A DNA stretch of 44,837 bases from Gemmatimonadota bacterium (lineage in GTDB: Bacteria > Gemmatimonadota > Gemmatimonadetes > Gemmatimonadales > Gemmatimonadaceae), in assembly GCA_003223425.1 (NCBI GenBank), contig QHVA01000018.1:1-44837 (forward strand), read 5' to 3'. Below the pieces are notes generated by a model. The model was not told where the DNA came from and ran no database searches. It saw only the letters and a list, made by a program, of their open reading frames with translations. A program made the position numbers and the translations under genes. Of this stretch, positions 1 through 44,837 are shown piece after piece (position 1 is the first letter of the stretch; every line of letters starts with the position of its first letter).

Positions 1-510
1 CTATCGATGGCCGAGATTCCAATCGAAGAAACGCTTCGCGGTGCGGAAGCACTCGTCGGGCCACAGTTCACCAAGAAGGGAGTGCGCTACACTCATCGCA
101 ATGGCAATCCTTCGCTCAGCGTGTTCGCCGACCGCGAAAAGGTCCAGCAGATTCTGGTGAATCTCCTCGCCAATGCGGTGAAATTCACCTCGCCCGGTGG
201 AACCGTGGAGCTGGAATGGAGGGTAGAGGACGATACATTGCTCGTCCGCGTACGCGACACAGGTGCTGGCATTCCGGATGACAAGATCGAACAGATTTTC
301 GAGCCGTTCGTGCAGCTGCGTGCGCCCGGCTCAGTCCCCAGTGGGGGTACCGGTCTCGGGCTCGCGATCAGTCGTGATTTGGCCCGCGCGATGGGCGGCG
401 ATGTGAGCGCTACCAGCAAGTTCGGCCTGGGCTCTGTCTTCACACTGACATTGCCGCTTCGCAAGCGAGTCGGCGGTACCAAGCTTTCAGCCCCCAAATC
501 CGCCAGTTAG
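1..510 (+). CDS. Sensor histidine kinase, C-terminal ATPase part (5' end outside window)
   Basis: The reading frame is already open at base 1, so only the kinase catalytic end is present (about 169 residues). It shows the HATPase_c boxes in order: an N box (NLLANAVKFT), a G1 box (DTGAGIPDD), an F-type stretch (IFEPFVQL) and a G2 box (GTGLGLAISRDLARAMGGD), then a beta-strand end and stop. This domain binds ATP and phosphorylates the conserved histidine of the missing dimerisation domain. The block is very like the C-terminus of the PAS kinase at 23685-24959, which has the same EPFVQL and GLGLAISRDLARAM strings, so the two are probably paralogues of the soluble hybrid/PAS type. The sensor input and partner regulator cannot be seen. 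Confidence 0.93.
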   Translation, partial: LSMAEIPIEETLRGAEALVGPQFTKKGVRYTHRNGNPSLSVFADREKVQQILVNLLANAVKFTSPGGTVELEWRVEDDTLLVRVRDTGAGIPDDKIEQIFEPFVQLRAPGSVPSGGTGLGLAISRDLARAMGGDVSATSKFGLGSVFTLTLPLRKRVGGTKLSAPKSAS

Positions 511-516
511 CTTTGA

Positions 517-539
517 GGATGCGTTAAAGTCTCGCATCC
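517..539 (+). other. Hairpin between the kinase gene and phhA
   Basis: A perfect 7-bp inverted repeat (GGATGCG / CGCATCC, 9-nt loop) fills the gap between the kinase stop and the phhA ribosome binding site (ggag at 541-544). There is no T-run after it, so it is a poor intrinsic terminator. It sits immediately 5' of the Shine-Dalgarno and could affect phhA translation or mRNA stability. Confidence 0.4.
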
Positions 540-550
540 CGGAGCTGACA

Positions 551-1315
551 GTGCAGCAATCAACCGCCACACTATACGAGCTGGTAGAAGACACCTCCGT
601 TTTCATAAAACAGGATTGGAGTTCATACACCCCAGAAGATCACGCAGTATGGGGGATGCTCTACGAGCGCCGGATGAAAGAGCTGCGAAAGAATGGCAGC
701 AAGATCTTTCTCAAGGGCGCCGACACGATTGGTCTAAAGCGGGAAACGGTGCCCGACCTCGCAGAAGTCAATCGGCGTCTTGCACCACCTACCGGATGGG
801 AAGCTGTCCCGGTGAACGGCTATATCCCGGCGAAAGCGTTTTTTCAGTGCCTGTCGCTCCGGAAATTTCCCACGACGGTGACGATTAGAAAACGCGAGCA
901 GCTCGATTACCTCCCCGAGCCCGACATCTTCCACGATGTGTTCGGGCACGTGCCGCTCCACGCCGATCCGGTGTTCGCCGATTTTCTTCAGCACTATGGT
1001 CAGGTGGCAGCAGCTGCCGAGCACGAGGAAGACGTCACGCGGATGGCGCGGCTGTTCTGGTTCACGGTGGAGTTTGGTCTCATTCGGGAAGACGGTCAGA
1101 TCAAGCTCTATGGAAGCGGCCTCATCTCGTCGCACGGCGATGCTGCTAACGCACTCGGCCCGAAATGCGACCGCAGGCCATTCTCACTCGACGCGGTGTT
1201 CAATCAGCCTTTCGAGATCGATCACTTCCAGGACGTTCTATTCGTGACTGAGTCGTTCGATCAGCTGTACGAGGCGGTTGAGGAAGCTGGACGCCGGATC
1301 GGGACCATTCGGTAG
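551..1315 (+). CDS. phhA: Phenylalanine 4-monooxygenase
   Basis: Hydroxylates L-phenylalanine to L-tyrosine using O2 and a tetrahydropterin, with a non-haem Fe(II) in the cytoplasm; this is the first step of phenylalanine breakdown or a tyrosine source. The 254-residue protein is the size of bacterial single-domain enzymes. The iron triad is visible: His128 and His133 in PDIFHDVFGHVPLH and Glu174 in FTVEFGLI. The following IKLYGSGLISSHGD stretch is also typical of the family. The start is GTG with ggag six bases upstream. A pterin dehydratase (phhB) or a Lrp/PhhR regulator, often nearby, is not seen; the convergent MarR gene is the only adjacent regulator. Confidence 0.95.
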   Translation: MQQSTATLYELVEDTSVFIKQDWSSYTPEDHAVWGMLYERRMKELRKNGSKIFLKGADTIGLKRETVPDLAEVNRRLAPPTGWEAVPVNGYIPAKAFFQCLSLRKFPTTVTIRKREQLDYLPEPDIFHDVFGHVPLHADPVFADFLQHYGQVAAAAEHEEDVTRMARLFWFTVEFGLIREDGQIKLYGSGLISSHGDAANALGPKCDRRPFSLDAVFNQPFEIDHFQDVLFVTESFDQLYEAVEEAGRRIGTIR

Positions 1316-1402
1316 CGTTTCTCACGGCGTAGTTGTAGTTCTTTATTGACTGATCAATGATCTAGCACCTTGCGAGAGGGTGATCGTGCGTCAAGGTGTC
1401 TC

Positions 1403-1861
1403 CTAGTAGTTCGATGCGCGAACGCGATCGAGAAGATTGATCAGTGAATCCAGCTCTGAGGGAGGAAGAACTGAAACGGCCTGCGCGTCCCATCGGTTTA
1501 TCGGATCATCGAGCTCCTTGAGCAAGTCGAGACCTTTGGGGGTAATTCGACAGAAAACACGGCGTCGGTCCGTGGGGCATGGGGTTCGAGCTACGAGACC
1601 CTTTCGCTCCAGGCGATCGACAAGCCGTGTGACACCAGGTGTCTGTTCTATCATCCGCTCGCCGATCGTGAGCGTCGGCATACCGTCGGGGCCGGCGCCG
1701 CGCAGAATCCGCAGCACGTTGTATTGCTGCGGAGTGATACCGTGCGGCTCGATGACCTGCGCGAGACTGCGCTTCACGGCATCAGCAGTGCGAAGAAGCC
1801 CGAGCGTCGCCTGCTGTTCGCGCGAACGAAAGTTTTCCGGTGGCTTCTCGTCAGGAGCCAT
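1403..1861 (-). CDS. MarR-family transcriptional regulator
   Basis: A 152-residue winged-helix DNA-binding protein. The MarR core is clear: helices around residues 25-60, the recognition helix and wing in EQTPGVTRLVDRLERKGLVAR, then the diagnostic DRR motif (CPTDRRRVFCRITPKG). MarR proteins usually repress their own gene or a neighbour and release DNA on binding small phenolic ligands. This one is convergent with phhA and its 5' side faces the M30-like protease gene at 2070 across about 200 bases. No obvious long palindrome lies next to its own start, so its target is not predicted. Confidence 0.92.
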   Translation of the reverse strand: MAPDEKPPENFRSREQQATLGLLRTADAVKRSLAQVIEPHGITPQQYNVLRILRGAGPDGMPTLTIGERMIEQTPGVTRLVDRLERKGLVARTPCPTDRRRVFCRITPKGLDLLKELDDPINRWDAQAVSVLPPSELDSLINLLDRVRASNY

Positions 1862-1988
1862 GGTGAGAGTCTATTAGTCCGTGGGACGTTGGGCAAGCAA
1901 ATGGTTACGCCCGCCCGCGGTTGGCTGCAAGACGCCAGATTTTGCCGCTTTCACGAATGCGGTTGCCCTTAAATTGCGTAACCCACGA

Positions 1989-2010
1989 CCAGGCCCTTTT
2001 TCTGGCCTGG
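1989..2010 (+). other. Inverted repeat in the 5' region of the M30-like gene
   Basis: CCAGGCC and GGCCTGG form a perfect 7-bp dyad around an 8-nt pyrimidine-rich loop, about 60 bases upstream of the GTG start at 2070. It could be a 5'-UTR hairpin or a protein-binding dyad. No T-run follows on the plus strand. Confidence 0.3.
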
Positions 2011-2069
2011 CGTGTATTAATGCGGAATTCGTCCCCCTCACTCTCCGATACCCTGTTTAGGAGTCTCGC

Positions 2070-3845
2070 GTGATAAAGAGATTTGTCCCTCTTGTCCTGA
2101 TCGTTGCTGGTGCCTGTGGTGGAAGCGATGGAACCGGACCTTCGAAACCGCCCAGTGATATCAGTTCGATGGGTGTCGGCGAGGTAAGAGTCCTGAATCC
2201 GACCGACATTCCAAACGGAATCGATCTCCCTCAGGGGTCGGGCGCTCGCGATTACGTAATCATCGTCGGAAACACCAGCTCGGCGCACGACGTGGTCTCG
2301 AATTACGTAGTGAAGGCTGACAAATCAGCGGGCGATGCTTTTGGAGTCGAAGCTTCCCCCGAAGTGGTGCCCCAGTACAGTCGGCAGCTCGATCAGGTTC
2401 CCTTCGCGCGGACCGCACAGCAGGCGATCGATAACAAAGTGCGGGCGTTCGAGAGATCGGGTCTGACTCTGCGCGGTTCGAGGGGCCCGTTCGATCTTTC
2501 ATCGCGGTTCTCTGCCCGGCGTAGCGCGCAGGTCTCAGTCGCCGCGGTTCCAGCGGTGGGCGACATCATAAACCTGAAAATTCCTGATGCGTCTAGCATG
2601 AACCTCTGTCAGAATTTCATCCAGACCCAGGCGCAGGTCGCGTCGGTAAGTCGCCGCGCGATTCTGGCGGTCGATACTCTCGATGGCCCACCCGCGACGT
2701 TGTTCACGCAGGCAGTTCTCGACTCCATCACTACGGAATTCGACAACATCACGTTTCCGACCGACAGCTCGTACTACAACAATGCGACGGATGTCGACGG
2801 CAACAGTCGGATCATTCTTCTCTTCACCGGTCAGATTAACAAGCTGACACCTCCAAACACCAGCGGCGGATTCGTTGGCGGATTCTTTTTCGCCGGCGAC
2901 TTTTTCCCGCCTGCGGACCAGGGCGGTGGCGCCGGCACTTTCTGTCCGGAGAGTAACCAGGCGGAAATCTTCTATCTTCTCTCGCCCGATCCGACCGGCA
3001 GATTCGGCAACGTCCGGTCAACCAGCTCCGTGCGGCAGGGAACGCGAGGCACGATCGCCCATGAGTTCCAGCATATGATCAACGCTGGAAATCGCTACCA
3101 GAATCCGCAGGTGAGCAGTTTCGAGGCGACGTGGCTCGATGAGGCGCTCGCACACCTCGCCGAGGACGCAGTTGGGCGCGTTCAGCGTGGATTCACGGAT
3201 CTGCAGACACTCACATTCAACGACGTTTTGCCCTGCAACTCACCATGCTCGCAGGCTAACGACTTCAACGCCTTCTTCTTTCAGAATCTCGCGCGGCTTA
3301 CGTATTGGATGGTTAAACCCGACCAGTTCTCGCCGATGAGCAAGCTGGCAGATACCAGCCTGGCCACCCGGGGTGCGGCGTGGGCGTTCGTTCGTTTCGC
3401 TGCCGACAATTATTCCAATGGTCTTCCACGTGCATTTACCCGTGCGCTTGCAGCCGGACCGGATACCGGAGTGAGAAATTTTACGACTGCCGCTAAAGCC
3501 CCGGTCGATTCACTGGTGGAGGGTTGGCTCGTCTCGATGTATGCCGACCATCTTGGCATTGCCGGACTCGACGCGAAATACCAGTATCGGTCCTACAATT
3601 TCCGGAGCGTGATGCCACCGGTGGCGAGATCGGTGCTCAATCAATCCACGGCGACGTATCCACTGGTGGTTCAATCCGTCGGCAGCGGCAGCAACTTCTC
3701 GTCCATGAATCGTTCGGGAACTGGCACCTATTTCCGGCTGACGGTCGCCGCGGGGGCCGGAGCCCAGAACGTCAAGGTCCTCGATACGTCGGGCAACGTC
3801 GCGACCTTCCCAGGCGAGCACATCTACGTTCTCCGGGTTCAGTAG
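2070..3845 (+). CDS. Secreted lipoprotein zinc metalloprotease, M30 (hyicolysin)-like
   Basis: A 591-residue exported protein starting at GTG with aggag just upstream. The N-terminus is a lipoprotein signal (hydrophobic residues 4-15, then AGAC followed by a GGSDGTG linker). A zinc-protease signature lies mid-protein: GTIAHEFQHMIN, with His331, Glu332 and His335, followed by a TWLDEALAHLAED segment that could give the third, acidic ligand. HEFQHMIN plus a downstream WLDE motif is the pattern of the M30/hyicolysin group of the gluzincins. The C-terminal roughly 90 residues look like a beta-rich domain. The substrate is unknown. It is monocistronic, between a divergent MarR gene and a convergent ABC permease gene. 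Confidence 0.78.
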   Translation: MIKRFVPLVLIVAGACGGSDGTGPSKPPSDISSMGVGEVRVLNPTDIPNGIDLPQGSGARDYVIIVGNTSSAHDVVSNYVVKADKSAGDAFGVEASPEVVPQYSRQLDQVPFARTAQQAIDNKVRAFERSGLTLRGSRGPFDLSSRFSARRSAQVSVAAVPAVGDIINLKIPDASSMNLCQNFIQTQAQVASVSRRAILAVDTLDGPPATLFTQAVLDSITTEFDNITFPTDSSYYNNATDVDGNSRIILLFTGQINKLTPPNTSGGFVGGFFFAGDFFPPADQGGGAGTFCPESNQAEIFYLLSPDPTGRFGNVRSTSSVRQGTRGTIAHEFQHMINAGNRYQNPQVSSFEATWLDEALAHLAEDAVGRVQRGFTDLQTLTFNDVLPCNSPCSQANDFNAFFFQNLARLTYWMVKPDQFSPMSKLADTSLATRGAAWAFVRFAADNYSNGLPRAFTRALAAGPDTGVRNFTTAAKAPVDSLVEGWLVSMYADHLGIAGLDAKYQYRSYNFRSVMPPVARSVLNQSTATYPLVVQSVGSGSNFSSMNRSGTGTYFRLTVAAGAGAQNVKVLDTSGNVATFPGEHIYVLRVQ

Positions 3846-3870
3846 GGCGCGCCGTTTCGGTATTGAATCA

Positions 3871-3928
3871 GGGAGATTTTCTCCCGCCAAACGAAGAACG
3901 ACGCTGCCGCCCGCAGCGGGCGGCAGCG
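3871..3928. terminator. Two hairpins between convergent genes
   Basis: Two perfect hairpins lie between the stops of the protease gene and the leftward ybbP gene: GGGAGA/TCTCCC with a TTT loop at 3871-3885, and a GC-rich 11-bp stem (CGCTGCCGCCC / GGGCGGCAGCG, 5-nt loop) at 3902-3928. Neither has a strong U-tract, but the position suggests a shared bidirectional transcription barrier. Confidence 0.5.
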
Positions 3929-3969
3929 CCCTCGCGGCACACTCTCGTCTCTATTTGAGTTTTCAACCG

Positions 3970-6531
3970 TCACACGTCCCTTAGCGCGGCGATCGGCGTC
4001 TCCTTGAACACGTCACGCCCGGCGAGCAAGCCGATGAGGAGCGTCAGGCCGACTACCACCGCTGCGATCCCCGCTACCGGCGCGATTGGCGGCACGAACG
4101 CGGTCTTAAAGATGTAACGAACCACGGCCCAACCTCCGGCAAGCGATAGTAGCATTCCCGTCAGTCCGCCCAACAGCCCTAGCAGCGAGTACTCTGCCAG
4201 AAGAATCCGGGCGATCTGACCGCGGGTCGCACCAAGGGTCTTGAGCAGCACTCCCTCGCGCACCCGCTCGCGTCGGGTTGCCGAAACAGCGCTGAATAAA
4301 ACCGGGATCGCAACCGCCAGACTGAAAAGCGCCATGAACCTGATGGCGAGCGAAACTTTCCCGACGATTCGATCGACCGTTCGCTTGATCGCCGTCAGGT
4401 CGATGCTCGAAACATTGGGAAAGCGGTTCACGACCGCGCGCTGGAGTAGCGCCACTCCGGTCGGATCCTTCACCTGTGCCAGCAGCACGAATTGGGTTGG
4501 CGCTCCCTTCAAAACCGGTGGCGCAAACACCACAAAAAAGTTGGGCTCGAAGCGCGTCCACACCACCGTTCTTAGACTGGTGATGCGAGTTGGAATTTCA
4601 ACGCCCTGTACGTTCCACGTGATTACGTCGCCCAACCTGACGTTGAGCTCTTTGGCGATTTCATCCTCCAGCGAGATCTCGCCGGTATCGGACGCCGCTT
4701 TCAAGGCTTGTTCGCCAAACCATTTACCGCTAACGATGGTCTCGCTCGAGGCCGGCTTGTCGCGATAAGTCGAGCGAAACTCGCGCCTCAGCGCCCACGA
4801 CGCCCGACCGCGCTGGCCACGCGCCACCGGGCTCATGTCGCTGACACGTTTTCCGTTGATCGCGAAGATGCGCATTGTCACGACCGGTGCAACCTGCACG
4901 ACGTCGTAGCCTCGCCGCCTGACAAGCGAGTCGAGTCCCGCCTGCTGATCCTGCTGCACATCGAAGAAGACGACATTCCCGCGGGACTCAGAGGCTGCAA
5001 CGGTAAATCGCCGCAAGATATTGCTCTGTACGAGATAAAGTGTGCTGACCAGAAACGCGCCGAATCCAAGCGCCAGCGTCACGGCGCGAGTCTGATTGCC
5101 AGGGCGATACAGGTTTGCAACGCCTTGCCGAATCACGTATGGCCAGCGCGTTCGGAGTCCTTTGCGCGCGGCCCATGATAGAAATCCCGCGCTCGCTGCC
5201 AGCGCGAGAATTGCCACACCCGTAGCCCCGCTCATCCCAATTGCCTGCCTGATCGTTCGCGCGCGCTCGAGGGCAATCGCGATCACGCTCAATATCATCG
5301 CCGCGTTCACGATTATCCTCGGAGCGTCAGTCCACCTCATGCGCAACACCTCGGCATCAGTGTCGCGACGGAGGGTCTGCAACGGCGAGACGTTGCGCAA
5401 CGCGAGCAACGGCCGTAATGCAAAGATGAGCGCGATCCAGCCACCGACTGCGAGTCCGGTGAGAACCGCCGATGGCACCAGCGCTACGCGCACATCGATT
5501 GGCAGGAAATCCGTGAGCACACGCGGAAGCAAAAACTGAACTGCCACTCCAAGAGCTGCGCCCGCGGCTGCGCCCACCAAACCCATGGCTGCCGCTTGCG
5601 CGACGTAGATCGCGAGTACCTGACCACTCGAAGCTCCAAGGCAGCGAAGGACAGCGACAGTGTCGATCTTGCGCGCAACGAATGCGCGAACTCCGCTTGC
5701 AACTCCAGTTCCGCCGAGGAGCAGTGCGACAAGTCCGACGATTCCGATAAAATTCGAGAGATCTTCGATCGCGTCGGCCGTTGCCATCTCAGTTTGTGTC
5801 ACCGTGCGCACGCGGACCTGTTGATCTTCCACGCGTTTCTTGAACGGCTTGACGAACTTGTCCGGATCGACACCCTTGGGCAGCTTCGCCAGCACCGCTC
5901 GCTCGGCGGTGCTTCCAAAGACCAGCAACTGCGTTTCGGCCACGTAGCGCGCGGGAATGAAGATGCGCGGACCGAGCATCTCCGCGATGCCGGCAGCGCC
6001 CGGAACATCCCTGATCGAAGCAACTATGGTGAAAGTCCCGAAGCCAAGTCGGAGCGTGTCACCGACCTTGGCATCGAGAGAGGTCAGCAGCGCCGGATCG
6101 ACGATCGCGTTAGCTCCCTGGTGCAATAGCGGCCAGCGCCCAGCGGGCTCCGTCACGATGTCGCCGTAGAACGGATAATTGTCGGTAACCCCGCGAACCT
6201 GGGCGAAACGAGTACCGCTGGTTCTCGGAACGACTGCCATTGACGGAAAAGTCGTAACTCGCGCGAACGACACTCCGTGGCGCGCGAGCGAGTCGAACAA
6301 GGAATCGACTCGTGGGGGAATTGGGGTTGCCGAGTTGAACGAAACGTCCCCACCCATCAGCGCTCGCGACTGATCCTTCACTGACTGAATGATGTTCGCC
6401 GAAAAGGAATCGATGGCCACGAGTGCTGCGACGCCGAGCGAGATCGACGACATGTAAAGCAGGAGGCGCCGCCGGGCGGTCCGGCTTTCACGCCAGGCGA
6501 GACTCCAAATGCTTCGCGACAGGCCGATCAA
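3970..6531 (-). CDS. ybbP: FtsX/MacB-type ABC exporter permease, YbbP-like
   Basis: An 853-residue inner-membrane protein of the LolC/FtsX/MacB class. Residues 22-45 are the first membrane helix, followed by a periplasmic domain (about 50-255); then three helices of the first FtsX domain around 260-370 (GIVGLVALLLGGTGVASGVRAFVARK is its hallmark), a middle pair of helices, a second periplasmic domain and a terminal three-helix FtsX domain (residues 720-845, with the related GATRGQIARILLAEYSLLG string). The start is TTG with GGAG eight bases upstream. It lies 37 bases downstream of its ATPase partner, in one operon. E. coli YbbP has the same two-domain layout at about 800 residues. YbbAP-like exporters are thought to remove hydrophobic molecules from the membrane; the substrate here is unknown. 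Confidence 0.88.
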   Translation of the reverse strand: MIGLSRSIWSLAWRESRTARRRLLLYMSSISLGVAALVAIDSFSANIIQSVKDQSRALMGGDVSFNSATPIPPRVDSLFDSLARHGVSFARVTTFPSMAVVPRTSGTRFAQVRGVTDNYPFYGDIVTEPAGRWPLLHQGANAIVDPALLTSLDAKVGDTLRLGFGTFTIVASIRDVPGAAGIAEMLGPRIFIPARYVAETQLLVFGSTAERAVLAKLPKGVDPDKFVKPFKKRVEDQQVRVRTVTQTEMATADAIEDLSNFIGIVGLVALLLGGTGVASGVRAFVARKIDTVAVLRCLGASSGQVLAIYVAQAAAMGLVGAAAGAALGVAVQFLLPRVLTDFLPIDVRVALVPSAVLTGLAVGGWIALIFALRPLLALRNVSPLQTLRRDTDAEVLRMRWTDAPRIIVNAAMILSVIAIALERARTIRQAIGMSGATGVAILALAASAGFLSWAARKGLRTRWPYVIRQGVANLYRPGNQTRAVTLALGFGAFLVSTLYLVQSNILRRFTVAASESRGNVVFFDVQQDQQAGLDSLVRRRGYDVVQVAPVVTMRIFAINGKRVSDMSPVARGQRGRASWALRREFRSTYRDKPASSETIVSGKWFGEQALKAASDTGEISLEDEIAKELNVRLGDVITWNVQGVEIPTRITSLRTVVWTRFEPNFFVVFAPPVLKGAPTQFVLLAQVKDPTGVALLQRAVVNRFPNVSSIDLTAIKRTVDRIVGKVSLAIRFMALFSLAVAIPVLFSAVSATRRERVREGVLLKTLGATRGQIARILLAEYSLLGLLGGLTGMLLSLAGGWAVVRYIFKTAFVPPIAPVAGIAAVVVGLTLLIGLLAGRDVFKETPIAALRDV

Positions 6532-6568
6532 GGCCTAATCTCCGCGCGTTTCAGTACGTTGGTGACAG

Positions 6569-7258
6569 TCACGCGGATATCGCTGCCTCGGCGCCGGTAT
6601 CCTCGACGATCGCGCCGTCGAGTAGTCTGATCATGCGCGACGCTCGAGACGCTAGCGAAAAGTCGTGCGTCACCAAAACGATTGTGGATCCGCCATCGCT
6701 ATTGAGCGACTGGAGGAGCTCAAAGATCCGATGCCCGGTGGCGTTGTCGAGATTCCCCGTTGGCTCATCGGCGAAAAGAATCTTGGGCGAGTTGGCGAAT
6801 GCTCGCGCGATCGCAACACGCTGCTGCTCCCCTCCCGACAGCTGAGTGGGAAAGTGATGTCCTCTGCCTGTCAGTCCGACCCGGTCGATCAGGTCGCGCG
6901 CGCGTTCCGCCGCGCCGGACGTACCACGTAGCTCCAGCGGGACCTGAACGTTCTCCAGAGCCGTGAGCGTCGGAATCAATTGAAAGCTCTGAAAGACGAA
7001 GCCGACTTTTTCACCGCGCAGCCTGGCGCGATCGTTCTCGGACAATTTGCCGAGATCAGCTTCGTCGAGGAGCACAGTGCCGCGTGTTGGTGTATCAAGA
7101 CCTGCGAGCAGTCCGAGCAGCGTCGTCTTCCCACTCCCGGAGGGTCCGACGATTGCGACGAAGGATCCCTGCTCGATTCTGAATGACACATCGCGCAGAA
7201 CGGCAAGCCTCTGCTCACCGCTCATGTATTCTTTCGTTACCTCACGGGCAATCAGCAT
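6569..7258 (-). CDS. ybbA: ABC transporter ATP-binding protein, YbbA/LolD-like
   Basis: The 229-residue ATPase that drives the YbbP permease encoded directly downstream. All motifs are intact: Walker A GPSGSGKTT (residues 38-46), Q-loop Gln90, signature LSGGEQQ (140-146), Walker B ILFADE (160-165) with the D-loop GNLD, and the H-loop VLVTHD. It belongs to the MacB/LolD/FtsE subfamily by its FQLIPTLTALENV segment. Its ATG overlaps the start codon of the divergent esterase gene (shared CATG at 7256-7259), so the promoters of the two genes must lie inside each other's coding sequence. Confidence 0.94.
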   Translation of the reverse strand: MLIAREVTKEYMSGEQRLAVLRDVSFRIEQGSFVAIVGPSGSGKTTLLGLLAGLDTPTRGTVLLDEADLGKLSENDRARLRGEKVGFVFQSFQLIPTLTALENVQVPLELRGTSGAAERARDLIDRVGLTGRGHHFPTQLSGGEQQRVAIARAFANSPKILFADEPTGNLDNATGHRIFELLQSLNSDGGSTIVLVTHDFSLASRASRMIRLLDGAIVEDTGAEAAISA

Positions 7259-8030
7259 GAACGAAGTTGTGGGTTGGGCGCGTTACAGACGATCGGCGAT
7301 GCTGGTCGCCGCACTCGCGTGCGTAGTTGGGTGTGGCTCGAGCGGCAACGTGGACAATGCAAAGAATTCAAGAGAGACGAAGGATAACATGAGCGTTGTA
7401 CAGGGGGCGGAATCAACTATCGCCGTGAGTAGCGTCGTAGAATCAATACGCATTCCGGTTGTTCTTTTCTTCGGAACCAGTCTGACCGCCGGTTACGGAC
7501 TCGATCCGCAGCAGGCATTTCCGTCGCTGATCGAGCAGAAAGCCAGCAAGGATGGCATTCCGATCAAGGTGATAAACGCTGGCCTGTCCGGTGAGACGAC
7601 AGCAGGTGCGCTGCGACGAATCGACTGGGTTCTTCGCGCGCCGGCGGATCTGGTCGTAATCGAGGCTGGAGCAAACGATGCTCTTCGCGGTTTGTCGCCG
7701 GATGCCGCGCGCTTGAACCTCGAGCGTTTGGTGGCGGCAGTCAGGCAGAAGCAGCCACAGGCGAAGCTCGTTCTGATCCAGATGGAAGCGCCGCCGAATT
7801 ACGGCCTCGCGTACACTCGGCGGTTCCGGGCTGTTTATGCAGAGGTCGCGCGAAAGGAGAAGCTGCCGCTGTTGCCATTCCTGCTCACGGGAGTTGCGGG
7901 GATTCCGCGACTCAATCAAGCCGATGGCGTGCATCCGAATCTGGCCGGAGAGCGGATCGTCGCCGACAATGTGTGGAAGTCACTGAAGCCGATTGTAGCG
8001 CGGCTTGACCGAGGCGCGAATAGCGGCTAA
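7257..8030 (+). CDS. tesA: GDSL-type esterase/lysophospholipase lipoprotein, TesA-like
   Basis: A periplasmic SGNH hydrolase that cleaves acyl esters or thioesters. The 257 residues begin with a lipoprotein signal ending VVGC (Cys26), a low-complexity linker to about residue 65, then the catalytic fold. Block I reads FFGTSLTAGYGL (nucleophile Ser75; Thr replaces the usual Asp of GDS), block III is GAND (138-141), and block V is DGVHPN (Asp223, His226). An alternative start at 7299 would still leave a short signal. E. coli TesA is soluble and periplasmic; here the protein looks lipid-anchored. It is encoded divergently from ybbA-ybbP, as in E. coli, which supports the TesA name and suggests a shared role in lipid turnover. 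Confidence 0.88.
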   Translation: MNEVVGWARYRRSAMLVAALACVVGCGSSGNVDNAKNSRETKDNMSVVQGAESTIAVSSVVESIRIPVVLFFGTSLTAGYGLDPQQAFPSLIEQKASKDGIPIKVINAGLSGETTAGALRRIDWVLRAPADLVVIEAGANDALRGLSPDAARLNLERLVAAVRQKQPQAKLVLIQMEAPPNYGLAYTRRFRAVYAEVARKEKLPLLPFLLTGVAGIPRLNQADGVHPNLAGERIVADNVWKSLKPIVARLDRGANSG

Positions 8031-8130
8031 GTTCCAAGGCTGTTTGCGTTTACGCTTCCTCTCGATCGGCGCCGAACGGCAAGAAACCGGCGTCGATTTC
8101 AGTTTCAGACCTCAGTATTGGAATATCGAT

Positions 8131-8694
8131 ATGGCAATGCCTGCCACCCAGATCAGGCGTGGAATGGTCCTCGTGTTCGAGGGCGATCCATGTCGCGTAG
8201 TCGAGTTCCGCCACCACACGCCGGGCAATCTCCGCGCGATGGTTCAGGCGAAGCTCAAGAATCTTCGTACCGGCAGCAATTTCGAGCACCGCTTTCGTGC
8301 CGCCGACACGATCGAGAAGGCATCGATGGAGACGCACGATCTCGAGTTCATGTACCAGGGCGGCAGCACGTATCACTTCATGAACACGGAGAACTACGAT
8401 CAGCTCGAGATCGACGAAGAGGTTCTTGGTGACAACGCACAGTGGATGCAGCCCGGGATGAGGATCCAGGCCGAGTATTACGACGGAAGGGTGATCGGCA
8501 TCGATCTGCCGAACTCGCTCGTCCTGGAAGTGGTCGACACGGCGCCGGTTATGAAGACGGCGACCAAGACTGCTTCGACCAAGCCGGCGAAGCTGGAGAA
8601 CGGCGTGACTGTCAACGTTCCCGAGTTCGTGAGCACAGGCGAGAAGGTGCGCGTGAATCCGAATACGGGCGAGTACATGGACCGCGCGAAGTAA
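8131..8694 (+). CDS. efp: Elongation factor P
   Basis: A 187-residue translation factor that binds between the P and E sites and rescues ribosomes stalled at polyproline. The three beta-barrel domains are recognisable: the KOW-like N-domain (residues 1-65), the OB domain with METHDLEFMYQGGSTYHFM, and the C-terminal domain ending GEKVRVNPNTGEYMDRAK. The start at 8131 gives the family N-terminus (MAMPATQIRRGMVLV); the frame is open further upstream but without family sequence. The tip loop reads HHTPGNLRAM, so the position that carries the modified Lys or Arg in well-studied EF-Ps is Asn33. No modification gene (epmA, earP, ymfI-like) is adjacent. The tRNA array follows. Confidence 0.96.
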   Translation: MAMPATQIRRGMVLVFEGDPCRVVEFRHHTPGNLRAMVQAKLKNLRTGSNFEHRFRAADTIEKASMETHDLEFMYQGGSTYHFMNTENYDQLEIDEEVLGDNAQWMQPGMRIQAEYYDGRVIGIDLPNSLVLEVVDTAPVMKTATKTASTKPAKLENGVTVNVPEFVSTGEKVRVNPNTGEYMDRAK

Positions 8695-8774
8695 GTTGAT
8701 TCGATTCAAAAACGCGGTTAAGATGCAGGATCAAACAACCTGGCTTACGGGGTATGGGTTGGTTTGGTGCGATG

Positions 8775-8848
8775 GTGGCTGTAGCTCAATTGGTTAGAGC
8801 ACCGGACTGTGGCTCCGGGGGTTGCGGGTTCAATTCCCGTCAGCCACC
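8775..8848 (+). tRNA. tRNA-His (GTG)
   Basis: Complete cloverleaf: acceptor stem GTGGCTG/CAGCCAC, anticodon stem CCGGA/TCCGG with loop CTGTGGC, and a TTCAATT T-loop. A G at 8774 opposite C73 (8848) supplies the G-1 needed for histidine identity. No CCA is encoded. First gene of an eight-tRNA array. Confidence 0.96.
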
Positions 8849-8950
8849 CATTTAGTAGAAATGTGAATGCCACACGGAGCCGAGTTGTCCGCAGTTCGCG
8901 GTGATTTGCAGTTCGTGTTTGTTGTGAAGTCGGAGTGATTCTGCCGGATT

Positions 8951-9023
8951 AGGTCCGTAGCTCAATTGGTAGAGCACCGGTCTCCAAAACCGGCGGTTGG
9001 GGGTTCGATTCCCTCCGGGCCTG
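8951..9023 (+). tRNA. tRNA-Trp (CCA)
   Basis: Acceptor stem AGGTCCG/CGGGCCT, anticodon stem CCGGT/ACCGG with loop CTCCAAA (anticodon CCA), T-arm GGGGG-TTCGATT-CCCTC, discriminator G. CCA tail not encoded. Confidence 0.96.
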
Positions 9024-9081
9024 TGCGAAAAAATTGATCGCGACAACTGCGGCTCGCCCGTGGTGAAGGTCGTGTGGTTGC

Positions 9082-9154
9082 GGCGCTATCGTCTAGGGGA
9101 CTAGGACGGGGCCCTCTCAAGGCCCAAACACGGGTTCGAATCCCGTTAGCGCTA
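9082..9154 (+). tRNA. tRNA-Glu (CTC)
   Basis: Acceptor GGCGCTA pairs with TAGCGCT (a G-U pair at 1:72), followed by the Glu-typical TCGTCTA D-arm, anticodon stem GGGCC/GGCCC with loop CTCTCAA (anticodon CTC), T-arm ACGGG-TTCGAAT-CCCGT, discriminator A. It complements the Glu(TTC) gene just downstream. Confidence 0.94.
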
Positions 9155-9187
9155 TCAGATGGATGAGGGATGACAAGCGCATCCGAT

Positions 9188-9259
9188 GGCCCCATCGTCT
9201 ATCGGTTAGGACGGCACCCTTTCACGGTGCAGAGAGGGGTTCGATTCCCCTTGGGGCTA
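9188..9259 (+). tRNA. tRNA-Glu (TTC)
   Basis: Acceptor GGCCCCA/TGGGGCT with the same 1:72 G-U pair as the preceding Glu gene, TCGTCTA D-arm, anticodon stem GCACC/GGTGC with loop CTTTCAC (anticodon TTC), T-arm AGGGG-TTCGATT-CCCCT, discriminator A. Confidence 0.95.
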
Positions 9260-9343
9260 TTGAGACGAGCTGACTGACAACCAGCTCCGGATGGAGGAAG
9301 GTGCGTAGTGAGGAAGGGGTTTCCGACCCTGACTCCCGAAGTT

Positions 9344-9418
9344 GGGGCCGTAGCTCAGTTTGGTTAGAGCACTCGACTGTCACTCGAGAGGTCGCGGGTT
9401 CGAGCCCCGTCGGCCCCG
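9344..9418 (+). tRNA. tRNA-Asp (GTC)
   Basis: Acceptor GGGGCCG/CGGCCCC, anticodon stem CTCGA/TCGAG with loop CTGTCAC (anticodon GTC), T-loop TTCGAGC, discriminator G, which is an Asp identity element. Confidence 0.96.
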
Positions 9419-9481
9419 TTGATTTTTGAAGCTTCGCCGTTTTCTGCAGCGTTTCGCGCGGCGAAGAGTGAAGGAGAAGTT

Positions 9482-9563
9482 GCCCTGGTGGTGAAATTGG
9501 TAGACACGCCATCTTGAGGGGGTGGTGCCGTAAGGCATAGCGGTTCGAGTCCGCTCCAGGGCA
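9482..9563 (+). tRNA. tRNA-Leu (GAG)
   Basis: A class II tRNA of 82 nt: acceptor GCCCTGG/CCAGGGC, anticodon stem CCATC/GGTGG with loop TTGAGGG (anticodon GAG), a long variable arm (TGCCGTAAGGCA), T-arm with TTCGAGT, discriminator A as expected for leucine. Confidence 0.95.
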
Positions 9564-9568
9564 TCGCG

Positions 9569-9640
9569 GCCACAGTAGCTCAGGGGTAGAGCACCCGATT
9601 CGTAATCGGGCGGTCGTGAGTTCAATTCTCACCTGTGGCT
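9569..9640 (+). tRNA. tRNA-Thr (CGT)
   Basis: Acceptor GCCACAG/CTGTGGC, anticodon stem CCCGA/TCGGG with loop TTCGTAA (anticodon CGT), T-loop TTCAATT, discriminator T. It begins only five bases after tRNA-Leu, so the two must be processed from one transcript. Confidence 0.95.
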
Positions 9641-9663
9641 CTCGATCGCTCTGAAGTGACCTC

Positions 9664-9736
<73 letters not shown>

Positions 9737-9766
9737 TTTCGAGTTTAGGCCGTTGCACGAGTCAAG

Positions 9767-9801
9767 AGCGCTTGGTCACGATTGGTGACCGAGCGCTTTT
9801 T
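9767..9801 (+). terminator. Intrinsic terminator of the tRNA array
   Basis: A 13-bp stem with one G-U pair (AGCGCTTGGTCAC / GTGACCGAGCGCT, ATTG-centred 4-base loop) is followed at once by a run of five T. It starts 31 bases after tRNA-Gly and closes the eight-gene tRNA transcript. Confidence 0.9.
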
Positions 9802-9924
9802 GTTGGCGCGAATCTCTACGTCACTTTGGGCCTAGGCATACGTAAGCATGACGTATCCTCGATCATTGTAAGAACGATAGCGTGGGACCTCCGAAGTGCG
9901 GCCTACCCCCTTTCCGAGGATACC

Positions 9925-11223
9925 ATGCGATACACAACGCTCCCCCTTCTGGTCGGGATCTTTCTGGCAGCAACCAGCTGTAGGGATCCATCTCCGCTCG
10001 GTCCTTCGTTCGATCCGGGAATCGCCAACCACGCCAGCGTCACGACTCCGAGTTCAGGCCCGTGGGCGAGAATCGTCGAAGGCGAGACCGGTCCCGGCTC
10101 GCTTTACGCGCTTTATATCCCTCAAAACTGGAACGGGCAGGCAGTCTACTACGCTCACGGTGTGCGGCCCCCGGTTCCGTTCGCGCCAATCTCGCTCGAC
10201 AATCAGGACAACTTCTTCGAGGTGCGCGACGCACTTGGCGCTCTCGGGTATGCCTTTGCCTATTCGAGTTTTTCAGAGAACGGGTTAGCAGTAAAGGATG
10301 GTGCGCAGCGCACGCACCAGCTCAGTGGTCTGTTGACCTCCGAGCTCCACCAGCAGCCGCGGCGGAACTACCTGGCAGGCTACTCACTTGGTGCACTCGT
10401 GGCCTTGGAGCTCGCCGAGCGGTTCCCCACGCAGTACGACGGCGTGCTGGCGATGTGCGGTACGGTCGGAGGGACGGTCCGCGAGCTTCAGTACGTTGGC
10501 GATGTGCGCGCGCTCTTCGACGCGTACTATCCCGGAGTACTCCCCGGCACCGTAATTTCGGCCCCGAGTACGCCGCTCACCGTCGCTCAGGTGCAAGCGC
10601 TGGTTATCGGGGCAATCACACCGACGCCCGAGAGGCCGGATGCAGCGCTGCGACTGTTCGCGATCGCAAGCACCGCGCAAACACCGCTCGCGTACCTACC
10701 GATGGGAAGCCTGGGAGATCCGTCGAGCCCAGCATTTCAGACGCTGGTCGGTTCGCTAATCACCGCGCTGTACTACCAGCTCCTCGGCACGCCGGACGTC
10801 GTCGATCGCACTCATGGCCACTCGCCGTATGACAACCGCAAGACGATCTATACGATGGGGACCCCGGCGGTTCCCGTTCCGCAGCTCGTTCCGGTCATCG
10901 AGGGAATGATCGCCGCGTCGAATGAGTCCGTTACTCGCTACGACATAACGCCGGACGCGCAGAACTATCTACAGAACTATTACGTGCCTTCTGGCGACGT
11001 GAAGATTCCAATAGTTAGCGTCCACAATCTCTGGGATCCGCTCGTACCCTTCTTTCACGAGCCTGCCCTCGCCGAGATTATGGGACCCCAGGTTGCATCG
11101 CGCATGCTCCTGCAGCGCTCGGTAGCCAACTATGGGCATTGCAACTTCACGACAGATCGGGTCGTGAGCTCTTTCCAATCGCTTGTCGACTGGGTAGCGA
11201 CTGGCGTAAAGCCGACGAGCTGA
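9925..11223 (+). CDS. Alpha/beta-hydrolase lipoprotein (secreted esterase or lipase-like)
   Basis: A 432-residue exported hydrolase. The start at 9925 has a cgagga ribosome site and gives a lipoprotein signal ending ATSC (Cys19); the longer open frame to the left runs through tRNA-Gly and is not coding. The catalytic triad of an alpha/beta-hydrolase is visible: nucleophile elbow GYSLG (Ser154), Asp371 in HNLWDPLVPF and His405 in NYGHCNF. HNLWDPLVP is also the late-Asp motif of secreted prolyl-peptidase or tannase-like families, so esterase versus peptidase is open. A lid-like insertion lies between about residues 190 and 330. Followed by its own strong terminator. Confidence 0.83.
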   Translation: MRYTTLPLLVGIFLAATSCRDPSPLGPSFDPGIANHASVTTPSSGPWARIVEGETGPGSLYALYIPQNWNGQAVYYAHGVRPPVPFAPISLDNQDNFFEVRDALGALGYAFAYSSFSENGLAVKDGAQRTHQLSGLLTSELHQQPRRNYLAGYSLGALVALELAERFPTQYDGVLAMCGTVGGTVRELQYVGDVRALFDAYYPGVLPGTVISAPSTPLTVAQVQALVIGAITPTPERPDAALRLFAIASTAQTPLAYLPMGSLGDPSSPAFQTLVGSLITALYYQLLGTPDVVDRTHGHSPYDNRKTIYTMGTPAVPVPQLVPVIEGMIAASNESVTRYDITPDAQNYLQNYYVPSGDVKIPIVSVHNLWDPLVPFFHEPALAEIMGPQVASRMLLQRSVANYGHCNFTTDRVVSSFQSLVDWVATGVKPTS

Positions 11224-11250
11224 CCAGAAGGCCGTTTCGCACGTTGCTGT

Positions 11251-11288
11251 AAAAACAATCCCGCGCGCACCGCGGGATTGTTTTTTTT
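11251..11288 (+). terminator. Intrinsic terminator after the alpha/beta-hydrolase gene
   Basis: Stem CAATCCCGCG / CGCGGGATTG with a short loop and eight consecutive T; A-rich upstream (aaaaa), so it may also work in the other direction. Confidence 0.92.
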
Positions 11289-11439
11289 GTGTGGCATATG
11301 AAGAGACTTTCCAGCGATTGCGTGCTCGCTTGCTATTGCGCGGGTACGCTGATCGATTCGCTCTAGCGCCAGCTACGAATCGGAGCCACACTAGTGCTAC
11401 CCACCCTTCTGTCGAACGCTTTCAACGAGGAGGGGATTC

Positions 11440-11958
11440 GTGAATACCACTCAACTTTGCGTTGGCGCGTTGGCCGGGATCACACTGGCTTGCGCGTCAA
11501 AGCCCACGCCGATCACGATCAGCGGTGACTCGGGTGCCCGCGCATCGCTCGCGGGAAAGTGGGCTGGGGAGTACAACAGTCCGGCAACAGGAAGAAGCGG
11601 AAGCATCGTGTTCGATCTCTCGCCCTCGGGCGACTCCGCGAGCGGCGACGTAGTAATGGTGCCGCGTGGGTACGGCAGGCCGCTGATTCCATATGGGAAC
11701 GCTTCGAATACCGCAATCGGCGCAACACAGACCGGCGCCAACTCGCAGGTTCTCACTATCAAGCTCGTGCGCGTGGCCGGTGACACGGTGAGTGGCGTGT
11801 TGGATGCGTATCGCGATCCGGAGTGCGATTGCCCAGTCCAAACTACGTTCACGGGCAGAATAAGCGGCGACACCATCGACGGGACTTTCACCACGCGTGG
11901 CACGCAGTCTAACGCAGGACAGACCGGAACCTGGCGAGTAAAGCGCACGACTAGGTAG
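11440..11958 (+). CDS. Small secreted lipoprotein of unknown function
   Basis: 172 residues, GTG start with a strong gaggagggg site. A signal peptide ends TLAC (Cys18). The mature part is beta-rich with repeating glycine/threonine strands (GKWAGEY..., SGDTIDGTFTTRG..., GQTGTWRVKR), giving the look of a small lipocalin- or barrel-like fold in which each strand pair ends in a GT/GTF turn; this is a visual impression only. A DPECDCP segment holds two close cysteines. The amidohydrolase frame begins directly after this stop, so the two are probably co-transcribed. Confidence 0.72.
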   Translation: MNTTQLCVGALAGITLACASKPTPITISGDSGARASLAGKWAGEYNSPATGRSGSIVFDLSPSGDSASGDVVMVPRGYGRPLIPYGNASNTAIGATQTGANSQVLTIKLVRVAGDTVSGVLDAYRDPECDCPVQTTFTGRISGDTIDGTFTTRGTQSNAGQTGTWRVKRTTR

Positions 11959-12035
11959 TACGCGCGGGAATCGCGATTGCGTTACTGGCCTCGGTCGCTT
12001 GTACCCGCGGCACCGAGCAAAACGCCGTCGCGATT

Positions 12036-13370
12036 ATGCACGTATCAGTGATCGACGTCGCAACTGGCGCGACCCACCAGGACAATACAGTCCTGATCAA
12101 CGGCAATCGAATCAGTTACGCGGGGCCGGCGGCAGATGCGAAGATTCCCGCCGGCGCCCGAGTGATCGACGGTCGCGGAAAGTTTCTCATTCCCGGACTC
12201 TGGGACATGCACGTCCACGGATTCGTGTACGTCTTCTCTGATTTTGCCGGGTCGCTCATGATCGCGAATGGTGTAACCGGTGCCCGTGATATGGGCTATT
12301 ACATCGATACGACTTTGCGCTGGAAAGCGGACATCGCCGCCGGACGTGAGATCGGACCGCGCCTCGTCGCCGGTGCACGAATCGACGGACCTGTCAACAA
12401 AGCGCGCTTCGTCGCCCACGTCGTCACTGACGAAGATGGTGTGAGAGCGGTCGACACCCTTTCGCGCAAGAAAGACGGCTCTCCGCGCGCCGATTTCATA
12501 AAGACGTACTCATGGGTTCCGCGTGCGGCCTACTTTGGAATCGCGCGCGAGGCGAAGAAGCTCGGAGTTCCTTTCGTCGGGCATGTTCCGTATTCGGTCA
12601 GCGTCGTTGAAGCGTCCGATGCAGGCCAGCGCAGCATCGAGCATGAGGACGATCTGATGCGCGGCTGCAGCTCGAGGGACAGCTTGCTGCGCGCGCGGTT
12701 TGGTGATAGCCGCAGCGTCAATGCGCCCGATCAGCTGGTAATCATTCGAGAGCAGGCGCGCTTGCTCCGTACGTCGTACGATCCCGTCCGATGTCGTTCT
12801 GTGATCGCCACATTGGCGCGCAATCATACGTGGATCACACCGACGCTGGTCGTCTATCAGCCGTACGCGCACGCCTTCGACAGCACCGTCACCCATCCTG
12901 AGTGGGCGAAGTACGTTCCGGGGTTGGTGCAGGGGGGCTGGATGCGCAGAATGGCGGGAGTAACGCCCGCCGACTCGATGGTTGTGCGCAGCTACTTCAG
13001 CTTCGATCGCACGCGCGATCTCCGGAACGCCGGCGTGAAGTTGCTGGCGGGCACGGATATGCCACAGGCATTCGTGTATCCTGGCTTCAGTCTCCATAGG
13101 GAGCTCGAGCTACTCGTGCGGTCTGGGCTCACACCGTTAGAAGCGCTGCGGGCCGCGACATACAACCCCGCGGAATTCCTCGGCGCACTCGATTCCCTCG
13201 GAACTATTGCCCAGGGAAAACTGGCGGATCTGATCCTCCTCGACGCCGATCCTTTGACCGACATTCGGAATACTCGCCGCATTTCTGTCGTCATCGCCAA
13301 CGGACGAGTCTTCGACGCGGTAGCGCGCGCGCAGTTATTGAAGCACGTTGAGACCGCGCTCAAACACTGA
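12036..13370 (+). CDS. Amidohydrolase-family protein (imidazolonepropionase/prolidase-like), probably secreted
   Basis: A metal-dependent hydrolase of 444 residues from the first ATG. Landmarks are the N-terminal beta-sandwich (VIDVATG ... VIDGRGKFLIPGLWD), the HxH metal site (His59, His61), His183 in FVGHVPYS, a further His in SIEHEDD, and Asp341 in LLAGTDMPQ; the C-terminus has the usual GTIAQGKLADLILLDADPLTDI. Substrate not predicted. The start is doubtful: ATG 12036 lacks a ribosome site and sits in the first strand, while the same frame upstream (from 11955) encodes AIALLASVAC, a lipobox signal, with no ATG, GTG or TTG before it (an in-frame stop lies at 11952-11954). Either an unusual start or a small sequence change is hidden here. 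Confidence 0.85.
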   Translation: MHVSVIDVATGATHQDNTVLINGNRISYAGPAADAKIPAGARVIDGRGKFLIPGLWDMHVHGFVYVFSDFAGSLMIANGVTGARDMGYYIDTTLRWKADIAAGREIGPRLVAGARIDGPVNKARFVAHVVTDEDGVRAVDTLSRKKDGSPRADFIKTYSWVPRAAYFGIAREAKKLGVPFVGHVPYSVSVVEASDAGQRSIEHEDDLMRGCSSRDSLLRARFGDSRSVNAPDQLVIIREQARLLRTSYDPVRCRSVIATLARNHTWITPTLVVYQPYAHAFDSTVTHPEWAKYVPGLVQGGWMRRMAGVTPADSMVVRSYFSFDRTRDLRNAGVKLLAGTDMPQAFVYPGFSLHRELELLVRSGLTPLEALRAATYNPAEFLGALDSLGTIAQGKLADLILLDADPLTDIRNTRRISVVIANGRVFDAVARAQLLKHVETALKH

Positions 13371-13395
13371 TTTCTCCGTGCGCTGATGTCTGCGG

Positions 13396-14703
13396 CTAAG
13401 CGGCTGCGTCTACCATTGGTGGTGTCTTCCCCTCGGCGCGCCGTCTGGCCGGAATGCGCAGGTTAATCCTGCGCCGCGCACTTAGTACCGACAAGAGAGA
13501 GAGTGCCCAGCTCCAAACAATCCAGGAAACGCGATCTGTAAAGCTCATCGTACGCATCATCACGAGTGCGACCGCGACTCCACTCAGCGCCACATCCAAC
13601 TTGCCCCGCGGTGGCGAGGGTATTCGTCTAGCGATTACCTCGATCGCGCGCGGACCCCGTGTCATGATCGTTCGCCGGATTGCGATGTCCAGCTCCGTCG
13701 GTGTCATCGCGCGCCAGCCGGGAATTCGCATGACGCTCCACGCGGGCGAGGTTCTTCCCCAGCCATGATTATCCGTCGCAGACACGATCGCCAAGTGAAG
13801 TTTTCCCGCGAGCGCCAATATTGCTTCCTGATCGCGGGCTGTTTGTGCCATCCCTCGTGGTGAGCCATCGGATACCTCGATCGCCGCCACGCGTACGGCT
13901 CCCGTGGTCATGCTCAAGGGAATGCGCAGGATGTCACCCGGCATCGAGAGCAACAGCATTGGCGGCGCTGGTCCGCCATCGGCTGCCACCGCTGCGCCCT
14001 TCCAGTCGGGAGAGGTGATTCTCATGCGTTTTGGATCCACCCCGATGAGAATCGGATGCTCGTCGCCGTCACGAAGCTCGACTCCGGGAAGAAGAACCGT
14101 GTGGTCGCCGGCGGTGGCAGGGTTTCGCTCGGCACCAGCGAGAGCGCCATCAAAGGTGCGATGGTCCGTCACGTACGCTGCGTCGAATCCTGAGCTCGAG
14201 TGCCATTCGCGGTTTCGTTCGGCGTCGAAGCCGGCGCGTCCATCGTGCGAGGCATCGGTGTGACTGTGAAAGTCGATCGCGATGAGGTCACGATCGCTGA
14301 GCGCGAGCGAAGCCATTGGTCGACTTGGAACGAGCATGATGCCCACGATCGCGATCGCACCGCCCGCGAAGCCCAGCGCCGCTCTCACGAGTGGCGCGAT
14401 CGCGAATGGAACGCGTGAGCGAATCCTCCTGTAGCTCCAGAGCGCGATGAAGATTGCAGCGCATAAGCCGAAGGTCGCCCAGTATTGAGCGGGAGAGAGC
14501 AGGGTGAGCGCGTCGAGGACATTGGAAGCTGGCGCTACCAAATCGTACGCGATCGGCGTACGAAGACTGGCACTGAGTTCTGCTTGAGGACGCGCAACAT
14601 CCACCAATGACGACAACGAAAAAACCGCCGTGATTATGAGAGTGGCGGTAATCGCTAGCGGCCAATGGTAACCCGAGATTCGTCGTGGCTTAAGTCGGTG
14701 CAT
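13396..14703 (-). CDS. Membrane-anchored PHP-domain phosphoesterase-like protein
   Basis: 435 residues. Three hydrophobic helices (about 15-34, 74-91 and 106-124) lead into a PHP (polymerase and histidinol phosphatase) domain whose metal motifs can be read: DFHSHTDASHDG (His146, His148), YVTDH, GVELRDGDEHPILIG and SATDNHGWG. A further hydrophobic pair near residues 370-405 precedes a basic tail. PHP domains hydrolyse phosphoesters with a two- or three-metal site; the extracytoplasmic placement implied by the helices is unusual and the substrate is unknown. It is convergent with the amidohydrolase gene (25-base gap) and lies downstream of, and co-directional with, the two-component genes. Confidence 0.78.
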   Translation of the reverse strand: MHRLKPRRISGYHWPLAITATLIITAVFSLSSLVDVARPQAELSASLRTPIAYDLVAPASNVLDALTLLSPAQYWATFGLCAAIFIALWSYRRIRSRVPFAIAPLVRAALGFAGGAIAIVGIMLVPSRPMASLALSDRDLIAIDFHSHTDASHDGRAGFDAERNREWHSSSGFDAAYVTDHRTFDGALAGAERNPATAGDHTVLLPGVELRDGDEHPILIGVDPKRMRITSPDWKGAAVAADGGPAPPMLLLSMPGDILRIPLSMTTGAVRVAAIEVSDGSPRGMAQTARDQEAILALAGKLHLAIVSATDNHGWGRTSPAWSVMRIPGWRAMTPTELDIAIRRTIMTRGPRAIEVIARRIPSPPRGKLDVALSGVAVALVMMRTMSFTDRVSWIVWSWALSLLSVLSARRRINLRIPARRRAEGKTPPMVDAAA

Positions 14704-14765
14704 TAACCTCTTCGCAGAAGTGCTTGGCAGTCAATCGCTGCGAACAGTAGACGAGCAAGCTGTCC

Positions 14766-16082
14766 CTAGGATGACACAGGCGCCTCCACGCGCGGGAACG
14801 TGACAGTCACCTTGGTTCCTGTACCAGGCTGTGAGTTCAGTGTGATCTCGGCGCCATGCTCGCGGGTGATCCAGCTTGCAATCGAAAGTCCCAGTCCCGC
14901 TCCATCGGTTCTGCTGCGGGCGGTCTCTCCCCGGAAAAATCTCTGAAAAACGCGTGAACGCTCCTCCGGTTTGATGCCGATCCCGGTGTCTTCCACGACA
15001 AACGTGGGCGCCCCTTCATGCATTGATACGCGAACGCGCACCTGACCTCCAGCGTCCGTGAACTTCACCGCGTTGTCGAGCAAGATCATGATCAGTTGAC
15101 GAATAAGCGCCGGATCGCCCTCGACGGGTGCCTCCTCGAATTCGTCGACGGTGATTTCGACGTTTTTCCGCCGCGCCATGAGTTGCGCCGCTCCGGCGGC
15201 GTCGAGCGCGATATCGTCTAGAAATAGCCTCTCTTTTTCGATCTGTCGCTCGCCTGTGTCCGCGCGAGCGAGAACGAGGAGACTATCGACTATGCCGCCC
15301 AGACGATGCGCCTCCGCCTCCACGCCGCGAAGCACAGAAACATAGTTGGCTGCTTCACGTGGTTGCTGAAGGGCGATCTCCGCGCGTGTCCTCAGGATCG
15401 TGATCGGCGTCCTCAGCTCGTGCGCGGCGTCAGCCATGAAGCGGCGCATGAATTCAATCGACCGCTCGATCGGAGCAGTTGACTTACGAACGAGAATGAA
15501 ACCGCCAGCGGCGACTAGGATGAGTGCCGCGAACGCGATGGCGGCGAACGCCGCGATGAGATCAGCGTACTTGTCTTCGAGCTCCTCCTGGTCGGCAACT
15601 GCCACCGCAACGAGTTGCTTGCCCGAACCAAGCTTGAAGCGCTGGGCATGGAGTCGGAGTGTCTTTTCATCAGGAACCTCGTGCTGCGCGGTTACCTGGC
15701 CAGCCTTTCCTGCTTCACTTCCCGCACCACGAATCCAAGCGTCGACTTCAGCGGGCTTGATCGGGTTCCCCTTTAAATCGAGCAGGTAGAGCTCGCGATC
15801 GGGAATCGTGAGCTCGTCGACTGCATCGAAGACTCGCCCCTGAGCTATCCCACCCCTCTGTTCCAACTCTCTAATGCGAGCAGCTCGCACCAGCTCCAGC
15901 GTCGCACTTCGCAGAGAATCGTCGAGTTGCTGCGAGAGCTGATGGCTAATGACTATGAAAAGGCCGCCGCCCAACAGAAGGATGATGAGGCCAAAGGTGG
16001 CGACGTACCAGATTGTGAGGCGAAGCCGCAGCCGGATGAGACGCTGAATTCCCAACCGCGACGAAGTCGCTTCAATCGCCAA
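14766..16082 (-). CDS. Two-component sensor histidine kinase (OmpR-partner type)
   Basis: 438 residues: membrane helix 21-45, a periplasmic sensor of about 125 residues, helix 174-198, then a short linker to the dimerisation helix ADAAHELRTPITILRTR with phospho-acceptor His221, and the ATPase domain (LLDNAVKFTDAGG, VEDTGIGIKPEE, GAGLGLSIASWI). The TTG start overlaps the regulator stop by 11 bases, so the pair is translationally coupled; a second TTG at 16055 is possible. The H-box and layout are those of the EnvZ/CusS/QseC class, which fits the efflux genes encoded on the other side. Confidence 0.92.
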   Translation of the reverse strand: MAIEATSSRLGIQRLIRLRLRLTIWYVATFGLIILLLGGGLFIVISHQLSQQLDDSLRSATLELVRAARIRELEQRGGIAQGRVFDAVDELTIPDRELYLLDLKGNPIKPAEVDAWIRGAGSEAGKAGQVTAQHEVPDEKTLRLHAQRFKLGSGKQLVAVAVADQEELEDKYADLIAAFAAIAFAALILVAAGGFILVRKSTAPIERSIEFMRRFMADAAHELRTPITILRTRAEIALQQPREAANYVSVLRGVEAEAHRLGGIVDSLLVLARADTGERQIEKERLFLDDIALDAAGAAQLMARRKNVEITVDEFEEAPVEGDPALIRQLIMILLDNAVKFTDAGGQVRVRVSMHEGAPTFVVEDTGIGIKPEERSRVFQRFFRGETARSRTDGAGLGLSIASWITREHGAEITLNSQPGTGTKVTVTFPRVEAPVSS

Positions 16083-16740
16083 AACGATACCCGGCGCCCC
16101 GCACGGTCTGGATCAACTTGAGGGGGTACTCATCGTCGATTTTGCGACGGAGTCGCCGCACCAGCACCTCGAGCACGTTAGTAAATGGGTCGTGATTCTC
16201 GTCCCAGACGTGTGCCGTGATCGCCGCCCGGTCCACTACCTGTCCGTGATGAAGCACGAAAAACTCCAGCAGCGAGAATTCTTTCGCGGTAAGCTCGATC
16301 GGGTTCCCGGCGCGTCGCACACGCTGCGCATTGAGATCGACCTCGAGGTCGGAAACACGCAGCGTCTCGGGCAGTGGCGCACCACGTCGCCTCGCCAAAG
16401 CTCTGACCCGCGCCAACAGCTCGCGGAAGGCGAAGGGCTTGGTGAGGTAGTCGTCGGCGCCCACCTCGAGGCCTGCCACGCGATCGTCCACGGTATCGCG
16501 CGCCGTGAGCATGAGTATTGGCGTCGCGATCTCGCGCGACCGTAACTCGCGGCAGAGATCGAAGCCGCTCCCGCCCGGCAGCATGACGTCGAGGATGATG
16601 ACGTCGAAGCTCCCGAGCACCGCTTTCATCTTACCGTCGGCGTAGTTCGCAACCGTGACGACCTGGACGCCGTGTTCAGCGAAGCCGGTCTTGATGATCG
16701 CTCCCAAACCGGGATCGTCCTCGACAAGAAGTACTCTCAT
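16072..16740 (-). CDS. OmpR/PhoB-family response regulator
   Basis: 222 residues. Receiver domain with the acidic pair EDD (7-9), phospho-acceptor Asp51 (VIILDVMLPGGSGF), Thr79 (MLTARD) and Lys101 (YLTKPFAF), then a winged-helix effector domain (about 128-220) ending IQTVRGAGYRFGD. The first gene of a two-gene operon with the kinase. It is divergent from the PepSY/efflux genes across 140 bases, the usual position for a regulator of that module. By family expectation it would bind paired direct repeats or dyads; candidate dyads are noted at 17321-17373. Confidence 0.94.
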   Translation of the reverse strand: MRVLLVEDDPGLGAIIKTGFAEHGVQVVTVANYADGKMKAVLGSFDVIILDVMLPGGSGFDLCRELRSREIATPILMLTARDTVDDRVAGLEVGADDYLTKPFAFRELLARVRALARRRGAPLPETLRVSDLEVDLNAQRVRRAGNPIELTAKEFSLLEFFVLHHGQVVDRAAITAHVWDENHDPFTNVLEVLVRRLRRKIDDEYPLKLIQTVRGAGYRFGD

Positions 16741-16880
16741 GGCGCCAATTTACATCGCGCGAGGCCGGGCGGACACGCTGTAATCAGTATGACAGCTTTG
16801 CATCCTATGATTCAAGACGATAACCGCACCGTAATACCCGCGATCCACGGGTTGCAGTTCCAACACATTGAGGAGGACGC

Positions 16881-17315
16881 ATGTTCAAAGTGATAGCAAT
16901 GGCGGTTGCCATCGCTGCTACCACCACCGTCGCTGGTGCCCAGGGCACGAGTACCTACAAGAGCACGGTCAAACCCGCGACACAGGCCAGCACCACCGCG
17001 AAGCGGCACCGGAAGATGAAGAAGGCGGAGACCCAGGCCGATCTGCAGAAAGAAGCGAAGATCACCGAAGAAACAGCGCGAGCCACAGCGCTGAAGGAAG
17101 TTCCCAACGGAACAGTCAAGTCCAGTGAGCTCGAGCGCGAGCATGGCAAGCTCATTTATTCGTTCGACATCACCGCTCCCGGTAAAACCGGAATCGAGGA
17201 AGTGAACGTCAACGCAATCGACGGATCCGTGGTTGCCAAGGTTCACGAGTCCCCGAAGACAGAGAAGAAGGAAGCCGCCAAGGAAGCGAAGGAAAAGAAG
17301 ACGGAGAAGAAGTAA
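16881..17315 (+). CDS. Secreted PepSY-domain protein
   Basis: A 144-residue periplasmic protein: signal peptide (residues 1-19, cleavage near AGA-QG), a Ser/Thr/Lys-rich stretch, then one PepSY repeat (about 60-118: EETARATALKEVPNGTVKS, HGKLIYSFDI, GIEEVNVNAIDGSV), and a Lys/Glu-rich charged tail. A gaggagg site precedes the ATG. Single PepSY proteins often sit beside two-component systems and are thought to modulate peptidases or kinases in the envelope. Its place between the regulator pair and the RND genes suggests a sensory or feedback role, which is inference. Confidence 0.85.
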   Translation: MFKVIAMAVAIAATTTVAGAQGTSTYKSTVKPATQASTTAKRHRKMKKAETQADLQKEAKITEETARATALKEVPNGTVKSSELEREHGKLIYSFDITAPGKTGIEEVNVNAIDGSVVAKVHESPKTEKKEAAKEAKEKKTEKK

Positions 17316-17320
17316 GGGGC

Positions 17321-17373
17321 GAGGGGACAGTTCCCTAAGCGCCCCGTGGCATCGATCGAGGGATAGTTCCCTC
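17321..17373. promoter_or_regulatory. Two similar dyad elements upstream of the efflux operon
   Basis: GAGGGGACAGTTCCCT (17321-17336) and GAGGGATAGTTCCCTC (17358-17373) are near-identical, 37 bases apart, and each is palindromic (the second perfectly so: GAGGGA/TCCCTC). They lie in the gap between the PepSY and TolC-like genes. They may be operators for the adjacent OmpR-type regulator or mRNA hairpins; the first is nested in a larger GGGGCG/CGCCCC stem (17317-17345) that could attenuate read-through. Confidence 0.4.
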
Positions 17374-17471
17374 CAAAACGCTGGCTGGAACGTAGAAAAG
17401 GGTGGGTGCGAGGCGACGGAATGGGCCTTGCCCCACCCAACTTGTCTTCACGGCGCGGCGTAAATTTCCTG

Positions 17472-18668
17472 ATGCTTTCTCTTGTCCGAGCGACCGTCCT
17501 CGTGTCGTTTCTCCCGGCGGTTGCACGGAGCCAGCAACCTGTCACCCGGCAACAGGCGGTTGAATTAGCCGTGACTCGCGGCGCGCGCGCAGCAGTCGCG
17601 CGCGCCGATACGCTCGTCGCCTCCGCCCAACTTCTGACCACGCGACAACGAGACAATCCGAGTGTCGCGATGACCTACTCGAAGTCGACCCCAAATTACC
17701 ATGAGATCGTTGATCTTCCGATCGATCTGACCGGCGTTCGGTCGGCGCGAATTCGCTCTGCCGAAGCCACCAGGCTCGCGAGTCAGTATCGCTTCCGGTT
17801 TGAGCGCGCCGCCGCCGCCCTCGACGCTGACACGACCTACACCCGAGCTCTTGCTGCATTCGAGCACTTGCGCCTGTCACGCCGAAACGCAAAAGATGCC
17901 GACAGTCTGCGGCGCATGGCGGTTGTCCGCAGAGACGCCGGAGACGCGAGCGAGCTCGACGTTCTGCTCGCGACCGTAAATGCCGGACAAGCCGCGAACC
18001 AGGCCGCAGCTGATTCTCTCACTTACGTGTCCACCTTGTTCGATCTTCAAGTCGTCATGGGACTGGACACTGACCGTGTCTCGGTAACTCCGGTTGACTC
18101 CCTCACGCTGCCGGCGACGAGCGGCGGCGTCTCGTTTGCCGGACGCGCGTTGCCGATTGCCGCCGCCGAGCAGGCGCTTATCGCTGCCGATCTGTGGGTA
18201 CGTGCGCAGCGGCGAAGCCTCCTTACTCCGCTCAGCGTCCAGGCGGGGATCGAGCACGGTGACCCATCCGAGCATGGGATTCTTCCGACCATCGGTCTGT
18301 CAATTCCGCTTCCAATTCTGAATCGGAATCGTGGCCCAATTGCGCTGGCTGAAGCGGAACGCGAGCGCGCGCGTGCTGAACTATCGCTGGCACGCTTCGA
18401 GACACAATCAGCTATTGGACGCGCAATCCGCTCGCGGAATCTTGCGCTCGAAAAGATTCAGCGCGATCGAGTGCTCGTCGAGAGCGCGACAAGGGTAGCA
18501 GCGATGTCGCTGACTGCATACCGCGAAGGGGCGCAGGGTCTCCCGGCGGTGCTCGAGGCGCAGCGGAACGCCCGCGAGATTCTGTCGCAGTACATTGACG
18601 ATCTGGCGCAAGCCTGGATTGCAACCGCGACACTCAGGCTCTACGACCTTACGCCAACCACTCAATGA
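17472..18668 (+). CDS. TolC-family outer-membrane efflux protein
   Basis: The outer-membrane channel of a tripartite pump, 398 residues from the chosen ATG, which gives a clean signal peptide (MLSLVRATVLVSFLPAVARS); ATGs further upstream (17406, 17421) only add sequence unlike a signal. The mature protein is rich in long Ala/Arg/Glu heptads typical of the TolC alpha-helical tunnel, with two repeats: VTRQQAVELAVTRG ... and LAEAERERARAELSLARFETQ .... Short members of this family act with metal or drug RND systems. The stop overlaps the next ATG (ATGA), so the pump genes are translationally coupled. Confidence 0.88.
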   Translation: MLSLVRATVLVSFLPAVARSQQPVTRQQAVELAVTRGARAAVARADTLVASAQLLTTRQRDNPSVAMTYSKSTPNYHEIVDLPIDLTGVRSARIRSAEATRLASQYRFRFERAAAALDADTTYTRALAAFEHLRLSRRNAKDADSLRRMAVVRRDAGDASELDVLLATVNAGQAANQAAADSLTYVSTLFDLQVVMGLDTDRVSVTPVDSLTLPATSGGVSFAGRALPIAAAEQALIAADLWVRAQRRSLLTPLSVQAGIEHGDPSEHGILPTIGLSIPLPILNRNRGPIALAEAERERARAELSLARFETQSAIGRAIRSRNLALEKIQRDRVLVESATRVAAMSLTAYREGAQGLPAVLEAQRNAREILSQYIDDLAQAWIATATLRLYDLTPTTQ

Positions 18669-19696
18669 AACGCCTCGCTGCCTGCCTTCTCATTGCCGGT
18701 GTGCTCGGGTGCCGCGATTCCGAGAATGAATCGGGTCCGAACGCGCTCGTGCAGGTGAAAACCGCGGTGGCCACAATTGCGCCCTTCGCCGAGATCATCA
18801 GCGCCATCGGAACTGTGAGCGCCCGAAGCGGTCACATCGCATCACTCAGCCCGCCTGCTCCGGCTCGTATTGCAGTCGTCTACGTCTCGCGGGGTCAGAA
18901 GGTCAGCGCTGGAACGGCGCTGGTCGCATTTGAGCAAGCACCTTTCGTGGCGGCGGCGCAGAGCGCTGAAGCAGCACTTGTCGCTGCCGAACGAAACTAT
19001 GAAAGAGCGCGGAGGCTCGCCGATGCAGGCATTGTTCCGCGCAAAGACGCCGACCAAGCGGCGACCGAGCTGGCTCAGGCGCGGGCGGCAGCGGCGCTCG
19101 CGCGGAGATCGGCACAGCTGGCAACTTTGCGCGCGCCAATTTCCGGAGTCGTCACCAAGCTCAACGCGCCGCTCGGCGCATCCGTCGATGCGACACAGCC
19201 GATTGTTGAAGTTGCTGACCTCGGGGCCCTGGACATCATCTTCAACGTTTCGCCAAGTGACGCTGCCCGCATCGCTCCTGGCGCGTCGGTGACACTCAGT
19301 GCCGGCGAAAGCGCGAAGGGTGAGCCACTGGGCGTCGGGCGTATCATTGATGTCGGCGGTACCGTGGATTCTGCCACGCGAAGTGTCGCGGTGCGCGCGC
19401 TTGCGCCTCCGACAGCCCGACCGCTCAGGATTGGCGAGACGATCTTCGGCCAGATCGCAACCGCAGTACATGCGCGCGCGATCGTCATTCCAGGTGCGGC
19501 GCTGGTGCCGGAAGGAGATGGCTTCAAGGTGTTCGTCGTGACCAGTGGAAACATCGCACGAGAGCGCAAGGTCACGGTTGGACGAAGAACTGAGGCGAAC
19601 GCCGAAATTCTAAGCGGTCTCGCCGCGGGCGAGCGCGTCGTCACCGAGGGCGCTTATGGTTTGGAGGACAGCGTCAAGGTAGTGCAGGTGAGATAG
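18665..19696 (+). CDS. RND efflux periplasmic adaptor (membrane-fusion) lipoprotein
   Basis: 343 residues, lipoprotein signal ending VLGC (Cys16). The domain order of HlyD/AcrA-type adaptors is visible: first half-lipoyl segment (GHIASLSPPAPARIAVVYVSRGQKVSAGTALVAF), an alpha-helical hairpin (about residues 95-155, AEAALVAAERNYERARRLADAGIVPRKDADQA), second lipoyl half (LATLRAPISGVVTKLNAPLG), then the beta-barrel and membrane-proximal domain ending KVTVGRRTEANAEILSGLAAGERVVTEG. It links the inner-membrane pump to the TolC-like channel. Confidence 0.92.
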   Translation: MKRLAACLLIAGVLGCRDSENESGPNALVQVKTAVATIAPFAEIISAIGTVSARSGHIASLSPPAPARIAVVYVSRGQKVSAGTALVAFEQAPFVAAAQSAEAALVAAERNYERARRLADAGIVPRKDADQAATELAQARAAAALARRSAQLATLRAPISGVVTKLNAPLGASVDATQPIVEVADLGALDIIFNVSPSDAARIAPGASVTLSAGESAKGEPLGVGRIIDVGGTVDSATRSVAVRALAPPTARPLRIGETIFGQIATAVHARAIVIPGAALVPEGDGFKVFVVTSGNIARERKVTVGRRTEANAEILSGLAAGERVVTEGAYGLEDSVKVVQVR

Positions 19697-22600
19697 TGGG
19701 ATCGCTCTTCGATCTCCTCGCCGCTCAACGTCGCTTTGTTTATCTCGTCGTCGCGCTGCTTAGTGCCGGTGGCATATACGCAGCTCTCCGCCTGCCGTCG
19801 GCGATATATCCCGAGCTCGCGTTTCCACGAATCCTGGTCGTCGGTGAAGGATCGTCGCTCGGCGCGCGGCAGATGCTCTTCACCGTCACGCGACCAATCG
19901 AAGAAGCAGTAAGCATCGTGCCTGGAGTCACACGCGTTCGCTCGCGCACGATTCGCGGTGCAACCGAGATCAGCATCACGTTCTCGGACAACACCGACAT
20001 GACGTACGCGCTGCAACAGGTGCAGGCGCGAGTCAATCAGGTGCGGACAGCGCTACCGAACGAGCTCGACATCGAAATCGAGCGCATGACGCCATCGCTT
20101 TTTCCGGTTCTGTCGTACAACCTCGAGGGCGGCGATCCCGCGACACTCTACGACATCGCGCGCTATCAGCTCAAGCCACTCATCTCCAGAGTGCCCGGTG
20201 TCGGTCGTGTCGATGTTCAAGGAAGCGATATTCGTGAAGTCGAGGTAGTCGCAGATCCAGCTCGTCTCGCGGCGCAACGACTGACGTATGACGATCTGGC
20301 GAACGCCATCAGGGAAGCGACCGGCGTCACAGCTGTTGGAAGGCTTCCGCAGGATTACAAGCAGTACCTGATAGTTGCCGCTCAGGAAGCGCACACTCCC
20401 GACGACATTGCCGCGGTGGTGGTCGGTCACGGTCTGAGAGTTCGAGACGTGGCGACTGTCGCGCTCGGAACTGAAGACCACGTCCGCATCATCTCCGGTG
20501 ATGGCAAACCCGCTGCTCTCCTCAACATTACGCGCCAGCCCGGTGGAAATACGCTGGCGATCGTCGACAGCGTCGCGAGCCTCGCTCGCTCGGTGAGGAA
20601 GACTCTGCCGCCGGGGGTGCGGTTGAAAGCTGTCTACGATCAAGGCGCGCTCGTGCGCGATGCGGTGAAGTCCGTGCGAGACGCAATGATCATCGGAGCG
20701 ATACTCGCCGTCATTATCCTGCTTCTCTTTCTGCACCACGCGCGTATAACGGCAATCAGCGCCTCGTCGATCCCGCTCACTCTCGCGATCAGTGTTTTCG
20801 CGATGTACTTGATCGGGCAGACCTTCAATCTCATGACGCTGGGAGCGATGGCGATCGCCATCGGGCTGGTGATCGACGACTCCGTCGTGATCACCGAAAA
20901 CATCGTTCGACACCTGCGACTCAATCCAAGTCGTCACGAAGCGATCAGAGAAGCGGTTCACGAGCTAATCTGGCCCGTTACTACTTCGACGCTCACTACC
21001 GTCGTGGTGTTTCTGCCGCTCCGCTTGCTGAAGGGAGTCGTCGGGCAATTCTTCGCCGCGCTGTCGATTACTCTGACGATCGCCGTGCTCGTGTCTCTGT
21101 TTCTGGCGCTGACGATAATTCCGCTCATGAGTGATCAGTTCCTCACTCGCAAAGACGCCGAAGCAGAAGACATTGAACAGGAGCCCGCCACAAAACATCC
21201 GACGAGAGCAGGAGCGATTCTGCATCGGATCCGTCATACGCTGGACACGCTTTCGGTGCGCTATCAGCAGTCACTCGAGCGCGTGCTGCACCATCCGCGG
21301 CGTATGCTCGCCACCGCCGCGATTCTGATTGTTGCCGGAGTCATCGCCCAGCGATTCGTGGGCACGGGGTTCCTTCCCGAAATGGACGAAGGCGCGTTCG
21401 TGCTCGACTACTGGACTCCGGGCGGGACGGCGCTGACCGAAACGGACCGCGAGCTCCACATCGTCGAGAACATTCTCGCCCGGACGCCGGAGATTGAGGG
21501 AACATCCAGGCGTACCGGCGCCGAGCTTGGTCTGTTCGCGACGGAGCAAAATACTGGCGACGTAGTGGCGCGGCTCAAACCGCACGGCAAACGCTCGCGT
21601 TCGATCTTCGAAGTGATCGACGACGTTCGCGTGAAAATCGAGACCTCGGTGCCCAGGCTCCGCATCGAGTTCGTTCAGATTCTCTCGGACGTCATCAACG
21701 ATCTGGCTGGCTCCGCGCGTCCGGTAGAGATCAAACTCTATGGTCCGGATCTGAATCGGCTCGAGGCTTACGCGAGAAGCATCGAGCCCAAAATCGCCGA
21801 CATTCAGGGCATCGAAGACCTTTACAACGGCGTGAGCGAGCCAAGCGCCGAGCTGGACATGCGGGTCAACGAAGCGGAGGCGAATCGCGTCGGTCTCACG
21901 CCGCAGAAGGTTGCCGATGCCGCAACTGGAGCTCTGCTCGGCGCCCCTGCCGGTGAAGTCCGTCTCGAGGATCGATCGATCGGCGTTCGCGTCAGAGCAC
22001 CAGATACAGTGCGCTTCAACCGGTTGCAGCTCACTGCGCTGCCGATTGTCTCCTCACAAACCGGCGCCCCTGTTCCACTCGGGACGCTGGCGACGTTCGA
22101 GCCGGTGGAGACGCGCGCTACGTTATTGCGTGAGAACCAGCAGCAGATGATCGCGATGACCGCCGACGTGAGCGGACGGTCACTCGGATCGGTGATGAAA
22201 GACGTAAAGGTCGTGCTCGCCGCGTATCCCCCTCCTTCTGGTATGAGACTGGAGCTCGGCGGACAGTACGCGAGCCAGCAGGACGCGTTTCGCGGATTGT
22301 TACTCGTGCTTGCGCTCGCTGCTGCGAGCGTCGTCGCGGTGATGGTACTTCAGTTCCAGTCGTTCGTGGAAGCGCTCATCGTGCTGCTCGCGGCGCCGCT
22401 TTCATTCATTGGTGCTGTCGGGCTCCTGCTGATCACAGGCACGCCGCTGAATGTTTCGTCGTTCATGGGCCTCATTCTGCTCGTCGGCCTGATTGTGAAG
22501 AACGGAATTATCCTCCTCGATTTCACGAGACACCGAATGCAGGCGGGTGGTCTCCCACTCGAGAAAGCGATTATTGAAGCGGCGCGAGTTCGACTCAGGC

Positions 22601-22830
22601 CAATATTAATGACGACTCTGTGCACGCTTTTCGGGCTGTTTCCGCTCGCGCTCGGGCTCGGAGCCGGTAGTGAGCTTCAGAAGCCACTCGCCCTGGCTGT
22701 AATCGGCGGCCTCACGTTGTCGACACCAATAACGCTGTTTGTGGTTCCAACGCTTCTTGTCGCGATCAGAGGGCGCAACTACCGGCTCTCCGCGAATCCG
22801 CGGCGCGCTGAGGCGATTCCAGCCAAGTAG
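19696..22830 (+). CDS. RND-family efflux permease (AcrB/MdtF-like)
   Basis: A 1044-residue proton-driven inner-membrane pump. The GTG start overlaps the adaptor stop by one base. Features: TM1 near residue 15-33, a large periplasmic porter loop with the VPGVGRVDVQG string, and helix 4 with the proton-relay pair in GLVIDDSVVITENIVRH (two Asp), as in hydrophobe/amphiphile pumps rather than the single-Asp heavy-metal type; a second periplasmic loop; and TM8-12 with PLSFIGAVGLLLITGTPLNVSSFMGLILLVGL. The predicted substrate class is organic (drug, lipid or aromatic); metal export is less likely from helix 4 alone. Confidence 0.93.
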   Translation: MGSLFDLLAAQRRFVYLVVALLSAGGIYAALRLPSAIYPELAFPRILVVGEGSSLGARQMLFTVTRPIEEAVSIVPGVTRVRSRTIRGATEISITFSDNTDMTYALQQVQARVNQVRTALPNELDIEIERMTPSLFPVLSYNLEGGDPATLYDIARYQLKPLISRVPGVGRVDVQGSDIREVEVVADPARLAAQRLTYDDLANAIREATGVTAVGRLPQDYKQYLIVAAQEAHTPDDIAAVVVGHGLRVRDVATVALGTEDHVRIISGDGKPAALLNITRQPGGNTLAIVDSVASLARSVRKTLPPGVRLKAVYDQGALVRDAVKSVRDAMIIGAILAVIILLLFLHHARITAISASSIPLTLAISVFAMYLIGQTFNLMTLGAMAIAIGLVIDDSVVITENIVRHLRLNPSRHEAIREAVHELIWPVTTSTLTTVVVFLPLRLLKGVVGQFFAALSITLTIAVLVSLFLALTIIPLMSDQFLTRKDAEAEDIEQEPATKHPTRAGAILHRIRHTLDTLSVRYQQSLERVLHHPRRMLATAAILIVAGVIAQRFVGTGFLPEMDEGAFVLDYWTPGGTALTETDRELHIVENILARTPEIEGTSRRTGAELGLFATEQNTGDVVARLKPHGKRSRSIFEVIDDVRVKIETSVPRLRIEFVQILSDVINDLAGSARPVEIKLYGPDLNRLEAYARSIEPKIADIQGIEDLYNGVSEPSAELDMRVNEAEANRVGLTPQKVADAATGALLGAPAGEVRLEDRSIGVRVRAPDTVRFNRLQLTALPIVSSQTGAPVPLGTLATFEPVETRATLLRENQQQMIAMTADVSGRSLGSVMKDVKVVLAAYPPPSGMRLELGGQYASQQDAFRGLLLVLALAAASVVAVMVLQFQSFVEALIVLLAAPLSFIGAVGLLLITGTPLNVSSFMGLILLVGLIVKNGIILLDFTRHRMQAGGLPLEKAIIEAARVRLRPILMTTLCTLFGLFPLALGLGAGSELQKPLALAVIGGLTLSTPITLFVVPTLLVAIRGRNYRLSANPRRAEAIPAK

Positions 22831-22839
22831 TTTTACAGC

Positions 22840-23658
22840 ATGACAACGCCGATCGCGCATCCACCTGAAACACTGGAAGGATGGTACGCGCTGCACCAGA
22901 TCTTTCGCGTCAGCAAACAGAGCATTGACCCCGCTCGCCTCGAGCGAATGGCGACTGGTGCCCTCACCGGACTGAACAAGTCTCGCACAGGAAAAAGGTC
23001 CAAAGCGAGAACCGAAAGCTCCGAAGGTTGGAGCTGCATGGCTCGTCTCATTGGATCGAGTTCCGACGTGATGGCAATTCACTTTCGGGAGTCACTGGAC
23101 GCGATTGCGTCGGCGCAGGATGCGTTGCGAAAAACGGAATTGGGCAAGGCAGTGGAATCTGTCTATTCATTTCTGAGCGTGACTGAGGCCGGCCTCTATC
23201 ACATTACGGCCCAGCTCGCTCGAGCCGCCGAAGCGCGCGGTGGACAAGTAGGCGACGCCGAGTACACGAGGACACTTGCCGGACGGGCGACCGCTGAACG
23301 GGAGAGCCAGCAGGTAAAACGCCGACTCTATCCCGAGCTGCCGGCGAACATGCCGTACGTTTGCTTCTATCCGATGTCGAAGCGACGCGATGCATCCCAG
23401 AACTGGTACACGCTCACTCTCGACGAGCGCAGTCGCCTAATGCAAGCGCACGGGATCACGGGTCGACGCTATTCCGGTAAGGTCCAGCAGGTAATTACGG
23501 GTGCGATCGGTCTCGACGCGTGGGAATGGGGCGTGACGCTGTTTGCTCAGGATCCGTTGGATTTCAAGAAGCTCGTGACGGACATGCGCTTCGACGAAGT
23601 GAGCGCAAAATACGCCCAGTTCGGCGACTTCTACGTCGGGAAAATCATCCCAAGCTAA
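22840..23658 (+). CDS. hemQ: Coproheme decarboxylase (HemQ/ChdC), chlorite dismutase family
   Basis: Last step of the coproporphyrin-dependent haem pathway: coproheme to haem b with H2O2. The 272 residues match ChdC, not chlorite dismutase: the catalytic Tyr177, Met179 and Lys181 in YPMSKRR, proximal haem ligand His204 in LMQAHG, and Gln217 in GKVQQVITG (chlorite dismutases have Arg there). The Tyr-His and His-Gln spacings of 27 and 13 residues equal those of the Listeria enzyme as I recall it. The tail MRFDEVSAKYAQFGDFYVGK is a family hallmark. It starts 9 bases after the RND gene without a clear ribosome site, so may depend on coupling; no other haem gene is in the window. Confidence 0.92.
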   Translation: MTTPIAHPPETLEGWYALHQIFRVSKQSIDPARLERMATGALTGLNKSRTGKRSKARTESSEGWSCMARLIGSSSDVMAIHFRESLDAIASAQDALRKTELGKAVESVYSFLSVTEAGLYHITAQLARAAEARGGQVGDAEYTRTLAGRATAERESQQVKRRLYPELPANMPYVCFYPMSKRRDASQNWYTLTLDERSRLMQAHGITGRRYSGKVQQVITGAIGLDAWEWGVTLFAQDPLDFKKLVTDMRFDEVSAKYAQFGDFYVGKIIPS

Positions 23659-23662
23659 TGCG

Positions 23663-23678
23663 GCGCGTCATCACGCGC
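23663..23678. terminator. Hairpin between convergent hemQ and the PAS kinase gene
   Basis: GCGCGT/ACGCGC around a CATC loop, 5 bases after the hemQ stop and before the stop of the leftward kinase. The following bases (gcttaatc) form only a weak T-tract, so terminator function is tentative. Confidence 0.35.
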
Positions 23679-23684
23679 GCTTAA

Positions 23685-24959
23685 TCACTGCGCTCGCGGA
23701 AGGTTGAGTGTAAAAGTCGAGCCGACGCCTACAGTGCTTCTTACGGTGAGGTCCCCGTTCATCGCCCGCGCGAGATCTCGACTGATCGCGAGACCCAAAC
23801 CCATCCCTTCGTGAGCGCTGCTCAGCGACCGTCCGAGTTGTACAAAAGGCTCGAATATCGTTTCGAGTTTATCGGCTGGTATGCCAACACCGGTATCGAT
23901 CACGTTTATCGAGGCCACATTTGCTGACGCTGCGCACTGCACTTTCACGGTACCTTCTGGCCCGGTGAATTTGATCGTGTTCGAGAGGAGGTTGAGCAGG
24001 ATCTGGTCAACCTTTGCCCGGTCACCGAGGGCGACGCAGCCGGTCTCGGTGACGTCAATCTCGAGGGAGACTGCCTTCGCCTCTGCCTGCGGCTCTACCA
24101 ACTTCACCGCGGCCTCGATCACATGCAGTAAAGAAATGGGCGCAATGTCATAAGTGATTTGACCCGCCTCGATTCGGCTAAAGTTGAGCAGATCGGAAAT
24201 GATGCCCATCAAGTGCTGCTGGCTGCGGCGAATCCGATCGAGGTAGTCAGCTTGTTGTGAGCTAACCGGTCCGCCGAGTCCGAGCGTTAGCAGCTCGGTG
24301 TAGCCGCCGATCGCATTGAGCGGCGTGCGCAGCTCGTGAGACATTGCGGCGAGGAACTCCGTCTTGGCCGTGTTCGCAGCTTCGGACTCCGCGAGCCGCC
24401 GCGCTTCGGCGCGCGCGCGCTGCTCAGCATTTCGGCGCTCGGTGAGATCGCGCGTGACTTTCGCGAAGCCAATGAGATTATCGTTCTCGTCACGTACAGC
24501 GGTGATGACCACGCTTGCCCAGAAAAGCGAGCCATCTTTTCGGAGGCGATAAGCCTCCTCCTCGAAGGTTCCGTCCCGGGCTGCGATGTCCAGCGCACGC
24601 TGGGGGTATCCTCTCTCGATCGCTTCGCGCGTGTAAAAAACGGAAAAGTGTTGGCCGATGATTTCGTCGGAGCTGTACCCCTTTATGCGCTCCGCGCCTT
24701 GGTTCCAGCTGGCGACGTGGCCATTTGGATCGACCATGAAGATCGCATAATCGCGAACCGAGTCGATCATAAGCTGGTAGACCGGCCCGCCGCGTTTGAT
24801 GGTCTCGGCGAGACGGGTATTTGCGATTGGAATAATCGGGGTCCCTTCGCTCGGGGTGTTCCCCGACCGCGGTGGCCTGTTGGAGTGCGAATGATTCTCG
24901 GCCGCGACCACTAGTGGGTAAACCGGCTGTTCAAGGGATGGGTCAATTGGAACCAGCAA
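23685..24959 (-). CDS. Cytoplasmic PAS-domain sensor histidine kinase
   Basis: 424 residues without membrane helices. A Ser/Pro-rich N-terminus (1-55) leads to one PAS domain with PAC (about 60-175: DYAIFMVDPNGHVASWNQGA, GQHFSVFY, RKDGSLFWASV, GFAKVTRDLTERR), a short coiled coil, the dimerisation box MSHELRTPLNAIGGY with His208, and an ATPase domain (LLNLLSNTIKFTG, DTGVGIPADK, GMGLGLAISRDLARAMNGD). The start is TTG by default; no ATG or good ribosome site is visible at the 5' end, so it may be shorter. No response regulator is adjacent. Similar in its catalytic half to the kinase at the left edge. Confidence 0.9.
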   Translation of the reverse strand: MLVPIDPSLEQPVYPLVVAAENHSHSNRPPRSGNTPSEGTPIIPIANTRLAETIKRGGPVYQLMIDSVRDYAIFMVDPNGHVASWNQGAERIKGYSSDEIIGQHFSVFYTREAIERGYPQRALDIAARDGTFEEEAYRLRKDGSLFWASVVITAVRDENDNLIGFAKVTRDLTERRNAEQRARAEARRLAESEAANTAKTEFLAAMSHELRTPLNAIGGYTELLTLGLGGPVSSQQADYLDRIRRSQQHLMGIISDLLNFSRIEAGQITYDIAPISLLHVIEAAVKLVEPQAEAKAVSLEIDVTETGCVALGDRAKVDQILLNLLSNTIKFTGPEGTVKVQCAASANVASINVIDTGVGIPADKLETIFEPFVQLGRSLSSAHEGMGLGLAISRDLARAMNGDLTVRSTVGVGSTFTLNLPRAQ

Positions 24960-25162
24960 TCAGGAAGCAAATTATCCGTACGGGCTGGGGCAACGTGCAG
25001 AACCAGTTTCTGAACGATGAAGCAGCCGGAATTACCGCAACGATTGTGCGAGACCGAGCGGCGGCGCTCGTAGGGATGAGCGCAAATCGCATCTTGGGTT
25101 GAAGGTGTTGCCCATCGCCGCTATACTCTGGGTCTGTTTCGCCCCGAAAGTTGGGCCTGAAA

Positions 25163-25236
25163 CGGGACGTGGCGCAGCCCGGTAGCGCACCTGAATGGGG
25201 TTCAGGGGGTCGCGGGTTCAAATCCCGCCGTCCCGA
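25163..25236 (+). tRNA. tRNA-Pro (GGG)
   Basis: Acceptor CGGGACG/CGTCCCG, anticodon stem CCTGA/TCAGG with loop ATGGGGT (anticodon GGG), T-arm GCGGG-TTCAAAT-CCCGC, discriminator A. Isolated from the main array. The accessory patch that follows on its 3' side makes it a candidate integration target. Confidence 0.95.
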
Positions 25237-25268
25237 TTACATAAGTGGTTGAATCAGTGTTGGATACG

Positions 25269-25306
25269 AGCGGGGGCCGCGAGAATTCGAGGTCCCCGCT
25301 TCTCAT
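25269..25306 (+). terminator. Terminator-like hairpin after tRNA-Pro
   Basis: AGCGGGGGCC and GGTCCCCGCT pair over 10 bp with one G-U, loop of 12 bases, followed by tctcattt. It is 33 bases downstream of tRNA-Pro and is the likely end of its transcript. Confidence 0.65.
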
Positions 25307-25308
25307 TT

Positions 25309-25330
25309 ATGGTGCGATAATGGTGCGATA
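25309..25330 (+). repeat. Perfect 11-bp tandem repeat next to tRNA-Pro
   Basis: ATGGTGCGATA occurs twice in direct tandem, directly after the tRNA-Pro terminator and before a seven-T run. Its place at the border between conserved and accessory DNA suggests a recombinase arm site or an integration scar, but no integrase is present. Confidence 0.6.
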
Positions 25331-25518
25331 GAATTTTTTTCGGCGAGTGCAACATTGAGGCATCTCCCAGCTCACGCGACTTTCGGTTTACGGTTCGCAG
25401 AGACATGGTGCGTTGTGATTTACGGTGATGTCCGTCTTGATCGCACGTGGTACGCAGCTTCGCGATCCCCAGCGTAATTTGGGTATCAAGAAGCGACAAA
25501 AAAATCAGCCGATATCAC

Positions 25519-25839
25519 GTGAAGAAACACTTAATTGGTCCAGCCGAGACGTATTTGAAGGATGTCAACAAAGCTCTTGTGACCGGCACGGCGACCGAGC
25601 ACACGTTTCGTCCAGCTCTCAAGACCCTAGCGAGAAACTGTAGCGCTCCAATCGTGAGCGAGCCCCGCGAACTTGCCACAAGAATGGCTGCCATAGCGCG
25701 CCTTATCCGAGATACCATCTCCTCGCCTGGAATACGGGTTTGGTTCGGGTTACCGAAAGCCGCTTGCATCGGTCTTCTTGACAAACTGCGGAACAAGCCC
25801 ACTTTCCCAGTGTACCAATTTGGGCCCAGGAGGAAACCA
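25519..25839 (+). pseudogene. Remnant of a type ISP/IIG-like restriction-modification gene (internally deleted)
   Basis: The open frame encodes AETYLKDVNKALVTGTATEHTFRPALKTL, which resembles the N-terminal opening of large Eco57I/LlaBIII-type fused methyltransferase-restriction proteins (a ...TEHTYRPALKALL... motif, from memory). About 20 residues later it jumps to PRELATRMAAIARLIRDTI, which resembles a segment that in those proteins lies well over 100 residues further on, and after about 20 more residues the similarity ends. No methyltransferase motif (NPPY, FxGxG) is present. I read this as a deletion derivative. The frame stays open into the downstream antitoxin gene, so a fusion protein from the GTG at 25519 is possible. 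Confidence 0.5.
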
Positions 25840-26142
25840 ATGGGAATATCAGTCGTTGTCGGAGATAAGGGGCGCGTAACCCTGCCGGAATCAGTAAGAA
25901 AACACCTTGGCATTGAGGAGGGGGACGAGCTCGGCATTGAACTATCGGCGAATGGAACGGCGGAGCTGGTTCCTCTCGCGCTCATTCCCCGGGATCAGAT
26001 TTGGTTTGCCCATTCGGAAATGCAGGAGCGCATCAGCGAAGCCCTGAACGATATCCGAGCTGGCCGCACTAGGCGCTTTAACAAGAAGTCGGAGGTCCAC
26101 ACGCACCTCGCCGGGCTCAAGAAGAAAGGCGGGGGCGCGTGA
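25840..26142 (+). CDS. AbrB/MazE-type antitoxin
   Basis: A 100-residue protein from an ATG preceded by a good aggagga site. The N-terminal half is a SpoVT/AbrB swapped-hairpin DNA-binding domain (VVGDKGRVTLPESVRKHLGIEEGDELGIELSANG), and the C-terminal half is helical and charged, the usual toxin-binding part (HSEMQERISEALNDIRAGRTRRF). Its stop lies four bases before the toxin start, a classical toxin-antitoxin operon. AbrB-type antitoxins repress their own promoter. The reading frame is also open upstream through the restriction-gene remnant. Confidence 0.82.
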   Translation: MGISVVVGDKGRVTLPESVRKHLGIEEGDELGIELSANGTAELVPLALIPRDQIWFAHSEMQERISEALNDIRAGRTRRFNKKSEVHTHLAGLKKKGGGA

Positions 26143-26146
26143 CGTA

Positions 26147-26440
26147 GTGAGTGGCCGCGCACGGGCCTTTGCATCGCTGGAGCTCACTCGGCGATTCGAG
26201 AAGAGCTTTCGACGCCTCGATGCAGATTCGCAGGCCCAGTGTATGGATGCGCTGGAACAACCCATCGAGGACCCCATCGCTCCGGGTCTGCAGCTCAAGC
26301 CAATTCGGCCCAATAATAAGTTTTGGGAGGGTCGCCTCAACTCTGGCGACCGCATTGTCCTCCTGCCAATCGGGGATACGGCGTGGGTTATGGACGTAAT
26401 CAACCACGACGAAATAAAGCGTTGGGGCAAGATGAAATGA
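26147..26440 (+). CDS. RelE/ParE-superfamily toxin
   Basis: A 97-residue basic protein from a GTG start. The pattern of the superfamily is visible: an N-terminal helical hairpin (LTRRFEKSFRRLDADSQAQCMDALEQ), a beta-hairpin with PGLQLKPI and FWEGRLNSGDRIVLLPI (the Arg in GDRIV matches the usual conserved Arg), and the final strand AWVMDVINHDEIKRWG, like the ...I..i.HHd.vY of RelE. RelE members cut ribosome-bound mRNA and ParE members poison gyrase; the sequence alone does not decide. Partner of the AbrB-type antitoxin; a mixed pairing seen in other genomes. Confidence 0.78.
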   Translation: MSGRARAFASLELTRRFEKSFRRLDADSQAQCMDALEQPIEDPIAPGLQLKPIRPNNKFWEGRLNSGDRIVLLPIGDTAWVMDVINHDEIKRWGKMK

Positions 26441-26488
26441 TGCGGGTTGCTACGGCCTTGCCACGGTTGAGCAAGGCAAAGCCGGATG

Positions 26489-26529
26489 GATGTAAGAACG
26501 GCGCGGGATCACCGCGCCGTTCTTACATC
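26489..26529. terminator. Long perfect inverted repeat between convergent genes
   Basis: An 18-bp perfect stem (26489-26506 with 26512-26529, 5-nt GATCA loop), beginning GATGTAAG, lies between the toxin gene and the leftward barrel-protein gene. No long T-run follows on either side. Most likely a bidirectional terminator; it could also mark the distal end of the accessory patch. Confidence 0.6.
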
Positions 26530-26554
26530 AACTGCTTATCTCTTCAACCGCAGA

Positions 26555-27220
26555 TTAGTGCGGCAGTGCGAATGTAACGCTGAGTCCGAAGATCGTGTCG
26601 TCGATCAGATCCGCGCCAGCAGCGAGGTTCAGAGCGGGTCGCAGCACCAGAGACGGCGTCAACTGGAAACCGGCGCCCATACCAAGCAGCAGGTAGCTGT
26701 CGGTGTTCGTGGTGGAGTTACCGTTTAACTTGGCAGTCGCCCGTGTGTAACCGAACGCAGCCGAGCCGAACGGCAGAAGATTCACGCTCTTGCTGAGCGC
26801 TACGGCGGTGCCGATCGAAGCGCCGAGTGATACCGTCTGCGAGGAGAGGTGCATGTCGTTTGGTCCAACGGCGACGGTCGGACCGAAGGCTAGGTTAACA
26901 GTCCCGCCCGGGCAGATCTGCCATTTGCTTTTCTGTTGCAGCGGCATCGCGTAGCCGAGTCCGGCGCCGATCCCGAGGCTGTGACCGTCGATATTGTTGT
27001 AGCTCGCCATTCCAACCGAGCCACCCGTGTACCATCCACGCGGACGACCAACCGTTACGCCTCCACCGAACGACGTCGAATTGTTGCTCACCGCGAGCGC
27101 GCCGCCGATGTGGGTCGAACTGCCACGGAACGAAAGATCGCCTTGACACACTTGCGCGGTCGCTGCAGTCGCGCAAATCGCGACGCCTGCCACCGCACCT
27201 ACGAGTACATTGAACTTCAT
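26555..27220 (-). CDS. Outer-membrane beta-barrel protein of unknown function
   Basis: 221 residues, ggagg ribosome site seven bases from the ATG. Signal peptide (residues 1-22, cleaved after ATA or TAQ), then alternating hydrophobic/polar strands with glycine-rich turns (GGALAVSNNSTSFGGGVTVG, HSLGIGAGLGYAMPL, TVSLGASIGTAVAL, LVLRPALNLAAGADL) and a C-terminal strand FGLSVTFALPH, typical of an 8- to 10-strand porin-like barrel. Two Cys near residues 25 and 103 could form a disulphide. No specific family is recognised. Confidence 0.75.
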   Translation of the reverse strand: MKFNVLVGAVAGVAICATAATAQVCQGDLSFRGSSTHIGGALAVSNNSTSFGGGVTVGRPRGWYTGGSVGMASYNNIDGHSLGIGAGLGYAMPLQQKSKWQICPGGTVNLAFGPTVAVGPNDMHLSSQTVSLGASIGTAVALSKSVNLLPFGSAAFGYTRATAKLNGNSTTNTDSYLLLGMGAGFQLTPSLVLRPALNLAAGADLIDDTIFGLSVTFALPH

Positions 27221-27551
27221 CTGGCCTCCAGGCCGATTGTCAGGTTCGCGAGGTCATGTGCCCATTGGTGGGACCGAGCTCGCATCCCTTGTTGACGACA
27301 GGCTCCCTGGGGGCGTAACTGAACGAGCCCGCGATAAGTATCTAACTTCCAAGGGCTTCGACGTGATGAGCGTTTTTTTTTCGCGTCGAGTTGTAACACA
27401 ACCGCTGCCGAATCCGCCGCGAAGCTGAGCGCTACTTGCATCACCAGTCCTAAGCCGGTCTCGCGCACGATGGCCCAAGCCGTGCTCGCTCAAACTGTGA
27501 TAATCCAGTGCCGATCAATCAGCACCAAGTGACTCTAGCGGGAGCGGTGAT
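27221..27551. other. 331-base intergenic region between divergent genes
   Basis: Holds the two leaders of the barrel-protein gene (leftward) and the PfpI-like gene (rightward). A nine-T run lies at about 27374-27382 and a TGATAAT box about 50 bases before the PfpI start could be a -10 element. No gene, repeat or clear palindrome is seen. Confidence 0.4.
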
Positions 27552-28166
27552 ATGGCAGCGGAAAAACAATTACTGGGGAAACGAGTCGCGATTCTCGCGA
27601 CCGATGGGGTTGAGCGAGTTGAGCTCCTCGAACCGAGGAAAGCACTCGATGAGGCAGGAGCGCGGACGGTGGTGGTGTCTCCAAAGACCGGAAAAATCAA
27701 AGGTTGGGAGCACGGTCAGTGGGGCGATGACATTCTGGTGGATCAGTCGCTCGAGAGCGTGCGAGCGGACGACTTTGATGCTCTGCTGCTTCCGGGCGGC
27801 GTGATGAATCCAGACCGTTTGCGGCAGAGCGAAAACGCTGTGCAGTTCGTGCGCAGCTTTTTCGACGCCGGGAAGCCTGTCGCGGCAATCTGCCACGCGC
27901 CGTGGATGCTCGTCGAGGCGGTAGTCGTGGCGGGAAGAACTCTGACTTCGTGGCCCTCGCTCCGTACCGATATCCGAAATGCTGGTGGCGAGTGGGTCGA
28001 CCGCGAGGTGGTAACCGACGAAGGACTGGTGACGAGCCGCAAGCCCGATGACATCCCAGCATTCAATCGAAAGATGATCGAGGAGTTTGCTGAGGGACTG
28101 CATGAGCCCCAGCCAACCAGTGTGCGACTAGAGCGTTCGGCTGACCTCCGGATAGACCCTCGGTGA
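27552..28166 (+). CDS. DJ-1/PfpI-family protein (class I glutamine amidotransferase-like)
   Basis: 204 residues, gggagcg site before the ATG. The Rossmann-like core is complete: VAILATDGVERVELLEPRKALDEAG, the GWEHGQWGD loop, DALLLPGG, and the nucleophile elbow AAICHAPWML with Cys114-His115. Members act as cysteine-dependent hydrolases, deglycases or stress chaperones (the YhbO, YfkM and Hsp31 groups); which activity applies here cannot be told. Cytoplasmic, no signal. The last 20 residues after EEFAEGL are an extra tail. Single gene by its spacing. Confidence 0.9.
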   Translation: MAAEKQLLGKRVAILATDGVERVELLEPRKALDEAGARTVVVSPKTGKIKGWEHGQWGDDILVDQSLESVRADDFDALLLPGGVMNPDRLRQSENAVQFVRSFFDAGKPVAAICHAPWMLVEAVVVAGRTLTSWPSLRTDIRNAGGEWVDREVVTDEGLVTSRKPDDIPAFNRKMIEEFAEGLHEPQPTSVRLERSADLRIDPR

Positions 28167-28174
28167 AAAAACAT

Positions 28175-28206
28175 GCGTACCGAAGATTCCTTCGTCTTCG
28201 GTACGC
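28175..28206 (-). terminator. Strong hairpin with its T-run on the minus strand
   Basis: A perfect 12-bp stem (GCGTACCGAAGA / TCTTCGGTACGC, 8-nt loop). The A-run lies on its left side (gtgaaaaaacat), so as an intrinsic terminator it reads leftward, although both flanking genes are rightward. It may still stop the PfpI transcript, or block antisense RNA from the SusC promoter region. Confidence 0.55.
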
Positions 28207-28412
28207 ACGACGGATAGACGTCATCCTCGCGATCTGCTGACGCTGTATTACACGGCACAGCGCGCAGCTTTTCTATTGACATAGCGTCGCGTCGGCTGCA
28301 TAGGTGTAACTCCCACCCACCTCCAGACCGACGATAACACTCGCTTGGCGCAAGCGATGTAGTCGGCTGTGCCTGGTGGCATCGCCTCATTCTTACTTCA
28401 GCGGGAGGTTGT

Positions 28413-31382
28413 ATGCGAATGGGTTGTGCTGTGATGGCGCTCGCTCTGCTTCTTGGTGCTGTTCCGGCCGTCGCGCAAACGCGCACAATAACCGGGACTG
28501 TAACAGACGCTGGGACGGGGCAACCGCTCGAGGGCGCCCGAGTGTCCGTGAGGGGAACCGCGCTTTCCACGACGACCGGAGCGGGAGGCAGGTTCACGCT
28601 CGGCAACGTTCCCGACGGAAATATCGTCGTCTCGATCCGCCGGATCGGTAGCAACTTCGCGGATCTGCCGTTGCCAGCGGGGCAGAACGAGCTGCGTGCA
28701 GTTCTGACGCGTGATCCGCTGCGTCTGTCCGACGTCGTTGTGACCGGGCAAGCAACTGGCGTCGAGCGACGAAATCTCGCGAATGCTGTGGCTACAGTGA
28801 GCGGGGAGGAAGTGGCGCGTGTTTCGGCGCAGACCGTGGAGCAGGCGCTGCAAGGAAAAGTCGTTGGCGCATCCATCCAGGCCAACTCCGGCGCACCCGG
28901 TGGCGGAATGCAGATGCGGATGCGCGGCGTAACATCGATCAACGGCTCGTCCGAGCCTCTGTACGTGGTGGACGGCGTAGTCGTGAGCAACGTCGCCATT
29001 CCTTCCAACCAGAACGCCGTGACTAAGTCCACGCAGGGGTCGAATCCTTCGCTCACCCAGGACAACCAGGTCAATCGGATCGCGGATCTCAACCCCAACG
29101 ACATCGAGAACATCGAGGTCTTGAAGGGAGCCTCCGCGTCGGCGATCTACGGATCAAGGGCATCGAACGGAGTGGTGATCATCACCACCCGTCGCGGCAG
29201 ATCGGGCGAGAGACAGGTTAACGCGACGCAGCGGATCGGGTTTTCCAAAATTTCCAATACGCTTGGCTCGAGGACCTTCAATACCCTTGCCGACGCAATC
29301 GCAGCGTGGGGACCGTCCGCGGCCAACTTTTATCAGCAGGGCGTCACCTTTGATCATGAGCGGGAGCTCGCTGGGCGTACTCCGGTTTCGAGCGAAAGCG
29401 TCGTGGATGTGAGTGGTGGTGATGCCGACACGCGGTATTTTGCCTCGGGCCTTTGGAAGCACGATGGCGGGATCATCGACAACACTGGCTATGGGAAGCA
29501 AGGCGTTCGGGCAAACCTCGATCAGGATTTTGGGAAACGAGTCAATCTGAGCATCCAGACAGACGCCACGAAGTCCCTCGCCCAACGCGGTCTCACCAAC
29601 AATGACAACGCAAGCGTGAGCTTCTGGATGGTTTTTCCCTTCACGCCAAACTTCGTCGATCTGCGGCGGAAACCCGACGGAAGCTTTCCGGCCAATCCGT
29701 TCGTGATCAGCAATCCGCTGCAGACGGCGGCCTTGATGAAAAACGACGAAAAGGTTTTGCGGTCGATATTGTCTGGCAGACTGACTTTCAACGCGATCGA
29801 GCGCCAAGCTTACAATCTCAAGTTCGTGGTAAACGGCGGAGCGGATCAGTTCTCCCAGGAAAACTCTCTTCTCTTTCCACCCGAGCTGCAGTTCGAGCCG
29901 ATCGACGATGGCGAGCCGGGAACTGCCCTCCTTAGCAATAGCAACAACGTGAACCTCAACCTTGGGACGAACGGAGTGTTCACGTTCGCGCCACTTAGTG
30001 GCGTGTTCACAGCGACTACATCGGTCGGAGTCAATGGTTCGAGCCGTGATCTTCGTATCTCGAGGATCGTGAGCCGAAATCTCGTTGGAGGACTGGGAAT
30101 CGTAGGGGCGGGAACCGACGTGCGTGTGCTCGAGCAGCGCCAACGCGTCGAGAACTTCGGCCTCTTCGCACAGGAAGAATTCCTAACCCTGAGTGAGCGT
30201 TTGCTGCTGACCGCGGGCATCAATGCAGACCGCAGCAGTGCCAACAGCGATACGAAGAAGTACTTCTATTATCCCAAGCTGTCCGGCTCTTTCCGGTTTC
30301 CCCAGCCCTTCAGCTGGATGACTGAGGCAAAGATTCGTGCGGCTTACGGGCAATCAGGCAACGAGCCTTTGTTCGGTCAGAAATTCACGCCGCTGAGCGC
30401 AATCGAAAACATCGCCGGGCTCCCGGGTCTCGTTGTTCCGGTACAGGGAACGGTCGGGTCCAAGAATCTCCATCCCGAGCGCCAGCGCGAATTCGAGGCG
30501 GGAACGGATCTGGCGCTTGCAGGCGGACGCGCCGGTGTCGAGCTGACTTTTTTCCAGAAAAACATCTCTGACCTCTTGCTCCAGCGGACACTCGCTCCGT
30601 CGTCGGGATTTGGCTTCGAAAATTTCAACGGCGGCAAGCTCCGCACGAGGGGGACCGAGATAGGGGTCAACCTCGTGCCGATTCAGTCCTCGGAAAGTGA
30701 GTGGGCCTTCCGTACCTCTTTTTCGTCCACGAGGAGTAAGATCCTCGAGCTTCCCGTACCGACATTCAGCGGACTCGGCTTCGGAACGGCGCTGGGATCG
30801 TTCCAGTTCGAGGAGGGCGCATCAGCGACTCAGATCGTAGGCAACGACAGCCTGCCGAATGGCTCGGTGGTGGTGCGAAAGATCGGCGACGCAAATCCGG
30901 ATTTCGTAATGTCGTTCGTGAACAACCTGAGGTTCAGGCGACTGCGTCTGTACGGGTTGTTGGACTGGCAACACGGCAGCAGCATCATCAATCTGACCAA
31001 GTTCCTCTACGACCTGGGCCAGAACACTGCCGACTACGCCGATCCAATAACGTACGGAACATTGCAAACGACCAAGGGCGCCAACCGCCTTCGGTTGTTC
31101 CCCAAGCAAACTGCGGTCTACGTCGAAGACGGCTCTTTCTTGAAGCTGCGCGAGCTCACGCTGTCGTTCGAGGTTCCGCAGACAATGGTTTCGCGATTCG
31201 GGCGTGGCATCCGGACAGCGGATCTGAGCTTCAGCGGCCGCAATCTGTGGACCCATACCAATTACACCGGGATGGATCCCGAGGTGAGCAACTTCGGGAA
31301 CCAGCCGATCGGGCGTAATATCGATGTGGCCCCCTTCCCACCGAGCCGGAGCTACTGGTTCTCGGTGAGCCTGGGATTCTGA
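28413..31382 (+). CDS. SusC/RagA-family TonB-linked outer-membrane transporter
   Basis: 989 residues, gggaggt site before the ATG. Signal peptide to VAQ (about residue 21), a carboxypeptidase-regulatory-like beta domain (ITGTVTDAGTGQPLEGARVSVRG, residues 25-100), then a plug (VVVTGQATGVERR, ALQGKVVGASIQ, MRMRGVTSINGSSEPLYVVDGVVVSN, NDIENIEVLKGASASAIYGSRASNGVVIITT) and a 22-strand barrel ending SYWFSVSLGF. It imports glycans or peptides with TonB energy and pairs with the SusD-like lid encoded 2 bases after its stop. No glycosidase, peptidase or sigma/anti-sigma gene is adjacent, so the substrate is unknown. Confidence 0.95.
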   Translation: MRMGCAVMALALLLGAVPAVAQTRTITGTVTDAGTGQPLEGARVSVRGTALSTTTGAGGRFTLGNVPDGNIVVSIRRIGSNFADLPLPAGQNELRAVLTRDPLRLSDVVVTGQATGVERRNLANAVATVSGEEVARVSAQTVEQALQGKVVGASIQANSGAPGGGMQMRMRGVTSINGSSEPLYVVDGVVVSNVAIPSNQNAVTKSTQGSNPSLTQDNQVNRIADLNPNDIENIEVLKGASASAIYGSRASNGVVIITTRRGRSGERQVNATQRIGFSKISNTLGSRTFNTLADAIAAWGPSAANFYQQGVTFDHERELAGRTPVSSESVVDVSGGDADTRYFASGLWKHDGGIIDNTGYGKQGVRANLDQDFGKRVNLSIQTDATKSLAQRGLTNNDNASVSFWMVFPFTPNFVDLRRKPDGSFPANPFVISNPLQTAALMKNDEKVLRSILSGRLTFNAIERQAYNLKFVVNGGADQFSQENSLLFPPELQFEPIDDGEPGTALLSNSNNVNLNLGTNGVFTFAPLSGVFTATTSVGVNGSSRDLRISRIVSRNLVGGLGIVGAGTDVRVLEQRQRVENFGLFAQEEFLTLSERLLLTAGINADRSSANSDTKKYFYYPKLSGSFRFPQPFSWMTEAKIRAAYGQSGNEPLFGQKFTPLSAIENIAGLPGLVVPVQGTVGSKNLHPERQREFEAGTDLALAGGRAGVELTFFQKNISDLLLQRTLAPSSGFGFENFNGGKLRTRGTEIGVNLVPIQSSESEWAFRTSFSSTRSKILELPVPTFSGLGFGTALGSFQFEEGASATQIVGNDSLPNGSVVVRKIGDANPDFVMSFVNNLRFRRLRLYGLLDWQHGSSIINLTKFLYDLGQNTADYADPITYGTLQTTKGANRLRLFPKQTAVYVEDGSFLKLRELTLSFEVPQTMVSRFGRGIRTADLSFSGRNLWTHTNYTGMDPEVSNFGNQPIGRNIDVAPFPPSRSYWFSVSLGF

Positions 31383-31384
31383 CC

Positions 31385-32773
31385 ATGACTTCCATGAGAA
31401 CTCTATCGATGAAGGCGAGCCGGATAATTGGCGCCATCGCCACGCTGCTCTTCGTGAGCGCATGCAAGGACCTGATCGTACCCGACTACAACAACACGAG
31501 TATCGACGACCTGACCAGCAGCCCTACGCCGACGAAGATCACGCAAGCGGCGCAAGGGCTATTGGTCGGGACGCGCGTAGGAATCGGTGAGCAGAATGGC
31601 TATGTCTCGTTGCTCGGAATACTGGGACGGGAGTCTTACAACTTCGATCCTGCCGACCCACGGTTCATTACGGAGATGTTGATCGGTCCGCTGGATGGAG
31701 GAAGTCCTGCTTTTGGCGGCAACCTTTTCGCCGCTCCCTACCGCAACATTCGTAACGCGAATCTTCTTCTCGGGGCCGTGGATAAGGTCGTTGGCTTATC
31801 GGCGTCGCAGAAGTCGGCGGTTCAGGGTTTCGCGAAGACCATCCAGGCACTCGACTTCCTCAACGTAATCAACACGCGTGATGACCTCGGGGCACCCCTC
31901 GATGTGAATATCGGTCCCACGGACGATCCAGCTCCAATTGTATCCAAAGCCGCGATATTCACCGCGATCTCGACGCTTCTCGATGACGGACTGACGGCGC
32001 TCAACGCCGGTGGAACCGCGTTTCCATTCGCATTGAGCCCCGGATTCTCGAGCTTCGCGACTCCCGCTGAGTTCACGAAGTTCAACCGCGCTCTCAAAGC
32101 CCGCGTCGAAGCATATCGCGGGAACTACGGAGCGGTGCTCACGGCGTTGAGCGGATCGTTCCTCGACACGAACGCACCGATTACACTCGGTGCCTATCAC
32201 TCTTACAGCACCGGCTCTGGCGACACTCCAAACGCGCTCTTTGATCCGACTGGAAGAGCCATCCTGGCGCATCCCTCGATTGTGACGGATGCCGAAAAAA
32301 AACCGGACGGTACACTGGATGCGCGCGCGCTTGCCAAAGTGACCAAATTGCCGGACGTTCACACGGTGCAGGGAATCTCCACTGATTTGGTGTTCACTAT
32401 CTACAATTCGAACACTGCGCCGATTCCGATCATCAGAAACGAGGAGCTGATCCTGCTCCGCGCGGAGGCTAGGTATTTTACCAGCGACGTGGCTGGAGCC
32501 CTGACCGACATAAACCTGATTCGAACGACGTCCGGCGGGTTGGCGCCTCGTGGGCCTTTTACAAGCTCCGCCGATTTCGTCACCGAGCTCCTGAAGCAGC
32601 GTCGCTACTCCTTGCTCTTTGAGGGCGGACACCGCTGGATAGACACGCGGCGCTTCGGGCTTCTCAGCACGCTTCCCAAGGCGCTGCCGACCCACAACAT
32701 CTTCAGTCGTTTCCCATTCCCTGAGGCCGAGTGCCTCGCGCGCGTGCCAGCGCCGACGCAAGGCTGCACCTGA
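31385..32773 (+). CDS. SusD/RagB-family substrate-binding lipoprotein
   Basis: 462 residues with a lipoprotein signal ending VSAC (Cys27). SusD hallmarks: CKDLIVPDYNNTSIDDL after the cysteine, TPR-like helices in the middle (GFAKTIQALDFLNVINTRDDLGAPL) and the C-terminal ELLKQRRYSLLFEGGHRWIDTRRFG block that is diagnostic of the family. It caps the SusC barrel and captures substrate at the cell surface. It starts 2 bases after the SusC stop in one operon, which closes with the terminator at 32804. Confidence 0.94.
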   Translation: MTSMRTLSMKASRIIGAIATLLFVSACKDLIVPDYNNTSIDDLTSSPTPTKITQAAQGLLVGTRVGIGEQNGYVSLLGILGRESYNFDPADPRFITEMLIGPLDGGSPAFGGNLFAAPYRNIRNANLLLGAVDKVVGLSASQKSAVQGFAKTIQALDFLNVINTRDDLGAPLDVNIGPTDDPAPIVSKAAIFTAISTLLDDGLTALNAGGTAFPFALSPGFSSFATPAEFTKFNRALKARVEAYRGNYGAVLTALSGSFLDTNAPITLGAYHSYSTGSGDTPNALFDPTGRAILAHPSIVTDAEKKPDGTLDARALAKVTKLPDVHTVQGISTDLVFTIYNSNTAPIPIIRNEELILLRAEARYFTSDVAGALTDINLIRTTSGGLAPRGPFTSSADFVTELLKQRRYSLLFEGGHRWIDTRRFGLLSTLPKALPTHNIFSRFPFPEAECLARVPAPTQGCT

Positions 32774-32803
32774 TGTAGCGGCGCGTTCGCGTCCGATTGC
32801 AAG

Positions 32804-32846
32804 AAAGCCCGGTATCGCGCGCAGCGATATCGGGCTTTGTTTTCTT
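32804..32846 (+). terminator. Intrinsic terminator of the SusCD operon
   Basis: 15-bp stem with one G-U pair (AAAGCCCGGTATCGC / GCGATATCGGGCTTT), 5-nt loop, then gttttctt. Confidence 0.88.
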
Positions 32847-32919
32847 GCGTTACGCGGCCCGGATGGTGCTACTTCTCGCCGTCGTCCGCGAAATTACAAA
32901 CAGTCATAAACTTCAGAAC

Positions 32920-33486
32920 ATGCCTCCCGTTCGTAGCGTCGCCGTTCTTGTCGGCAGCCTTCGCAAGGATTCGTTCACTCGCAAAGTTGCAAACGTCCTC
33001 ATCCAGCTTGCGCCACCATCACTGAGCCTCGAGATAGTCGAAATCGGGCAGGTGTCATTTTACAACCAGGATCTCGAAGTCAAACCGCCCGCTGACTGGG
33101 TGGCATTCCGCGACAAAGTGCGGTCTGCCGATGCTGTGCTATTCGCAACTCCCGAATACAATCGCTCAGTTCCGGGCGTTCTCAAAAACGCGATCGACGT
33201 CGCGTCGCGGCCAAGGGAAAACAACGCGTTCAATGGCAAGCCGGGAGCTGTAATCAGCGTGTCTCAGGGCGCTATCTCAGGATTTGGCGCCAACCACCAT
33301 CTGCGCCAAATGCTGGTATTTCTCAACGTTCCAGCGATGGCGCAGCCGGAAGCTTATATCGGAGGAGCCAACAAGCTGTTCGACGCGACTGACAGTCTGA
33401 CCAATGTTTCCACGCGCGAGTTTCTGAAGAATTTCATCGACTCCTTTGCGCGTTGGACCGAGCTCATTCTCGCCGCCAACAGATAG
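32920..33486 (+). CDS. NADPH-dependent FMN reductase (ChrR/YieF-like)
   Basis: 188 residues from ATG 32920; the frame is open to the left but that part overlaps the SusCD terminator and is not family-like. Flavodoxin-like fold with the FMN phosphate loop VLVGSLRKDSFTRKVA, the TPEYNRSVPGVLKNAIDVASRP motif that stacks on the flavin, and SQGAISGFGANHHLRQ. Such enzymes reduce quinones, chromate or free flavin with NAD(P)H and limit redox stress. No ribosome site is evident. It ends 5 bases from the convergent TonB receptor gene; a link to reductive iron release is possible but unproved. Confidence 0.88.
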   Translation: MPPVRSVAVLVGSLRKDSFTRKVANVLIQLAPPSLSLEIVEIGQVSFYNQDLEVKPPADWVAFRDKVRSADAVLFATPEYNRSVPGVLKNAIDVASRPRENNAFNGKPGAVISVSQGAISGFGANHHLRQMLVFLNVPAMAQPEAYIGGANKLFDATDSLTNVSTREFLKNFIDSFARWTELILAANR

Positions 33487-33491
33487 GCAGT

Positions 33492-35558
33492 TCAGTACGA
33501 CAGCACGACTCCCGTCCGAATCGTGCGCGCCGGCATCCGATAGTATTGCGCGTCGCCGAACTCGCTTTCTGCGACCGCGTCACGGCGATTGCTCAGATTC
33601 CGACCGTCCAGTCGAAGCTCGGCCCGCCGCGTCCGGTAGCCGACACCTGCGTCGATAGTTGAAAATGCCGGCGCCACTGCGGTATTGCGCTTGTCGAGAT
33701 ATCTGTCACCGGTGTAGTTGACGGTCGCATTCGCAATCAATCCGTGCTCTGGCGCGACCGTTAGTCCCGCGGAAGCCAGATGCCGAGCAGACATCTCGAA
33801 ACGGTTGCCAGCGAGCTGGGTGGGAACGCCGCCAAAATCCTGGACGAAGTCGACGAACCTTCCGTCGTGGAAGCTGTAGGTTGCGCGCGCGTACGTTGCG
33901 TAGGGCAGCCGAAGCTCCGTGGCCACTTCGACTCCCTTGAACCGCGTCTTCCCAGCGTTGATCAGCGCGGGCAGGTTGTTCACGATCGTCGAGGTCACCA
34001 GGTTCTCGAAATCCATTCGGAACGCGGATGCCTCGAAGTCGATGCGACCTTCCATTGCTCGGAGTTTCAGGCCGCCGTCGTAGCTTCGCGATGTCTCCGG
34101 ATCGAGCACGCCTTCATTCTCGGCGAGGCTGAAGTCGAACGCCGCGGGCTTGAACGTGGTCCGGTAGTTCGCGAACAGACGCACATGGTTCACGCCCTGC
34201 TCCCAGACGCCGAGCATCGCACCAAGTCCCCCGCTCAGTCGGTTATGCGTGACCTCTTCACCTTCGCCACGCCGCTCGGAGGTCGCGTTGAATCGAAGAC
34301 CACCACTGAGGCTGAAACGACTGGCGGGTTGCCACTCCGCTGACGTGTAGGCTCCGAGAAATCTCCGCTCATCTCCCGCATCCTTGTCCAGCGACGCGGG
34401 CTCGGCAACGGGAGCCTGAGACGAGCCGTCCAGGGGAACCGTGTAAGTGAACGTCGCGCCTCGCGCTTCACCGCTCGCGAATAGCGCGTCGGCGCCGGTC
34501 ATGAATCTTACTCGCGAGAATACCGGCCAAATGACGTGAGAGTCCGCATAGACATTGTTTATGTCGATCTTCTCCTTGAAGCCAGCTGCATTATTCGGCG
34601 TATTGGAGATGTCGGTGAGAAATCCCCGAAACATCCGCTGTCGCGAGAACGTGTAGGACGCGGTCGTGCCCCAAGTCGCTTCGTCTCTGATTGGCCGTTC
34701 AAAACCGCCGATCAAGGCAATCCGATTTTCGTTTACGTAGGCTCCGGCCGGATTGTGATTCGCATCAAGCGGTACCGCTGACGATAGGGAAGCACCTTCA
34801 CGCGGATGCGGGCTGGCTGGATCCTGACGGAGCACATTGAGATCTGCGGAAATCCAGGTCAGGCGCTCACCATCTACTTTGGCGGTTCGCCACAACGAAT
34901 GACCGCGAGAGTACGACGTATGAGTGTCTCTGAAACCCTCTCGATCAAAATCGCCGCTCAATCGTGACTTCCAAGATTCGCCTGAGGGAACCGCGACGTC
35001 GAGCGCGCCTCCTCCGGAACCAAAGCTGCCCCCATGCGCTTCGACGTATCTGAGATTTGCTGCGGCCGCGGTATGCACCACATGAATCACACCGACGAAA
35101 GAAGTCGCTCCGTAAGTCACCGGTGCTGGTCCTCTAAGAATCTCGATGCGCTCGACATCGCGGAGGCTCACGGTTGAGACAGCCGGATTCAGTGCGCCGC
35201 CCCACGGGACTCCATCGACGACCAGCAGGAAGGCGTCGAATTCGCGCAGCCCCCAGAATTCGGGTACTGCACTCGCGGGCCCCGCATCTCCGCCAGGAGC
35301 AATCGCGACTCCAGTAGCCAGAGCGAGAGCGTCCTTGAGCGACTTGGCGCCGCGCGCGCGCAGGTCGTTGCCACTAATAACTTCGATCGAGGCTGGCACA
35401 TCATGAGGCGCCTCGGGCCGCCGGGTAGCGACTACTTCTACTGGCGGCAGATTGACCGGCGGTGTTTGCGGCTGAACTTGAGCCGTGGATTGTGTCGCGG
35501 CAGCGAGAAGAACGGCGAGGACGAAAGAGACTGACCGTGCTGCGCGCCCACTGAGCAT
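33492..35558 (-). CDS. TonB-dependent outer-membrane receptor
   Basis: 688 residues from the ATG at 35558, which gives a proper signal peptide (MLSGRAARSVSFVLAVLLAAATQSTA); the frame runs another 168 bases upstream without signal-like sequence. Plug domain: VEVVATRRPEAPHDVPASIEVISGNDLRARGAKSLKDAL, then GVPWGGALNPAVSTVSLRDVERIEILRGPAPVTYGA. Barrel ends LDGRNLSNRRDAVAESEFGDAQYYRMPARTIRTGVVLSY. The plug and the terminal strand are those of siderophore/vitamin B12-type receptors; the ligand is not predictable. No TonB, ExbB or ABC importer gene is nearby. Confidence 0.92.
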   Translation of the reverse strand: MLSGRAARSVSFVLAVLLAAATQSTAQVQPQTPPVNLPPVEVVATRRPEAPHDVPASIEVISGNDLRARGAKSLKDALALATGVAIAPGGDAGPASAVPEFWGLREFDAFLLVVDGVPWGGALNPAVSTVSLRDVERIEILRGPAPVTYGATSFVGVIHVVHTAAAANLRYVEAHGGSFGSGGGALDVAVPSGESWKSRLSGDFDREGFRDTHTSYSRGHSLWRTAKVDGERLTWISADLNVLRQDPASPHPREGASLSSAVPLDANHNPAGAYVNENRIALIGGFERPIRDEATWGTTASYTFSRQRMFRGFLTDISNTPNNAAGFKEKIDINNVYADSHVIWPVFSRVRFMTGADALFASGEARGATFTYTVPLDGSSQAPVAEPASLDKDAGDERRFLGAYTSAEWQPASRFSLSGGLRFNATSERRGEGEEVTHNRLSGGLGAMLGVWEQGVNHVRLFANYRTTFKPAAFDFSLAENEGVLDPETSRSYDGGLKLRAMEGRIDFEASAFRMDFENLVTSTIVNNLPALINAGKTRFKGVEVATELRLPYATYARATYSFHDGRFVDFVQDFGGVPTQLAGNRFEMSARHLASAGLTVAPEHGLIANATVNYTGDRYLDKRNTAVAPAFSTIDAGVGYRTRRAELRLDGRNLSNRRDAVAESEFGDAQYYRMPARTIRTGVVLSY

Positions 35559-35728
35559 GTGGTTCAATGTTCCGGGATAGAGGCAGGTCGCAGTGCTGCT
35601 GTCAGGGAGTGACGTGAAGACGCACCAAGCTATCAACCCGGATTGCGTCGCGACAAGTGGCGGCGAGTCAACGGCGAAGAATGAATAGCCAGCCGCTTCC
35701 AACCAATTGGCGGCGCTGTTGGCCAAAA

Positions 35729-35762
35729 GAAAAACGGAGCGTCGAAAGACGCTCCGTTTTTC
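35729..35762 (-). terminator. Intrinsic terminator after the first pilin gene
   Basis: A perfect 15-bp stem closed by a GAAA/TTTC tetraloop, flanked by A5 on one side and T5 on the other, so it can act in both directions. It lies 20 bases past the stop of the leftward pilin gene and insulates the TonB receptor gene from it. Confidence 0.93.
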
Positions 35763-35781
35763 TCAGGCTAGATCAGCCTAA

Positions 35782-36147
35782 TTAGGCGCAGGTAATGACA
35801 CCATTCGTCATGTCGCAAACCTTCGCCGACTGCGTGTGCGTTGCGGTCGCGCTCCACGACGGGGGCGGGCCAGCAACCGCGGTCACAACAACAGTGACGT
35901 TCTGCGAGGGGCTGAAGCCCTGAAGAGGAGCCGCTGACGTCGCGGTTCCAGAGAAGTAGGCACCACCGTTGTCGGCAGCATACTGCTCTTCGTAGGTCGC
36001 CATGTTGCGAAGGTCAGACTTCATCGCGGCGACGTAAGCCTTGTCCTTGGTATTCGCGAACTTCGGAATCGCGATCGCGGCAAGAATGCCGATGATGACG
36101 ACCACGATCAGAAGCTCAATGAGGGTGAAACCCTTTTTGTTGCTCAT
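35782..36147 (-). CDS. Type IV pilin-like protein (major-pilin type)
   Basis: 121 residues: basic leader MSNKKG, cleavage G|F, the N-methylated Phe and Glu5 motif FTLIELLIVVVIIGILAAIAIPKF, then a short globular domain (KSDLRNMATYEEQYAADNGGAYFSG ... PPPSWSATATHTQSAKVCDMTNGVITCA) with two cysteines for the C-terminal disulphide loop. Good aggag site. Such short pilins build type IVa pili or type II-like pseudopili. It is the close paralogue of the gene at 37240. No pilus motor or secretin gene is in the window, so the assembly machine is elsewhere. Confidence 0.94.
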   Translation of the reverse strand: MSNKKGFTLIELLIVVVIIGILAAIAIPKFANTKDKAYVAAMKSDLRNMATYEEQYAADNGGAYFSGTATSAAPLQGFSPSQNVTVVVTAVAGPPPSWSATATHTQSAKVCDMTNGVITCA

Positions 36148-36527
36148 TTAAGACTCTCCTGAAGCGTTAATAAATCGCCGCCGGCTTTCTGAGCCTTCAG
36201 CATTCAAAAGACGCGGCGCCTCGAAACGAGGCAACCCTACGTAAGGGCAACGAGCGAACCGAAAGTCTGGCGCCAATGTAACTCTTTGAGCAGCAATGGG
36301 TTGTGAACCAGCCTCCCAGCTCGCTTTGGCCCAAAAACCGCCGCATTTTGCAAATCGAATTGCAGCTTGCAATACGTCGGCACCGACGAAATTCGATCGA
36401 TTATCGCCGCGGGCCTTAACTGCGGATGACCTGCTCCGACTTCGCCACCGTGGCCAGCTACTGGACCGTAAACGCCCTTCCGGCGTATCATGAGTCCAAC
36501 GCCCCACATACAGCGACCGGAGTCGAG
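36148..36527. other. 380-base leader region between the pilin and msrB
   Basis: The pilin transcript (leftward) probably has a long 5' leader: two stable hairpins are visible at 36212-36227 (GCCTCG/CGAGGC around AAA) and 36233-36245 (CCCT/AGGG around ACGTA), next to each other. The msrB side has no clear promoter. I looked for a c-di-GMP (GEMM) aptamer, since pilin genes often carry one, and did not find its conserved cores. No gene is supported. Confidence 0.4.
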
Positions 36528-37151
36528 ATGCACTACAATAGAATAGCGCGGGATGCCACGCGCTCCTTTGCAATCCTTGGCCTTGGGAGCGTGTTTGCGA
36601 TCCTCCTTTGCAGTGCTGTCACACCGACCCCTGTGTACGGCCAGGCAAAGCCCTCGGCCTCCGCTCCTTCACCGACTCAGAGGCGCACTTTCGTGAAACC
36701 CTCCGACGACGAGCTCAAGAAAAAGCTCACCCCGCTCCAGTACGCAGTAACGCAGCGCGAAAGCACCGAGACGCCGTTCCGGAACGGCTATTGGGACAAC
36801 CATGAGCCCGGGATTTATGTCGACATCGTTTCCGGCGAACCTCTTTTCAGCTCGCTGGATAAGTATGATTCCGGCACCGGATGGCCAAGCTTCACGAAGC
36901 CGCTGGAATCGTCCAACATCCGCACGAAGACGGATCGCATGCTTGGTTTCGCGCGCACCGAGGTTCGCTCAGCTCACGCCGATTCGCACCTTGGCCACGT
37001 TTTCGACGATGGACCCCGGCCGACGGGGCTTCGCTACTGCATGAACTCGGCGGCGATGCGCTTCATCCCCGCGTCACAGCTGGAAGCGGAGGGATATGGC
37101 CAGTATGCAGCCTTGTTCAAGGCCCAGGTGACTTCTAAGAAGGCGAAGTAG
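36528..37151 (+). CDS. msrB: Secreted peptide-methionine (R)-S-oxide reductase
   Basis: Repairs methionine-R-sulfoxide in proteins. The 207-residue form starts with a long signal or anchor (hydrophobic 13-30, possible cleavage after VYG) and has a linker, then the MsrB fold: [59 protein letters not shown] and the catalytic [11 protein letters not shown] (Cys171). The two CxxC zinc pairs of many MsrBs are absent, so this is the metal-free type. Periplasmic location fits repair of surface structures; it lies between two pilin genes. The start at 36528 is chosen because the upstream open frame is not signal-like. Confidence 0.93.
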
Positions 37152-37239
37152 TCACATCAGATCGGTGCGAACGGTCAGGGACCAGGAGCGTCCCGCGCGT
37201 CGAGGTTGTCCCGATCCAGCCAACGTTTTCCACTGACGC

Positions 37240-37611
37240 ATGCGAGCCACCAGGAAGGCCTTTACCCTTATCGAGCTCCTTGTCGTCCTGGTGGTACTTG
37301 GCATTCTCTCCGGCATCGCCATCGCGAGATTTGTCAACACCAAAGAATCCGCATACATCGCCTCTATGAAGGCCGATTTGCGAAACCTCGCGCTCTACGA
37401 GCAGAATTATCTAATTGACAGTCAGGGCAGTTATTTCTCCGGAAACGGCGCCGTCCAGGGTTTTGCTCCAACCGTCGGAGTGACTATTGCTGCGACCGCA
37501 GACCCGGGTCCGCCTCCAAGCTGGCAAGCCATTGCCACGCACGACAAGACAGCGAAAACCTGCTCGATCACAACCTCCGGCCCGTCGATTTGGGAAATCA
37601 GTTGTCCGTAA
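37240..37611 (+). CDS. Second type IV pilin-like protein
   Basis: 123 residues: leader MRATRKA, mature FTLIELLVVLVVLGILSGIAIARF with Glu5, then a globular part closely parallel to the other pilin (SMKADLRNLALYEQNYLIDSQGSYFSG ... PPPSWQAIATHDKTAKTC ... ISCP), including the two cysteines. The residue before the cleavage site is Ala instead of the usual Gly, which prepilin peptidases accept less well. No ribosome site is visible before the ATG. A duplicated, diverged copy, possibly a minor pilin. Confidence 0.88.
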   Translation: MRATRKAFTLIELLVVLVVLGILSGIAIARFVNTKESAYIASMKADLRNLALYEQNYLIDSQGSYFSGNGAVQGFAPTVGVTIAATADPGPPPSWQAIATHDKTAKTCSITTSGPSIWEISCP

Positions 37612-37751
37612 AACGGTAAGCGCTGCTTTTTCTCTGGCCGTCGCAGCTCTTTGGCCTCAGATTGTCCTTCCGCTTTTCCATTTCTTTTTTTCTCTCGGCG
37701 ACTTTAGTTTCTCCGCCCCCCGGTCCCCCGTCCCCGTCCCCCGGCACTTTC

Positions 37752-38039
37752 ATGGAATGCTGGTTGATCACGTCGCGCGCGGAAGTGATGCGGCTGGAGT
37801 TCGGCGAAGAGCCGCCGCGAGAGATTTGCCTTCCCGATAAATCGCTATCGGACATCGAGGACAACGCGATTCAGAAAGCAATCCAGGACGCGCCGTACAT
37901 AGTCTATCATCGCTATCACCTGGCCCATGAAAGTTGGCGACTAGGCATTGTATATTCCGTCACCCCGCCGACCGTTGGTGACATTCAAATCCTGTCGGCG
38001 TACCGGGCAGGGCACGAGGCACGGCCGCACCTCGTATAG
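37752..38039 (+). CDS. Small hypothetical protein
   Basis: 95 residues from the ATG at 37752 (MECWLITSRAEVMRLEFGEE...). Composition is balanced and protein-like (IQKAIQDAPYIVYHRYHLAHESWRLGIVYS), unlike the low-complexity PSP-rich sequence that the longer frame would add upstream. No ribosome site, family or signal is recognised. It is convergent with the coiled-coil gene. Moderate doubt that it is real. Confidence 0.4.
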   Translation: MECWLITSRAEVMRLEFGEEPPREICLPDKSLSDIEDNAIQKAIQDAPYIVYHRYHLAHESWRLGIVYSVTPPTVGDIQILSAYRAGHEARPHLV

Positions 38040-38067
38040 TGTGCACACGACGGCGGCCCGCTGGACG

Positions 38068-38262
38068 CTACTCCTTCATTTTCTTGCGCAGCTTGTCCAC
38101 GGCGGAATCAAGAAGGGCTTGAAGTCGCAGATACTCCTCATTGATCCTCTTGCCAGCCGGCGGGAGCTCCGCCTCGGCCTTTTCGGCTAGCTCTGCCAGC
38201 CGCTTTCCCGCGTTTGTCAGCTCCTCCCGCAACTTCTCGAGAGTCTGTTTGATTTCGTCCAT
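38068..38262 (-). CDS. Small coiled-coil protein
   Basis: 64 residues, highly charged and helical with heptad spacing of leucines (LEKLREELTNAGKRLAELAEKAEAEL ... YLRLQALLDSAVDKLRKKMKE). A gaggag site nine bases before the ATG supports it as a real gene. No signal or membrane segment. Possibly a small structural or regulatory partner of the upstream LysM gene, 100 bases away on the same strand. Function unknown. Confidence 0.68.
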   Translation of the reverse strand: MDEIKQTLEKLREELTNAGKRLAELAEKAEAELPPAGKRINEEYLRLQALLDSAVDKLRKKMKE

Positions 38263-38297
38263 TGTGACTGCTCCTCAGTGTTGACGCGTAGGCCAGC

Positions 38298-38329
38298 GTA
38301 GCATACGCCGAAGGCGTGCGAGATGCTAC
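38298..38329 (-). other. Stem-loop between the LysM and coiled-coil genes
   Basis: GTAGCATACGCC pairs with GGCGT and ATGCTAC across a GAA loop, with a five-base bulge (GCGAG) in the right arm. It lies in the 100-base gap of a leftward gene pair and may set the ratio of the two products or end the first transcript; no T-run follows. Confidence 0.4.
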
Positions 38330-38362
38330 TTACGCAGTGACGATGGGCACAGTTTCCAGCAG

Positions 38363-39100
38363 CTATTTTTTCGGAGCCTTGACGAGGAGGCGCTGGCCAA
38401 TCTTCACTCGGTCGCCCTCGAGCTGATTCCATTGCTGGATCTGCTCGGGCGTCGTTTCGAACCTCCTTGCGATGCTGAAGAGGGCGTCACCGCGTTTCAC
38501 GGTGTAGTAGATTGGCGCTCTGATCAGCGCGGCGACAGCTTCACGTAACCGTCGCTCCTTAGCCGCCTCTTTGCGCTGCGTAGCATGAACCCCATTCACA
38601 TAGTCGACGAGGGAATCCAGGGACGCTTCCTCGCCGCGGACGGCGGCAAAGTCGGCGCGCGGAACTCCGGGATGAGACACACTGACTCCGTGCGCCGTCA
38701 GGAAGTAGAGCCGACGTGAATTCATATCCAGCGAAGTGTCGTTGGGAAATTCCAGCGACAGGATCACCGGCGGCGCATCCTCGCTCTCGAACTTGCTGCC
38801 CGGGGCGACACCGATAAAGATCAGTCGGTCGTTTGTCGCGTACAGAATTCCGTTGGCGCCCCGATAATAATCACTTGGGCGACGGACGAAGACCTTTGCC
38901 CGCCGCTCGAGCTTCTCTCCATAATGGAGCATCCCGCCTTGCAGCTCGCGATCGGCCGCCGTCCACGCCTTTGGTGCGTCGACATGGCGCATGAAGAAGA
39001 AGTATCCAAATAGAAGAAGGCCGACGAGGACGACCGCGAGTCCGAGGAGCGCCTTCTTCAGAAAGCGAAAGGAGCGGTACAGTCCCTCGGATTCTTTCAT
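38363..39100 (-). CDS. Membrane-anchored LysM protein with a possible PH-like middle domain
   Basis: 245 residues. One membrane helix near the N-terminus (about 16-37, ALLGLAVVLVGLLLFGYFFF) with a positive cytoplasmic start, so the rest faces the periplasm. Residues 45-150 include GANGILYATNDRLIFIGVAPG, reminiscent of the GRAM/bacterial PH-type strand motif, and a stretch of regular strands. A basic helix (TQRKEAAKERRLREAVAALI) leads to one C-terminal LysM domain (about 197-243: YYTVKRGDALFSIARRFETTPEQIQQWNQLEGDRVKIGQRLLV), which binds the glycan of peptidoglycan. A tether between inner membrane and wall is the simplest role. Confidence 0.82.
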   Translation of the reverse strand: MKESEGLYRSFRFLKKALLGLAVVLVGLLLFGYFFFMRHVDAPKAWTAADRELQGGMLHYGEKLERRAKVFVRRPSDYYRGANGILYATNDRLIFIGVAPGSKFESEDAPPVILSLEFPNDTSLDMNSRRLYFLTAHGVSVSHPGVPRADFAAVRGEEASLDSLVDYVNGVHATQRKEAAKERRLREAVAALIRAPIYYTVKRGDALFSIARRFETTPEQIQQWNQLEGDRVKIGQRLLVKAPKK

Positions 39101-39186
39101 TTCGGATCAGTGTAGTGGCAGAGGGTCACCGTCGCGAGGGCAATCTCCATACCCGGTTTGGCATGTGAGGTGCAGCCCATGGCGGC

Positions 39187-39942
39187 ATGGCCGACCTCGA
39201 GTTCGATCAGCGTAAAGCAGCGGCCGGAGATCCTTTTGTTAACGTAGCGGTCCGGCAACCGCCGAAACCTCCTGCTCCACGCTGGAAAAGAATTCTCAAG
39301 GCTACTTTGCATGGCGTCGGCGCCGCGATTCTCCTTGCGGCGGGAACGATCTGGACGCTTCGCCAACAGCATCCAAAATTCATCAAGCCGGGTGAGCTGC
39401 TACACTTGCCAGCCGCGGTGGTGACAGCCGTGGAGCCGGGGACCGAGACGACCCCACCGCCTCCGACCGATGTCAAAGCTCAGGCCGAGATCCAGAAGGT
39501 TGCGTACTCGTTGCATAAGTACACCAGCGATACCGTCCTCGCGCGGCGCATTGCGCAAGCCATTGTGGTAGAAGGAGGAAAGAAGAACATCAATCCAGCG
39601 CTCCTCGTCGGGGTGGTGTTGACAGAAGACATGAAGCTCGACCCGAGGGCGAAGAGTTTCGTCGGCGCGCGGGGATTGATGCAGGTAATGCCGTTTCACG
39701 CCGGCAAGTGGAAGGGTTGCACCTCGGCGGACCTGTTCGCGATCGACTCCAACATATGTCACGGGGTCAGCATCCTGGCGGATTTGATCAAGCGTTCTCC
39801 GAGCGTCGCGAGCGCGCTCCAGCGCTATAACGGATGCGTGCGAGGCACCAACACGCCCAATTGCCACACATATTCTGGCAAGGTGCTAAAATTCGCCGAA
39901 CAGGCTGCGACGCAGATGCTCACTTTTTCGATGGCGGAGTGA
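39187..39942 (+). CDS. Membrane-anchored lytic transglycosylase (SLT domain), copy 1
   Basis: 251 residues: short cytoplasmic N-terminus, a single membrane helix (about 38-58, followed by RQQHPKF), a Pro/Thr linker, then an SLT fold cutting peptidoglycan glycan strands: catalytic Glu147 in VVLTEDMKLDP, GARGLMQVMP, NICHGVSIL and LQRYNGC. Four cysteines (168, 181, 207, 216) probably form two disulphides. The helix-plus-SLT layout and the cysteine spacing are shared with the protein at 40800. A terminator follows at 40000. Confidence 0.9.
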   Translation: MADLEFDQRKAAAGDPFVNVAVRQPPKPPAPRWKRILKATLHGVGAAILLAAGTIWTLRQQHPKFIKPGELLHLPAAVVTAVEPGTETTPPPPTDVKAQAEIQKVAYSLHKYTSDTVLARRIAQAIVVEGGKKNINPALLVGVVLTEDMKLDPRAKSFVGARGLMQVMPFHAGKWKGCTSADLFAIDSNICHGVSILADLIKRSPSVASALQRYNGCVRGTNTPNCHTYSGKVLKFAEQAATQMLTFSMAE

Positions 39943-39999
39943 GTAGTAGGGCGGGATAGCCGAACTTCATAAGACATCCGTTTACCAATGGTTAATTGA

Positions 40000-40033
40000 C
40001 GCGGCGCTACAACCCATTGTGGCGCTGCGTTTT
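40000..40033 (+). terminator. Intrinsic terminator after the first transglycosylase gene
   Basis: A 13-bp stem with two G-U pairs or mismatches (CGCGGCGCTACAA / TTGTGGCGCTGCG, 4-nt CCCA loop) and a four-T run. Confidence 0.75.
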
Positions 40034-40102
40034 AGCTGCTATCACCTCACATTTATGATTTTTTGCAAGCTCTTAAGCCCATGATTAGGGCAAAACCTTT
40101 TC

Positions 40103-40131
40103 TTGACCGAACTCGTCAATAGAGGTAACGT
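40103..40131 (+). promoter_or_regulatory. Candidate sigma-70-type promoter for the XRE regulator gene
   Basis: TTGACC, a 17-base spacer and TAACGT, in an unusually AT-rich stretch 42 to 70 bases before the ATG at 40173. The -35 is near consensus; the -10 is weak. Confidence 0.4.
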
Positions 40132-40172
40132 AATACGTATCTCAGCAGTGGCATTACCACAATAGATTCGAA

Positions 40173-40766
40173 ATGGCAGAATGGATTGGTCGGGAACTCG
40201 AGCGAATCAGAAAGCTCAGAGGTCTCCGTCGTGAAGACGTTGCGGCACGTCTACCCAGACCGGTGTCGCCGTCGACAATTCGCAATATCGAGCATGACGA
40301 AGAGTACAATGTCTCGCTCGATCTTTTGCGGCAGATAGCGGCGGTCTTGGGCGCAAAGATCCAGGTCTCTCTAGAGGCCGACGATCTGAAGCGCTGGCAG
40401 ACCCCACCGGGGCAGCGGCCAGCGATCAATCTGGCCGACGCACCGGCAGACGGACAGGAAAGGCTGATCGACAACGAGTACTTCATCCGGTACATCCGGG
40501 CGCGTCATCCCGATTGTCCGCTGACGAACTCGCAGATCGGTAGAAGGATGTGGGACTTCGCCAAGCCCAGAGGAGCGGAGCTGGTGAAGGGCAGGATGCA
40601 GGTGAAGAAACCGGCGAAGGAGAGCATTGCGACATACAGGCTCCCGACGACGGCAGCGCAATACCGCGTTCGTGAGCGGGACATGGAAGTTCTGCACGGT
40701 TTTGCGGATCGGTTGGGCCGGGCATACCGGGATGAGAAGGGAAGGGTTCTAGTTCCACTTATCTAG
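40173..40766 (+). CDS. XRE-family helix-turn-helix regulator with an unknown C-terminal domain
   Basis: 197 residues. Residues 5-70 are a Cro/CI-type HTH (RELERIRKLRGLRREDVAARLPRPVSPSTIRNIEHDEEYNVSLDLLRQIAAVLGAKIQVSLE). The remaining 125 residues match no family I know; they contain RYIRARHPDCPLTNSQIGRRMWDFAKPRG and many basic residues, and the NSQIGRRMWDFAK part could be a second DNA-binding helix. No ribosome site is obvious. It sits between two paralogous transglycosylase genes on the same strand, ending 33 bases before the second, so control of one or both is plausible. Confidence 0.72.
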   Translation: MAEWIGRELERIRKLRGLRREDVAARLPRPVSPSTIRNIEHDEEYNVSLDLLRQIAAVLGAKIQVSLEADDLKRWQTPPGQRPAINLADAPADGQERLIDNEYFIRYIRARHPDCPLTNSQIGRRMWDFAKPRGAELVKGRMQVKKPAKESIATYRLPTTAAQYRVRERDMEVLHGFADRLGRAYRDEKGRVLVPLI

Positions 40767-40799
40767 GCCTGCTCGACTGCACTAATTCGAGGAGAACCT

Positions 40800-41477
40800 G
40801 TGAAGAAGAAGTCACTGAAGCCATTGAGTGCACCTCCGCCAAAGCTGTCTTCTCCAATGAAGTCAGCTTTACGCGCTGCTTCCCATGCTGTTGCACTGGG
40901 TGGGTTGCTCGTGGGCGGAGCTGTGTGGACCATATCCCAGCAGCACCCGCTCTATGCGAACCCGGGCAAGCTGCTGAGACTGCCCGCGGCTGTCGTTGAC
41001 GCTTCACAGCCTACCGAGCAGGCTTTCCGTATTGGTGAGGTCCTGAACCAGTACACCCATGACCGCGCCCTGGCATTCCGTATAGCCGACGCGCTCGTGG
41101 ACCAGGCCGACAAGGAGAAGATCGACCCGGCGCTGCTGGTTGGAGTTCTGCTCACCGAAGACGCGACGCTCGATCCTCACGCCCGGAGCTCCGTCGGCGC
41201 GCGTGGCCTCATGCAGGTCATGCCGCTGCACAGCGGAAAATGGGGCTGTGGCTCGAAGGACCTCTTTGACATCGAGAGCAACATCTGCCACGGCGTGCAG
41301 ATCCTGAAGCAGGCGATGATCGACGCGCCCAACACCCGCGTTGCGCTGCTGCGCTACAATGGTTGCGTCCGCGGTCGCAATACTCCGAACTGTCACCTGT
41401 ACGATGACAAGGTGCTAAAGCGCGCCGGTCGCGCTGCTGCGGAGATGCGTCTGGTCAAATCGCAGAAAGCAGACTAA
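40800..41477 (+). CDS. Membrane-anchored lytic transglycosylase (SLT domain), copy 2
   Basis: 225 residues from a GTG with a gaggaga site. Same plan as the protein at 39187: membrane helix (about 28-46), a QQHP..ANPGKLLRLPAAVV stretch matching the first copy, catalytic Glu120 in VLLTEDATLDP, VGARGLMQVMP, NICHGVQIL, YNGCVRGRNTPNCH, and four cysteines (150, 163, 189, 198) at the same 13- and 9-residue spacings. It lacks the Pro/Thr linker. The two copies differ enough to be an old duplication with likely separate roles. Strong terminator directly after. Confidence 0.9.
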   Translation: MKKKSLKPLSAPPPKLSSPMKSALRAASHAVALGGLLVGGAVWTISQQHPLYANPGKLLRLPAAVVDASQPTEQAFRIGEVLNQYTHDRALAFRIADALVDQADKEKIDPALLVGVLLTEDATLDPHARSSVGARGLMQVMPLHSGKWGCGSKDLFDIESNICHGVQILKQAMIDAPNTRVALLRYNGCVRGRNTPNCHLYDDKVLKRAGRAAAEMRLVKSQKAD

Positions 41478-41490
41478 GGTTGTCCTGAAA

Positions 41491-41525
41491 AAGAGCCGGT
41501 GCCAACGCACCGGCTCTTTTTTTTT
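41491..41525 (+). terminator. Intrinsic terminator after the second transglycosylase gene
   Basis: A perfect 12-bp stem (AAGAGCCGGTGC / GCACCGGCTCTT, CAAC loop) with nine T. The next gene's ATG begins 2 bases after the T-run. Confidence 0.93.
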
Positions 41526-41527
41526 GT

Positions 41528-42433
41528 ATGTCCGCGAAACCGTATTGGGTGCTGGCGCTCTCCCTGCTCGGGATTTCATTCGCGGGGCCGCTGGTGCGGC
41601 TTTCGGCCGCAGATCCGATCACGATTGCCGTCTGGCGTTTAGGCCTCTCCCTGATCATCGTCGCCGCCTTCCTCTTCTCATCCGGTGAATGGCGGGATTG
41701 GAAGCGGCTTACGACACGGGAGCTCGCCCTCGCGGCGTTTGGCGGAGTTTGCCTTGCGCTGCATTTCTGGGCGTGGAATGCGTCGATTCATCTCACGACC
41801 ATCGCTGCCTCGGTAACGCTGGTGAACCTGCAGCCGATGGTGGTCGCGACGATCTCGGCGATCGCGCTGAAAGAGGTGCCAACGCGACGACAGATTTTCG
41901 GTATCGCCGTCGCGATTCTCGGAGCATTCGTCATCGCTGCGCCCGATCTCGACGGCGGCTCGACGCATCGCGCAAACGCGCCACTGCTTGGAAATCTCCT
42001 GGCCGTCTCCGGAGCAGTTACCGCCGCGATCTATTACACAATCGGCCGGCGCCTGCGAAAATCGCTGGGAATTTGGGCATATGTCGCAATCGTGTATACC
42101 ACGGCGTTTGTCGGTCTGGTGCTGATTGCGCTCTTCCGAGGGATCACTATCGCCCCGCAGCCGCCGAGGGAGATCGCCATTTTCGCGGGACTAGCACTTG
42201 GGCCGATGTTGCTCGGTCACACCGGAATGAACTGGGCGCTCAAATTTCTTCCCGCTTACGTCGTCAATCTCACTGTGCTTGGTGAGCCAGTTGGCGCGAC
42301 GCTGCTGGGAGTCCTGATTCCGTCTATCCGACAGATCCCGGCACCCTCGACATTGCTCGGGGGCGCAATCGTCCTTGGGGGCGTTGTCGTCGCCGCGGGA
42401 CGGCCCTCTCGACAGAGCACCCTAAACGCCTGA
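41528..42433 (+). CDS. EamA/DMT-family transporter
   Basis: A 301-residue inner-membrane carrier with ten predicted helices in two EamA halves; half one starts YWVLALSLLGISFAGPLVRLSAADPITIAVWR and contains the NLQPMVVATISAIALKEVPTRRQIFGI block, half two contains GHTGMNWALKFLPAYVVNLTVLGEPVGATLLG. DMT carriers export amino acids, nucleotides or other metabolites. The first helix starts at about residue 6, so the start cannot be moved far. No ribosome site is possible upstream because the terminator occupies that space; translation may be leaderless or the gene needs read-through. Confidence 0.9.
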   Translation: MSAKPYWVLALSLLGISFAGPLVRLSAADPITIAVWRLGLSLIIVAAFLFSSGEWRDWKRLTTRELALAAFGGVCLALHFWAWNASIHLTTIAASVTLVNLQPMVVATISAIALKEVPTRRQIFGIAVAILGAFVIAAPDLDGGSTHRANAPLLGNLLAVSGAVTAAIYYTIGRRLRKSLGIWAYVAIVYTTAFVGLVLIALFRGITIAPQPPREIAIFAGLALGPMLLGHTGMNWALKFLPAYVVNLTVLGEPVGATLLGVLIPSIRQIPAPSTLLGGAIVLGGVVVAAGRPSRQSTLNA

Positions 42434-42503
42434 CCATTAAATTCTACTGCGGGTCGCTCTATGCAGAGCGCATCCAACCACGCCATCTGCTCACCGCAAT
42501 ACG

Positions 42504-44837
42504 ATGCGAAGCCTGAAATCCTTAGCGCTATTCCTGTTCCTCCCGCTCGCCCTTCCAGTAGCGAGCCCGGCGCAGAGGAGAATTGCCGCGCCAGCCACAA
42601 GAACCATTACGTCTCCCCGTGCCGAGTTCGGACACGACATTGGGGACGACTACTTTCTGGCCAATTACAGTCAGATGATCGAGTACTGGCGAAAGCTCGA
42701 TCGCGAATCTGACAGGATGAAGATGGTACGCATCGGGACGACGGCCGAGGGCCGGCCGATGTGGATGGCCATCATCACGTCTCCTGATAACCAAAGGAAG
42801 CTTGCGCGTTACCAGGAAATTTCGCGGCGGCTGGCGCTGGCGGAGGATCTGACCGATGCCCAGGCGCGAGCACTCGCGTCCGCGGGGAAGTCAGTCGTGT
42901 GGATCGACGGAGGGCTGCACGCCAGTGAAGTGCTGGGGGCACAGCAGCTCATTCCGATGGCGTACGAGCTGGTGGGCCGAAACGATCCGGAGACGCTGAG
43001 GTTTCTTCGCGATGACATCATTTTGCTGGTGCCGGCGAATCCGGACGGGCAGGACCTGGTGTCCAACTGGTACATGCGCGACCCGGATACACTCAGGCGC
43101 TCGACCGCCCGGCTGCCGAGGCTTTATCACAAGTACGTCGGCCACGACAACAACCGTGACGCCTACATGGCGTCGCAGCCCGAGACGCAGGCGATGGACA
43201 GCATTTTGTTCAGAGCGTGGTATCCGCAAATCATGTATAACCATCACCAGACTGGACCAATCGGAACGGTGATTTTTGCGCCTCCGTTCAGGGATCCCTT
43301 CAATTACAACTTCGATCCGTTGGTGCCCATGGAGCTGGACCTCGTCGGGGCCGCGATGCATTCGAGGTTTGTGGCCGAGGGCAAACCCGGCGCAACGATG
43401 CGCAGTGGATCGGGTTACTCGACCTGGTGGAACGGTGGAATGCGCACGACCGTCTACTTCCACAACATGATCGGTCTGCTGACCGAAGCGATCGGCAATC
43501 CTACGCCGATGGAGATTCCGCTCGTTCCCGAAAAACTCCTGCCGAAGGGCGATCTACCAATGCCGATTCAGCCACAGAAGTGGCACTTCGCGCAATCGAT
43601 CGCGTACGAGCTGACGGCAAATCGGGCGGTGCTGGACGTTGCATCGCGTTATCGCGAAACGCTCCTCTACAACATCTACCAGATGGGTCGAAACTCGATT
43701 CAGCGGGGAAACACGGACACCTGGACAACCACGCCGCGCAAAGTTGCCGCACTGCAAGCTGCCGTACCTCAGGACACCGCTCGTCCGCAGGGGGGTGACG
43801 CTGGCGGAGGCGGCGGAGGCGGCGCGGGAGGTCGCCCGCAGACGACGAGTCCGGCAGAGATGGCGGCGTACGTCAGCATCATGCGGAATCCCGCCGACAG
43901 AGATCCGCGCGGCTACATCATTCCCTCAGATCAGCCCGACTTTCTCACCGCGACGAAATTCGTCAACGCGCTGATCAAGACCGGCATTACCGTGGACCGG
44001 GGCACCTCTGGGTTCACCGTCAACGGAAAAAACTACCCGCAGGGGTCGTACGTCGTGCAAACAGCACAGGCGTTCCGACCGCACATCCTCGACATGTTCG
44101 AGCCCCAGGATCACCCCAATGACATTCCGTATCCGGGTGGGCCGCCGACACCCCCATACGACAATGCAGGTTGGACTCTCGCATATCAGATGGGTGTCCA
44201 GTTCGATCGAATCCTGGATCCTCTCAGCGGCCCGTTCACGCCTATTGTCGGATTCGCCCGGCCACCTCGTCAACACGTTGGCCCCGCCGCGGCCGGATAC
44301 GCTCTCAGTCACTCCGTAAACGACGCATTCGCCGCAGTGAATCGTCTGTTGGCGCGTGGGGAAGAGGTGTACACGCTGCTCAGGCCAATCAGCATCAATG
44401 GCCGGACCTATGACATCGGCACATTCTACATCCCGGCGAAGCCGGGGACGGAAGCGATTCTTTCGAGGCTCGCGGCCGAGAGGGGACTGACTTTCGATCC
44501 CTTCCATACCGAGGTGTCGTCGACATCGTTGAAGCGTTTGCGCCCCGCGCGCATCGCGCTCTGGGATCAATACGGTGGCTCGATCACCTCGGGGTGGGCT
44601 CGATTCATTCTCGAGCAGTTCGAGTTCCCGTACCAGGTGGTCTATCCGCAGACGCTCGACGCCGGGAATCTGATTAGCAAATTTGACGTGCTGATATTGC
44701 CGGACGGCGTGACGTTCCGACGACCCAACGCGCGCGCGGCCCCGCAAATAAATCCGGAGGAAATACCTGCGGAGTATCGCGATCGTCTCGGTAGTCTCAC
44801 TGTCGCTCGAACGATTCCACAGCTCCAGGAATTCCTC
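42504..44837 (+). CDS. Secreted M14-family zinc carboxypeptidase-like protein (3' end outside window)
   Basis: At least 778 residues, still open at the last base. Signal peptide MRSLKSLALFLFLPLALPVASPA. The M14 domain (about 48-390) has zinc ligands His139 and Glu142 in DGGLHASEVLG, PANPDGQD, DNNRDAYM, a third His in MYNHHQTGP (247 or 248) and the late acidic site LLTEAIGNPTP. After a glycine-rich loop (about residues 430-445) the chain continues into a domain with IALWDQYGGSITSGWARFIL and VLILPDGV, resembling the class I amidotransferase-like domain attached to other large M14 proteins. Likely digests peptides outside the cytoplasm. Confidence 0.9.
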   Translation, partial: MRSLKSLALFLFLPLALPVASPAQRRIAAPATRTITSPRAEFGHDIGDDYFLANYSQMIEYWRKLDRESDRMKMVRIGTTAEGRPMWMAIITSPDNQRKLARYQEISRRLALAEDLTDAQARALASAGKSVVWIDGGLHASEVLGAQQLIPMAYELVGRNDPETLRFLRDDIILLVPANPDGQDLVSNWYMRDPDTLRRSTARLPRLYHKYVGHDNNRDAYMASQPETQAMDSILFRAWYPQIMYNHHQTGPIGTVIFAPPFRDPFNYNFDPLVPMELDLVGAAMHSRFVAEGKPGATMRSGSGYSTWWNGGMRTTVYFHNMIGLLTEAIGNPTPMEIPLVPEKLLPKGDLPMPIQPQKWHFAQSIAYELTANRAVLDVASRYRETLLYNIYQMGRNSIQRGNTDTWTTTPRKVAALQAAVPQDTARPQGGDAGGGGGGGAGGRPQTTSPAEMAAYVSIMRNPADRDPRGYIIPSDQPDFLTATKFVNALIKTGITVDRGTSGFTVNGKNYPQGSYVVQTAQAFRPHILDMFEPQDHPNDIPYPGGPPTPPYDNAGWTLAYQMGVQFDRILDPLSGPFTPIVGFARPPRQHVGPAAAGYALSHSVNDAFAAVNRLLARGEEVYTLLRPISINGRTYDIGTFYIPAKPGTEAILSRLAAERGLTFDPFHTEVSSTSLKRLRPARIALWDQYGGSITSGWARFILEQFEFPYQVVYPQTLDAGNLISKFDVLILPDGVTFRRPNARAAPQINPEEIPAEYRDRLGSLTVARTIPQLQEFL

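Follow-up and report, generated by a model that had tools for sequence, protein, structure and literature searches.

Can an elongation factor P (EF-P) work when the tip of its β3-β4 loop carries neither Lys nor Arg, and does it then need a modification of another kind? The question is raised by the efp gene in a 44,837-nucleotide stretch of DNA (hereafter, the window) from a soil bacterium of the family Gemmatimonadaceae, the draft genome of which comprises 2.52 Mb in 247 contigs and is 86% complete. The closest named relatives are also Gemmatimonadaceae, with EF-P identities of up to 95%. A sequence-only reading had placed Asn, followed by Leu-Arg, at the tip and had offered three options, namely that the protein works unmodified, that it uses the Arg two positions on or that it carries a new modification. 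The case is a telling one, since an EF-P with neither Lys nor Arg at its tip has become fixed throughout a family as its sole EF-P: activity of the unmodified protein would mean that a suitable loop makes modification dispensable, whereas inactivity would point to a modification yet to be discovered.

A three-domain EF-P with asparagine at its tip

The efp gene (8137..8694, + strand) is an uninterrupted frame of 185 codons plus a stop, assigned to EF-P by Pfam and by TIGR00038; an alternative in-frame ATG at 8131 gives a protein of 187 residues. The Pfam domains EFP_N, EFP (OB) and Elong-fact-P_C all lie within this one ∼185-residue protein, with scores of 76.4, 65.2 and 75.4 bits, respectively, each above its cut-off, and the NCBIfam model TIGR00038 scores 217 bits (cut-off 185.8). 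Solved EF-P structures took the top ranks in a Foldseek search with the AlphaFold model of the protein (mean pLDDT 88.7). In the model, residues 17 to 27 and 35 to 42 form strands, joined by a β3-β4 loop of seven residues (28 to 34), from which a single tip residue, the central Asn31, protrudes.

The DNA at 8215-8241 reads CAC ACG CCG GGC AAT CTC CGC GCG ATG (HTPGNLRAM). As delimited by the model strands and by a gap-free alignment, the tip loop is T28-P29-G30-N31-L32-R33-A34 (TPGNLRA; 8218..8238, + strand). It aligns without gaps to KPGKGQA of Escherichia coli EF-P (6enj/6enu; phmmer against solved structures), which puts Asn31 (codon AAT, 8227..8229, + strand) in the place of Lys34 and Arg33 (codon CGC, 8233..8235, + strand), two residues beyond the tip, at the position of Gln36. 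The sequence-only reading had numbered the tip Asn33, which holds from the ATG at 8131; Asn31 is counted from the ATG at 8137. In 20 Asn-tip (N-type) proteins that are 49 to 89% identical to the window EF-P, T28 to A34 form an unbroken invariant run, with Asn31 and Arg33 fixed together, and His26 is likewise invariant, giving the motif H-x-TPGNLRA. All seven loop codons vary synonymously (for Asn, AAC in 125 and AAT in 41 of 166 codon rows, which include some contigs reached twice) while the amino acids stay constant, indicating purifying selection and not recent copying.

The description of the tip as Asn followed by Leu-Arg is thus confirmed by the DNA, by the gap-free alignment over Lys34 and by 48 of 48 genomes of the family (see below). 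That no Lys or Arg occupies the true tip was borne out by the alignment to E. coli EF-P and by the tip readings, and that the genome holds no second canonical EF-P by searches of it (86% complete) with two EF-P domain models, neither of which found one. As an EF-P, the window protein is ordinary; it belongs to a minor tip class already in print and represents the standard state in Gemmatimonadaceae; as far as could be seen in the literature, the class is uncharacterized.

Just downstream of efp lie eight tRNA genes (His, Trp, Glu, Glu, Asp, Leu, Thr and Gly; 8775..9736, + strand). A tRNA cluster starting with His-Trp, usually followed by Glu-Glu-Asp-Leu-Thr, comes after efp in all 20 Gemmatimonadaceae loci scanned; in a further 16 loci, efp had no such cluster next to it.

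Distribution and descent of the asparagine tip

A search of 150 Gemmatimonadota genomes with EFP_N gave a match in 142, and the tips of 150 distinct EF-Ps were read from 151 matches (one genome, G052, was read twice and counted once). The loop was TPGNLRA in 86 of these EF-Ps, KPGKGGA in 58, KPGKGSA in three, KPGKGPA in two and KPGKGNT in one. By genome, 79 of the 142 hold only an Asn-tip EF-P, including the single-contig genomes G019, G039, G074, G129 and others; 55 hold only Lys-tip EF-P, among them one from family f5 with the KPGKGPA loop; seven hold both types; and one (G051) has KPGKGPA in an N-type-like body. The window's own family (f1) was Asn-only in 48 of 48 genomes, with no second EF-P after one false match had been dropped. 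Family f2 (35 genomes) comprised 25 Asn-only genomes, six with both types and four Lys-only; one of its Asn-only genomes (G013) is so counted with its second EFP_N match left out of the tip tally. Both genomes of f3 had Asn, as did four of five in f4, the fifth having KPGKGPA; a wider search of f4 matched 11 of 12 genomes, nine with Asn and two with KPGKGPA. TPGNLRA was also found in 80 of 80 named loci, almost all from Gemmatimonadota, in a search seeded with the window's own protein. Matches unfit for an EF-P tip were dropped, namely FPAQLSG in L171 of G080 and, from the 80 named loci, a further twelve (nine FPAQLSG, two LPAQLSG and one APAQGAG). Read from their pattern, the xPAQLSG matches are ABC-transporter motifs; the ABC ATPase encoded in the window carries FPTQLSGGEQQR. 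Eight genomes that are 91 to 98% complete gave no EF-P match (G016, G137, G105, G112, G123, G124, G060 and G093); these cases, of which six fall in f1, are probably assembly gaps. A scan of viral contigs for N-type relatives returned eight pattern matches and no relatives.

In a maximum-likelihood tree of 72 EF-Ps, including ten outgroups from plasmid-collection records, the 39 N-type rows formed one side of a branch with support of 100/99, present in 100% of bootstrap trees. Two f4 proteins with KPGKGPA (L158 of G051 and L183 of G155) branch just outside the N clade and join the N-type proteins with support of 99/95. The Lys-type Gemmatimonadota EF-Ps group with Lys-type proteins of Bacillota and Actinomycetota, and the root region is unsure because two long outgroup branches met there. 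Within the sampled tree, the N-type tip appears to have arisen once.

In f4, both loop types occur in one gene order, M48 peptidase–YegS-like kinase (DAGK)–efp–uvrA, carried by the KPGKGPA loci L183 and L188 and by the Asn-tip loci L157 (in full) and L186 and L192 (in part). The presence of both tips at the same locus indicates that the tip changed in place, probably from a Lys tip to an Asn tip. A published EF-P tree puts Asn after Lys and Arg (PMC6544042). The proteins of L158/L188 (G051) and L183 (G155) combine N-type-like bodies with the tip loop of Corynebacterium glutamicum EF-P (KPGKGPA in the PDB 6s8z sequence) at the locus of their Asn-tip relatives.

Six of the seven genomes with both types belong to f2 and the seventh, G134, to f5. 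TPGNLRA is unchanged in all seven, and the six f2 genomes are a natural setting in which to ask if the two proteins have different jobs; together with the KPGKGPA/TPGNLRA swap at one locus in f4, the both-type genomes provide natural controls. One genome, G142, has three EF-Ps (L152, L153 and L154), two with Lys tips and one with an Asn tip. G134 (L017 and L163) has its own Lys-type EF-P plus an N-type protein nested among those of f2, a placement that suggests transfer or binning contamination. Acidobacteriota EF-Ps may also read TPGNLRAF; in that case the clade would extend beyond Gemmatimonadota, and what looks like one origin inside the phylum may be a transfer.

A proposed encoded tip and its alternatives

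The explanation that we favor, with a probability of roughly 0.57, is that the window EF-P works unmodified with a genetically encoded Asn-Leu-Arg tip. The N-type protein would be the cell's working EF-P, and its tip side chain would not be enzymatically lengthened. Instead, the Pro and the bulky Leu would lend stiffness to an encoded and fixed Pro-Gly-Asn-Leu-Arg loop, which would hold its Asn against the end of the tRNA; the positive charge otherwise provided by Lys34 would come from the Arg at E. coli position 36. The design would have arisen once in the sampled tree by an in-place change of a Lys-tip EF-P with a KPGKGPA loop. Activity and the unmodified state are our inferences, as are the direction in which the loops were exchanged and what Asn, Leu and Arg each do. 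Fixation of the tip across a whole family makes it probable that the usual modification is not needed for function, and the 79 of 142 genomes with N-type EF-P only, the invariance of TPGNLRA even beside a Lys-tip EF-P, and the single N clade with its KPGKGPA neighbors and same-locus exchange all count in favor of an unmodified tip. The reported findings that unmodified E. coli EF-P has only about half activity and that its K34N mutant is inactive (PMC6544042) count against it.

The sequence-only reading had proposed a genome search for EarP and EpmA homologs, and neither was found. A profile search for EarP gave no match in 150 Gemmatimonadota genomes; a Neisseria record served as its positive control (1.9e-113) because the 14 stock control genomes lack EarP, as does a Paraburkholderia plasmid. 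The EpmA model (TIGR00462) scored above cut-off in none of the 150 genomes and in two of the 14 control genomes; its lower-scoring matches, present in all 150 genomes, were taken to be class II synthetases, LysRS among them. With these controls, an EarP or EpmA pathway was rejected. YmfI is a member of the large FabG-like reductase family. A comparison of neighboring genes at 125 loci (flanks of up to 3 kb, shorter at contig ends) revealed no protein family common to the N-type efp loci of f1, f2/f3 and f4 besides efp itself and other-frame shadows. Recurrent f1 neighbors, such as a GDSL hydrolase and an ABC transporter, do not extend to f2/f3 or f4. A modifier gene adjoining efp within these flanks was thus rejected, and the lack of EarP and EpmA matches together with that of a common neighbor adds to the case for an unmodified tip.

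The same observations bear on a new modification, in which an enzyme would lengthen Asn31 (by N-glycosylation or β-hydroxylation, for example) or the Arg two positions on, with H-x-TPGNLRA doubling as its recognition site. We consider this unlikely. No gene travels with N-type efp in the flanks, although a distant gene would escape such a comparison, and a new enzyme is not required for the in-place exchange with KPGKGPA, loops of this type being reported to function without modification. Nevertheless, the invariance of T28 to A34 and of His26 would suit an enzyme target too, the known enzymes EarP and EpmA were not found, and more than 50% of bacteria are reported to lack a known EF-P modification enzyme, with undiscovered strategies expected (PMC6544042), so that an as yet undescribed enzyme has always to be reckoned with. 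In the window EF-P, Thr replaces the first Lys of the KPGKG loop, leaving only Asn and Arg as likely targets, and that either Asn31 or Arg33 is the target of an undescribed EF-P-modifying enzyme seems quite improbable to us. If true, bacterial EF-P would be activated by a fourth chemistry, and a modified Asn would provide the first example involving an amide side chain.

Demand for EF-P appears to persist in the Asn-tip genomes. The ValRS of the window's genome retains PPP (MPPPNVT), and the tRNA-Pro(GGG) gene of the window (25163..25236, + strand) has the EF-P recognition element in its D-arm (25172-25188), with a 4-bp all-G/C stem (GCGC/GCGC) and a nine-base loop, AGCCCGGTA; EF-P recognition is reported to require a D-loop of 9 nt and a D-stem of G/C pairs in tRNA-Pro (PMC4890201). 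PPP motifs were counted in proteins predicted by a simple codon-model caller from samples of 45 to 100 kb of each genome and compared with an expectation from shuffled proteins. Observed/expected counts were 65/44.2 in Asn-only genomes (nine plus the window) and 60/34.6 in six Lys-only genomes (p = 0.37), a comparison of small counts from a crude caller between sets that represent different families. Without the Pro-rich G070, the Lys-only value was 37/23.4 (p = 0.76), and three both-type genomes gave 26/15.3 (p = 0.55). The ratio in the Asn-only samples, 1.47 compared to 1.73, is slightly lower, which counts against an unmodified tip but is not significant; thus, there is no sign of PPP avoidance in Asn-only genomes. 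The persistence of demand in ValRS, PPP ratios and the tRNA-Pro D-arm argues for the unmodified tip.

It also bears on the possibility that N-type EF-P has little or no activity on polyproline and acts instead at other stalls or in forming the first peptide bond, with ABCF or YebC proteins covering polyproline. We regard this as rather unlikely, since 79 of 142 genomes hold only N-type EF-P and yet PPP is not significantly depleted, ValRS keeps its PPP and tRNA-Pro keeps the EF-P D-arm. What speaks for it is that seven of 142 genomes hold a Lys-tip protein besides the N-type one, as if the jobs were divided, and that the K34N substitution is reported to make E. coli EF-P inactive (PMC6544042). 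The latter indicates that Asn alone is insufficient; that mutant, however, kept Gly35 and Gln36 and did not have Leu-Arg.

A deoxyhypusine synthase (DHS)-like enzyme has been suggested in print as a modifier of Lys- and Asn-tip EF-Ps, such proteins having been noted in some prokaryotes with either tip (PMC6544042). DHS-like genes were found in 136 of the 150 genomes, and by tip in 76 of 79 Asn-only, 46 of 55 Lys-only and seven of seven both-type genomes as well as in G051. Their frequency with either tip shows no specific link to the tip, and no match was obtained in the Asn-only genome G040 (99% complete) or in the window's own genome (86% complete). Moreover, established DHS chemistry requires the Lys amine, which Asn lacks. 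DHS was therefore rejected as the tip modifier, and we hold a role for it to be very improbable. The DHS-like proteins of Gemmatimonadota (L173 to L178) fall into score classes of about 1e-84 or better, 1e-68 and 1e-38.

Finally, the likelihood of an artefact, be it a sequencing error, chance, a frameshift or a decayed second EF-P copy, is practically negligible: nothing but the draft assembly (247 contigs) would suggest one, and an artefact is refuted by the same seven residues in 48 of 48 family genomes, the frame without in-frame stops, domain scores above cut-off, synonymous variation at the seven codons and the finding of a single EF-P in the genome. The three options originally offered for the tip were a fair list, and the evidence leans, short of proof, to the first, an unmodified tip.

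Comparison with known EF-Ps

The EF-Ps of E. coli (EpmA type) and Pseudomonas aeruginosa (EarP type) share the three-domain fold of the window EF-P (6enj_w, TM 0.88; 3oyy_A, TM 0.77), and the E. coli loop has the same length. Unlike the window protein, they have Lys or Arg tips, each modified by its own enzyme, and the phylum sample yielded neither EpmA nor EarP. The window EF-P therefore belongs neither with the lysine type, as it has Asn at position 34 and EpmA was above cut-off in none of the 150 genomes, nor with the arginine (EarP) type, which has an Arg tip and lacks Pro two residues upstream of it, as its Asn tip comes with Pro29 and EarP was found in none of the 150.

Two known systems are described as working with an unmodified tip, as proposed for the window EF-P. 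The first is EfpL (YeiP), an EF-P paralog, the tip Arg of which is reported to be unmodified by mass spectrometry (PMC11611912). EfpL has a longer loop with an Arg tip, whereas the window EF-P has a seven-residue loop with Asn, and the latter scores 143 bits against the EfpL model NF003392, well below the cut-off of 216. The second is C. glutamicum EF-P (6s8z), with a comparable Pro-Gly-X tip that is presumed to be rigid and to need no modification for activity; the same source, citing actinobacterial work, states that stiffer loops "functionalize the protein without modification" and lists Asn among EF-P tip residues (PMC11611912). C. glutamicum EF-P keeps the tip Lys; in the window EF-P the tip is Asn, and Leu-Arg replaces the Gly-Pro that comes after it.

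The closest match is the group of published Asn-tip EF-Ps, which made up 2.23% of 1166 EF-Ps, 100% of them with Pro32 (Volkwein et al. 2019, PMC6544042); the window EF-P shares both Asn at 34 and Pro at 32. No assay of a native Asn-tip EF-P was found in the literature searched, a body of text that mostly excludes subscription papers; a text search for the loop TPGNLRA gave no match, and none of the papers listed for PGKGP was about EF-P. As far as its accessible text goes, the published account of the Asn tip consists of the count and the E. coli K34N mutant. To these, the present analysis adds an invariant motif, a single clade of N-type proteins, KPGKGPA neighbors with an in-place exchange of the two loops, seven genomes with both types, and a lack of EarP and EpmA matches in searches backed by positive controls.
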